Assembly (NCBI RefSeq): GCF_026151205.1
Contig: NC_087078.1
Location: 15,145,118-15,209,117 of the forward strand
Direction of reading: 5' to 3'
DNA: 64,000 nucleotides
Source: Bolinopsis microptera
Lineage: Eukaryota > Ctenophora > Tentaculata > Lobata > Bolinopsidae
Part shown: piece by piece, positions 1 to 64,000 of the stretch
Layout: each line of letters opens with the position of its first letter
Position numbering within the stretch: the first letter of the stretch is position 1
Translations under genes and position numbers: made by a program
The notes under the pieces: model-generated
Told to the model about the DNA's origin: nothing
Seen by the model: the letters and a program-made list of their open reading frames with translations, nothing else
Databases searched by the model: none

Positions 1-354
1 AATTAGATGAAAAATAAGAAGATGCAAAGTTACCATGGTAACGGTGTGCAAAAGCGCACGTGCACGTGCAAAGATTTGCGAGCGACATTTTTATCGGTTT
101 CGTTGTTATTACGTTGTGTTTAGTGCGAGCAACATTTTAAAGTTTTAATCGGCTGTATCTTCGGTTGTGTACTAGATAATTTTTGATGCGGTAAAAGCTA
201 ACTACCAAAGAAAACTATTAGCTTCCTCCCTGTGAACACGGGCTTTCTAGTATTATATAATATACAGTATTATAAGTATATAGCTATGAGAACAATAATC
301 AGGCCGTTGTTTTACCCATATCTTTAAAACAGATGCGAAAACTACTAACATTAC
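1..354. other. intron of the ODC-like gene; no exon seen
   Basis: Between the third readable ODC exon and the window edge I find no further coding match on the minus strand. It is presumably an intron, since exon 3 ends with a good GT donor. Confidence 0.5.
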
Positions 355-1309
355 CTTTAACGTCTAGCTTTAGTTTCTTGCAATGCAAAACAAGCTCCTC
401 AAAGTTGCTCCAATCAACACCAAACTTGTTGCCAAAAGATATCTGGAAAAGATATTATGAAATAAATGTTGAAGAAGCCTACATTCTCTCATTACGTAAT
501 TGGTATTTTAAAATAATTAAGATGACAAATTTGTTTACGTTTAAAAGCAATGACTTGAGTACAAAATTAACATACCTCAACTTTACTTGCTGCTAATTTT
601 GAAGGCTTGATTCTTATGATAATGGGAGGAGTCTCTATTTCTGACATATCTGGTGACGAACTTTGAGCATAGGGAAACGTCTGATTTTTTAACTGATGAT
701 AGACCCTTTTGATCTTTTCACATTCTTGTGCACAATCTACTACTGTCAGCATTCTGTGTTTTATCACTTCTGCAATAAATCAACAATCAAAACCTTATGA
801 GATTGGAAAAAAAGGTACTGCACTCGTGAGGGCTATTCATTTTCTGTGGCTATTGCTTATTTAGTATTAGAAGCAATAAAAATGGCTGTGTTAGATCTAA
901 AAATACACCCATATCATCCAGAATATAGCTGATAAAGAAACCAACCTGCCACACAGTGATAATTTTTAAATGGATGAGATACTATGATTTTGTTAGGATT
1001 ACACCCAGTAGAGAGCACACTTTGAATCTCTGGCAGTGATGCACAGTCGTAGCCTAATCCCATCCTGTGAAACAGTCTCTGTGTCACCGGATTATTCTGT
1101 GCTTTTAGAGCATAATACGGTTCTATTGATCCAAACCATTTCTTCCAGTTATCTATTTGATCAATAATGGCTGAGATGTTCGTGACAGAGAATGGTTCAG
1201 TCAGCATTTTGTCATTCTTCTCCTCAGCTATACTTCTCATAAAGTCTTCCATTGTTATGTCGTGAAGAACATGACATCGTTCTTTCGGAAGATCTTCCTG
1301 CCCTTCCAT
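355..1309 (-). CDS. ODC1-like: ornithine decarboxylase-like protein, N-terminal part
   Basis: Group IV pyridoxal-phosphate decarboxylase family, which makes putrescine from ornithine at the head of polyamine synthesis. Three exons can be read on the minus strand: 1309-946 (start ATG), 769-576 and 442-355. All have consensus splice sites and compatible phases (1, 0, 1). The first exon contains PYYALKAQNN, matching PFYAVKCNDS around the PLP-binding lysine of animal ODC, then GLGYDCAS, matching the family GTGFDCAS. Exon 2 ends in PPIIIRIKPS, the strand equivalent to LVLRIATDDS. Exon 3 gives FGNKFGVDWSNFEELVLHCK, matching the ODC segment that starts SVKFGATLRTSRLLLERAKE. The active-site cysteine and substrate loop lie off the left edge, so true ODC cannot be told from antizyme inhibitor or a related decarboxylase. 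Confidence 0.85.
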
Positions 1310-1547
1310 AACACTAGTCTTTCTATTCTGGAATGAATAAAATTTGATACATTTTTTGTGAAACTTTTTTTCGACCCCTACCGCCCACCTTGTAAGTTAT
1401 TTGATGTGTAAACTTAACAATCGTGTAAGGCAACGTTATATACTAGGTAATCGCTGTTCCTTAATCCAACCTGAGAGAGTATAAAGGCTGCAAATTGCAG
1501 TGTTTTTATTGTCTCCAAATTTGCTGCATATGAAAATCGCATTATTT
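1310..1547. other. upstream flank of the ODC-like gene
   Basis: This should hold the 5' UTR and promoter of the minus-strand ODC-like gene. I see no clear TATA box in the right orientation and no other feature. Confidence 0.3.
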
Positions 1548-2343
1548 GCAAAATATTACTGCCTCTGTAATCATTGATTAAATTAATTAGTAAGAACTAA
1601 GAAACTCGTATGTTGAAATTAAATAAACAATAATATTGGGTTTACGGTGGACACAAAATAATTGAACTTGTAATCTATAATTAACAGTCAGATTTATGTT
1701 TATGTACCTAAACATTATTATATGCTAAATTTTACAATATTTATATTTTAATTTTACTAAGTTTAGGAATAACTTCCCATTATCCTACCCAAGCTTAACA
1801 ATGCCGAGATACCGATCCAGATCTTAATCACCTATACACGGGGGGGGGGGGGGGGGGGGGCGGGGGGATCATACAGTCAGTAAACCCATTTTACCTCTAA
1901 TTTCAATTTTGGGAATGGGTTTTGAGGTTTTTTGGGTTTTTTTTAAACTTTTTCTTTTTGTAACTTTTTATCTAATTCGACTACATTGAAAACAAAACCC
2001 CTACTAAATAGTGGGTATAATTTGCCCATTTCCCAATGTTTAATGAGCTGTTTAAAGCAATTTATGGGTGGGTATCTTATTTTATATACCAAGACACTGT
2101 TAGTACCGTGATTTCTCAACAGTTATGGGGGGGGGGGGGGGGGGGGGGGGGGTGGGTGGGTCTTTTGAAAAATTTCAAAATTACACTTAGTCGACGTCAC
2201 TTACAGAACTTAGTACCTGATCCCCCCCCCCCCCCCGCTATACAGCGTATCAGGAAGAAAGGGAACCTCACCATTATCGAGGTACCGTATTTTAACTTGA
2301 GGGAGGGGGGGGGGGGGTTGTTTGGCTGTTGATAACATAATCA
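1548..2343 (+). pseudogene. degenerate duplicate of the PUF60 first-exon region
   Basis: Sequence from TACTGCCTCTGTAATC to GGCTGTTGATAACA matches, at roughly 95 percent, the region just upstream of and including PUF60 exon 1 (19432-19470 joined to 20960-21292). The copy of exon 1 begins MPRYRSRS and then hits a TAA, so it is non-coding. It lacks the LINE that interrupts the PUF60-proximal copy at about 19470-20968, but has a MITE (1839-2237) inserted within the exon copy. Confidence 0.85.
1839..2237. mobile_element. MITE with poly-G/poly-C termini
   Basis: A 399-bp insertion bounded by C(G)n at the left and (C)nG at the right, with ATCA just inside both ends. It is flanked by a 7-bp direct repeat CTATACA (1832-1838 and 2238-2244). 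The paralogous site near 21192 is empty and has one CTATACA, which confirms insertion. A second long G tract lies inside at about 2128-2152. No coding capacity. The superfamily is uncertain; the duplication size is near that of hAT-like elements. Confidence 0.85.
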
Positions 2344-2762
2344 ACATTTTATTTTTCTACCCTCTAACATTATACCAACTCGACAATTTTATCTTAATTT
2401 AAATTCCACTCAATTTCACTCTTGTAGTGATACAATTTAGGAATTGATCGGATGTCCTGCTAAGTAAGTAGTTGCTTTGCTCGATATTACTTACATCACC
2501 CGACACCCACCAAATGCGATATGAGCTTTGATAAATTATCACATTTCTTATGGTACGTCACCAGTTTGTCGGGCACGTGGTCACCGAGTGACGCAGTCAC
2601 GAGGTACAGTCAGTTGATAGATGACCAGAACGTGACCAATATTAGCGAGCGATAAGGACTGGATTTCATGCTTAAGCAAAATTAGTTTTACAATTCACCT
2701 CCTAGAGAACAGCACGGGTCAAGCATGAAGTATAATTTTAAACGTTTTAAATTAGACGAGTA
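2344..2762. other. intergenic sequence
   Basis: No gene seen. Bases about 2485-2530 resemble a short piece of the foldback arm near 4818-4855 (shared ACCCACCAAATGCGATATGA). Confidence 0.3.
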
Positions 2763-2911
2763 CAGGGACAAAAGGAAATCGCGGCATGTACGGAATCGCG
2801 ATTTTTCCCATTATTTGCGACAAATTTTATGTATAGTTTAATATACCACGAAATGTAATTCGCGGTATCGCGATTTTTGGCCAAAATAATCGCGAAATCC
2901 TTTTGTCCCTG
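2763..2911. mobile_element. short MITE with CAGGGACAAAAGG ends
   Basis: A 149-bp unit starting CAGGGACAAAAGGAAATCGC and ending with the inverted form (CCTTTTGTCCCTG). A diverged, partly truncated copy in the opposite orientation lies at 5856-5950. No clear target duplication and no coding capacity. Confidence 0.65.
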
Positions 2912-2976
2912 GACAAGTAGATCGGAAAGGAACTACTTTCATAAATTTTAACAGGAAATGATCACGAACAACAATT

Positions 2977-5768
2977 TAGTACAGACAGATCCGTCTGAAA
3001 AAATCGATCTGCTGACACACGAAGCTTTCAGAGGATTTTTGACGTTTTTGAGTCCCATTAGGTGCCCTTTATGGCTGACCAACTTTTCCAAACTTTTCCA
3101 CGTGTCTTAAGGCCACTTTTTGCCACTTTACCACTTTTTACCACCTTTCTTGTTTGTCGAATATCTTTAGTTGTGAACATCGTAAAAGGTTGCAGATCAA
3201 TCAAGGGTGTTCATATTATCAGGTAGAAAAACTTTTGTTCAAACAATTTTTACGTCAGATAATCAGTTAATTGGATAATTATCAATTAGCTAATTGGCAA
3301 AATTCTAAAAATTTTTATTGGCTCAAAATGATCGGAATAGCTTTAAACACGGAGAAAAGTAGTTTTTAGAAAAACTTTGAAAATTTTTCATTTACATTTT
3401 TTTTCGAGACTTGAAAAAATTTCGAAAATTCAAAATATTTTTTTCCTCCAAAAGTGATCAAATTGCATGAAACGCGGAGAAAAATGCTTTTCAAAAAAAC
3501 TTAGTGAATTTTTCGTTTCAAGAATACCAATATTTGTAGTTAGAGTTCAGTAAATCTCGGCAGATTTTAGTAATCAGGAATTACTAAGTGGAAAGGTCTG
3601 AAACTAAAAAACGTTATCCATACGGTATAAGAGTTTCATAACTTATAACTAAATTACAATACAGCCTTATCGATATTCACAGAAACTGCACCAATGGCAC
3701 AGTCAAGATCGAACCGATAGCCTGCTGTACTATCATTTTATTGATTTCAATGATGAATCAGTGGGGTTAAGATAATCACATTTGTAATAAATAAAACCTC
3801 TCTGTACCGTCAATTGTGCTAATCTAAACCGGCCTACCTGGATTACCAGACCTCTTCTTTTCCTCAACAATCAAACCGAGTTGTTCATATCGCATTTGGT
3901 GGGTGATGTAAGTACATATCGAACTGTATTCAATCACAATACGACACAATACGTGTATATTATATGATGGCCCTTAATGAGGTTTATGAAACGCTTTATA
4001 CCGCGAGAAACGAGAAGTGTACGGTATAGAAACACCCCGGTATAGAGCGTTTCATATACACTTCTCGTTTCTCCCGTGAGAGGCCCGGTATAGAGAAGTT
4101 TTACAGTTTATCACGAAAACTTCTACTTGGCCTCATGGCTCTTTGGCAGCTCAAAGAAGGCAAGAAAATACCAGAAAGCTTAAAATGTCAACTCGCTCTT
4201 TTTAATGCTCTTCGATCTGTCCCCCATTAATCCCGAGCTGATCATAATGGCCTCAAATATTTTGCGGAAAGAACTTGTATTTTTACTTCACAACGTCCGG
4301 ATTTCAAATCAACATCCTCAATAACATTAACAATCCTTCCTGACCAGGATCTGTCCCGTCGTCTCTATATTAGCAATTTCCAAAATATCCTGACTATCGT
4401 GGAACATTTCACTAAATTAATTATTACCGGTTCTTTACTTCCCCTTGCCCGACGCTCGTATCTAAATCTTACCCTTGCCTGTATGTTTCCTTTGTTGATT
4501 TTACTTTTAGCCGACCCTGACATATGGGGGTGATTTGAGGTATCCCGCATAGCAAATGAAGCGGTATGCAGTACAATACAAAACAAGTCACAGTAGATGT
4601 TGGAAGATGTATTTACACTTGCTTCCTGGACCTGGCTGTTCCTTAGTTTCCCTGGTCTTTTCTTGCCTTCTTTGAGCTGTAAATGAGCCATGAGGCCGAT
4701 CAGTAGACATTTTCGTGATAAATTGTAAAACCTCTCTATACCGGGTTTCTCGCGGTATAAAGCGTTTCATATACCTCATTAAGGGCCATCATATAATATA
4801 CACGTATTGTGATTGAATACAGTTCGATATGTACTTACATCACCCACCAAATGCGATATGAACAACTCGGTTTGATTGTTGAGGAAAAGAAGAGGTCTGG
4901 TAATCCAGGTAGGCCGGTTTAGATTAGCACAATTGACGGTACAGAGAGGTTTTATTTATTACAAATGTGATTATCTTAACCCCACTGATTCATCATTGAA
5001 ATCAATAAAATGATAGTACAGCAGGCTATCGGTTCGATCTTGACTGTGCCATTGGTGCAGTTTCTGTGAATATCGATAAGGCTGTATTGTAATTTAGTTA
5101 TAAGTTATGAAACTCTTATACCGTATGGTTAACGTTTTTTAGTTTCAGACCTTTCCACTTAGTAATTCCTGATTACTAAAATCTGCCGAGATTTACTGAA
5201 CTCTAACTACAAATATTGGTGATTTAAGTATTCTTGAAACGAAATTTTTTTTGAAAAGCATTTTTCTCCGCGTTTCATGCAATTTGATCACTTTTGGAGG
5301 AAAAAAATATTTTGAATTTTCGAAATTTTTTCAAGTCTCGAAAAAAAATGTAAATGAAAAATTTTCAAAGTTTTTCTAAAAACTACTTTTCTCCGTGTTT
5401 AAAGCTATTCCGATCATTTTGAGCCAATAAAAATTTTTAGAATTTTGCCAATTAGCTAATTGATAATTATCCAATTAACTGATTATCTGACGTAAAAATT
5501 GTTTGAACAAAAGTTTTTCTACCTGATAATATGAACACCCTTGATTGATCTGCAACCTTTTACGATGTTCACAACTAAAGATATTCGACAAACAAGAAAG
5601 GTGGTAAAAAGTGGTAAAGTGGCAAAAAGTGGCCTTAAGACACGTGGAAAAGTTTGGAAAAGTTGGTCAGCCATAAAGGGCAGCTAATGGGACTCAAAAA
5701 CGTCAAAAATCCTCTGAAAGCTTCGTGTGTCAGCAGATCGATTTTTTCAGACGGATCTGTCTGTACTA
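2977..5768. mobile_element. foldback transposon with about 1.2-kb inverted repeats
   Basis: Left arm 2977 to about 4165 is repeated inverted at about 4660-5768 with few differences. The ends read TAGTACAGACAG and its complement, and the 3-bp direct repeat ATT (2974-2976, 5769-5771) fits a target-site duplication. The left arm near 3980-4110 carries an extra rearranged stretch. The central spacer of about 500 bp has no recognisable coding sequence. It is non-autonomous. The TA-initial ends and 3-bp duplication resemble those of the Academ element at 8791, but family membership is an inference. Confidence 0.85.
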
Positions 5769-5855
5769 ATTTGATAATCTATCCAAGTTTTATTTATCAA
5801 AACTACCTGGTAAAGCGGATTTAAATAAAGCGCTTTTTTTCACTCCTAAGAAAGC

Positions 5856-5950
5856 AAGGACAAAAGAAAATCGCGATTATTTAGGCCAAAAATCGCGGCG
5901 CCGCGACAAGTCAAACTAGGCAAAATCGCGGTGAATTTGCGGCGAAAGAT
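5856..5950. mobile_element. truncated copy of the CAGGGACAAAAGG MITE
   Basis: Matches the reverse complement of the MITE at 2763-2911 through AAGGACAAAAG, ATCGCGATTATTT and GGCCAAAAATCGCG, then diverges. Confidence 0.55.
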
Positions 5951-6004
5951 AATGTATTTGCAGAGCTAAGTTAGATGTCATAAATTCGTTAACTAGCTTG
6001 TTAG

Positions 6005-6188
6005 TATAAATAGATTAGGGAGCGACAGGCTCGTCAGGCAAAACAATAGCATCTATATATTAATAATCTTAAGTGTTAAGATCTAAACAGTGGGAACAGT
6101 GTTAAGATCTAAACAGACTCTTCTTCATGATGTTGTTACACGAATTATGAATTAGGCATGCACTGGTTCATAGGATTAGGGTAATGAT
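6005..6188 (+). repeat. 185-bp repeat, copy A (no transposon insertion)
   Basis: Begins ATAAATAGATTAGGGAGCG and ends ATTAGGGTAATGAT. A second copy is split by two transposons into 8742-8790, 12345-12378 and 16635-16720. Copy A contains a short internal duplication around GTTAAGATCTAAACAG. It is not recognised as a known element. It shows what the second copy looked like before the Academ and Kolobok insertions. Confidence 0.75.
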
Positions 6189-6967
6189 CTTAGTTGTAGT
6201 GAACGGTGGATTTTGACGTATTGAACGCACGTTCCAGTCATTTTGTAGTAAACGTTATTGAACGTTAGTGAACGTCAGTGATTATCAAAAACAAATTTCA
6301 TGAAAATAAACTTTTTGAAATCTCGATTTCCCCAACTGATAATTATTAATGAACATCTATGAACATTTAATTGTCCTCATACTCATAAGTCAATTGTTAG
6401 TTAGCATAATTGTAGACTTAGCGGAGAGATAAAAGACTAACGTAGTAACTCGTACTCCGTTTTATAGATCTAGATATCTTCCACATACCACACTTTATAT
6501 TATCACAAACGACTAGTAACCGAGTACCGAGATTTGGCTGCTGAATCGAAAACAGTCGGATATCAATATATTTTCCTGTTAGCTAGACCAGAACTGAGTG
6601 GCAATCAGGAGAATTAAAACTATACTGAAAGGTTCTGGAATTTCTAACCGCTCAGGGTTGCTAGATGTCTGAAAATTGTTTTATCTGCCATCGAACCCTG
6701 TGATCCTATCATGAGGACCCGGCAATAACCATAGTGCTGAGATACAGGCCTGTGACCTACGGGACACTCCCGTGCAACCTATTTTGGACCTGGAACATTC
6801 GGCCAAACATTCTATCCCGAATTGCTGCTGTAGAGTTCCGAAATTAGTTTTGAGGTATCAGGAATCCTTTTGGCTATTCTAGGATGTAAAAGGTTTGTAA
6901 ATTTATCAAAGTATTCGGTAGATACAGCCTCTAAAAGTTGTGACCTACAGGACAAAAGTGAGACTTT
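6189..6967. other. unassigned sequence before the RNase H LINE
   Basis: No gene recognised. It includes a patch with repeated GAACGTTAGTGAACGTCAGTG-like motifs near 6230-6280. The right half may be untranslatable 5' LINE or host sequence; the exact left end of the LINE cannot be placed. Confidence 0.3.
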
Positions 6968-8741
6968 TTGAAATTACTATTTTTATCGCTGTTTGGTCGG
7001 GGGAAGCATATTCAGGTGAAATGTAACAAAGCGGTACAACATCTTCAGGCATGCAACAGAGCAGTTGGCAAAACGTGGGGTATTACACCTACAGGGACGA
7101 GATGGATATATAACCAAATTATTCTCCCTTCTCTAGGTTACGCTGCATTCGCATGGCAGCATAGAATAGACGAAGCCCAATACCTAAAGACCAAGATGCA
7201 GGCAATTCAGAGACACGCTAGTATCATGATATCAAGAGGACTCAAAAGTACACCACTAGAAAACTTGGAAATCATGGCAGGAATCAAACCCATTGATCTA
7301 AAACTCAAGGAACTGGCCATACTTTCAGCTCGGAGACTCAAAATTAACGGTAATTGGAATTCTAACTACCAGTTTAGCAGAACAGGAAACTGTAAGTCCC
7401 ATGCATACAATCTGGACAAAGCTATGTCAACCATACCAGCGATGAAATGTAAAATTACGGACATTATCGAAACTACCACAGTTTTGGATCGGAAGTTTAA
7501 AACAATAATACAGGAGCGGTCTAAAGCAACACAGCAGGTCGGAATCACCCCAGCAACACGTTGGGCTATTTTCACAGACGGCTCAAAAATAGAACAGTTC
7601 TCAGGTGCAGGTTACTGCGTAATAAGAAACGCAACCGAGGTCCAGAGACAAAGTTTCCACCTAGGCACTAATGCAACGGTATACCAGTGTGAACTGTTTG
7701 CTCTCAACACATCAGCTCACTGGGCAACTATCAATATTTCAGAACCTGGGAGTATAACATTCTTTTCAGATTCACAGGCAGCAATCCTAGCAGTCACACA
7801 CCACACGGTCACATCTAACTTAGTTCTTGATACCATTAACTACCTTAACAAACTAGGACAAACCCACTCAGTCAATGTCAGGTGGGTCCCAGGACATGCA
7901 GGTATTCCAGGAAACGAAAGAGCTGATGAACTAGCCAGAGAAGGATCACTCACAATCGCTCTAGGTCCTGAACCCTTCATCAGCATATCCGAAGGAGCAA
8001 TTAAGACGGCAGTAAAGGAGTATTTACACGGAATTCATCTTCGTAGATACAGGAACACGGCACTGAGCGAGAAAGGGAAAATACCACTACCAATCCTACT
8101 CACCAAATATAAATACAGGAATCTTGGACTTGCAGGAAATCATCAAAGATGGCTAACCTGGCTCTTCACAGGACATAGCCCCCTAGCCTACTTCCAATAC
8201 AAGGCAAACAATTTCACATCCCCCCGTTGTGAACACTGTCCAGAAGAGGAAGAAACCTCGGAACACTTCATGTGTCACTGTATAGGATACATGACCATTA
8301 GGCTAAGAATTTTCGGTAATATATTTCTAACCTGGGAAGACATAGTATCAGCTAGAATTAGTACGGTTATAAAATTTATCGAGGCAACCAATAGACTACT
8401 AAAGGAGGATCTTTTCGAGGATCCCATTAACCACTAACACAAATAGGACATCTTACAGTTTTTCTAGGCACTGACCGTCCCTGGAAGTCCCTGTCTCCCC
8501 ATCGTTAACCCGTAAGGGGTTGCACCAGGGGCGGTGGTAACAGCACTTCAAAACTCTCGGAGTCTGTTGTCGATATCTATGTATAATATATTTATGGTAT
8601 ATAATTTGGGAGTCTCTCTCTCCAGCAGCAGGAGTTGGAGAATGGGGACGCGTTGTGAAAGCCACCGCAAGGAAGGCTTACAGTCGACGCCGACCAATCA
8701 AAAGAAGATCGCTGTTTGGTCCTTGTATCTGCTTTCCAAAT
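6968..8741 (+). mobile_element. 5'-truncated LINE encoding RT C-terminus and RNase H
   Basis: An open frame runs 6968-8437. It lacks the endonuclease and the reverse transcriptase palm. It starts in the RT thumb region (TRWIYNQIILPSLGYAAFAW) and continues into a complete RNase H domain: FTDGS at about residue 200, YQCELFAL about 240, FFSDSQ about 267 and GNERADELA about 319, the D-E-D-D pattern. A cysteine/histidine cluster (CEHCPEEEETSEHFMCHC) follows. This arrangement fits the RNase H-bearing LINE groups (I, R1, Ingi and allied clades). Bases 8438-8741 are the likely 3' UTR, ending at repeat copy B. A small related fragment lies at 18189-18300. The frame is open but the element is dead by truncation. 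Confidence 0.85.
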
Positions 8742-9305
8742 ATAAATAGATTAGGGAGCGACAGGCTCGTCAGGCAAAACAATAGCATCTTAGTTAGGGC
8801 AAGAGTTGATTTTTCTGTGAACAAATTCGTAACAAAGGTTTGTCTACTGGAATGTGTTGTCCATAGTCCCAGGAACCACCAAAAAAAACCGTCCAGCTGA
8901 AACTTTTGGGCAAAAATTTTTATAGTCATTTTTCTCCAGGAACCCATACGCCCCACCCCTAATATTGGTTATTCGGCTCCCGGAGGTCTTGAGATCTCCA
9001 TAGGGGGTGCAAAATGACCGCAATGGCCACATTATGGCAGGCGAATGATAGTTTCAGAACGATTGGGGCTTTATTTTTCGAAATAAATGGAATTTTTCGA
9101 AATTTTTCTCAATTTTATTGAAATTTCGAAAAAAATACACCAAATTATTTTTAACGCTTATTTCAAATCTTACTCGGGAAATAACTTCAATTAACAAATA
9201 TCAAGGTTAACTAACAAACAACAGATTATTGACCAACCCCCAGACAGCTATTCGACGGTACATGCTACTCTGGTTGAATGTCTTAAGTTATCCTACAGTG
9301 AGCCG

Positions 9306-10448
9306 ATGATAATCACATTCGATTTGCCATTGTGGATTAAGGCCACCCGAATAGTACTGGAAACTGGGATGCCTATTGTGGTCAGGGTTGGGGGCTTCCA
9401 CACTCTCACGAGTTTTCTTGGCTGCATAGGCTATATAATGGCAGACTCGGGTTTAGAGGAGCTCATCAAACTCGTGTATCCTGGAGACGTCACGCATATA
9501 TCGGATGGAGGATCTTACTATATAGCGTTGAGAGCCCACTTTCTAATCGACGCCGCTCTTTGTTGTTTCATTATAGAGGAAGAAGTTTACGACGATGAAC
9601 TAGTAGACTTGGAAGGTTACATCAACAAATGTGTGAACGAAAATATAGGTGTTAACTTTAAGACTAAATCTATTCAGGATCTATCAGAGAAAATAACTCT
9701 GCTTCTAAAGAACCTGTTTTCCAACAGTAGAACAGCAGCTCTATGGGTTACTTACTACAACATGATAACACTAGTAAAGGACTTCATAAGAGCAGAGAGG
9801 TTGCACGACTACAATATGCACTTATCAGCAGTAGCTTTGATGCTGCCCTACTTCGCAGCAGCTGGGAGGGGACAGTATGCAAAAGCTTTAAGACTGTATT
9901 TGGAGCAGGATGCTATTTTTAAAGTCAAGTATGGGGCGATTTAAAAGACCTTTAAAGTAACTGGGCTTCACACGGTTTGTTACAACGACCACGAGTGGGC
10001 CGGAGTGTGGACTGACCTCTCCATAGAGCAGAGTCTTATGAGGGCAGCTAAATCTAGTGGTGGATTAACAAGTGGAAGGATGCGTAATCGTGAGTCCGCT
10101 CACAAGTTATGGGTGGCCACCCTGAATCAGATGGCGTTAATAAATCAGTCTTTTGGAGATTCATTAGCTAATTCATCGAATCGAGGAGTACCAACTAAAG
10201 CTGCCATCCACTCAGATCTTACCAAGTCATCAATCAAGAAAAACTGTGATGTATTTGGAAAATTATTAACTTGGTTTAAAGTTACTGTCGACTTTACAGA
10301 ATCCGAAGATAAGACTAAGTTAATATCTTTTTCGACTGGTCTTATATCACAGCCTGGGAACGATGAGGTGAATCCCGAGGAATGTTTGGCCGTTGGGGCT
10401 GTCCTTCAACGTGAGCTAAATGGGTTGACATTCGTCATTCATCGATAA
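9306..10448 (+). pseudogene. Academ transposase, N-terminal and middle region
   Basis: Two open blocks in different frames (9306-9944 and 10005-10448), with continuing homology in the gap. The first includes VRVGGFHTLTSFLGCIGYIM and GLEEL, the second SIEQSLMRAAKSSGGLTSGR and NRESAHKLWVATLNQ. I recall both patterns from uncharacterised invertebrate proteins now assigned to Academ elements. The role of this region in transposition is not established. The broken frame shows decay. Confidence 0.7.
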
Positions 10449-10476
10449 GATAAGTATCAAAGGTAAAGCAAAGAAC

Positions 10477-11861
10477 TTGACACAACTAAGAAAGCAGGTT
10501 AAAGTGAATAATAAAAGCGTTGCAGTCGATCCGTTGAAGTGTTTTAACCGTCTAGTCTTGGTTGCTGATAGAGAGACTTCAATAGAGGAATGCCTAACAT
10601 ACGAGTTAACTGTGGTGCCGATGAGCTTATTTGATCAATATCAGATGATGAGGAAATCTAATAAGGCTGCTCTTGGTATAAACCAATCTACACTTAAATC
10701 TTGCAGCTTCACGATCCCACTAGTCATTGATGGAGGTTGGCTAATTCACCAACTAAGCTCATTTAAAGGGTGGGACAATTATGGTGAGGTAGCAATGGAG
10801 TACTTGAAGCTTATCCCTAAAAATCGGGAAGTTACTGTGATTTTTGATGGATATGAGCCTTCTACTAAAGATCACGAGCACAAGAGGAGAGTAAAAGTGT
10901 TCTGTGCTAATATTGCTGTAAAGAAATCCACCTTTTGTACTGTCACCAAAACAACATTTCTGAGCAACAACAATAACAAAAAAGAACTGATCGACCTTAT
11001 CTCAAGCATTTTTACTGTAAATGGTATTGAAGTGATCAGAGCTTGTAACGATGCTGATACTTTAATTGCAAAGAAAACATTGGAAATGTCATTCCTTGGC
11101 GATGTTGAATTGAAGGCAGAGGATACCGATATAGTTCAAGTCTATTAGTACATCATTTCAACAGTGACCATCACAATGATATTTATCTAACAACGAAGAA
11201 GGGTAAATATTCAATCAAAGAAATATCTAGTCATCTAGATCATAAAGAAAAGGAGATACTTCTTCTAATTCATAGTATTTCAGGTTGTGATAGCGTCAGT
11301 GGACTGTTTGGTTTTAGCAAGGTTAAAGTGCTAAAGAAAGCTCTCACCTTTGATGAGCAAGGTCAGTTGGCAACATTACTTTCGGTGAGAGAATCAAAAG
11401 AAAAGATTATTGAGGCAGGCCTCTGTTTCTTGCAGTACATTTATGGTGACAAGAAAAAGACTCTTTCTGCTTTGAGATTCCTAGCATACAATAGGATGGT
11501 AGCGAAAAAGAGTCTCATTCCGAATAGGCTACCTCCAACAATAGCTTCAGCAACGGAGCACATCCTTAGAGCTTACTTACAGTACCATAACTGAGTCATG
11601 CTTAACGCTGACAGTCTGAATCCCCTTGACTACGGCTGGAAATTGGCTCCTGGTGGCACTTACGAACCAGTTGCACCAGAGTCTATTTTGAACCTTATAT
11701 GTTGTAACTGTTCTGTCGATGTGGAACAGGCCTGTTTGACTTTCAGATGTTCAGGAAGGAAATATGGCTTCAATTGTTTGCCAGCTTGTGGACGATGCCA
11801 TGGTATGAACTGCACAAACATTAGACATGATGAACCTGAAGAACAAGCGAATTTTGATTAA
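10477..11861 (+). pseudogene. Academ XPG/FEN-like nuclease domain and C-terminal cysteine region
   Basis: Blocks 10477-11148, about 11148-11594 and 11598-11861 carry, in order, IPLVIDGGWLIHQL and VIFDGYEPSTKDHEHKRR (the N-terminal nuclease part), ACNDADTLIA (acidic pair of the internal nuclease part), LLLIHSISGCDSVSGLFGFS (helix-hairpin-helix-like turn) and a C-terminal cluster CCNCSVDVEQACLTFRCSGR with later CGRCHGMNC that may bind zinc. Together these match the XPG-type nuclease of Academ. Stops between blocks leave the copy inactive. Confidence 0.75.
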
Positions 11862-12724
11862 TATTAACTGTGTATTAATAATTGTCATGGTACTTACTGA
11901 GAATACACATTTTAGATTAACTGTATTTGTTATTTGTAGATAAGTTTTTAAATAGATTTGAAATAAGCGTTAAAAATAATTTGGTGTATTTTTTTTCGAA
12001 ATTTCAATAAAATTGAGAAAAAATTCGAAAAATTCCATTTATTTCGAAAAATAAAGCCCCAATCGTTCTAGAACTATCATTCGCCTGCCATAATGTGGCC
12101 ATTGCGGTCATTTTGCACCCCCTATGGAGATCTCAAGACCTTCGGGAGCCGAATAAGCAATATTAGGGGTGGGGCGTATGGGTTCCTGGAGAAAAATGAC
12201 TATAAAAATTTTTGCCCAAAAGTTTCAGCTGGACGGTTTTTTTTTGTGGTTCCTGGGACTATGGACAACACATACCTGTAAACAAACCTTTGTTACGAAT
12301 TTGTTCACAGATTGACCCATAAACAGCAATTCTTGCCCTAACTATCTATATTAATAATCTTAAGTGTTAAGATCTTAAAGGTGCACACCGCGAATTTTGC
12401 AACTTTGGCTAAAATAGTAATAGGGCGTGAAACAGAAACATTGTGCTATGTTTCGCAGCGTGGGTCTAATTACATCACCCTCAAATTAGCGATCAAAGTT
12501 TTCGCTTCCTAGAGAGATGCAGCGTCTTAGGAAATCAAGGAATGTAAACAGTGTGAATTGTGGCTTAAACATTGCTAATTTTCTGAATTGTTTTGTGAAC
12601 TGCTGGTTTCCGATCTTATCGGCCAAAACAAAGGCTGTGTTTCTTCGATATTTTAATAGATGGAATTAATTTGTACACAAATTCTACGCGTTTTATGAGC
12701 AAAACTACCCTGACTGTCAAATCA

Positions 12725-13420
12725 TTACATATTATCCATTGAGTTACTAAATCCAACGTATTTTCCACTAGGATCGGGATATCGTTCCCGAATTTTGGCA
12801 ACAACACATTGCGGCAAAACCACTCGGTTTCCACGTCCAATAGGCTGTCCCCTGTTTACAAAAATTAGAAAGTTCCTGTAACACAGATGCCTACGCTTCC
12901 CATTGTCGAAAACTTGCTCAAGATATTTCTGTCTTGCTTCATGATCATTGATTATTGATGCAAATAGCATTCTGTTGTACTGCAATCCTTCTTCAGACAT
13001 GAGTTGAGCTTGAAAAAATGTTTGTTCCGTAATGCATCCTCCGGCAGACTCCATAAAATCTTGAACTTCCGGCTTGTCGTGACAGCATACTGCTTCTCTT
13101 GGCGGGCACGGTGAACACTGCCCACATGAACACCAGTCAGTTGAGCTGTTTACAATAGCCTCTCTCTGGGATACATCCAATCTCTCGGCATTTTTATCAG
13201 AGACACTTATAGGTTGATTTTGATCAGCTGCAATTTGACCACTTAAACCAGTTCTACTTCTATTATCCATACTGAATTCAGAAAAGTCTAACTCCCTCAT
13301 CTCATTATCATTTTCGCTATCTTCACTTGGAGAACTGTAAGGATGATCCTGAAAATCACAGATGGCAATTTCGTTGGTAGAAGATGGTTGATCTAGTTCA
13401 CCAGGAATCCCGTTGTACAT
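12725..13420 (-). CDS. P2X7 receptor C-terminal (ballast)-like domain protein
   Basis: 231 aa, open, downstream of the transposase on the same strand. Residues 1-95 are acidic and serine-rich with no recognised fold. Residues about 96-231 match the cytoplasmic tail of vertebrate P2X7 in order: W96-C97-S-C99-G-Q-C102 (P2X7 WCQCGSC), C112-C113, C129-I-T (P2X7 ACITTSELF), RHLCYRNF (P2X7 RHCAYR), VVLPQCVVAKIRERYP (P2X7 ILPSCCRWRIRKEFP) and SGKYVGF (P2X7 EGQYSGF). In P2X7 this domain binds zinc through these cysteines and also binds GDP. No channel or membrane segment is present here. Its job in the transposon is unknown; nucleic-acid or protein binding are both open. Confidence 0.82.
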   Translation of the reverse strand: MYNGIPGELDQPSSTNEIAICDFQDHPYSSPSEDSENDNEMRELDFSEFSMDNRSRTGLSGQIAADQNQPISVSDKNAERLDVSQREAIVNSSTDWCSCGQCSPCPPREAVCCHDKPEVQDFMESAGGCITEQTFFQAQLMSEEGLQYNRMLFASIINDHEARQKYLEQVFDNGKRRHLCYRNFLIFVNRGQPIGRGNRVVLPQCVVAKIRERYPDPSGKYVGFSNSMDNM

Positions 13421-13642
13421 ATTTGTGTGAAAATGAGGAGGCTAATAGATTCGTAGGAAATTTAGAAGGTTAATTTATCATGAAAAATAATATAGTAAAG
13501 TGAACAAGTGACACAATCGGTTTTTATAATCAGTATTAAACGTGGTGGACTGAAAACACTACACTGGCGATGAAATAAAAGTCAATCTACACAAGAGGTC
13601 ACTCTAACAAATAAAAAACTATTCAATTCAAAATCTAGAACG

Positions 13643-13817
13643 GTAACATCGTTCGAGTATTGAAGAATTGAATGTGACTCAAAATACTAAAATAACTGGC
13701 GATATTATAACTTGTAACTAGTGATAAGAGATGGCATATTTAAATAACTAATCGTGTTAACAATAACAAACTACTAGTGCTCAGTATTACCGGTTAAAAC
13801 GAATGTGTCATGATTGC
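13643..13817 (-). repeat. duplicate of the transposase gene's 5' flank
   Basis: Matches 16215-16396, the sequence just upstream of the transposase start, at high identity. It lies upstream of the P2X7-tail gene, so both genes could use the same type of promoter. It joins directly to 13594-13644, a copy of the transposase gene's last codons and 3' flank. Confidence 0.8.
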
Positions 13818-13912
13818 ACAAATTCTACGCGTTTTATGTGCAAAACTACCCTGACTGTAAAATCATTATATATTATCCATTGAATTACTAAATCCAGCGT
13901 ATTTTCCACTAG
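13818..13912 (-). repeat. duplicate of the 3' end of the P2X7-tail gene
   Basis: Matches 12676-12771. Read on the minus strand it repeats the last codons of the 231-aa protein (SGKYAGFSNSMDNI, stop) and lies just past the transposase stop codon. It is a remnant of a deleted second copy of that gene. Confidence 0.8.
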
Positions 13913-13947
13913 AGGTCACTCTAACAAATAAAACAAAACTATTCCAA

Positions 13948-16197
13948 TCAAAATCTAGATCGGTCAAGCAAAGTTGACTTTTTTGGAATTTTTAGTCCCG
14001 TGATATTCTTAGGAATTGTTCTTTTCACGTACTGACTTTCCTTGAGCATGGTGGCTATACTGCGGGGCTCTTTTCCCTCTCCAACATAGTCCCACATTCC
14101 TTGCAAGATATCTTTTCTGTAAGAGTAGTCCTTGTTGATGACTCTGCTTTTGCTTACATATTTCTTTTGGCTCTTAGAATAGGACCAAAATTCTTTTCTG
14201 TTGCTGGTTAAGTTCTTATTGATTTCTATAGCAATAACCATAGAGCCCACTACCATTCTGTTTAGGGAATAGGAAGTCCGTTTAGGCAAGAGCTTTAGTC
14301 TCACATTGTGATAAACTTCCAAAGCCCCTGTGTGTAGAAAGTTACAACACAACTGGATGGAACTTATGAAGCGGGTGCTGGTGAAGTACTTGAATAAAGA
14401 GGTGAATTCTTCACTTTCTATTTTAAACCACTTTAGCCCCTGTAGCGTCCTGTGTTTTACCCTTGAAGAGTGATCGCAGTGCTTCACTTTATGAAAGTAA
14501 GGATATAGCTTTTCAGAGGTCAAAACAATTTGCTTCTTTCTTTTTTCATTCCGTTCTTTCTGCAGTTGTAGTTTTAGAGGCTCGAAGGGATCGGCTGTCC
14601 AGGCGTGATGGTTACTAATGTGCAGTAAAGTCGAATGAACCCTTTCCACTAACTCTTTCGGGTCCCCTGCACATTTCTTACAGCTATACCAGAAATGATT
14701 GACGATAGGGGCAACAAACTCCGACAGCTTTGGTAGTTTTTTAGACATTTCCATGAGCTTTCTTTTCACCAGCCTCGCTTTGTGCCAAATATCATAGTTG
14801 TGAGTAATACTGGTAAAGAAGGTCCTCATCAGCTTTGCAATCCTCGTATTCTCATCGGTCACGAAGTGTCGGACTTTCAGCCCTTGGCTAACAAGGTTGA
14901 GTAGGACTTCCTTGCACGCAAACGTTTCCAGGTCGCCTCTGTACATCCCCTTTTGGGCGACGAAAAAGTCAAGAATAGCACCTGTCTTGATATCTAGAAT
15001 GCTATAAGTGCAAAACTTCGCACACCAACCGGGCGAGTCGAAGTGCCCATCTCCTGCGATGTCAACGTGTTCCAACTGACTGCGACTCTCTAGCAAAGCT
15101 GTCCTCATAGACGTCCATTGGTCGACGATTATAGGGTATAGATTGGTCGTGTTGTTTTTATAGAAACTTGAGCATGTTATGTATGGAACAGATAAACAAG
15201 TCATGAACGATTCTAAAACACTATAACTCATCCCACACAAAAAAGCTGCAGCAGAAACTACAAGGTTGCACTCATACTTTTTCTGTCTCAGGCGTGAGCT
15301 TCTCCAGACTCCTTCGTGAGGCAGAATACCATAACACCTGTAATTGACCACTATGCCAAATCCAGCACAGTTTATCCTCTTGATGACTGACCGGGCTCCG
15401 CATTCGGGACAGAATTTAAATAGGGATAGTAGTAAGGGCACGCTTATAATGGCCCAACAAGCGTTTGTTGTGAATGATTCTACGCTTTCATCAATAACTG
15501 GCTCATCATCGTCCGTGAGGTCATCCAGTTCAAGATCATCCAGCTCTATAAAGTCACCTTCTTCGGAAAATGAAGAGTTGATATCTTCATTATGTAAACC
15601 CGTGTCAAAGTCATCATCATCAACTTCATCAGTAGGTTGGCTATCTTCACTGTCAGTTTCTGAGAAGTAAAGCTCGTCGATCTCCCAAAAAGAATCAGGT
15701 TCAATGTTAGAACAGGATTCGTTGGTTGTATCCTGCTCAATATCTATGCCATCAGTTGACCCTGCCGGTTGCATTTCAACTAATCTTTCTTTAGGAGGTG
15801 GTCGTTTTGACATTGTTTGGACTAGGGGGTTGGCGAAACTACCAGTCCTTCGATCTGTATTTGGTACACTATCGACTTTCAAGCGAATCAATGTGCGAGT
15901 TTCAGGATTGGCTCGAGCATGATATCGTTCCAAATCACCCTCTTGAAAGTCATCCAGGAAAAAATGATCAGTACAAACTCTTGTACTAAGGCTGGGTTGC
16001 CATGATCGTGAATCTCTATTCATCCTCACAACCCATTTTTGCTTTAAAGCTTGATTTGTGGGTAGTCTGATGTATCTTAGAAATCCTCTTCCACTGTGAT
16101 CACTTACTTTGTTTCGGCTACTACGATTCGAGCAAGCACCCACAGCACAAAATGATCCTCCTGGTTTCCGTTTCTTCGAAGGTGGTTGTTCAGCCAT
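13948..16197 (-). CDS. Kolobok transposase with N-terminal THAP domain
   Basis: 749 aa in a single open frame. Residues about 15-80 form a C2CH THAP zinc finger (C17, C22, C75, H78) with P46, W55 and F79 at the usual places; this domain binds DNA and probably recognises the transposon ends. An acidic, serine-rich stretch follows at about 145-235, with CPECGARSVIKR near 265. The catalytic part has DGHFDSPGWCAKFCTYSILD at about residue 380 and HNYDIWHKAR at about 467, matching the Kolobok pattern DGR-DSPG-AK---Y and the later acidic motif. It ends in a basic tail (KIPKKSTLLDRSRF). No intron is needed. The role is cut-and-paste insertion at TTAA. Confidence 0.88.
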   Translation of the reverse strand: MAEQPPSKKRKPGGSFCAVGACSNRSSRNKVSDHSGRGFLRYIRLPTNQALKQKWVVRMNRDSRSWQPSLSTRVCTDHFFLDDFQEGDLERYHARANPETRTLIRLKVDSVPNTDRRTGSFANPLVQTMSKRPPPKERLVEMQPAGSTDGIDIEQDTTNESCSNIEPDSFWEIDELYFSETDSEDSQPTDEVDDDDFDTGLHNEDINSSFSEEGDFIELDDLELDDLTDDDEPVIDESVESFTTNACWAIISVPLLLSLFKFCPECGARSVIKRINCAGFGIVVNYRCYGILPHEGVWRSSRLRQKKYECNLVVSAAAFLCGMSYSVLESFMTCLSVPYITCSSFYKNNTTNLYPIIVDQWTSMRTALLESRSQLEHVDIAGDGHFDSPGWCAKFCTYSILDIKTGAILDFFVAQKGMYRGDLETFACKEVLLNLVSQGLKVRHFVTDENTRIAKLMRTFFTSITHNYDIWHKARLVKRKLMEMSKKLPKLSEFVAPIVNHFWYSCKKCAGDPKELVERVHSTLLHISNHHAWTADPFEPLKLQLQKERNEKRKKQIVLTSEKLYPYFHKVKHCDHSSRVKHRTLQGLKWFKIESEEFTSLFKYFTSTRFISSIQLCCNFLHTGALEVYHNVRLKLLPKRTSYSLNRMVVGSMVIAIEINKNLTSNRKEFWSYSKSQKKYVSKSRVINKDYSYRKDILQGMWDYVGEGKEPRSIATMLKESQYVKRTIPKNITGLKIPKKSTLLDRSRF

Positions 16198-16720
16198 TCA
16201 GCTACTTTATTTCTGTAACATCGTTCGAGTATTGAAGAATGTATTGAACAATGTGACTAAGAATACTAAAATAACTCGTGGTATTATAACTTGTAACTAG
16301 TGATAAGAGATGGCAAAGTTAAATAACTAATCGTGTTAACAATAACAAACTACTAGTGCTCAGTATTACCGGTTAAAACGAATGTGTCATGATTGCGTGT
16401 AAGAGACAAAACGTGGCATTGCAAATGTAAACAACGTAATAGTGAGAGGAGAGTAGAGAGAGAGTGATAGTACGCTGCATCTCTCGAGCGACCCTAATTT
16501 TGGTGGCCAATTAGAGGGCGACACCCTTACTTGCGTGTCCCTAAATTTTGCGGAAGTTAATATATTCGCTTGACTATCAGATTGAGTCAAAAAACAAAAA
16601 TGTTAAAAATTTTTCCCTATCTCGGTGTGCACCTTTAACAGTGTTAAGATCTTCATGATGTTGTTACACGAATTATGAATTAGGCATGCACTGGTTCATA
16701 GGATTAGGGTAATGATAATT

Positions 16721-17289
16721 ACTAAATACTAGTTGGTTTGTGTGTAGATAGAAGGTCTGTGCGGCTTCTAGTGATAATAGAAAATTATTATAATTATTAC
16801 GTAAGAATTATTATAAAAGTTATGTTTATATATAGAAACAAGGAGAGTAACTTACATATTGAGGCACTTTCCTTGTACCTATCGAGAATGACTCGGACCG
16901 AAAATTTTATAAATCGAAATTATTTTCAGAGTTTTTCTGGAAACTACTAATTTTGTTCATGTTTCATGCTACTCTGAGCATTATGAGCCGAAAATACTTT
17001 TTCGGTCCGTACCTACATTCGGAAGGCTGTGGACATGTAAGACTATTGTCCCTTGATCCTCGAGTCTCTCCCGATCGGTAACAGTTAACACAGCACTCAG
17101 CAGCTCAATGTGCAACAATAAATAAAATAATAAACGCTATAAAGGAACAATTTTTGTTTGGGGACTGGTTTGTAAGCCAGCCAATGTTTACGAATATAAT
17201 ATTAATAACTTTATTACATAATCATAAATATATATCATAAATAGATCAAATCTGAAACACAAATTTGTACACAGTTAATAAATTTATTT
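16721..17289. other. intergenic sequence with a short imperfect inverted repeat
   Basis: No gene seen. Bases about 16892-17009 start TCGGACCGAAAA and end TTTTCGGTCCG, a possible small MITE. Its core resembles a motif in the foldback arms near 3325-3480 (AAACACGGAGAAAA type). Confidence 0.35.
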
Positions 17290-18184
17290 AAAAAAAGAAA
17301 ATAAAAAAAAAAGTTTTGTTGATACAACAAAATATGGAGCACTCTGTGCTTCCAACAGCCTTTCAGACTCGCGCTAAGTTTGTTAGGGACTGATTTAGGA
17401 TATCGTAGATATTGCTATGCCATGCCATTAGTTTGGATATGTAGTGTTTGTGATTGTTGAAATCAATTAAATACGGTTTGTGCTGATAGGAAAATAGTGA
17501 TAGTGGGGAATGTGGCAGTGTAAATATGGACCTGGAATTTAGGATGTGTGGCTTATCCATTAATATTAGTTGCCGCTAGTCTGTGATCAGTTTGTTCTGG
17601 TTTTTTTGTGTGCAAATATATATTCATAGTTTATTTTTGTAATATCATATAATATATAGTACTTAATAATAACCATATGACTAATAACTGATTTACTAAT
17701 TAACTAATTAACTAATTCACTAAGCTGATATAATGACCGTTGTGTCCAGTAACTTTCAGACACGTTGTGACCTTCTTAGACCTGGAATATTATGTAATAA
17801 GAAACTGGGCCACGTGTCATCGTCATTTTCACTCTGCAGGTTCAAGAGCATGCGTTTTGTAGCCGATTTAAAAAGGTTTATGGAAAAAAGTGTGGGTAGG
17901 GTGCTTACATTTGCATTTACAGCATAAATTGAGAGTAAAGGTCCTTTGAAGAACATCGAAGATTTGAAATGTGTGGTGTTGTACTCGGCTAACCAGGATG
18001 CTGCAGTCACGTGATCTGAGTTTGCAGTGGGTGCATTTTCTGGGATAGTCATACAGATTTGTTGAGGGACTGAGCTGCGGAAATGTTTGATTCGGTGCAT
18101 GAGAATTAGTGTGTTTTTTACAATAACACTGTGCACCGTGAGTATACCATTGTTATTGAAAAATTGTTTTTTTGTTTTGGACAA
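17290..18184 (-). mobile_element. 5'-truncated LINE fragment
   Basis: A minus-strand open block (17756-18184, 142 aa) resembles the extreme C-terminus of a non-LTR retrotransposon reverse-transcriptase protein: NNGILTVHSVIVKNTLILMH, then FKGPLLSIY and MLLNLQ with LLHNIPGLRRSQR at the end. Everything upstream is missing. The sequence to its left (to about 17290, with an A-rich tract) may be its 3' UTR. The clade is probably CR1-like. Confidence 0.6.
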
Positions 18185-18188
18185 GGAT

Positions 18189-18300
18189 GTATCACATTCT
18201 TTTCAGATTCATAGGCAGCGATCATAACAGTCAGGCCCCACGTGATCAAATCTAGACTACTACTAGACAGAATTAACTACCTGAACATTACCAGAAAACC
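18189..18300 (+). mobile_element. fragment of the RNase H LINE
   Basis: About 110 bp (CATTCTTTTCAGATTCATAG onward) matches 7758-7862 of the LINE at 6968, the part encoding the FFSDSQAA motif. It is diverged and isolated. Confidence 0.65.
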
Positions 18301-18464
18301 AAAAAAAATGTTAGGCTCATAATGATCAGGGTAGTATGAACCGTGGAGAAAATTGGTTTCCAGGAATCCACTTTCACAAGCATTTCTTAAACCACTCCCA
18401 CTCGCCTGCTGAGCGCTGACGTAAATTGACGCTGCTCGGCATTCCTTGTCAGGGTGCCCTAAAC

Positions 18465-18893
18465 GGGTGGGCGACAATTGACCCCCCGACAATTGACCCC
18501 CGACAATTAACCCCCCGACAATTGACCCCCTACAATTGACCCCCGACTCTAACCCTAACCCTAACCCTAACCCTAACCCTGACCCTAACCCTAACCCTAA
18601 CCCTAACCCTAACCGGCTAACCCTAACCCTAACCGGATAACGCTAACCCTAACCGGCTAACCCTAATCCTAACCCTAACCCTATCCCAGTAACCCTGACC
18701 CTAACCCTAACCTTAACCCTAACCCTAACCCTAACTAATTGTCGTACTAAGCCCTAGATTTCGCAATTGATCCCAGTGTAATACTAATTACATAGGGGGT
18801 CAACTGTCGTACTAAGACCTAGATTTCGCGACAATTGACCCAAGTGTAATTACATAGGGGGTCAATTGTTGGGGGGTCAATTGTCGCGGTACC
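18465..18893. mobile_element. MITE with a telomere-repeat core
   Basis: Ends share an inverted CGACAATTGACCCC motif, which is also repeated several times inside the left end. An 8-bp direct repeat CCCTAAAC lies on both sides (18457-18464, 18894-18901). The core, about 18548-18736, is an array of CCCTAA units with a few variants such as CCGGCTAA. No coding capacity. It looks like a non-autonomous DNA element that carries or amplifies telomeric repeats, rather than a chromosome end. Confidence 0.7.
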
Positions 18894-18904
18894 CCCTAAA
18901 CATT

Positions 18905-19255
18905 CCTTGCACAACTCGGTCTGATTGTTGAGGAAAAGAAGGGGTCTGGTAATCCAGGTAGGCTGATTTGGATTAGCACGATTGACGGTACAGAGAGTTT
19001 TTATTTATTACAAATGTGATAATATGTGAATCTGATTCATCATTGAAATCAATAAAATTATAGTACACTGCATTACAGCAGGCTATCGGTTTGATCTTGA
19101 ATGTGCCTTTGGTGCAGTTTCCTGTTTCTGTGAAAATCGATAAGGCTGTAATTAATTAATTATGTAATTAATTATAAAACTCTGATATCGTGTGGTTAAC
19201 GTTTCTCAGTTTCAGACATTTCCACTTCGTAATTCCTGATTACTAAAATATTAAT
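18905..19255 (+). repeat. diverged partial copy of the foldback element arm
   Basis: Follows 4860-5190 (inner part of the right arm of the 2977-5768 element) through GATTGTTGAGGAAAAGAAG, GTCTGGTAATCCAGGTAGG and GCAGGCTATCGGTT to TCCTGATTACTAAAAT, with several small gaps. It is a single-orientation remnant. Confidence 0.7.
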
Positions 19256-19264
19256 ATTTTTAAA

Positions 19265-19431
19265 CTAAAAGATTCAAGACATGTTGGCAAGCTTTGAAAA
19301 TCTTAATTATCATCGTTACTTTAACTGTTAATTCTAAAAATACCACTTCAGAGAGTTTTCATAAACAATTGGGTCGGAACGAAAGATGAAGCTATAATTT
19401 GACAATTTGTTTCTCAAGTAGTTTAGTATAC
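19265..19431 (+). repeat. direct repeat of 22500-22675
   Basis: Shares GACATGTTGGCAA, GCTTTGAAAATCTTAATTAT and CCACTTCAGAGAGTTTTCAT with the copy in PUF60 intron 1. The pair brackets PUF60 exon 1 and the nested secreted-protein gene. Confidence 0.7.
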
Positions 19432-19469
19432 TGCCTCTGTAATCATTGATTAAATCAATTAGTAGTAGT

Positions 19470-20968
19470 AATTAGCTGGCAAAAGATTTTGGTATTAAGG
19501 ACTCTGCATTGAAATGGTTTAGTTCATACCTCTCAGGCAGGTTTTTCAAGGTTAAGGTAGATGACTCATTATCTGACTTCCTGTGTCTGTTGTTTGGGGT
19601 ACCCCAGGGCTCTCTATTGGGACCTATCCTGTTCATCTTATACATTAAGCTGCTCCAGGAAATAGCTAGAAAGTATGGTCTCGATATTCAGCTTTATGCA
19701 GATGACTCACAACTTTATATAGCTTTCCACCCGATGAGACCCATGGAGCTGCAGAATGTCACTAGTAGGATCAATGACTGTCTGTCTGAAATCAAAGTAT
19801 GGATGGTTAATAATTTCATGAAACTGAATGAGAGCAAGACAGAATTGTTAGTCATTGGAAAGCCTTTGGTACTGAAGAAGTTTGACCTTGAAATAACAAT
19901 GAAGTTTGGTGACACCATTATTACACCAACTGTATGTAAAAACGATACCTGGAAGAGTCTTGGAGTGTTACTAGATGAATCTCTCAACATGGAAAGGCAG
20001 ATTGACAACGTTAGGAAGAACTGTTGCTGGACAATGAACAATCTTAGAACTATCAGAAAGTATCTAGATGAGAGAGTTAAGCTCATGCTGGTCAAACAAC
20101 TGATCATATCAAAGCTGGACTATTGTTATGCCCTTTACATGAATCTTTCAAAGACTAGAGTGAAGAAGCTGCAATCTGTTCTAAATGCAGGGATACGTTT
20201 CATTTACGACATCTATGACAGAAATACTGACTTGTCTCCTTTCTACAAGAAAGCTCATATTCTCCCTGTTGAAAAGAGGATATTTTTCAAAGTGTGTCTC
20301 ATCTGTTTCAAAGTGACCCATGGATTGGCACCAATGTACCTCCAAGAGTTGGTTCAAATGAACAGAGATGATAAGGCTGTCAAAGAAACCAGAACAAAAA
20401 CAGCATGCAACCTTCTTATGAAGATACCTAAGTTCTCTAAATTGAAGGCAACTAGCAGGCGGTTCAGCAACTATGCACCTGAATCATGGAATTCTCTCCC
20501 TCTTAATGTCCGTAACATCGACAATATTGTCTCTTTTAAGGGTAAGTTAAAGAACTATTTGTATGATCAGCTATAGCCTGGTTAAGCTATTTTTTGTGGC
20601 TTCTAGTCTTTTTTTCTTTTTTTTTGTGTTATTTTTTGTTTTCCGAGTATCCACTTCTTGTTTTTCTGGTTTTTATCGGTGTGTCAATAAAATCAATTAT
20701 GTAATATGTATACTTTAACCATTTTTTGCGACAGTTAATCTGATATTATCTCTTTAACATTATTTAGTATTTTTTGATTTATGAGACCCGTGTTTTGTTT
20801 TTAACTTTCTGCTCCGACGCGAGGAGGAGAGAAAGTTATTTGAGGAGAGCCGCTCAGACATGGGCACCGTATTGTGTAAATTATTTAGTTATCTTTATAC
20901 AATATCTTTGTCGCATAGTAGCGGGGTAGTAAATACAGTGTTTCGTTTCTTCGTTTCGTTTCGTTTCG
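19470..20968 (+). mobile_element. 5'-truncated CR1/L2-like LINE
   Basis: An open frame of 355 aa (19509-20576) begins within the reverse transcriptase: WFSSYLSGR, VPQGSLLGPILFILY and the catalytic YADDSQLY box, followed by the connection domain and C-terminus with RFSNYAPESWNSLP. The endonuclease and N-terminal RT are absent. The 3' end is a run of TTTCG units (20941-20968). The insertion interrupts sequence that is continuous in the duplicate at 1548-1611; AGTAG at both ends may be the target duplication. Confidence 0.85.
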
Positions 20969-21161
20969 TAGTAGGAAACTCGTATGTTGAAATCAAATAA
21001 ACAATAATATTGGGTTTACGGTGGACACAAAATAATTGAACTTGTAATCTAGATAATTAACAGTCAGATTTATGTTTATGTACCTAAACATTATATGCTA
21101 AATTTTACAATATTTATATTTTAATTTTACTAATAACCCATTATTCTAGCCAAGCTTAACA
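20969..21161 (+). promoter_or_regulatory. probable PUF60 promoter/5' UTR
   Basis: AT-rich sequence directly before the inferred PUF60 start codon, conserved in the duplicate at 1605-1800. No TATA box stands out. The assignment rests only on position. Confidence 0.35.
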
Positions 21162-24100
21162 ATGCCGAGATACCGATCCAGATCGAAATCACCTATACAG
21201 CGTATCAGGAAGAAAGGGAACCTCACCATTATCGAGGTAACGTATTTTAACTTGAGGGGGGGGGGGGGGTTGTTTGGCTGTTGATAACACAATCATTCCG
21301 AGATTGCATAACAAAGGCCAGGGGAACTCTGCCTTCCGAGTTCCAAGATTTTTACGGTCAGAAAAGAGGCGTACTTTTCAAATCAAATGCAAAACTTCAA
21401 TCATGGGAACATCTAATAAAAGTACGCAATCACACTATGGGTGACCATTATCTGATTTAAGGCCACTCCCTTGACTCTTGTAGACTTCGTATAAGGGTAG
21501 CGGTTTATCCTCGCCTTTAGTTAGACATCTTCCTGACTTTTTTCCCGTCCACTTCGAGGAGGTAAGCTGCTGAGTACCCTGGTTTGGTGTATCCTGAGAC
21601 ACTTACGAAGGTTGCAGCATTAAGTCCCAGAGCGTCTCCACCAGCCCTGATCACAGTCCACAAACTGACATCAGAATCGGCACCTGAGCCTTTGTCGTTC
21701 CAAGTGTGTTTAACTTTAGCCTGTACAACGTATTCGTTCTGGACACAACAGTACTTTTTGGGGTCAGGTTTGGTGGAGTGACTGTTCACTGCCACATCTC
21801 CAAGACAGCTGTATCCAGACGGAGCGTTCATCTTGTAGATGGCCACATCAGCATTTGCTCCACTCCCTCGGTCATTCCACACTTTAGAGAAGCTGGTAGG
21901 GTTAATGAGAGGGTTCATCAGAGCTCCTGGGTTTCTCAGTGACACCAACACAGCTTTAGCATTGGGAGATCTCCAACTTCCAGTAGCGACATCTCCGAGA
22001 GAACAGTACTCCTTCTGAGAGTTCCTAACTCTCCATATCGCTCCGTCCATGTTGGCACCTGATCCTGCATCACTCCAGATCAGCTGATAATCAGAGTACT
22101 TGTAGATTATCTCCGGGTTGCCTTGGCCTAGAGCTGCCGATACTGTTATCAGTGCTACAGCTGTAAACAGGATCATAATTGCTCTCCTTTGGGTCCTTGT
22201 AGATGCGAATCTGTCGAGTGAAGTTCACAGTTTGACCGGGCTGTTTTGTACTCGTCTATGGAAAGTGAGAGTGTGATAAAGACAAAGGGTGATATAAAGT
22301 GTGATATCTCCCAGTCAGGTGTGAAACAGGTGTGATTGTGTGAAACAGGTGTGATTCCACGGGTAGTGATCACTGTCGTCTGATAATTGAAATCAGGTTG
22401 TTTTGAATAACACAGATTGTGTGGACACTTTCACCACTTATCTGCTCTTTATATCTCAAGATCAGCTGCTGCTTTTTTATCCTTTATATCTTAACAAACT
22501 AGAAGACTAAAGACATGTTGGCAATGTGACCAAAGCTTTGAAAATCTTAATTATCTGTCATTACTGTAACTGTTAATTCTAAAAATACCACTTCAGAGAG
22601 TTTTCATAAATGATTGGGCTCGGAATGAGAGCTGAAACTATAATTTGACAAGTTTTTTCTCTAAGTAGTTTAGGTATATAATAGAAGATAAATGTTGTGT
22701 TTTTCAGGGGATGTACCAGCCAACTATAGAAGAAGATAAGAAGCTATACGAAAGTAAGAATTGTTATGTATTTTGGTTCGGACTGGTACTGGCCATGTTT
22801 TCGCTAGAACACCTCGTTTTTCTCATAAGTTTCATTCTTACTCTCTTTGTCGTTCCTGGGACTATGGACAATACATTCCTGTAGAGAATTACACTACACT
22901 ATTCTTTCCCTAACTAATCTTTACTACTGCTACTGTTCAGAATACAAGAAGTGGATATCGGAAGTAGAACAAACTGCCGCCCCACCCTTACGGCATCTCA
23001 CTCTCCCAGAAACAGAGCTTCTTCACAAGGCTAAGAAGTTTGCTATGGAGTGCTCTGTTCAGGCAGTGAGTTTGATTTCCTTATCAGTTCCTTATCACTC
23101 TCCTTATCAGTGCTTCACAATATCTCTTAGAAAATAATAGCGAGCATCTTAAAAGTTAGAAGTTGGTTTGTATAAGAACCATGCTGTCATTAATGAATTA
23201 CCCCCAATAAAATGTAAAATGATCTATAATAACAGGTGTTGACCAAGAAGCCTATAGATGTGTACAGTAACATGACTGAGGAGCAGCGCCAGCAGCAGCG
23301 CGACCGCGCGGTATCCCTCATGTGCCGTGTCTATGTGGGGAGTATCCACTATGATCTTACTGAGGATGATCTGCGCAAAGCCTTCGCTCCTTTCGGACCA
23401 ATCAAGGTGGGTTCTGACTTGCTTGATACTTTAAATTGTTGTTATTTCTAATTTTATTTCATGTTCTGAACTGAAATTATTGGATAGTTTAACAAATTTT
23501 GTTCTACAATTGAATTATTGAAATTGTCTGATATAGTTTGTAACTGTTTACTATTTGCAGGGTATCAATTTGTCCTGGGATACAGCTACACTGGGTAAAT
23601 CCCGGTCACACAAAGGTTACGCCTTCCTGGAGTACAACGTGGCAGAGAGTGCGCAACTTGCACTCGATCAGATGAACGGAGTCATGTTGGGTGGTAAACC
23701 TCTCAAGGTAGAGATTAATTAGCTTAAAATCTAGTTAATTATTTAATTTGTTAATTAACAGTACTAACACGTTAATGACGCGTCAGGTATTATTTAGCCT
23801 TCCCCCAGGGTCTTGTATGAATATCAATTATTCTGGGAAAGGACAACTAATAAACTGGAAAGTAAAATAAAAGTCGCACCACTTTTAAATAAAAGTCGCA
23901 CAATGATAACAAAAAACTTGCTCTATAATATAGATTGTAGAGTGATAAAAGATAAGAAGTGTTAAGTAGTTATGACGTCATATTGATTAGAATTGATATT
24001 AGACATGAGGCTTAATAAGCGCTAAAATAACAACTTGTTGTTCAGTGTGCTCGACCAAGCAATATTCCAGCAGCGTTGCCGCTGATAAAGCAGATAACAG

Positions 24101-27100
24101 AAGAAGCCTCCACCCAACCTCGCATATTTGTCGCATCAATTCACCAGGTAATTATCCGTAATATTAACTTTACTTATCATGCTTTCATGATTTCTCAGAT
24201 TTTTGAGAAGTTCTCAGTTCTGGTATTCTGAGTGTGTCCTAAACCCAACGGGTTATTGATATATTATCTCCTGTATAATTCTGGTGAAATTTTATCAGGA
24301 TTTATCAGAAACAGACATAAGGAGTGTTTTTGAAGCGTTTGGTCCAATACAAGCTATCCAACTGTCACAGGACGTCATGCCGGGAAAACATCAAGGGTAA
24401 GTTTACATATGGTAAAATTTAAACATCTAAATTTAATTGGAATTTGTTTTGGTAAGCCGTGATAAAACACAAATCGGTTTAAATTCTTTGTAACTACTTA
24501 CAATATTATGTTCTCTAGTCATAAGAAATAACCATCTGTTAAGGATGTCAGCCTTTAAGTTACTAGTTTTGACTTTTAATTATCAATCAAAATGAAAATA
24601 TATATAAACTTCCCGTGATAATCTAAATTTAGCTCAGAAATCCTAGTACACTACATTGTTACACTGCTGACTGCACTTTTACACTGCATTGTTACACTAC
24701 ACTGTTACACTGCATCGTTACACTACATTGTTACACTGCACTGTTACACTACATTGTTACACTACACTGTTACACTACACTGTTACACTACACTGTTACA
24801 CTGCATCGTTACACTACATTGTTACACTACACTGCATTGTTACACTACATTGTTACACTACACTGTTACACTGCACTGTTACACTACATTGTTACACTAC
24901 ACTGTTACACTACATCGTTACACTACATTGTTACACTACACTGTTACACTGCACTGTTACACTACACTGTTATACTACACTGTTACACTACACTGTTACA
25001 CTGCATTGTAACACCTGCTGCTATTTGATCTGTTGGCTGTACTTTAGTAAAAAACCTGGCCTCGGTGATTTTTCGTTATGATCCATTAATTCCCTCTTTA
25101 ATTCCTTCAAATAGGACATAATATTATAGCGCTGAATCGAAAATGTCACAGGAAATTTCAAAATCTGAGGAAAATTAAAATACATTTAATTAGTGTACTT
25201 GCACCAATTGGATTCTTTTCCAATTGTATGCATGGTTTGACAATCTCCCAACGACTGGATCACACACAAGAAGACACTGTATATTTTGCTAAATAATTTA
25301 CTGATTTTTAACGCACTTATATTCTGCAGATACGGATTTATTGAGTACGAAAACTTGGACTCAGCGAACGACGCGGTCGCTGCCATGAATCTGTTTGACC
25401 TAGGTGGTCAGTTTCTGAGAGTGGGACGGGCAATAACTCCTCCGCAACAGATGGCTCAGCCTGAACCTGTTCCTCCTGAGATTGCCGCTGCCGCTGCCGC
25501 TGCAGCCGCAGCTTCAAGAGCTATAGCTGCTCAAGGTATAATGTTATTTGTCATATGGATTTACCATAAGTAAAGTAAATATCCTGTATTTTGGTTACAG
25601 CCTGATTTCATAATCATATATCATATTTCCCATCGTTTATTATGATTTATTCTAAGTCTTGAAACATAAGACAGCCACTAATCGTATGTTGATGTCACAT
25701 TTTCATAACAATTGCTAAGAATTTTAACATGTCTATTTCAGATGAAGTAGTAGCAACTTCCCGCTCTCAAGGCCAAAGCCATGGCCATGGCGGCCATTCC
25801 CGTCCCCACGACAACAGTCACTCTAATTCACGGAAGAAACACAGACACGGTAGCAGAGAGAGATCTTCTAGAAGAAGCAGGAGTAGAGAGCGAGGTAGCA
25901 AGAAGGATAAGAAGAAGAAGAGGCAAGTTTTGTTACATTCTTGGCCCTTTGGTATTTTTCAATGTTTATATTTAGGAAAGCCCTAAAAGTAAGTTAATTT
26001 TCACGCCAGCTGTGATACTCATTATGCAGAGAGAAAGAGGGCAAGAAAGAAACAGAAGAAGCAACTAACGAGGATGAAGATGAGGGCCTGAACGCTAAAG
26101 AGAAGGCTAAGAAAACCATAGAGGGTTTGAAAGGAGATATTTCTATTTCTCAAGAGGAGGAAATGTCTATCACTGGTAGTAATGCACGTTTCATGATCAT
26201 GCAGAAGCTAGCTATGAAGGACAAAGAGGTAAGGTTTAGGGTTAAGAAAACAATTTTCGAAGAATAAAAAGTTGTGGGGCAAATTTTGTCACACTTTTAA
26301 GGTGAATCAGATGTTTTTGGAATGCGCACAAGCTTTAATAGTGAATTTGTAGCGCAACACGTACATTTATACGCGCGCGTGCCGCGCCCCCTGTATTATT
26401 ATTATTATGTAATATCATGTTTAATTTCGTGTTTTAATTATCGAATTTGAATTTTGACGGCAAACTTAATGGCGGTTTCAAAGCACGATAGAGTAACACT
26501 TACGTAAAACAAAGAACCATCCGCTTAGTATACAAAGGCATCATTTTAAGTCACCATGGCCTTCAAATCCTAGGTTGTTACCTAGCTGCACTCCACCATT
26601 CAACTGGAAGTATCAGTCGATTGATTTGTTCGAATACAAAATTCCTTGTATCACGTCGTGACCCCCACGGTCGTTTCACTATGGTAGAGTTTCTACAATA
26701 CAGGGGGAGCCGCGCACTTGTGCTCGGCGGGTCATACAACGTATGACAAAAAATTCCAGCGTCGATTATAACCGATCGCGGGAATTTTGAATGTAAACCT
26801 GATAAGAGAAGATTGAGAAATGGGCATACACGAATATTTTTCATTTCCATCACCCTGCCACATTATCTGAGTAATGCATGCTGACGCCTTACACTGCTTG
26901 TCGATGTCAATTCCGAAAAGCTGGGTAGTGGATATATATATAATATAGTCGACGCGCTGCAATCTTAGACGTATCGTATCTTAGTTTAATGTTTAAATTA
27001 TTTTTTATCGTTTTATTGCCTTTCAGAGTACGGTTATGATATTGAAAAATATGGTTGCATTCGAAGATGTCGATGATGAATTGGAAGGAGAGGTCAGTTC

Positions 27101-27952
27101 CAACTTATCACATTTCTTATTAAAAACAGTTATTACTGCGTATCGAAATTAAGTTTATTCCTTTACATCCAGGGTTGTTTCAGAAATAAGATCTCATCTC
27201 GATCTTAATCTCATACTGTATACTTTCTAATTCAGGTGAAAGAAGAGTGTGGGAAGCACGGCAAAGTAAAGAAAGTAGTAGTATATCAAGAAGCTCAGAG
27301 TGAGGCGGATGATGCGGAGGTGTTTGTCAAGATATTTGTACAGTTCTACAAATCATCAGGTAACCATCTTGTTTAATGGTTTCAAGTGCCTGGTTATGTC
27401 CTTGAAAATTGAAACATTATGATAATACTACTGGTTCCTTCCAGCTTCCTGTAGAAATTAAATTGAAATGTTTCGGCTGCATGTTATAAAATGGAGCCAT
27501 AAATACATCTAGAGCAGGAAATATGTGCTGATTGAGTTAATATGTGATTAAAAAACCACCAGTTTTCACTAGTTTTGACCAAATTTCCACCACAATTCGA
27601 CGGCACGCAAAAACTCAACAGACCGGATCACGTACTGCAGCACGTGCCGTCTACTTTTAGCTAAAACGAATACTCCGTCTCGTAGCGCATTACGTGATGC
27701 ATTACGTGCCGTCTAGCTAGGGTATAACCAGTATATTATATTCTAGCATATGGTTAACATTACAAATATAATTCCTAATATCTTTAAATCGGGAACAATG
27801 TATTATAAATATTTTTGCGCCCTTGACAATGCTCTCTCTCAGAGTGTGAGGTAGCTATCAACGCCTTAAATGGACGCTGGTTTGGTGGACGAACAATCGA
27901 CGCTCAACAATACGAAGAACAGCGGTTCTTACGAGATGATCTCTCCGGATGA
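21162..27952 (+). CDS. PUF60: PUF60/half-pint poly(U)-binding splicing factor
   Basis: Nuclear factor that aids 3' splice-site recognition with U2AF. Thirteen exons with matching phases: 21162-21236, 22708-22753, 22941-23065, 23236-23406, 23561-23707, 24046-24147, 24299-24396, 25330-25535, 25742-25922, 26030-26228, 27027-27092, 27236-27359, 27843-27952; about 549 aa (human about 559). RRM1 spans about 113-190 ([12 protein letters not shown]), RRM2 about 214-295 ([11 protein letters not shown]), then a poly-Ala linker. The C-terminal U2AF-homology motif (about 452-545) keeps the R525-W526-F527 peptide-binding triplet. Unusual is exon 9, a His-rich then RS/Lys-rich segment not in human PUF60. 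Exon 9 ends with AG|GCAAGT, a GC-AG intron. Exon 1 ([11 protein letters not shown]...) is inferred from phase and position; translation could instead start at the ATG in exon 2. Confidence 0.93.
21517..22176 (-). CDS. secreted protein with three Vps62-type repeats
   Basis: 219 aa, intronless, antisense inside PUF60 intron 1. Residues 1 to about 18 ([18 protein letters not shown]) form a signal peptide. The mature part has three related units, each with a W/Y-x-D-x-GSGA-x-x-D motif: [34 protein letters not shown] and [17 protein letters not shown]. Two of the units are followed by a C-S/C-LGDVA segment. This motif is typical of the Vps62 (DUF946) family. Paired cysteines (CSLGDVA, SCLGDVA, YCCVQ) suggest disulfides. 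The function is unknown; secretion to the surface or a vesicle lumen is an inference from the signal peptide. I cannot give a gene name. Confidence 0.8.
   Translation of the reverse strand: MILFTAVALITVSAALGQGNPEIIYKYSDYQLIWSDAGSGANMDGAIWRVRNSQKEYCSLGDVATGSWRSPNAKAVLVSLRNPGALMNPLINPTSFSKVWNDRGSGANADVAIYKMNAPSGYSCLGDVAVNSHSTKPDPKKYCCVQNEYVVQAKVKHTWNDKGSGADSDVSLWTVIRAGGDALGLNAATFVSVSGYTKPGYSAAYLLEVDGKKVRKMSN
22177..22400 (-). promoter_or_regulatory. upstream region of the secreted Vps62-like gene
   Basis: Contains two tandem copies of a 17-bp unit (22321-22337 and 22339-22355); on the minus strand each holds CACCTG, an E-box type site. A TATA-like TTTATATC lies nearby at about 22287-22300. A regulatory role is inferred from position. 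Confidence 0.35.
22500..22675 (+). repeat. direct repeat of 19265-19431
   Basis: Second member of a duplicated pair, about 85 percent alike by eye, just upstream of PUF60 exon 2. Confidence 0.7.
22851..22916 (+). mobile_element. solo terminus of an Academ-type element
   Basis: Matches the right end of the 8791-12344 element from TTCCTGGGACTATGGACAA to the terminal CCCTAACTA, with an internal deletion. It lies in PUF60 intron 2, between exons 2 and 3. No matching left end nearby. Confidence 0.65.
24646..25016 (+). repeat. 13-bp minisatellite in PUF60 intron 7
   Basis: About 28 tandem units of TTACACTACAYTG type, with third-position-like alternation between ACTG, ATTG and ATCG. Because 13 is not a multiple of 3, it leaves long but meaningless open frames in all three phases. 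Confidence 0.92.
26381..26716. mobile_element. possible MITE in PUF60 intron 10
   Basis: GCCGCGCCCCCTGTATT at 26381-26397 is matched inverted by AATACAGGGGGAGCCGCGC at 26697-26715. The sequence between has no coding pattern. No clear target duplication. Confidence 0.45.
27598..27714. mobile_element. possible small MITE in PUF60 intron 12
   Basis: GACGGCACG at the left and CGTGCCGTC twice toward the right form inverted repeats about 115 bp apart. The type is unknown. Confidence 0.35.
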
Positions 27953-29850
27953 TCATGCGTTGATAGCTGATCAGAACTTTTTAGCTGTTTTTCAACACTT
28001 TTTTTTTGGACGCCCAAGTTGTTCCCATATTATCTTTTTCGTCGCACTGAAACTCAGAATAAGACACTTATAGTTATTGATATTCACAAATGTTTTAACT
28101 TATTTTATTAATGAGTTCTGTAGATTTCCGACGTTTTCTGACTTAATGTTCAGGGAAAACTGAGTTAGTGTGTATTTTTTCATTCAATGTATTTTAAAGT
28201 GGCAAAAGTTATAAGTGGTAGTTAGGTATGACTCAAACGAGTGCTTTGAATTGTGATGTAGCCTAGGTAACTTTCGATTATCCGTTGGTATGTCGCACTT
28301 CATCATGGCAAAGAGGTGTGGCTCCGCAAATTTATTTCATGATTTCTTCGTTATTGAATGACACAGCGCAGAGTTATTAACAACAGCTTTGACGGTTAAA
28401 AACTTCTAATGAAACATGTTAAGGCCTCAAGTTGACTGCATATAACTAATCCTAAAGCGTAACATTTTCTCACCACTATAATTCTAAAAGAGAGATCACG
28501 TACAACTATAAATTGCTATAATTGCTTCGCACTTAACGCTGCACAAGATGACATGTGCAAATTAACGACTTAGCTTGTCACCATCAAAGTTGAAAGATCA
28601 GCTGCTGGGAGAGGCGTTTGCCGTGTAAAAGACAGGACGGTTGTGCGCCAGAAACCCGTTAACAGTTGGTTATAACCGTTTGCAGCACTTGAAATGTAGC
28701 GGCCGCCCTACACTGCACATACAGGCACACTTCTTGTTGACGTACGTGACGCTAACTTAAACTAATGCCCATTGTCAAATATGCCATAGTTTGATCGGCG
28801 ATACCAGACTTCAAAGATAGTGACGTGCATCATGAGTTTATATAAAACTTCAGGGCTTCATATTTTAGATTTTACACTTTACAGTCAGCAGTTTCTCCAG
28901 AGCTATGTGAAATATGTTGTTACTTGTATTTCGGGTCTATGTTAACATGTACTGTGTTTCCGAGAGCTCAATAAATTTGTTTTTGATTTTTGTTGAAAAT
29001 TATACAACCACTACCTTGACGATACGTGACAGGGTTGGAACTTTTGAATGGGGGATTTATATCTTTCAATTTCATCCATCTCTTAGTCGTAGGTCTTGAA
29101 ATGTTTTTTTAATCAGCGAAATGTTATCACACATCTTCATTAGTGAAGCTCAATTTTTACGTGAATAGAATATATATTTGTGGTGACCAATGCATATTTG
29201 CCTATTTTAAACCTTATCATTTTATTTTACCCTGCCTTATCGAACCTCATTAAAATCAAATCTCATTTAAACCATTCGTCAAGTCAGCGTCCACAGATGT
29301 TTCGTTTTAGACACACAATTTCTCATTCTGAATCTGATAAGACTCTTCATTCTTCTCATTGGCACTCACGCTGAGTTTCTGCTATCAGAGCAGGTGTCAT
29401 GTCGCACAGTCGCACCATTCTCCATTCTCATCATATCCGTTTTTAGAGGGTTGTAAACCACTTCTGATCATACCTAAAAATGTAGAAACGTCATAATTGA
29501 TAAAATGCAGGTTTTCCGGTAGATTTTGCACGCGTGGTACACGACGTCGGGAAGCTACCAACAAGACTCCCAGTACTCGTCACTTTTATGTGAATAATAA
29601 GATGTGGGATTAATTGGTTATTATCTTGAGCAGTAAACTGAAGTTGCGACCTGCATTTTTCCTTATCTTAATTTGATAGTCTACTTGGCGGTTTATACCC
29701 CTTTCAACATTCATGAGCACTTCATTGATCTTAAAACACTGGTGCTAATGACATTATGTAATTACACATTTACCGTGGGGCCTAAACACGACAATCTAGT
29801 CTCTTTGAAGAGGAGTAGATAAGCATTTATTTCTCGGTTCCTATTTCTTT
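27953..29850. other. 3' flank of PUF60, no gene seen
   Basis: Should contain the PUF60 3' UTR. No AATAAA lies close to the stop codon; one occurs near 28969. The remainder shows no convincing coding sequence on either strand. Confidence 0.35.
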
Positions 29851-30231
29851 GCTGAGGAGGGGGCTGTAGGACTCTAGAGCGGGTGACTGCAGTAGAGCGG
29901 ATTTAGTTGGAAGTAGGACCCTAGAGCGGAGTCAAATCGCCAGGGTAGGACTCGACAGCGGAACTCCCTTACCGGACCCATACTATGAGGACTCTAGAGC
30001 GGTATCCACATGCAGATTTAAGAGCGGTTAGAAATTGGATTAGAAAATTAAGCGGTTAGAAATTTGAGAGTCAAGTTAGTTTTGAAGATTGAGTTATGTT
30101 TTTTAATCAATGATTAATAATAGTCGTCACATAATGATGATAAAATTGATAAAACTTATTATACATTAATACTGCGAATCAAATATCTGAAAATAGTTGA
30201 TCACTCCTCGATCATCACGTTCCTCAACATG

Positions 30232-30797
30232 TCAAGGTGGGAGACAAGGTCCTGATCGTCGTAGACTTCGCTGACGGGCTCGTTTTGCAGGAGGAGCATC
30301 CCCGTAACTCTTCTTGAGCATCATCTCATCCGTAGTGGACTGTTCTATGTAGACTGCTTGAAAAAAGGTCCAGATAGTTGGGTTAGAGTGTCCCACCATT
30401 GCTGCAAACTTTCTGTTAAAGGCCTCTGTGTAGTTGTTTGTCTTGTTGAGGTTGCAGACAGTCCGGTCGACAGTCCAGGATCTGGGCAGGAGGGTTGTCG
30501 GAGAATATCCGAAGATCCTTGGCACGGGAGTAGATGGTCTTCACTTCGCAGTCTAAAAGGTTCGCAGGGTGGATGTGAGGTTTAGGGGTATCAAAAATGG
30601 AATCCCCAAGGGTGTAGAGGCGACCAGGACACTTTGCTTCCTTCGGACGCATCGCCAACATTGACGGAATGACGGCCGTCTTGGGTAGGTTTTCTGTCCT
30701 TACCGTAGCGGAATCTTCGCAGAACAAGGTCAATGCTGCCGGCTGTTCGTCCCCGGATGAAGATGGGCTTCTCGGGAGGAGTTGAGGAATGACTCAC
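30232..30797 (-). pseudogene. MULE transposase remnant (FLYWCH finger and C-terminus)
   Basis: Homology lies in at least two frames on the minus strand. The upstream block resembles the end of a FLYWCH zinc finger. The downstream block has the TNN-x-E-x-FN and HPTIW-like motifs (HSNPTIWTFFQAVYIEQ) that follow the catalytic domain in MULE transposases. The DDE core is deleted, so no active enzyme is possible. Confidence 0.7.
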
Positions 30798-31218
30798 TCT
30801 GCATATTGTAGATAGTTGTAAAGAGGAGTAGGAATCGAATGTGATATACTAAAACTAAATTCGCCGTGACATTCATACTGCACTATCGAAATCACTAACA
30901 AGAACCGCTATGCGACGGGATCTGATCTGGATCATACCCTGTCACCAGACTGAACATGAGATACCTTTAGTAGCTTAGTAGGTGCTAAAGTGTCACGTGA
31001 TGAGATCCTCATTCCTAAATGATCTGCTTGAGTGCACGTACTTGGTCGGTATTTCGCTTAGCGAAATCACATCGATACGACCAGTTCATAATTATACCTC
31101 TTATCAAAGAAATTTTTGCATTTTAGAGTAGCATGAGAATATTCCAGTCAAATGGAAGAAGTTTATACTGAACAATTGTCTAACGTGTCTTAAAATTATA
31201 TTACAATATGATATGATG

Positions 31219-31513
31219 GGGGGGGGGGGGGGCCAACGCCCTTAAAGGCCCTAGACGCATCGAAAATCCGAAAAGGGCCCTAGAAATCGGGGCTTTTTGG
31301 GGCCTTTTGGGGCCTTTTGACCATGACCACTATTTGATAGTGTTTATGGACCATAATCTCCATGTAAATACACTCAAATAAACATAAAAGTACTGTGCAA
31401 GTAGTCAGATAATATCATTAAAGCACTTAGCATATATCAAACTTGATGAAATTGAAGTTAATTCTAGGGCCCCAAAAGGCCCTTTTGGGGCGTTGGCCCC
31501 CCCCCCCCCCCCC
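31219..31513. mobile_element. MITE with poly-G/poly-C ends nested in the MULE
   Basis: Starts with a G tract and CCAACGCCC, ends with GGGCGTTGG and a C tract; further inside, AAAGGCCCTAGA and CTAGGGCCCC are inverted. The 7-bp direct repeat TATGATG lies on both sides (31212-31218, 31514-31520). No coding capacity. Same end type as the MITE at 1839. Confidence 0.8.
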
Positions 31514-31823
31514 TATGATGTATAATATAAATAAATCGATCTTGGACAATTTTCTGCTTCAAGTTCACCTTGAACTTAACTCCATGACTTATTCTAATGT
31601 CACGACTGTAATAATCAATCACGAGTTGTATCTAATCTGATTTCAATCTTCCGACCAAGTCCGCTCTACAGTCCACTTTCAAATTTCTAACCGCTCTAAA
31701 ATGTGCAAGTGGGTACCGCTCTAGAGTCCTTATAGTATGCAGGGTCCTGTAAGGGAGTTCCGCTCTAGAGTCCTACCCTGGCGCGATTTGACTGCGCTCT
31801 AGAGTCCTGCTCGCTGAGGAGGG

Positions 31824-32036
31824 ATCCTCATTAGTACTGGTAGTGGTAGTTGAACTTGTTGTGTTTTACAGCAAGTTTTTATTAATCATTAAGTTTTTTA
31901 TTAATAGACTTTTTATTGTCATTAGCAGGTATTGGTAACAAATGCGCCTGCTGAGTTACCATGTTTTAGGTCGCCATCATACGTGACCGCCATTTTACCG
32001 ACTTTAAGCCCTTTTTACTGTATTATTGTTTAATAT
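31824..32036. other. short intergenic stretch
   Basis: Nothing recognised. Confidence 0.3.
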
Positions 32037-32577
32037 TTGACCGATTTGGCAGAGAACGATACAAAAAATAAAAGCTAATGTGTGATGTTAGTGTTACGGA
32101 CGATTTATTCATATCGTCACCGCGCGGTATAGTCATGGAAATTGGAATGTACCAATTATAATTATTTATTCATTCTAAAGTTGTTTCCACCGTGTTACTG
32201 TTATTAAGCCTTAAGCCCATGAATTTGATATTAATATTATATATTTACCTTAAGGCTAGAGTTCCGAAATACTAACAAAACCAAAAAACTGACCGATTTG
32301 GCAGAGAACTATACAATTACAACATCCGGTCCTCCTCTGCCTCTGTGTTCAGTCGACACGAACGAAATATTAGGAGAAAAAAAGCTAGTGTGTGATGTTA
32401 CGGATGATTTATTCATATCGTCACCGCGCGGTATAGACATAGTCATGGAAATTGGAATGTACCAATTATTTATTCATTCTAAAATTGTTTCCACCGTGTT
32501 ACTGTTATTAAGCCTTAAGCCCATGAATATAATATTATATATTCGCCTTAAGGCTAGAGTTCCGAATATCATGTCCA
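32037..32577 (+). repeat. tandem duplication, unit about 250-290 bp
   Basis: Units 32037-32286 and about 32290-32577 share GACCGATTTGGCAGAGAAC, TCGTCACCGCGCGGTATAG, TTGTTTCCACCGTGTTACTG and CTTAAGGCTAGAGTTCCGAA. The second unit has an extra 40 bp and an open frame of 94 aa (32298) that I cannot relate to any family; the first unit does not keep that frame, so I do not call it a gene. Confidence 0.85.
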
Positions 32578-32770
32578 TATAAACTATTATATTTATAATG
32601 TCCTAATTTTTTCGCCACCATGTCATATTTACACAAAACTTCTTTGGGAAGCGGGTGATGGCGGTGATTTGGAATCAGCGTATAAAATACATCGAGCGAC
32701 TGAGGTTATTTTCGTATATCAGTGCACAGGCCCTTTTTCAAATTTGTCTTTAAATTTGGGTTCGAGTGAA
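32578..32770. other. intergenic
   Basis: Nothing recognised. Confidence 0.3.
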
Positions 32771-32836
32771 CTATATAGTATGACTATTGACTATGTAGAA
32801 CTGGAAGTTCTACATAGTCATACTATTACTATATAG
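32771..32836. repeat. short imperfect palindrome
   Basis: CTATATAGTA and CTATGTAGAACT are repeated inverted around a 3-base centre near 32803. Confidence 0.6.
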
Positions 32837-32848
32837 GTCATTTTGAAT

Positions 32849-33169
32849 ATCTTACTATATATAAAGCGAGACGATATATATATATATTTATTTATCTGTG
32901 CCATTTTACTGACACCACGGCATCAACTTTAACGCGAATTTCCGCAAAAACCGTAAAAGATATACAACTGAAACTTTTTTGACTGGGTCAAATGCTTTAA
33001 TGGCCTCCAAATCAGCATGAAAAAATAAAAAATTGGCCAAGAAATAGGAGTTTTAGAGCCCAAAATTTGGTACCCCAAGTGGTGTCAAAAACGCTAATTA
33101 AATAGGTAATAATTATTTTAGTCTCTTGAGTCTTGACACCATTTTAGGGTAGACGGGTTCCTGCTAGTA
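32849..33169 (+). repeat. dispersed repeat, copy 1
   Basis: About 320 bp, matched in reverse orientation at 59941-60356. Shared blocks include CCATTTTACTGACACCACGG, TTTTTTGACTGGGTCAAATG, CCAAGAAATAGGAGTTTTAG and TCTTGACACCATTTTAGGGT. No coding capacity and no clear terminal repeats. Confidence 0.8.
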
Positions 33170-33821
33170 ATTATAAAGTACATAGGAGTCATCTCTAACA
33201 AAAACTAGTCTGTAGAAAATGTTAAAATATCTTTTGTGTGGTCCTGTTGATTGTTGAATGTTGATGGGCCAACCTTTTTTCTCATCAATTGTGCTATCAA
33301 TGTGAATGAGCTTAGAGTTAGTATTCAAGTAGGGAATTGTTTCCTGGTTTCTTTCTCCACTTTGAATCGCAGTCTGTAAACATTTTTAATTATTTGGAGT
33401 TGCATCACCCACCCGGTACGTGTAATTATAAGTAGTTCAAGTAAGATAAGAGTAGTGTCCAGATTATATAAGCGGGGAATTATTCTGCAGCCTATTTCTC
33501 GACCATGCAGAGTATAAGTATTATCTTCAGCCTGAAGTATTGATATCAGTTATTGACCTTTTTATGTGCATATTGCATCCCTACACATTTTTCCGACCAT
33601 TTTTTCACTCTGAAGATAAAATTAAATTGGCGTTGATATTTTTGGGCCAAACTCTAAAGAGGAACTGCGAACCCTGATGCGGGACAAGGATTTATGGAGG
33701 GGGTATCTGGCGTAGATCGGACTTAGTTCCGACACAGAAGTAGTAGTAGTAGTGATATTGAATCTAGAGCTCTAAGAGCCTAATACTGGCCACTAGTAAT
33801 ACACTCTAGTCTGGGGGAGCG
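33170..33821. other. intergenic
   Basis: No gene seen. The right part (from about 33733) may belong to the palindromic element that follows. Confidence 0.3.
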
Positions 33822-34033
33822 GTTGAGTAATCAATGGTTACCCAGTTTGTACAGGGAAGACATGCAGTACCAAAGAATAGAATTGTATCGAGGTCATAGA
33901 AAAACACATGAGCATTGCTCATGAGTCACAAGTTAAGCATTGCTCATGTGCTTTTCTATGACCTCGATACAATTCTATTCTTTGATACTGCATGTCTTCC
34001 CTGTACAAACTGGGTTACCATTGATTACTCAAC
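33822..34033. mobile_element. palindromic element (hairpin-forming)
   Basis: GTTGAGTAATCAATGG through ATTGTATCGAGGTCATAG is repeated inverted with few changes, around a centre near 33927 that itself contains two copies of GCATTGCTCATG. Weaker symmetry, including AGTAGTAGTAGTAG against CTACTACTACTA, extends to about 33733-34140. Probably a foldback MITE. Confidence 0.7.
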
Positions 34034-34140
34034 ACCCACCTGCTGGTGAAAATAATTTGTATGGATATGTGATTCATCCATCATATATGAATACGACCTA
34101 CTGTACACAGACTCTACTACTACTACTAGTACTGCGTACT

Positions 34141-34752
34141 GTTCCCCCTTTATAACTCGCCCATGTAGTTGGACAACGCGGTTTATTTGGGCAGAATTTT
34201 CATGTTTCATCCGATTTTATTTGGAGTGAAATAGCCGCGTTATATTTATACTTATAAAGGAAGAAATAAGAATATTATCATAATTTGTGATATGTTAGAA
34301 CATTTAGGATGTTTCACTATAGTTTTTGTTGTTTTTCACCTCAAAGCTACAATAATTTAGCAAATCACAAACATTTTAATAATACCTTACGGGACACCGG
34401 GACATGGACAATATATTTTAAAAATTTAGAAGAAATGTACAAACAAATCATTTCTTGATTCACAAGATCAGACTTTTCATTTGTAAGATAAAAATGTCCT
34501 TGATAAGGATTACAACCTTAATCCCATAGTGCACATATCTCAAAATATCTTCTAGAAAGCTGTCTAATAAATATGACCGAACCTTCAAAACGCGTATAAC
34601 CCCGTATGAATTGCGGTGGTGGAGCTTCACATATTACAGAACTTTGACAGGTTCTACTTATAATGAAGACTATTTGGGCGTGTCAGATAGTCCACCACGT
34701 GTCAAGTGTCGAATAGTTCGTTGTCAGCAGTCAGCACGTCACATGGTTTCTT
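34141..34752. other. intergenic
   Basis: No gene or repeat recognised. Confidence 0.3.
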
Positions 34753-37700
34753 ATTAATATTGTAATCGCCTGGAACTTGGTATGTGTTAGCTGCAAACCG
34801 TCAAGTATATCATGACTGCTTCGTGATCTCTCTAGAGTTCCACTTTTTGAATTTATTAATCTAGCTTCACAGGAGCTTCTGCATTATTCTTAATCTCATC
34901 ATGTAAGTGCAAGAATTTTTGTTATTATTTTATCTTGATTATATGAGTATTACGTCATGGTTATCAATGATGCAGAAATAAACTTATTTGTAAAGATCGT
35001 ATATGATCGGTTCTGGAATTGGATAAATCAAGATTCTAACAATCTAAATTCTCCACAAGCGAAAACTGTTTATTTACATAATCTATCAAAATCTACAACT
35101 ACAAGTACACGATGTCATACAAGGGTTGTATAGATTGAATGATTAATAATCATTTAACCTATATAATATAACCATATTATGCATTAAGATAATACCTTCT
35201 TAGTTGATTGGTATATGATATCTCGTGTACTGACACTGCAACAATGTCCGTTGACCGTTCTTGTGGATTATAATTGATTTCCTGACGGAACATCTCTCCT
35301 AAGTAATTAAACAATATACATTTTGAATAACATTAACAGGATCTATTTGTTACTAGTCCGTAGAACAGATGTTATGAACAATGTAACATGTCAAATTGTC
35401 AAGTTCCAACCCGACACCCGTCATAATGACATGTGATAGATATCATTTACAATTTATAAGATCAGTCCAGTTTGTCTCAACTGCTCAATGCTCAAATTCA
35501 CATAAATGTAATGTGTTTTCACTTTTTTACGTTTAAATTCCTTGGTTACAGTTTATGAATATCGTTACTTCCTAATGCATGGTGTGTTCCATCGTTATTT
35601 TACTGTCATAGGACTGCAGTTGTATTCATTCTTTTGCTTTAGTCTTTCAAATTACTGTTCAAGTTTCTCTTTATCGATAAATTAAGCTTTTATAGCTTAA
35701 GATTAGCTGTTGATCCTCAAGCAATCTTAACTCAAACTAGCAAAACCAAAATCCACACTTAAAATGTTTGTTAACTCCACTCTTAAATTTAATTAAACCA
35801 CCCGGATCAATATGATAACCTACCTAATTATATTATCTACAGTATTTTAAACAATTTTGGCCATACCGAAGATTTTTTTAACCAGGGTCCCTTTGAGTCT
35901 GCGTACGCCTTACATGTAACACAAAAGTAATAAAGTATACTGATTCATTATGACTATGTTGCTTGAACATTGTAGAAGTAACAGCAAGCACTGACGTAGT
36001 ACTGTTGACCTTATGGCTTATATACATTAATAATGGTGTGATAATTATTTCATTACGTGAAAAAGGTGCACTCATGACTCAATCAACAAAGTAAAATAAA
36101 TTATCGAATTTTCTAATTCTAACCTGCCCATGCAAGATCGTTCATCATCAACCGTTTTGGTTAATTCTGTCGAATGATTTGTAATTAAAAACTGCATGAC
36201 TGGTGATTCAGAGAGCTCAACGTACGACAAAAAGTCAAATTTGCCGATAAAGTCAATATACTAATTTACAAAAGGCAATTTAAGTAGTATTTAATAGTAA
36301 GTATTTAATTTATTAATATTGTAATCCTTCATGGGACGTGTTAGCTACAAACAGTCACGCGTATATTAGTACTTCGTGACCTCCCTAGAGTTCTACTTTT
36401 TAAATTTAGCTGCACAGGTGCTTCTGCATCATTTTCTCTTTATTATCTTGATATTCTTTATAATTATCAAATTTAATGATGCAGAAATAAAATTATTTTT
36501 AATAGTCTCATATGATCGGTTTTGGAATTGGATAAGTCATAAATTAACATATTAAACAACTGCTAACAATCTAAATTCTTCACAAACGAAAACTGTTTAT
36601 TATAAACTATTGACATTTATTATAAGTACAAAGTACACGATGCCAAACAAGGGTTGTATAGATTAAGTAATTATGCATTATTACGATCATGGCTTCTTAA
36701 AATTGGTAAATGATGCGATGACTTGTGTAACTGTAAGCCTGTCCGTTGACTGTTCCTGTGGATTGTAATTGATTTCCTGTTGGAATACTTCTCCTAAGTA
36801 ATTATACATTTGAATAACATTATGATTAACAGGATTTATTTGTCACTAGTCCGTTGTCAAGTTAAGTTTAGAACAGATTTAGTTGTTATGAACATGCCAA
36901 GTGCCAATCCGTCCAGTAAAACCGTGATTTGCTGCGGCCGAGTTTTGGGGAAAGAAAATCCGCTTTCAATCGGGGTATTGGCTGTTCACATATGTATTCA
37001 TGCTAAGCCCCGAGGAATTAATGGCCAGGGTTAATCAGGGTTTTGCTGGATCTAGTGTTTATCTCAATGTACCTGAGTGTAACCAGATATGGAATAAATC
37101 GGAATCATATTCATAATAACATGTGACAGATATCATGCATTGAGATCAGCCCAATTTGTTTCATCTACTCAGTGCTCAAATTAACAATGTAATGTGTTCT
37201 CACTTTTTACGTTTACATTTTTTGACTATATTTCGTTATCTTCAAGTCATAGGAATTTTGTAGTATTCATTCTTTTACATTTTTAATAATTTTAATGGCT
37301 GTTCAAGTTTCTATTGAATTTGATCGATACAATTAAAGGTAAGATTAGCCACTGATCCTTGAGCAACCTTGACTGACAAAATCGAAATCTGAAAAAGTAT
37401 GTTAACTCCATTTTTAAAGTTAAGCCACCCGGATCAATATGATAACCGATCTAATTATATTATCTACAGTATTTTAAACAATTTTGGCCGTACCAAATAT
37501 TTTTTAAAGGCGGGGTTCCCTCTGAGTCTAAGTACGCCTTACATGTGACACAAAAGTATACTGATTCATTTTGTTGCTAGAACAAGTATAATCAGGTACC
37601 GTTAACCGTATATGTATTAATAATTGTGTAATAAGTATATCATTGTTTTAAGTTTAATAGGTGCACTCGATCAAAAGAGTAAAATAAATAATCGCATTAT

Positions 37701-37885
37701 CTAAGCTGCTCATGGCATGCATGATCGTTTATCAACTTATCAACAACGGCTCTGGTTCATTCTGTCGAATGGTTTGTAATTAAAATCTGGTGATTCAAAG
37801 AGCTCAGCATGCAACACAAAGCCATATTCGTAGATAAAACCGATATCATAATTTATAAAAGGCAATTTAATAAGTAGTAGTACGT
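34753..37885 (+). repeat. diverged tandem duplication, unit about 1.55 kb
   Basis: Unit 1 (34753-36296) and unit 2 (about 36310-37885) are colinear over their whole length with many small gaps, about 80 percent alike by eye. Shared blocks include TATGATCGGTT-TGGAATTGGAT, AATCTAAATTCT-CACAA, CAAGGGTTGTATAGATT, GTAATTGATTTCCTG and CACCCGGATCAATATGATAACC. No open frame is kept in both units. Whether this is an old transposon, a non-coding gene or duplicated regulatory DNA is not clear. Confidence 0.85.
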
Positions 37886-38243
37886 GATGGTACTGAATAT
37901 GAAATCCTTGCAACCAGCGCACGAAATATGGCATCATACTGATAATACGCTGCAGTGAATTATCTTTTCTCTTTTGTTCAATCTTCCGGTTTGAGCATCA
38001 GCTGGCTGCAGGATATATATATTCTTTTCTTGGCTCCAACGTAGCGGGTCCCTAAACTTTAAGTCTGATACCTAGTCTGATATTAAATGACAGTACCAAT
38101 TCAACTTCCACTTCACACTTCCATTCCATGTCGGAATTGGGGCTGATCTAATCGTTTCGCTGCAAGTGTAATTTGCGTTTTATTTTAATTTGCCGTCTGC
38201 TGAGAAGAGTGGTATCTTGGAGAGAAAGTTAGGGTGTCCTGGT
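37886..38243. other. intergenic
   Basis: Contains a TATA-like GGATATATATATTC near 38012; otherwise nothing recognised. It could serve the candidate exons that follow. Confidence 0.3.
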
Positions 38244-38584
38244 CATGGACTGCTTAGTTGGACTGAAGGAAGCGTCAACTGCAGCCACTACAACTTATAC
38301 CATAACTAATGTTAACAGCATGTGAGTGGAAATTTCAATACTATTTTTATACTTTTAAGGTATGAACGGAAGCAACTAAAAAACCACGTATTTAATTACA
38401 CGTAAATATTTGTGGTAGAATCACGTTGTAGATATTGGTCATTGGATCGAATTGTTTGTCATCAAATGAATGACTGTCTGCAGTATCCTACTGGGTCTTG
38501 GAACGCCTGCATCCTTTCCTTGATGAGAACCACTATGCCATGGCTGATCATGTCAGTGATCACTGCATCAGGTATAAAAGCTGA
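38244..38584 (+). CDS. candidate exons of an unknown gene
   Basis: Two short blocks look exon-like. 38244-38323 starts with ATG (MDCLVGLKEASTAATTTYTI...) and runs to a GTGAGT donor. A second block at about 38482-38572 follows a CTGCAG acceptor and reads YWVLERLHPFLDENHYAMAD, then HVSDHCIR up to a GTATAA donor. The second peptide has a natural composition, but I do not recognise it. Phase between the two blocks was not confirmed. It may equally be a decayed gene. Confidence 0.25.
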
Positions 38585-39823
38585 TGTAACTACTGATACT
38601 CTTCGCACCTATATCTACATTGCTCCTCACTGAGTCACCCCTACATGACTTCATCAGGAATCAAGACAAACAAGATTGAGACCTTTCTCCCCTGGGAATT
38701 GACCTACACGGTGGACTGGAGACGACACTTTTTTAAAACGGAGCTTTGCTAATGCTAATAGTAATAGAATTTGATAGCTAACTCTGAGACCATTTGATAT
38801 GTCTTGTGCATTTAGTGCAATTACGAGAAATCCCGATCAATTTATAATCGATATCGGGATCTTTGCATCCCCTTCCCGATGATATATTTTATACAGAAAT
38901 TTGGTGCAATAAGAGAATAAGGTAACATGTATCTTTAAATGAAGCTTAATTGGTGGTATACAACTTTTGGAACTTACGTACAAGTTGACACTTGACAATG
39001 ACCTACACTTGCAGTCTTGGCAGTTGGCAGCGGCGACTATTTACAAAACTGCACTAGTTCCCCAAAACCCTTATAAAATAAACATGAGGTCCCCAGATAA
39101 ACAGTTGTTAGACAGCTTGAGCTAGTTCAATACTAATAGGACTAGGAGGAGTTGTCGAACTTATGTGCGTGCATTAAATTCGAACTATATATTGTAATTT
39201 TATAATTATATATTTATTTTTATAATATTTATTTTTATAATATTTATTTTTATATATTTATTTTTATAAATTACTTCATTTAATACGTGTGAAAACATAG
39301 ATTGCCGCCAATTGTGTCTCATCGTGCACAATGCGAATGGGTCACTAGAAGCGGAAGTCGATGCAGGTGAAACAAATGGCCAGTAAAATGTTTGTTTGTT
39401 AGTCGTGTAATTTTACTCCGGGCGGCGCTCAGCCTGTCATTCCGCCGAATCTCTTTACTAATACTATGTTATGTTTATTAACATAATAGCCTGGGGTCCG
39501 CAGGTAAGTCGTGTTTTTGTTTGTGTCCTGAACGATGTCACGTTGGTTATAATAAGATATAAATCTATAGCTTTAGATAAATATTTTGGTTCCTTAATCA
39601 GCTCTCTCAGTTTCTCCTTCATGGTCTGGTTCAAGGAGCGTTTGGGACTGATCACGAAACTAGACTTCAGCTCTCTAGAGTTAATGTGTCTAATAGTTAA
39701 TTAGTTAATGTGTTTCAGTCTAATAGTTCTAGTTTTGGACAAGATGTGGACCAAAACTTTTGAAGTGGAAAAATGCACTTTTGTCACGAAATTGTAAACT
39801 TGGATATCAACATCAATCGTCAC
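38585..39823. other. intergenic
   Basis: No gene seen. 39200-39268 is a short AT-rich tandem repeat of a TATAATATTTATTTTT-like unit. Confidence 0.35.
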
Positions 39824-39826
39824 AAT

Positions 39827-42684
39827 TACTCCAGTAGCAGGGAGGGGTTGAGTGTGCACTTCGATGTATAGAGTTTTTTTGCTACTGAATCGGGTTAAAT
39901 AGGTCATTGGTAACTCAAATCACCGAGGGGCACATTTTGTATCGCTAGTCCCAGTCCTACAGGGCGAAATTTCTAAATTGCCCTCAGGCGCAAATTTGGG
40001 ATTTTTATATCTCGGCTTCTAAAAGACGTAGAGACTTTAATATTGGCTTAAAATAACTGCAATAGCCTTATTTATATACAAGTTATGAAGCAATATAAGG
40101 TCTCAAGTGCCTAGTTTTAAAGATATTCACGAAAAACCGTTTTTTGCTCATCGCAGCCTGAATTACCAGATTATTTTTATATCTCGAGCTAGAAAGGTCG
40201 TAGAAACTTCTCTCATATTGAAAAATATTCGCAATGAGCACATTTATATAAGACTTATGAATCATTATATGCTCTAAAATGCTTGTTTGTAGAGGTATTA
40301 GCAAAAATCGGTCATTTTGGCAACACTGATACAAATTTGGTAATTCATTTTGTCTTTTTGTTGCAAATATTCAGGTTGCAATTTTCAGGATGCGGTTTGT
40401 GGCTATCGAAAGGGCTTTATGTGCTATTGCATGGTTTTGATACAATCCTTCAGCACCTGACATAGGCAACAGGGGTCACAAACCCTGAAATGTCAAGAAC
40501 TGGGCAGTGGCCGAGATAAATATTTGATAATTACTTGGACTCTTGACTCACATACATCTTTTCAACGGTTAGTTAGACATCTTAAACCAGTTTTGAACGT
40601 TGAGTAAAACTTCTGATCTATTTGTAGCTCAGGTGATGTGCCCCAGAACCTCACGCCTGAGTGACAGTGGGCCTTATCGATCATGAGCCGCAACTCACAA
40701 TGACTTTGGGCCTCAGAGACAAGGGCATTTGTACTCTTGGCTTAAATTGCCTCTTTGTTAGTATCATCAATCAGGTTTCTAACTTCTATATCATCTGCCT
40801 GTCCAGTGTCCATCCGTCTCTTTGAGATTCATTATTACTTCAAGTTCAGCCATTTCGCTTCTGTTCAGCTGTAGGCGTAATGAGGGACTTCAGTCCAGCA
40901 ATAAAGTCAAATATCTCTAGATTTAGCAATATCTGGTTTCGCTACTTTTAAGGTAATTGTGTTCAGCAAGCAAGTTTGTAAGTTTTCAGTCGTACTGCCC
41001 CAAAGTATTGGCCCCCAGAGCACCAGTAATGCTGGAGCACTGGTAATGCACATGGTAATTATGCTGATTTTTTGCTTAACATAGCTCATTTTTAAGTTCC
41101 TTTTTCAGCTCCTTTATCTCTAAATATAATCTTATCGAATGTCCACCAACCTCGTGCCCCAATTATTGTCAGCCCCAGGACCTCTGGCACCTGCAACTTT
41201 GGGTCCCAGAACGTGAAGAACTTCGGGCCCAACGATACCTGTCCCTCAGTGACTCTGTGCCCCACATAATTCTAATTTATGACTCAACGTAAATTGTAAA
41301 TGCTGAGATGGACATTCGATAACCTGTAGAGCCCAGGTTCAAGATTATACTTAGAGATAAAGGAGGTGAATCTGTTTTTATGCCAGTATGATAGGGAAGA
41401 CTGCTAAAAAAGGAACTTAAAAATGAGCTATGTTAAGCAAAAAATCAGCATAATTACCATGTGCATTACCAGTGCTCCAGCATTACTGGTGCTCTGGGGG
41501 CCAATACTTTGGGGCAGTACGACTGAAAACTTACAAACTTGCTTGCTGAACACAATTACCTTAAAAGTAGCGAAACCAGATATTGCTAAATCTAGAGATA
41601 TTTGACTTTATTGCTGGACTGAAGTCCCTCATTACGCCTACAGCTGAACAGAAGCGAAATGGCTGAACTTGAAGTAATAATGAATCTCAAAGAGACGGAT
41701 GGACACTGGACAGGCAGATGATATAGAAGTTAGAAACCTGATTGATGATACTAACAAAGAGGCAATTTAAGCCAAGAGTACAAATGCCCTTGTCTCTGAG
41801 GCCCAAAGTCATTGTGAGTTGCGGCTCATGATCGATAAGGCCCACTGTCACTCAGGCGTGAGGTTCTGGGGCACATCACCTGAGCTACAAATGGATCAGA
41901 AGTTTTACTCAACGTTCAAAACTGGTTTAAGATGTCTAACTAACCGTTGAAAAGATGTATGTGAGTCAAGAGTCCAAGTAATTATCAAATATTTATCTCG
42001 GCCACTGCCCAGTTCTTGACATTTCAGGGTTTGTGACCCCTGTTGCCTATGTCAGGTGCTGAAGGATTGTATCAAAACCATGCAATAGCACATAAAGCCC
42101 TTTCGATAGCCACAAACCGCATCCTGAAAATTGCAACCTGAATATTTGCAACAAAAAGACAAAATGAATTACCAAATTTGTATTAGTGTTGCCAAAATGA
42201 CCGATTTTTGCTAATATCTCTACAAACAAGCATTTTAGAGCATATAATGATTCATAAGTCTTATATAAATGTGCTCATTGCGAATATTTTTCAATATGAG
42301 AGAAGTTTCTACGACCTTTCTAGCTCGAGATATAAAAATAATCTGGTAATTCAGGCTGCGATGAGCAAAAAACGGTTTTTCGTGAATATCTTTAAAACTA
42401 GGCACTTGAGACCTTATATTGCTTCATAACTTGTATATAAATAAGGCTATTGCAGTTATTTTAAGCCAATATTCAAGTCTCTACGTCTTTTAGAAGCCGA
42501 GATACAAAAATCCCAAATTTGCGCCTGAGGGCAATTTAGAAATTTCGCCCTGTAGGACTGGGACTAGCGATACAAAATGTGCCCCTCGGTGATTTGAGTT
42601 ACCAATGACCTATTTAACCCGATTCAGTAGCAAAAAAATCTATAAATCGAAGTGCACACTCAACCCCTCCCTGCTACTGGAGTA
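39827..42684. mobile_element. 2.86-kb palindromic (foldback) transposon
   Basis: Left arm 39827 to about 41106 is repeated inverted at about 41406-42684 with only a handful of differences. The ends read TACTCCAGTAGCAGG and its complement, flanked by a 3-bp repeat AAT (39824-39826, 42685-42687). The 300-bp centre contains a further short inverted pair (near 41109-41140 and 41286-41368). Open frames in one arm recur identically in the other on the opposite strand and are by-products of the symmetry. The TA-initial ends and 3-bp duplication recall the Academ element at 8791 and the foldback at 2977. Confidence 0.87.
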
Positions 42685-42687
42685 AAT

Positions 42688-43273
42688 TTGGTAAAACTAA
42701 AATTAGAAACATGCAAATTGTATATAGTTTCAATCAATTACAAGTTTAAAATATCTTTATATCGCGCCCCGAGTAAACAGTTGCAACTACAAGCCGAAAT
42801 TAAATAAATAAATTTGAAAATGTCTAAGCAGTAGTTTCAATTTCTTTTTAAATTATTCATTTCCAATTCAAAACAAAATTTGTAAAATAAGCAAAAACAA
42901 TTTCGTTTCAAAAACCATTTCTTATTTTAATTTAAATTTGTAATTAACGGTTCTCGGTCGATGGAATTCTTGATCGATGGTCATAGCTTTGGATAAATCT
43001 TGTTCTGGCCTCTATCGCAGATTTTGGACGTGACGTGCCGTGGCAATATTGAAAATATGCAGCTCTGCAGGCTGCAGCATCTCAATAAACATATGTTTTC
43101 GGTATCTGACGAAGTCTAGTACGCTTTAGTATAAGTAGTAATAGTAATTATTGACGTCCAGCGTATCGGTACAATGCATATCCAGTATCCACGTCTGAAT
43201 ATCAAAATGTACTGACGTTGTAACTACCCCGAACCGCTACAATATGTCTAATTCTCGCTCCTGACTTACTGAC
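42688..43273. other. intergenic or LINE 3' UTR
   Basis: AT-rich. The part nearest 43273 could be the 3' UTR of the minus-strand LINE fragment. Nothing else recognised. Confidence 0.3.
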
Positions 43274-43810
43274 TTAAGTCGGCTTCTTGGTCCGAGCAAC
43301 TACAATTCCTCGCCACACGTCGCAGTCAAGCATAACAGATCTTATCTCTTCAACACAGGAAATGCTGGTGTCCTTCTTTAGCATGTCCAGAAACGTAAGG
43401 TGGGGCCTCCCCGGTCTCCTGTATCCATGCTGAGGGTCCCAGAACAGAAGTTGGTTTGCCAGAAGGTCGTCATGCCTGGCTACATGTCCAGCCAGTCTCA
43501 TTCTTCTGGAGGCTATCATCGCTGATGGCTTGGGGATGTTGCCGTATAAATCACTGTTGTTGATGATTTGTGGCCAACGTATGTTCAAGGCCATCCGGAG
43601 CATTCTAGTGTAGCATCCATTGATCCGCTTAGTCATGGATTGGCTTATCGTCCAAGCTTCAGAGCCGTACAGGAGTACGGGCTCAACCGTTGCTCGAAAG
43701 ACACAGATCTTTAAGTCCCTGCGCATTCCAGACTTCCAGGTTGTCTTTAACTGATGACAGGCCCCCCATGCCTTTGATTTCCTAACATCAAAGTCCTTCT
43801 CCGCACTCAT
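43274..43810 (-). mobile_element. 5'-truncated LINE fragment, RT C-terminus
   Basis: 178 open codons on the minus strand with the C-terminal signature of RTE-like and related reverse transcriptases: VEPVLLYGSEAWTISQSM, NGCYTRMLRMALNIRW, RRMRLAGHVARHDD and YRRPGRPHLTFLDMLKKD. The polymerase and endonuclease domains are missing, so it is non-functional. The frame is intact where present, which suggests fairly recent insertion. Confidence 0.82.
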
Positions 43811-45660
43811 TATTCTTGCTCCGCAACTAGTAATTCATAGATCAATCCATTTGTCTTATGTAAATTATTAGTATTACATCACCAAATATACTTTTCTCAG
43901 AATCCGAGATTCTTCGACTTAACTTCCACCTATGTGCAGTGATCTGAATTCTGATTTCTATGAATGCCGGCCGAATAAGATTATGTCATATTTCTGACGA
44001 CGAAAGACACAAAGTTTATAAATGTTAATGCAGTTTTATCATTTTCCAGAGCATATAGTTTCTAATTTTGTCTTATTGTGAACGACCGTTATTGTAATTC
44101 ATCATGGTTGATCTTCTACAAATGTTCCAGACTGCGTCACCGCTAGGAAGGTATAGTGAGTCACCTAATTTTCTACCTGTTTCTGTATTGAAGTATAGAT
44201 CTGAATACTGGTATAGTGGACCATATTTATTATGACAGGCGAGGATGATTCTGTGTTTTGATTTGCCAATGCACTTAACCTTGATTGGTTAATCGATGTC
44301 ACATGTCACAAATGTTACGGTTCACCTCCCCAGTATACAGATCTATTGGTATAAATAATATGACTTTATATGGGCCGAGGAATATATACCATACCTCATT
44401 GAAATTAATAAAAGGAGGCATAATTCTCTTATAAGTTCAAAGTTGAAAGTGGACCTTGGGAAGGTTATTAAGGAAACTTTTAAAGTAATCGGCTGATAAG
44501 CAGCCATGTTAATTGTCTAAAATGTCTGTGTTACAATGATAGGTGTTTACTAGCCGCCTGGGGCGTTACGAAAGTTTGGGGCGTAACGAAGGTGTTGAAA
44601 TATGTTTTTAAACTTTAAAAACTTTAATTGTTTAGACAAACTTTAAATAAATTCCGATTCAAATTTGAATTAGATATGAATTTGTAAACGAAACAGCTGC
44701 TTGGCCACAGCCCACAGTCCGCTGTTATAAAAAGGTAAAATAATGCGTGAATAATGTAGAGTGAACGGCAAACAAGAAACTAAAAGAGTAAAGAAACAAA
44801 CAGCTAACAATAACAATAAACACAAACAGCAAACGCCGATCAGATCAGCAAACCGACCGCACAACAAACCGTCAATAAATCGAACAAAACCGCGTGGTTT
44901 TACTTTTACTTTAAACACGTCACAACATACGAAATTATAAATTACCGTGCCATGAAGCCTTGATTTTGGCGTAATTATATGAATTAGTACATATTTGCCT
45001 GAGAGCTGTATACTTGTTTAACCCAATGTAGCTTGTAGTGACCAGTAACCCGTACTCCGTTCACCTGACATCCACCTAGAGTAGAGTAGTGTAGTTTTAT
45101 CCGACCGTGGACCGTGGTCCGTGGTCGCGACCATTTGCATCTGGATCGTATTCGTCGTGAAACAGAGTAGTATAATAAGAGTCCGTCTCAAAGTTCTTTG
45201 CTTCGTTAAAGTTCTTCACTGCCTTTTCGAAATCTGAGAAAACTATACCGTGTCATAACAATACTATGGGAGGGAGGGGAGTTTAACCTTACTTTTTATT
45301 TATTCGATTCCTTGATCTTTTTTAGTTTTCTATAAGGTCCAGTTTTATCAATTGTCCCTCGGGTACTATAATAACCGTAACCTTGTAACCACTAACCCGC
45401 AACACTAGAGCTAGCAGTAGCTCTGATAAATACTGACTTAAAGGTAAAGTGTACAGCTGTACACAATAAATTTACAACGCTCATCATGGTTCGCCTTCCC
45501 AGCTAAAACACACTGTAATATAACAAACCCTTACAATAAACTTGAAACAGAGTTTACGTTAGAGGATTTATAGAGGAATGGATAATAAATTTCAATACTT
45601 CAAGTGCTGTAATGTACCCCATTCATCCACTGTAGGGAAAGACCATACGAATATTCCAAG
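43811..45660. other. upstream flank of the MFSD12-like gene
   Basis: No exon recognised. It contains a TATAAAAAGG sequence near 44725 followed by a compositionally odd A/C-rich tract (44770-44890), and two near copies of GGGGCGTTACGAA near 44560-44600. A non-coding first exon could lie here. Confidence 0.3.
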
Positions 45661-48600
45661 ATGGGAGAACTTGAAATAGGTCTGAAGCAGAAGCTGAAGG
45701 AGAAGACTAAGCTGGGGGTGATGCTGGTTGGGTTTATTTGCAGCTGTGGCCTCTACGAGTTTGGTGGAGTATTCTGGATGACTTACTTTAACCCTTATCT
45801 TCAGACTGCAGTAGGTAAGGTACTAGAAATTAGCAGGAAACTAGACATTTGGGTGGAATCATTTTAAGAGATGTTATTGATGTCCATTGCCAGTAATATT
45901 CTGATTTCGATTATTGCTCTTTTAGGTCCTGCTTCTAATCAGCATAACCATTCCAAAACTGGCAAATTTATGGCCGATCATTTAACCAGTATTGAAGAGA
46001 GTTCTCTATATTTTATTAATGTTGACCAATTTGTCTCTACTATTTCAGGACTATCAAGTGGTGATATTGGTACGATAGTGCTGGTTGCCCAGATAACTGA
46101 TGCTATAGCTAACCCTTCAGTTGGTATTCTTATTGAGCATCTCAAGATTCCATTATTTGGGTTTGTGACTTTTAAAGTTCATTTCTTGTCCATTGTTAAT
46201 GGACTGACCCAGCGTGCTGCTTCGCAGCGCTTTGTCTAGGGTATAAGAAGAATTTCGAAGACTTCAGAAGTGATTAATCATGATCCTGCATGCAGCATAT
46301 TATACAGACTTAACATTGCACAAGAACATGATTATATTGTACGGTAGGACGGAACCACTAATACTTAAATATTAGAAAAGGCTTTATCCTTACTCAAATT
46401 TTAAACGTAAAAGTTTAAGCATGTATCCGTTCTCATGTAACACAACAAGAACAGTTTCAATTTCAGAAAGAAACGAGGATGTCATCTTATCGGATCGATC
46501 CTAATGACAACACTATTTCCACTGTTGTGGATGAACTGTTCATTCTGTAATACAGAATTATCCCGGGTTGTTTACTACGGTCAGTTTTAACTAGGAATTT
46601 ATTTGTATCTTTAATTACCCAATCATTATGTTTTAATAATAGCTTTTGAGCATAAAATGGAAATGGACAATAGTAGTTAATTGACCATTTCATTGACAAA
46701 TAATTGCTATAATGAATATTCAATTTCAGGCATAGTTGCAGCAGTATTGAACAGTATCACTCCTTTCATGTTCCTTCCTCATTTATCAATGATTGCTCTC
46801 CTGGCGAAGAACGAAAAGCAAAGACTTATCTTCGGAGGCATCAGCTCATTTGGCAAGCAGTTCTGGGGTATCTTGGCTTACTCGACAATGTGGCTCCTTA
46901 TCGGTACTGATAAGAACGATGAGAACCTGGGACAGCTTCTTGGAGAGAAACTAAAGGTATTAACATTTGTTAGTCTTGACTGGGAAACCCAAGGGGTCGA
47001 CAGAAGCTAATTGAGTGGTATTATCTCAGTCTCAGTGGTGCCAACGTGGATATTACTAGTGGAATCATTATGATCGTTTTAGTTTACCCTCACTCAAACC
47101 CATTATTTCAGATAGCTTCCTACGTCGTGAGTGGAATTGGAGTAATATGCACTATAGTCTTTCACGCTTCTGTCTGGAACTTAGACGAGAACAAAACAGA
47201 TGCAATCACTGACACCGACGGTGGGGTTCCCTCTAAATCTTCTATGATCAGCGATTTAAAGACAGTTGCCAAGAACCCTAACTTCTATATTGTGAGTAGC
47301 AATTCAGCAAATGGGCAGATTAGATTTTAAATGGAGGACCAAGCAACAACAAAAAAACGAAACAAAAAATAGCTAATTATGTTGATGTTTAAAATGAAGA
47401 ACACAGGAAACTTGATGGATTGCAATGATTTGCGTTACAGGTACATGCTGCAAGGTATAATTATTGAACATATTATATATTCTAAAGTAATTACCATTAC
47501 TCTATTTTACTTTATTTTCAGTTAGGATTACTCTATTTCGTCTGCAGATCAGAACTAAGTCTCTACAACGTTTACCAAGTGTTTTTCTTCGAGCAGACTC
47601 TAGGACTACCCAAGGTTTGTTGTTCGTATTTGAAAGTGCTGATGCCAGGTGTTTTCAATTAGTGGTCATTTTGAAAATCCGTATCTCATCTGGTAGTAGT
47701 TCTGGAAATTGTTTTCATCGTTTTAATTGTGATTATATCTTCTATTTTGAAATGTCACAATTATATTGTCACCGCAGGAAGCTGTCGCCTATTTACCTTT
47801 CATATACCTCTCATTTGCTGGCATTGGCAGTATCGCAGTGAAGCCTATTGTCAAGAAGCTCAAGCCGATGGTAGGATAACTTATTTAATAAGATTAAGAA
47901 TAAAAGTGCTTTTGTGTTATAGAAATTAGAATTAAGTGTTTTAGAGTAAAAGTCTTACTTGTAAACTAAACCACATATTTTGTCGATCTGAAATGTGATA
48001 AACAAGGTGTAAGTTCGAGCATTTATCCATGAATTCTAAAGGAGACAAATTCAGTTTACTCCTAGTCACCCGTTTAAAAGATAAGTGGGATAACAACTTA
48101 ACTCAATGAAAATTTGGTCATCAAAAAATCATGACCCGTTACAGTTGAATTCTGGATTTGTATGAGAAGTCAGACTTCCGAAGTTTGATAAGAGAAATTC
48201 AAAAACTCTATCCACGTACTGCACTTCTTTAGGCTGTTAATTGTATCATTTAGAGAAAACCCTAATGAGATTGAGAGGATTCTTGGAATTTTTATCAGAA
48301 CATGCCATGATGTTTATCATTATGATTTGGTTCCGGAATCTTCCCTAGCATGTACAACCGATTTGACAATATTTATAATTTACTTTCGGGTGATTTCTAT
48401 TTAATAGTACATGAACTTTCAGCCAACATTTGGACTTGCGATTCTGGCGGTAATAATTGCAGGGTAAGTTTTTTTATTCCAATATACTTTCTACGTATTG
48501 ATGATTTTCAATCACAACTGAACTCAAAATCTCATATTGTTGGCAAACATTATTTTCAACAATATTATCGTCCATTTGGCGAGCATTTACGTCTAAAAGC

Positions 48601-49619
48601 TTAAAAGTTTATTTAAAATGAGTCTGAGGATATTTGTTGCTAGTCATTAAAACGGTTCCCAAATACAGGATAGCAATTATGCTGCAACCGAAACAGTACG
48701 GTAACGTTGTAATCCTACCGGTGATATTTGTGAGCGTTGGATCAGCGATTATGTACACTCTTTCACTGTCACTGACTTCAAGCCTTATCGTCCGATTGAG
48801 GGTAATCACATTTTGTTTTAGAGCTTGATGTTTTTTATATTTTTTGAATGAATTACAACCTTTAAAGTTAATGATAAAATTAACAATTATAAACCAAGAA
48901 AAATGAAACAAAGAAAACTTTAGGTTTCCTAATTTTTAATTTGATCATGCGAGATTCCGGCCATTAATAATCATAACACCCAGGTAAGCGATGTGGCGGT
49001 TTGGGGTGCCTTCAACTTGATAGATAGAATACTGTTTGGAGTTCTGTTCGTTGTCGTCCAAGAGTTCAGACCTTGTCCCACTTCAAAGTATGCAAACTAT
49101 TTATCTTGATGGCTTCAGAACAAATTAAACCGGATTTAATATATCTATCTACTACATCATTCAGTAATGAAATTCGTTTTTGAGAATCCGTTGAACATTT
49201 TTTTTCGTAACAGTCTTCAAGTTCAAAGCATGCTAACGAAACAAACATCATTACTGAAATTGAATGACGTAGATCTATAAATTTAATACAGGTAATTCGG
49301 CTTGATAATATTTTTGATTTGACAAACCTTACATGTGCGCATTATCAAGAAACAAATGACGTATATATAAAATACTAACACACTCCACCTGCACCTCCAC
49401 AGATCATGCTGCGAAGCCTGCTCAGATTTCTACCGTTATGTGTTTGGAGGAGGTCTGGTTCTGTTCGCACTTCTGGCAGCAGCTCTCATCCTCTCCACCA
49501 GATTCACAGGAGACGTATTTGCTACAAGCAGAGGAGAGGATTATCAGACCAAGGACAGTGATAAGAATCAGCTGAAACTGGAAGAGGTTGTAGAAAACCC
49601 TATAGTGGATAAAAGCTGA
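45661..49619 (+). CDS. MFSD12-like: MFSD12-like major facilitator transporter
   Basis: Multi-pass transporter; human MFSD12 carries cysteine into melanosomes and lysosomes. Exons seen: 45661-45814, 46049 to about 46160, 46730-46956, 47112-47291, 47522-47614, 47778-47870, 48408-48463, 48669-48801, 48984-49087 and 49403-49619 (stop TGA). From exon 3 on, all phases agree. Diagnostic matches to human MFSD12 are SGIGVICTIVFHASV (VGVGAVFSLLFHLGT), HLSMIALLAKNEKQ (HLSLIPELVTNDHE), WGAFNLIDRILFGV (YGSMSFLDKVANGL) and the CCEACSDFYRYVFG cysteine-rich tail loop (CCRACVSFYHWAMV). The segment expected after the second membrane helix (a GPRKAWHL-type loop and helix 3, about 50 residues) was not found between 46160 and 46730. 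Either the exon is very diverged, or it is missing from the sequence or gene. Confidence 0.85.
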
Positions 49620-50321
49620 TACAGTTCCATTTATTTTCACCAGAGAGGGTTTTTACTCGGCCCTGCAGCAGTAGTAAAAGCGCACCAGCCCACTTTCTGA
49701 CTTTGAGTTTGATAGTTTGCTGTATAAACAGTATAACTTACAGATCATGTTAATCAATCTAGGAGCATTATATTAGGTCTACAAAACGGTACTTGATTGT
49801 TTGTGACGAGTTCAAAGACGGACAGTCAGGGAATATTCAGTGAGATGCTCTTACTGAAGAATTTGAGTCTCTTCATCACTTCTTGTCTCAATATGACCTC
49901 AAAATATCAGTTGCTACCGCTCGCAATTGGGTTGCGAGAATAACAAAGAAGGTAATATAGCTCTATTCTATAGTGCGCGTCAAAACTACCATAAGGATTA
50001 TATAAAAAGGCTCTGAAAAGATTGTATTGCAGATTGCTCCTTGATTAATCAGCCGTTAAGATAATATGAAGAACAACATACAAGTCAATTACAGCTTGCA
50101 TTTAATAATTAATTGATGAAATTGTCTGAGTATTGAGAGTCGAACTCTCATTGACTTTGAACTTGAGTCAGAGCAATCGAGCATTTGTCCATAATTAAAT
50201 TATTAACAAATAAGACAATTCAGATGATTGGTGACTGAATTCAAAGGATTGTCAATGCGTATTCTGTACATAACTAATTTATTATTTTCACAGAACATTA
50301 CTTTAATTGTAAACTACTACA
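49620..50321. other. 3' flank of the MFSD12-like gene
   Basis: Should hold the 3' UTR. No nearby AATAAA seen. No other gene. Confidence 0.3.
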
Positions 50322-50605
50322 CAGGATGGTCCAGATTAAGCTACTTGTAATCGTTTGATCATTCAAATAACGTAAGCCAAGGGGAGCGGGTTTAGAGGAG
50401 CTTAAGTTTGTTTAATTCCTCAGAATATCATTGTGTTAAGTGACATACGAGAGGGGGTATGAAATGGAAGAAATCTGGCCACGTAATTCGCGAACGATCC
50501 CTTTTAGGATCATTTTGCAGTGCGATACCCACTAATTTTTCTGCCAGTTCAATCAGTTTTTCTTCAAACCCACAAAAAACATGTACCCGATTTTGGACCA
50601 CCCTG
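50322..50605. mobile_element. possible MITE with CAGGRTGGTCCA ends
   Basis: Starts CAGGATGGTCCAGA and ends TTTGGACCACCCTG, an inverted pair about 284 bp apart. The ends resemble some mariner-like elements. No coding capacity of its own and no clear target duplication. Confidence 0.5.
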
Positions 50606-51171
50606 GAATTAATAAAATCAAAAAAAAGACTCAAGATGGTCACATTCAAAATTCATAACTAATAAGATTATGCAAATGATAGGTGGCTAAATTCTAAGAA
50701 TCACCATTTCATGTCCGGAAATATGAAGGCACTAGATTGTCCACTTTCCTAGAAAATTATCAAAAGTCTTTTTAAACACATACATTGCTTATAATTTATG
50801 ATAGCATTTAAAATTTAAAACATCAAATACTAAAATAGTAAATTCCAAACAACACGAAATATTAAGATTATGATCTGAATTAAAATATAAATGGTATTCC
50901 GTAACAAAATTTACAAAAACGACCTATCTGTACAATATACCAAATATTAATCATGAACATAAATACTAAATAAGTAAATAAGAAAATGACTGTATAGAAT
51001 TATTCACATTTTATTATCTTTGGTTATCAATCATAATCAAATAGCTTAATGCTTATAATGTATTTGCAGACCTATAGAATAAATAATAGCCATTATATTG
51101 ATACAGTCGAGGCTGTAATGTGATTACAGTAGAATTTCGAACGCAAGTCAAGTTTCTCCTCTAATAGGGAT
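50606..51171. other. intergenic, AT-rich
   Basis: Lies between the convergent MFSD12-like and APPBP2-like genes; nothing recognised. Confidence 0.35.
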
Positions 51172-51177
51172 TTTATT
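51172..51177 (-). terminator. polyadenylation signal of the APPBP2-like gene
   Basis: AATAAA on the minus strand, about 105 bases past the stop codon at 51279. Confidence 0.55.
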
Positions 51178-51278
51178 CTTATTTGGTGAAAGCTAACTGA
51201 ACTCTATAAAGCTTAAGTAGCCTGACATCTGATGGTCTTCCTCTTCACTACCTGTAGCCTGACATCCGATGGTCTTCA

Positions 51279-54200
51279 CTACCTAGAGTTGGTCCTGTGT
51301 CTGGTGCTGGTTTTCAGTTCCTGTGACACATACTCCAGCAGGGGTTTCAGGGAATTGAACAGTTTGGCGGAGGTTGAGCTGGTTTGTTGGTGTTGTTCTA
51401 AGGGAAAATAGATCACGTGTTCATCATGTTGCCTCTTATTTTGTGTAAGATAGAACAATAATGATTAATGAAGGGCCAATCAATATGTAAATAATTAGAT
51501 ATTCAATGTTATTGCTAAAATGTTGAATATTTACTTTCATTAGGGGTCGTTCACATGTTATGAACCTGCACATGCAACAATGGGCCAAGTTACATGGCCC
51601 ATTTCTTCATTCTGTGGCTAGAATCTAAGTCATCAGGATGCAAAAACACATCTACGTGTGAAATTTAATTTTAAACAAAATTTAAGGATTATTTTGAAAA
51701 ATCGGCCCACTTATTGTAACCTGACCCATTATTTCATGTGCAGGTCAATGAGATGAAATCACTGAGGGGGTTCAATATTTAAATAATTGGTCTTAAAAAG
51801 CGTAATATGTGGCGGACCCCTTCTCCCAGCACGTACCCTGAATCTGATCCCGCCACTCGGTGTACCACTCTAAATACTGGTTCTGAAGTTCAGGTCTGTT
51901 GTCTGTCACCCTCAGTAAACCTCTGTAACACATCTCAATGAAATCATCCACTCCTACACCTGCAAAACAACCCGTTATAAGGAAACAAGGCAAGATAAAT
52001 GGTAAAAAGAAACTTTTGTTACCTTCACTTACTTGAACTGTTAAACAGTTTATTTCGAAAGTTTACCTCTGATTTCACGAAGAGACCGGAGGCATTTGAG
52101 GAAAAGACGTTCAGCGTACGTTTTCTTGTCCAGATCGAACGCGTAAAGAGTAGCTATATGAACCTGAAGAGAGAATTGTCATCCACAAATGAATATACTG
52201 ATTTAAATTCAAGCACTTTTACTTTTACATTTTTCCACTTATGAAAATTGAAAAAAGACATCGAACGTGCTTTTACCATATTTCAAACCCATTTAACATT
52301 CTTCTTAATTCTAGATTAAACTTCACACCGTAAATTTACCAGATCGAGGTTTTTGACAATTTACATAAAATGTAAATTATTCCTTTATTCTTATAATTAT
52401 AACCCAACAATTAAAGCTGCAAATAGCACTTTAATCACACACTCACAGTGACTCCTAGACTCTCGTGACTCCCCTCTTCCAGGACGTGGTTCATGATAAA
52501 CTCAGCCCTAAGTAAACAATCCTCTGCTTTGTGAGGTTTACCCAACACTCGATATACTTTACCCACGTGCTCGTAGTACCTGAGTGTGGTGTTAATAATT
52601 AGCGTAATTAGTTAATTAATATTTGATTAGTTATCTCCCTAAATTATACGAAATCGTAAATAGATTAAAAACAATGATTATAGAATGAAATAGTCTCTTA
52701 TAATAACTCTTATAATAACTGATGTGACAAAGTAAACATGTCTTGCCCCTTTTTTGAAGATCTATATTCTATACCTCTATTAGAATATTGTCCAGAACAT
52801 CAGAGCTTAAGTTTAACAATTTTAGGTTAAATTTGTCAAAATCACTAAAAAGGTGACAAAATTAACTTTTCATGCCCCAACAATTTCAAGTTAGTGTGTA
52901 AAAATTAGCATAGGCTGCTTTATTACCTATATAAATCAATCCAAACTACAAAAAATATTTTATGTTTATGTGATGACGATTACCTAACACTTATAATAAC
53001 TGATGTGACAAAGTAAACATGTCTTGCCCCTATTTTGAAGATCTATAACTCTATTAGAATTCAACATTCTTTCAGAAACGATTGGAAGAATATTGTCCAG
53101 AACATAAGAACTCAATTTTTAAAATTTAGATTAATTTGTCAAAGACATTGAAAATGTGACAAAATTAACTTTCCCTGCCCCAACAGTATCAAGATAGTGT
53201 GTTAAAATTGGCATAGGATTTATTACAGTAATCATAACGTTACAACCTGACTAATGATATATTCTTGTTGCATTGATGCTGATCGACCATTTTAAATTTA
53301 AACTTTGTAATTTCTATTCTTGGCCTAGATTATGAACGGAAATCAAATCAATATACTAAATATTGTTTATTTTCATCGAATTTGATATTATTGTTATTAC
53401 TTGTCCCACAGCGCTCACAAATATATAATGTGTCATGTAGATATAACTTTTATTCATTGCGTATTTATCATTCTAGCATGTATTTACACCGGATTAAATG
53501 TTTTTATCGGAGTGAGTCAATATTACTCAAACTTCGATGTGCTTATTATCCTTCTGTCGTATAATCATAAAGGTGTTTAATGCGATTAACATTTTACTGA
53601 GTGCGCAATTTACAAAGTAGCAATCAGGGATTAGGTGCACAAAAATATTCTACGCGCCCTTTTTTGTTGTTCCAAAGGTCAAATAACTACCAACAAAATT
53701 TGAAGCTTCAACTCGATTCTCGACCTCGCTCCGGCAATGCCCATATTTTTCAACAATTTTTAACAGGTAGATGTAAAATAGTGCTTTTTAGAAACATTCG
53801 CCAGCCTATGTTATGGAAATAATGTTGTCCATTGTTAATGCCAATGGACTTTCGAGAAGAAAGCGGCGCGCGCTACTTCGAAAAAATTTAGACGAGTAAC
53901 ATTGTGTGCTGTATGCCCGCACTTTTACTTTTTAGAGACTGAAAATTAAAAGTAAAAGTCTGAGGACAGACCCAGACAGACTCATCTGGGGATGCTGATT
54001 TTTAGTTACCCTTTTTGACCTAAATGTTTTGCGGAAAACATTTAATCTTTTAGCATTGGTCGGTTGGGAAGTACAGGTAAGTTTTCACTCGGTAGATATT
54101 TACTGCATTTATTGTGGCCATCTCAATACAGATTAATCATGGGTCCTGGCCCAGGGGTCTATGAAACAGTATAAGTATAACAGCTCTCAATTTCATATTA

Positions 54201-57200
54201 CATATTCACGAACTCAACTGCAGCACTCCAAATAAAACTGGGGCCGTGACCCCTTTAATAACTTAGCAGTTATACTTATAATTACTGCAAGACCAAGCAC
54301 AGTCGCGGTTCCAATATGAAATGAAATGAACTAAAATGAAATGAAAATAGTACTTCAATCTCGTTTATGCTTTTATACATATCATATCACATTCGACATT
54401 CGATGTTGAATTTGCCTACGAATTTATGAACGCGATCGGTCACCAAGTTCGGTTGATTAATTCGGGTTTGAGATTTAATCATTGATGACCATACCTTTGT
54501 TCATGGTCTAATGTTAATGACCCATAACCCGTTTAGACCCATTTAGACCCCTCTAGTTCTATGACTTAATTAAAACCAGACGTGAATCGTGATCAATAAA
54601 AGACCCCTACATTATGGGCCTATATAAAGACCAGCAGGAACGAAATGATCTCAAACCTTGAGAGTAGGCTACAGTAAGTTACACCATTATAGTTGGTATA
54701 CACCACCCCCATCGTAGCAATTTGTTTGTTTCAACAACACCAAATAGTGTGCAATTGACTTTGAGGGCTATAACAATAACGTAACATTACTGTAACTAAA
54801 ACTTATAATTTATTTAATTGAGCTCATGGTGTTGATATATTCATCAGAATTTTCAAATTATTATGCATTGAACAAAATTGATAATATGCATATTATCAAT
54901 TTATATATATTATGATCATTGGTAAGTGGTCACTGGTCATAGCCCCACTTAGTGACCCTCGTTTTGTGTGTGAAAGCTACGTCAAACTTACGGCTTTTGA
55001 GTTTATTATGCTTTTTAATGAAACTAAATTGTGAATCAAGACATTATCTTAGTAATAGTACAGGCTGAATTGATCTAGATTTGTTTTTATCTGTTGTTAT
55101 CATGCTGACAACTATAAAGGTCTGTTCGGTAGGATCGAAATGACTTAATAAAAACCAACTTTTTGAAAGGGCGTGAATTGGAGACCACGTCAATCATGAT
55201 GACTAGGACAGTTATAGGACTATCAGTGAGTAAAACTTTTACTTGTCTTTATCATATTGACGCAAATAGTGGACAACTTTTACTGTAAAAGTTGTCCACT
55301 ATTTGCGTCAATATGATAAAGACAAGCACCAACGGTGGGACCTTAGAATCTGTCATGCATATGTTACAAATTCAAACTACTGTGATATGTATCAAAGTAT
55401 AATTTTAAGTTGAGACACACAATCTTGTTATAATACCGTAATAACGTAACTAAGCAGCTTCTTATCAAATTACACAATATGCGTGCCCCTACCCATTCTC
55501 CAAAATGGACCACTGTAATATATTATATATATATTTTGCAGCATTTGCTATAGCAAATGCTGCAAAAGCCTCCAGAAAAGATAGAGTTTGTTATTATATT
55601 GGAGACATATTTCATTGAAAATTACGCTTTCTACTCTTTCTGTTTGCTGTCATTGACAAGTGTCAAGTGTATACCGCCTCAGAATAAAAAGCAGCACGAT
55701 GATTGATTATTTCTAGTCTACTAATTGAGTAATACTAATTGAAAAGCCTTTGGTTTCCTATATTTTTGTTGGTGTTGATGTTTCCCCCAAATTAGATCAG
55801 TATACTGTTTCTCTCTCTCTTTTATAAAGTAAGGCCACTAACTCGTCACAAAATGCTAGAAAATGAAGCATGACTTTCGCGGGGTAATTGTTGCACAACA
55901 TTTACAAAACATCCCTTCAATTTCATCGATACACGTTATTGCTTTGATTATTCAGCAGTCTCTTTTCTAGAAGATGTCAATCAACACATTTGTTTGACAT
56001 CTGTTTAGGACAGATATTTGGAAAGTCGTCTTCCACCGAGTTCAAAATAGAAAATACCTCCCTTTTTTAAACTTATAAATGATGGGAATACGTTTGCTTG
56101 AGCTATTTTGAGCTATTAAGTAATAAAACAATAGTTCGTAAAAAGCATTAAGATCGGAGAGTTCCAAGCCCAGTGCCACCAATTGAAGATCAATTAGCGG
56201 CACTGGGCATGGAGCTCTCCGATCTTAATGCTTTTTACGAACAATTTGATCAAGGTGCAAAACAGCTTTTTGTAGATTGGTCATTAAAACCAACAGCACC
56301 GTCCAGGCTAACAGCTTCATGATAATCAGAAAATCTGGAAAAAGGTAGTTCACAATCCCCCACTTTGATATAATGGTTCGTAAAAAGGTAAGATTGGAGC
56401 GTTCCACTTAGGGTTCAAGGTGCAAGACAGCTTCAACTGCTTTTCTGGGAAAAAAGTAGTTTTTCACGAGCATCCACTTTGACAAACGTGGTCGGTTAAG
56501 TAAGTAGGGTCATTAAAACTCGAATAGTGAGGGCTATTTAAAGTCTTCCAAATAATCTAGCTATAAATACAAAGGGACCGATTGCAGTTACGCGTCATTC
56601 TATAAGTTTCCAAACATCATGCTCCTTTTTTAAAATTAAACTTTAAGTTTTCATGATGTTTTATATTACCACCAACCAGAATAGTCCAATAATTCTTCTC
56701 TCTTTCTATAAAGCACGTACTTATAGTACTCGAGTTTTCCATAGAGCTGATAATAAAGTACTGAAGAATAATATATTATATATTTATTTATAAATAAAAT
56801 TCAGCTAGAAGTATTTTGTAAATGATCATATAACATTATGTGTAAGTGAGTCCAAATATCCCCTTGACTGGTTGGTTAGAAATTCTCTGACCGATTCATG
56901 GTTGAAAATATCCATTTACATGTATATTTACTTTATCTCCGACAACTTGAAATTGATAGCAATATGTTCTGTTGACGTTGTTCTATTTTTAGGCATCGAC
57001 ATCATGGTCCGTTAACGTACTAAGATTGGAAGGTTCCAGTTCTACTTAGTGATCAAAGGGTAAGACAGCTTCACAATCATAAGATAAATAGTATGATTAT
57101 TAGACTGCGCTTTGACACAGATAGTCATATAAACATATGGTAGATTACGTACAGTCTAGCAAGGGTCATTAAAAACGCTTTTTTGGAGCCTTAAATAATT

Positions 57201-60200
57201 ACTGATCCGTCATAGGTTTAACTATAATTCAGTCCACCATTGTAGATTACAGTTGTTTTCCAACAGTTGTTTTTTTATGGCCCTCCCTCAGAAGTTATAG
57301 TCTTCCGGATAATTTAGCTATTTAAATACAATAAAGCAGATTGTAGTCACGACCATGAATAATAGTCACGCGTCACTCTATGAGTTTTTAGACGTGCTCC
57401 TTTTTAATCGATTTTATGATTTGAATTTCTTTTATTACCACCAACCAGGATAGGGTGATTCTTTTCTCTTTCCACGAAGCACGAACTCAAATTTCCCATA
57501 TAGAGCTGATAATAAAGTACTAAAGATAATAAAATATCATCTATTTATTAGATGTTCACATTGTTACACCGTTGATCAACGAACCATGAAGATAAACCCA
57601 GCAGATTTAATTTACATAACACCGCTGTTCCCGGAACCGTTCACACTTTTATAGTATCATCTTGTGAAATTCTTACCGTGCGTTAAAGTTTCTCAAACAA
57701 CTTATTAGCTGCTCAGTTGTCCAGCATTGTTGCTATAAACGATCTGAATTAAAATTCCTTGCGGGTGATTCCTTAATACTGTCTACAGAAATGGTCTTTG
57801 TAGACAATGCTATTGATCCTCAAGACAACCTCAGCTGCAAAGTGTCAACACCTTGCGGACACACGCCAGCCATTGCGACACAAGTCTCAAAAGCCTCTTA
57901 GAATAAGGCACTGTGCTCGTTTTTACGAAAGTTTTAATGTGTCGGCTATATTATCGACCCTGCTTAATTCTTGGATCGAGAAATTACAGATATCATATTG
58001 ATTGTCAATCACTTTAGTTGATACCCTAAATCGTAACATCTCCGTGCTATAAAATGTTATGACTAAAGCAGTCCCTAGTCACTCTTTAGCTATACTTGAG
58101 ACATACTTATAGTCCTTAGAAAAGTCCATATTTTCAGCGGCTTATTGATAGAATTTACAAGCTGGTAATACAAATTTACTATTGCGTCTACCACCTGCAA
58201 ATTTACCTAATAATCATAATTAGATTCACATTTAATCAATGATTCATATTTCTTCGATTTGGGATTAATAACCTGACAACTATATAGATTATCAGGATAA
58301 ATTCAGGTTTTATTTTTACTTAAATCACGACTAACGGGATCACTTGTATCATGACGATTGACGCCTGAATTGGCTCAACTCGAATTAAAATGTTCTTTGG
58401 CCACGCATCGTGTGGTCACTTAACGGCAAGTTACTTAGTTACCGCAAATGAGATTTTCTGATTGCCGTAATTAGAGTCGCTAATTGAGCGGTTATAAGGC
58501 ACTTTTCTTGAAAATGCACCGTTTATAAATGTTTACTAACTGTTTGTGGTGGTTTTAAAAATAGTCTATTATAAAGCATTTAATTAGTGATTATAAGCGA
58601 CTCAATTAGTGATTATAAGCGACTATCAGAAAATCCCATTTGTGGTAACTTTCCCACTTTAACACTAGTGTTATAGTGTTAATGTTGTCACTTGTTATGT
58701 TGTTAATTTCGACGCGTTTACTTTAACAAAGTTTCAATTCCACACTAGAACACCATGGCTTTACAGACTACAGCTGGATACCAGATCGCCCGCGATGTGT
58801 ACCGATGCGTGATACTAGATGATTAGATTTAACAGACATAATTAATGATAATTACTATTGTTATTCAACCTAAATATACTCAATAAATTCGTTACCTGGC
58901 AGTCTGCACCGTCATCTCTCCGACGATTTCTCTTGACATTTTTACGCACGACCAATACAGTTTCTTCGCTTGTCTCAGGTTCGTAACGGCGACCTGACGT
59001 GATTTGAGCGTCACTTTCGGTTAAGTCATTATTCTCTTTGGTAATCGTTATCAATGTCATTTATGCGAAATCATTTAAATTACATAACTTATATAACTAT
59101 TGCTAGTTTGGTGGCGAGACTCGAGAGCTTTGCTAGTATGATATGCCGTTCTAAAGTCAATTAATATAACATTATATTTGAATATTTTAATCTTGCAGCG
59201 ATTTATGGTTGACTTTATCATGAAACATATTTCCTCGACCCACTGAATGTACGCGTACGGGCATTTATTCAATTCTTTCATTATTTGGTTAATTGACAAT
59301 GCTTGATATTAAGTCACTATCAGCGCACTTATATGTCTGGCAAACAAAAGTAGTAAGTACTGTGTAAAATCAAATTTTATTTTGTCATTGTCTTGACACG
59401 AATTTTCAATTTTCATTCAATCATATCCAATTTCAATTGATATTATATGGCTGCGTGACTCCAAGTTCTGCCAGTACCACTCATTTGGAGGTATATTTGC
59501 CAATCGTGATCTCTAAACTACAGAACCATTTCGGCGGAACTGCACGAGCGTGCTGTACGGCTCCTATATATTACCATAGAGTTGCATATGGGTTAAATCA
59601 CAACTTTAGCCAGCAACAGACCCTAAAGTTTACAGAAAGTAAAACCTGTGTTACTGTCGACTTTACAATTTACGACCAGGTGCACTTTAAATCAGGCGCT
59701 GGGCATTGAGCAAGTGCCAACCAATCGTATCTCTATTCTCCATTGCAGTTTGAACCACGAAAGGCACTTAATCTGCGGAGAGTCAGGACCTACAAACCTT
59801 AGCTAATCGAGACCTGTTTTGAAATAAATCATATTGCTTATTAATTCTCAGGTCGCACCCAAAGTTTATTAAATTTTGTATAGATGTAATACTGACCGAA
59901 TATATTTGGTGATCAATATTATGCTCCTCCGTGTTAGAGGTACTAGCAGGAACCCGTATAACCCTAAAATGGTGTCAAGACTCAAGAGACCAAAATAATT
60001 ATTACCTATTTAATTCGCGTTTTTGACACCACTTGGGGTACCAAATTTTGGGCTCTAAAACTCCTATTTCTTGGCCAATCTTTTATTTTTCAATGCTGAT
60101 TAGTGATTTGGAGGCCATTAAAGCATTTGACCCAGTCAAAAAAGTTTCAGTTGTATATATTTTTCGGTTTTGCGTTAAAGTTGATGCCGTGGTGTCAGTA

Positions 60201-63200
60201 AAATGGCATATATATATATATATATATATGGTGATAATGGATGTAAAGGTACTTCAACCGAATTAACAATCCAACCGTGTGTATGACGTGTCCCAGTAGC
60301 CAATCATAATATATATATATATATATATCGTCTCGCTTTATGTATAGTAAGATATTAACCTTCACGCTCCTATAATCACGTTTATCACGTTTATGTTGAA
60401 CTTGAAGCAGATACAATGATATGAGCTCTTATATCAGCCTCAAAAGGGTGTCACGTATTTACTATGACTATATGATATGTACCGTCTGCATCCGCGCCTT
60501 TTTCTCTACTGTCAAAATGAAAACACCAATTCTCAAAACCAAGATCACGAAAGAGCTGAAGCGAACACATGCATTGAATTTTGGACACTCCGCGCAAAGT
60601 CCGTCCGTAATATTTTGGTTGCTATCAGAGTATGAAAGCTCAAAGTATAGGTATTATCATGTATTAAAAAAATTTACTTCGAATTCGATATGTCCAACAG
60701 CCATATGGTTACATTGTAACTGCAGCCAATTACAGGAGCAGCGAAGGTCCAGTTGCAATTAAGCCAGCGACGGTTAAGGAGGTGTATTGCATACGCCCGA
60801 GGCTTCAGCCTTCGCTGCAATGGATACGAACCATCAGTGGGAGTTCCATCTTTCAGATTCAAAGTCAAACGTGTTAACCAGTGAGCCACTAAAGCGATTA
60901 GCGAAGTTCTTGTCGGGAATAATATGGTGACTATAAAGCTGTGATCATAATTCTAGGCATCACTAAAAGCATTTTTCCAGATAAACGGATATTTAATGTG
61001 GTACTGGTACGGTATGAAGATTGATCGGGTTACTGTGCGTAATGCCGAAATTTTCTGTCCTAAATTACGCAGCACTGTAGGTTGACCACCTGCGATTCCC
61101 CAAATCTATTCGCACTCACACTATATAGCTAATCTTTATCTACTGAGTCGCCGCAACTTTATCATCATATTATATAGTGACATGATATTTCTAAATGCAT
61201 GTTCTGAGGATCGTACCTCGTTTAAAGGTTTAACATCATACCAACCCGGTTGGTAAAATAGTGTAAAAAAGTGAAGTGAACCCCCCCCCCCCCACCTATT
61301 AACTAACCTGTTCGTTCTCAGTGTTGGCTGCAAGACCCTCTAACAGTAGCGCCTTCAGCCTCCAGCTGGCTGCAATAAAAACATGCTTAGAGTTGAGCAG
61401 ATTCTCCAGAATTTGAGTTGACTTCTCTATCTGCCACAGCGCTTCCGGGAAATTGTATTGATTGTAACCCTGGTAGAAATATAGTTTTACACGGCAACTG
61501 CCTGTATGATCATAATCGTTACAGAGGTATTTGCGGTGATATGCATTGTGCAGTACCAGTGATAATTTTAAAGAATGCAAGAGCATCTCCCAAGAATGCG
61601 ATCATTTAGTAGAGCTATTTAAATTGGATACTTGAATTGTTTCAGTTGCGTAGCCAGTCTACTGGATTCCACAGTAAAGCGTACAAATGGTCTGGGAACA
61701 GGATTTGCACCGGAATTTCAGTTTTACTCAAAATCGAATACATACAAAGTAGACAAGTTCATTGCAATCAATTTGACACAGTCCTGATAACAGCTATTGC
61801 CAATATACTATATTGCTATATTATATAGCTACAGAGTTATTTACGATCCTAGACTATTTGTGTTGACTGTTGACAACACAATCAATACATGTTACCGTTC
61901 TAGAACTTCTTTTCGTCTCATTTTAGAGCGCTAATTTCTTAATTTCGAGAAGCGAGTTAAGCACGTACCAGACATGGAGGTTACGGCTGATTTTTTTGTA
62001 AATTCAATGTAACATTTTATATGAAAAATGCATAGATTCTTCAATTTTTAATTTGTTTTTCACTTTCAGTCTTGCTTATTTTCTTGGCGGTTCATTTATT
62101 GCCCCGCCCCCCCCCCCCCCCCCCCCTACTCGATATTTTACATTTATATATAAAATCGGCATACGTCATAATGATAAAGAATATAGGACTCCACGAGAAA
62201 ACATTTTATAGGTCAATCATAAGCTTATATTTGTACATATGACTTAGACAGGAAGTTTATTGAGGAATTTGATGTTTTCATCCGTGTCTATAACTAAATA
62301 AAAACCTAACATTTTAAAAATGAATATCGAATATTTCGAGGATTTTTAAAAATCTTCGACCTTGACGTGTCAAAATTTAAAAAAATGTTTCAATATTTCT
62401 GGACTGTCAGAAATGAGAAACTCAAAGGAATGGGATGAATTTGAGTTGTAACATTCCTGATCCCCAATCACGTACAATCTTGTCTGACTTGGCGAATTGA
62501 TAAATATAGGTGTTTCAATCCCATCTAATCGTGAAAGAGCGCCAAATATGCTTCACGTCCTACGCACCATGGTTATAACTAGAGATTAATCGAATCTAGA
62601 ATAAGCACACATTAGACATGATTGATATAAATATCCGTGTACTTGATTATTGGTCAACTCACAAATCGAAGCTTACAGCTGTAACAGCCAGTATAAGCCA
62701 AATCAGTAATCATAACTGGTCGCGAATATTCTGATCAGCTTTATTAATACGGATCGTTCAAGAGTGCAATTAATCTTGTTTCGATCGGAAGGTATCTTGT
62801 TTATAAATATCAGTATAACGTAAATGTCGATGGAAGTCTTGGAACTTCTCGTTCATCATATTATGTTCCCCGAAGCCAATTTCAGGTATTGGCCCCAAAT
62901 TCTCTATGTTGCAGGTTATATTTATTGAAAGTAGAACTAATTGTCATTTTAAAGTCAGCTATTTTGTTGCTCTGCTGCAACATTTAGGATTTCAATTGTA
63001 GACACTCAAGACAGCGATATAGGTATACAGTGTATATAATATAGAGATAAAGGTCGCGGCTGTAAGATTGGCAATGAAGCTTACCATACCATGTTGGTGG
63101 GGTACAAAGCTAAAAGTTAGTTCATTAATTTATTTATGAGTTCTGTCTTGGAATCTCTGTATGTCCTGCCACGTGGTGACAGTAAAATGCAGCCAATGGT

Positions 63201-64000
63201 CGAATCAACCTTTATAGCTACTAGGCGTAACAGTAAAGTGAATAGCTCTGCATATCTAAGTATCTAGCAAAGGCTCTGCCGACAAGACAGATTTAAGATT
63301 ATTATAAACACTCTGAAATGCTCACCTGAATAAATAGAGCAAGACCAAGTGCCTGTCGAGCACAAGCTGTCTTCAGATTCACGTCTCCTAGAGTATTGAG
63401 GAATATGTCAAGACATTGTCTGTATACTTGGACACTTTCGTCAATGTCACCTGAGATAAGATTAGAGATAAGATTGGAGATAAGATTTAGGTGTTCTATG
63501 TTTGTGTATCTATTGCCTAAACTTGAATTATCAATACTAGTCATGCAAAAGGTATGTAAGTGTAACAAGTTCAAGGTCCCAACTCTCAAACATACTAAAG
63601 TTTTGGAATGGCCGTCGCTGTTAGTTAACAATGTTAATTGGACACGTTGACTCAAGTTTTGGCACTGCAATAAAATCCCGATTTACCGCGGCCATTTCCT
63701 TCCCCAAATATGGCTTAACATGCACAATGTATACTGATAAAACCCCGGTTTACCGCAAACCCCGATTTACCGCGGCTGTTTCCTTTCCCCCAAACTCCGC
63801 GGTAAATCGGGGTTTTACTGTACTTTACAGAAACTTTATTCAATTTTTCAAAAATAACTAGACAGTATTATAAACTCATGTTTAGCAAGTAAAATCCATA
63901 AATCAGCAAGGTCTGAGCGTGGCAGGGATGGCTGGCCCCGTGCGTCTCCTCGCTTAGTTTCAGAGAGTAAACCACCAGAGCTTTGGCTTCAGTGAAGAGC
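51279..64000 (-). CDS. APPBP2-like: APPBP2-like TPR protein, C-terminal part
   Basis: Human APPBP2 is a tetratricopeptide-repeat protein that binds the APP basolateral sorting signal and serves as a substrate receptor of a Cullin-2 ubiquitin ligase. Exons on the minus strand: 63876 to beyond 64000, 63450-63326, 61469-61308, 52579-52447, 52163-52067, 51959-51837 and 51397-51279 (stop TAG). Matches in order: ASHPCHAQTLLIYGFYLLN (human SKHPKYSDTLLDYGFYLLN), DESVQVYRQCLDIF (CQSVAIYQAALDIR), AASWRLKALLLEGLA (LASSKRVKALILEEIA), GKVYRVLGKPHKAEDC (GRLYQSMRKFKEAEEM) and HIATLYAFDLDKKTYAERLF (HLASLYNYDMNQYENAEKLY). Phases agree within each group. An exon for the roughly 30 residues between 61308 and 52579 should exist, phase 0 to 2, but I could not find it. 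The N-terminal half is off the window. Confidence 0.88.
52707..53220. repeat. tandem duplication in an APPBP2 intron
   Basis: Units of about 225-235 bp (52707-52930 and 52990-53220) share TAATAACTGATGTGACAAAG, TAAACATGTCTTGCCCCT, GAATATTGTCCAGAACAT and GTGACAAAATTAACTTT. The second unit has a 30-bp insertion. Non-coding. Confidence 0.82.
53221..55241. other. APPBP2 intron sequence
   Basis: No exon recognised on the minus strand. A TATATAAAG at about 54612 on the plus strand, about 60 bp before an ACA|GTAAGTT donor-like site, could mark an unrelated transcript start. Confidence 0.3.
55242..55326. repeat. perfect 85-bp palindrome
   Basis: Arms of 42 bases around a single central base (55284): CTTGTCTTTATCATATTG at the left end and its exact complement at the right. 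It could form a cruciform or, if transcribed, a long hairpin. Confidence 0.9.
55534..55567. repeat. perfect 34-bp palindrome
   Basis: TTTTGCAGCATTTGCTA followed directly by its exact reverse complement. Confidence 0.9.
56134..56242. repeat. 109-bp hairpin in a dispersed repeat unit
   Basis: GTTCGTAAAAAGCATTAAGA at the left is matched exactly inverted at the right end. Inner arms (AAGCCCAGTGCC against GGCACTGGGC) enclose a small loop. Part of the flank recurs near 56380 and 57005. Confidence 0.85.
56370..57560. repeat. diverged tandem repeat units in an APPBP2 intron
   Basis: Two units (about 56370-56800 and 57000-57560) share GTTCGTAAAAAGGTAAGATTGG-like starts, CAAGGTGCAAGACAGCTTC, ACGCGTCAYTCTATRAGTTT and TATTACCACCAACCAGRATAG, ending in CTGATAATAAAGTACT. 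A third, more diverged relative may lie at about 55740-56270. Function unknown. Confidence 0.65.
57561..59940. other. APPBP2 intron sequence
   Basis: No exon recognised. 58570-58630 has a short direct repeat (TTAATTAGTGATTATAAGCGACT type). Nothing else stands out. Confidence 0.3.
59941..60356 (-). repeat. dispersed repeat, copy 2 (reverse of 32849-33169)
   Basis: Starts TACTAGCAGGAACCC and ends TATAGTAAGATATT. It is longer than copy 1 because of an extra segment between two TA-dinucleotide tracts (about 60208-60328). Confidence 0.8.
60820..60890 (-). repeat. tRNA-derived SINE head
   Basis: On the minus strand TGGCTCACTGG (A-box type) is followed, 56 bases on from its start, by GGTTCGTATCC (B-box). 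Between them ACTTTGAATC resembles an anticodon loop reading TTG (Gln). The boxes are about 12 bases further apart than in a normal tRNA and the acceptor stem does not pair, so this is more likely a SINE remnant than a working tRNA. Confidence 0.5.
60891..61307. other. APPBP2 intron sequence
   Basis: No feature other than a 13-base C tract at about 61281-61293. Confidence 0.3.
61470..63325. other. APPBP2 intron sequence
   Basis: No exon or gene seen. A C tract of more than 20 bases at about 62103-62126 resembles the ends of the poly-G/poly-C MITEs, but no partner end was found. Confidence 0.35.
63667..63830. mobile_element. small MITE in an APPBP2 intron
   Basis: Inverted ends CAATAAAATCCCGATTTACC and GGTAAATCGGGGTTTTACTG about 164 bp apart, with inner repeats of CCCCGATTTACCGCGG. 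The end sequence resembles some pogo/Tigger-type elements. No coding capacity. Confidence 0.65.

Follow-up and report, generated by a model that had tools for sequence, protein, structure and literature searches.

An Apparently Intact Kolobok Transposon of Probable Kol0 Type with a Gene for a P2X7-Ballast Homologue in Bolinopsis microptera

The Element and Its Ends

The window, a 64-kb stretch of Bolinopsis microptera DNA, contains a TTAA-flanked element of 4256 bp (12379-16634, target-site duplications excluded), whose features are collected in Table 1. Its 12-bp inverted ends, AGGTGCACACCG, match each other perfectly, and its termini read AG...CT, the 5'-RR...YY-3' pattern. A scan of the window with TTAA obligatory and at most four mismatches per 16 bases recovers the two element ends with no mismatch and one further site, at 52411, with four. 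Further inside, the two arms of a subterminal inverted repeat match in 38 of 51 alignment columns with a score of 34, a value reached in 0/1000 mononucleotide shuffles of both end stretches, the maximum being 27. Both genes lie on the minus strand and both are open. In all these respects, TTAA flanks, 12-bp inverted ends, an open THAP transposase and a second gene on the same strand, the description given by the sequence-only reading holds.

Table 1. Coordinates of the element's features in the window
Feature	Position	Strand	Remarks
Left TTAA target-site duplication	12375-12378	n/a	
Left terminal inverted repeat	12379-12390	+	12 bp, starts 5'-AG
Subterminal inverted repeat, left arm	12475-12525	+	imperfect, 14-bp perfect core
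Segment B	12676-12771	-	last codons of KolX and 3' flank; copied at 13817-13912, 91/96 positions identical
KolX-type gene, P2X7 ballast homologue	12725-13420	-	231 aa from ATG 13420
Segment C'	13590-13644	-	duplicate of segment C (transposase 3' end with its flank), upstream of KolX
Segment A'	13643-13817	-	second copy of transposase 5' leader, upstream of KolX
Segment B'	13817-13912	-	copy of KolX 3' end, behind the transposase
Segment C	13907-13964	-	transposase 3' end and flank
THAP/Mutator-like transposase	13948-16197	-	open, 749 aa
Segment A	16215-16396	-	transposase 5' leader
Subterminal inverted repeat, right arm	16472-16521	-	
Right terminal inverted repeat	16623-16634	-	12 bp
Right TTAA target-site duplication	16635-16638	n/a	

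The Transposase and KolX

The transposase matches the Pfam families PF20700 (Mutator, E 5e-10) and PF05485 (THAP, E 1.1e-9), and the C2CH residues of its THAP domain are C17, C22, C75 and H78. The motifs DSPG (387-390), TDEN (447-450) and GALE (624-627) contain the putative catalytic DDE positions, and a DxxH motif (DIWH, 469-472) sits between TDEN and GALE. In all Kolobok groups but Kolobok1 a zinc finger follows C/DxxH in the stretch from the second to the third catalytic residue (Kojima and Bao 2022, PMC9587614); of this finger only a candidate CxxC (CKKC, 506-509) is seen here, in the expected interval. The C2CH THAP domain is usual in the Kolobok superfamily, according to PMC6004289. A PDB sequence search with the transposase returned no matches at E values up to 0.1.

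The second gene encodes a protein of 231 residues, or 238 when the frame is read from stop to stop (12725-13441, minus strand). The profile search that the sequence-only reading had proposed for it gives a significant match to Pfam P2RX7_C (E 2.2e-17; 64.1 bits, with the cut-off at 23.5) that spans residues 74-231 in the numbering of the 238-residue reading, which bears out the claim of a free-standing gene for the P2X7 tail; the motifs named there (WCSCGQC, CIT, RHLCYR and LPQCVVAKIRERYP) are all present in the 231-residue protein. Four distinct P2X7 sequences in the PDB also match, with E values from 1.6e-9 to 7.2e-6. In two of these PDB alignments, from which residue conservation was read, all seven zinc-cluster cysteines are aligned (C97, C99, C102, C112, C113, C129 and C205), and three of the five GDP-contact residues are kept: R546, H547 and R578 of rat P2X7 correspond to R177, H178 and R211, while R574 and K583 are replaced by V and D. 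The same three residues are retained in sea urchin and acorn worm, as stated by Rump et al. 2020 (PMC7016195). A single-sequence model of the protein has a mean pLDDT of 34.5, too low a value to judge the ballast fold. P2RX7_C is the sole match in the Pfam scan of this protein, which detects no P2X channel domain, and a plain P2X receptor pseudogene is thereby ruled out.

Duplicated Segments between the Genes

Between the two genes lies an insertion of ~320 bp that copies the transposase leader and the 3' end of KolX. Three segments, A, B and C, are each present twice. A' differs from A by 7 mismatches and 2 gaps over 168 matches, C' from C by 4 mismatches and 1 gap over 51 matches, and B' encodes a match to KolX residues 218-231 with 12/14 identical. 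The copies follow one another in the order C-B'-A'-C' and overlap at their joins by 6, 1 and 2 bp. Template switching during repair is probably the origin of the insertion, which would have put the transposase leader in front of KolX and the KolX 3' end behind the transposase. Because these segments were copied, each gene now has similar flanks. Next to segment A, an AG at 16214-16213 forms a putative splice-acceptor-like ...TTACAG ahead of the transposase ATG at 16197.

Search for Other Copies

A blastn search of the rest of the window with the element finds no further copy at E values up to 1e-3. In tblastn searches of the window, a 14-residue KolX fragment at 13869-13910 has an E value of 0.004 and six other rows have E values of 3.1-9.8. 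When the proteins were scanned against contig collections, none of the candidate stretches was confirmed, neither in the viral collection (0/3 for KolX, 0/10 for the transposase) nor in a second genome-contig collection (0/12 for KolX). Since the collections scanned hold viral and prokaryote sequence, these misses say little about animals.

Relationship to Known Kolobok Elements

The TTAA duplication, the RR/YY ends, the Mutator-like transposase with DxxH and the THAP domain are hallmarks of Kolobok, of which TTAA and the 5'-RR and YY-3' ends are given in PMC9587614. That paper identifies KolX as the second protein encoded by Kolobok elements of the Kol0 lineage, with a P2X7 ballast fold, reports that P2X7 originated by fusion with KolX, and records the Kol0 lineage, transposase and KolX together, from vertebrates, annelids, cnidarians and sponges. 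The present element carries this Kol0 hallmark, a KolX recognised by its Pfam and PDB matches to the P2X7 ballast. It resembles the Kol0 lineage, represented by Kolobok-1_XT, in its TTAA duplications and RR/YY ends and in encoding a DxxH transposase and, as second protein, a homologue of the P2X7 ballast; it differs in the intergenic insertion that duplicates the leader and the KolX 3' end, an arrangement not noted in the part of the paper at hand. The probable Kol0 membership rests on KolX and the general motifs.

KolX shares with the ballast/ZCD proteins and NANOR (PMC7016195) the seven zinc cysteines and the GGCIT and IRxxYP motifs, and, as in ZCD proteins and NANOR, the ballast forms the C-terminal part of a short protein that has no channel; unlike those genes, the KolX gene lies inside a transposon. 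KolobokP belongs to the same superfamily, and the length of the element fits the 4,022-4,748 bp of the autonomous oyster families reported in PMC9587614. KolobokP, however, is described there with a His-Me finger nuclease on the opposite strand and long terminal direct repeats, whereas the element has KolX, on the transposase strand, and neither of these features. As it lacks terminal direct repeats and the Pfam scan of both proteins detects no nuclease family, KolobokP is ruled out.

These comparisons make it very likely that the locus holds a structurally complete, probably autonomous Kol0-type Kolobok transposon, in which KolX most likely plays an accessory part in the complex of transposase and element ends. 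The element is a further example of the Kol0 type and not a new kind of system. The proposal of the sequence-only reading that such an element offers a mobile source for the receptor tail is supported. Neither this idea nor the pairing of a Kolobok with a P2X7-tail gene is a new inference, since both have been published for the Kol0 lineage (PMC9587614).

Origin of the Insertion and State of the Open Frames

A head-to-tail dimer, of which one unit lost KolX and the other the transposase, could also have left the intergenic duplicates as a relic, and is a possible though rather unlikely origin that bears on the rearrangement alone and not on the classification. The order A-transposase-C-B'-A'-C'-KolX-B can be read as two units with complementary deletions, and the short overlaps between adjacent copies agree with this; against it, the B'/A' join (13817) holds no terminal-repeat remnant, so that a dimer would require a third deletion. 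Selection on the genes was considered by simulating neutral stop-free survival, with the divergence of the internal duplicates as the clock and on the assumption that the duplication took place in this lineage. The transposase frame then survives with a simulated probability of 0.07 and the KolX frame with 0.44, or 0.004 and 0.15 with a frameshift term; with the clock at its lower bound the values are 0.23 and 0.62, and 0.21 and 0.60 with frameshifts. The sequence-only reading had taken the two open frames as a sign of selection on both genes; the frames are indeed open, but on these figures the step to selection is weak. It is unlikely that the element is a dead copy that looks intact by chance, with neither gene selected since the insertion. 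In favour of a dead copy, a single copy was seen, and at the lower bound the simulations do not argue strongly against neutral survival of the frames; on the other side, the 12-bp ends and the TTAA duplication are perfect, and both frames are full-length and preserve their motifs.

Proposed Role of KolX

Family knowledge suggests a cut-and-paste mechanism. The THAP domain of the transposase would bind the element ends, that is, the 12-bp inverted repeats and possibly also the subterminal one, and the transposase would excise the element and reinsert it at a TTAA, whose 4 bases are duplicated in the process. KolX, a free-standing homologue of the cytoplasmic P2X7 ballast with a predicted zinc cluster, most likely assists the transposase-end complex, in assembly or in regulation of transposition. 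Binding of DNA or of the ends, suggested for it by the sequence-only reading, would be a candidate activity. In the literature searched, KolX is named solely by Kojima and Bao (PMC9587614), and no functional test of it was found. This dearth of functional data would also suit a ballast gene that is carried along as a passenger with no role in transposition, as would the cassette-like arrangement in which similar 5' and 3' segments flank each of the two genes. A passenger is nevertheless very unlikely, because the duplicated flanks derive from the element's own segments and not from foreign DNA, and because the occurrence of Kol0 transposase and KolX in vertebrates, annelids, cnidarians and sponges, documented in the same paper, argues for an old association of the two.

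With its open frames and intact ends, the complete element offers material for asking which function the P2X7 ballast had before becoming part of a receptor, and its value is that of test material, because the link between KolX and P2X7 was published in 2022. Should KolX be the ancestor of the receptor tail, its job for the transposon matters, and a complete copy makes the question testable. The P-element transposase, also a THAP protein, has its own domain for GTP, which serves it as a cofactor. This, together with the zinc cluster and the three GDP-site residues kept in KolX, prompts a highly improbable speculation: KolX might be a guanine-nucleotide-sensing partner of the transposase that provides an in-trans nucleotide check on end assembly, and the nucleotide site of P2X7 would then be inherited from a transposon. 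Were this so, the leader duplication would keep transposase and KolX co-expressed.

Element ends and transposase

The TTAA-flanked Kolobok transposon lies where the sequence-only reading had placed it, with TTAA on either side and inverted ends at the expected sites, and, as also proposed there, an open THAP transposase and the open second gene, KolX, share one strand. A search of the whole window for such ends, with TTAA obligatory and up to 4 mismatches per 16 bases, gave 0-mismatch sites only at the element's own two ends, plus one 4-mismatch site. The imperfect subterminal inverted repeat has 38 matching columns out of 51 and a perfect core of 14 bp, and its score of 34 was reached in 0 of 1000 mononucleotide shuffles (maximum 27); it is a candidate binding site. 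By family knowledge, the THAP domain would likely bind the element ends and the element would likely move by TTAA cut-and-paste. The 14-base AGTGTTAAGATCTT adjoins the element outside both ends, with no further exact match in the window, suggesting that the insertion target may be a short tandem repeat or palindrome.

Features of the element and its surroundings
Feature	Position	Strand	Description
Transposase frame	13948-16197	minus	749 aa
KolX frame	ATG at 13420 to 12725	minus	231 aa
Terminal inverted repeats	12379-12390 and 16623-16634		perfect, 12 bp
TTAA flanks	12375-12378 and 16635-16638
Subterminal inverted repeat	12475-12525 and 16472-16521		imperfect
AGTGTTAAGATCTT	12363-12376 and 16640-16653
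Decarboxylase-like open frame	914-1396	minus	PF02784, E 3.8e-15
Retrotransposon-like frame	6962-8437	plus	RNase H, PF00075, E 1.4e-15
Five open frames in series	9195-11861	plus	adjoining or overlapping, interrupted by stops or frame changes
CTAACC array	18549-18735		interstitial, about 30 copies, 84% matches
Retrotransposon-like frame	19476-20576	plus	reverse transcriptase, PF00078, E 6e-12
Vps62-matching open frame	21517-22224	minus	235 aa, PF06101, E 6.5e-10

In Pfam the transposase matches THAP at E 1.1e-9 and Mutator-like transposase at E 5e-10; in the PDB it matches no sequence at E <=0.1. Its motifs are, in order, DSPG, TDEN, DIWH, CKKC and GALE, which probably include the catalytic residues. 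Downstream of DxxH, where a zinc finger would be expected, CxxC alone was recognised. The motif order fits a Kolobok DDE enzyme bearing the DxxH signature, as described in the available text of PMC9587614, which reports Kolobok transposases with a zinc finger downstream of DxxH.

KolX and the P2X7 ballast

The proposed likeness of KolX to the P2X7 tail was borne out by profile search, with P2RX7_C matching at E 2.2e-17 (64.1 bits, cut-off 23.5) as the sole Pfam-A family at E <=1. The PDB search yielded four distinct P2X7 sequences with E values of 1.6e-9 to 7.2e-6, followed by a match at E 0.042. In two of these alignments all seven rat P2X7 zinc cysteines (C477, C479, C482, C498, C499, C506, C572) pair with KolX cysteines (C97, C99, C102, C112, C113, C129, C205, numbered in the 231-aa protein). 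Among the five GDP contacts named in the available part of PMC7016195 (R546, H547, R574, R578, K583), R546, H547 and R578 are present as R177, H178 and R211, while V207 and D216 stand in place of R574 and K583. The same source gives this three-residue pattern in sea urchin and acorn worm; outside deuterostomes it reports only R546 and R578 as retained. Single-sequence fold prediction gave a mean pLDDT of 34.5, a model too poor to judge the ballast fold. We favour KolX as a putative accessory factor in the transposase-end complex, a role for which a literature search found no functional test; a bolder and much less probable reading is a guanine-nucleotide check acting in trans.

The element is a fresh example of a described kind, because the pairing of a Kol0 transposase with KolX and the origin of P2X7 are already published. 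According to the available text of PMC9587614, which by its own statement first pointed out ballast proteins as a Kolobok component, the Kol0 group encodes both proteins, KolX resembles human P2X7 region 476-595, P2X7 originated when a P2X4-like gene fused with KolX, and NANOR is a likely domesticated KolX. PMC7016195, in the part available, records ballast proteins from sponges, cnidarians, molluscs, arthropods, nematodes and deuterostomes. It also describes a gene model from Ixodes in which the ballast is joined to a domain printed 'TAHP'. We take this to be THAP; the model would be consistent with a transposon annotated as a single gene. The same source reports ballast genes linked to two markers across invertebrates; this conserved linkage is more in keeping with resident genes than with mobile copies, and the transposon reading does not explain it. 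No relatives turned up in viral or prokaryote contigs, as would be expected of an animal element.

Intergenic rearrangement and selection

Between the two genes lie second copies (A', B', C') of the transposase leader (A; 168 matches, 7 mismatches, 2 gaps), the KolX 3' end (B; 91/96 identical) and the transposase 3' end (C; 51 matches, 4 mismatches, 1 gap), giving in gene orientation the order A-transposase-C-B'-A'-C'-KolX-B. The B' translation still resembles KolX residues 218-231 (12/14 identical). Adjoining copies overlap by 6 bp (B'/C), 1 bp (A'/B') and 2 bp (A'/C'), and the C copies are spaced 317-320 apart. Relative to a simple element, the duplications amount to a single insertion of about 320 bp, for which repair-associated template switching is the best explanation; the rival is a collapsed head-to-tail dimer of the element.

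Comparison of the duplicates over 326 positions shows 16 differences and 3 gaps, and this divergence was the clock for a neutral-decay simulation, which assumes that the duplicates split in this lineage and is invalid if the copied segments derive from a diverged sister copy. Simulated neutral survival without a stop was 0.07 for the transposase and 0.44 for KolX, or 0.004 and 0.15 once a frameshift term, derived from one 4-base gap only, was included; at the clock's lower bound it was 0.23 and 0.62, or 0.21 and 0.60 with that term. The earlier argument that both open frames imply selection on both is weak: the simulation leans towards maintenance of the transposase frame but lends little support to that of KolX.

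Neighbouring features

The decarboxylase-like frame covers the N-terminal part of ornithine/arginine decarboxylases and may be a host exon or part of a pseudogene. The five frames in series may be one decayed gene; three were scanned against Pfam, with one sub-cut-off match and two without any. The CTAACC unit is a rotation of the TTAGGG telomere repeat, and its array adjoins a 14-15-bp minisatellite.
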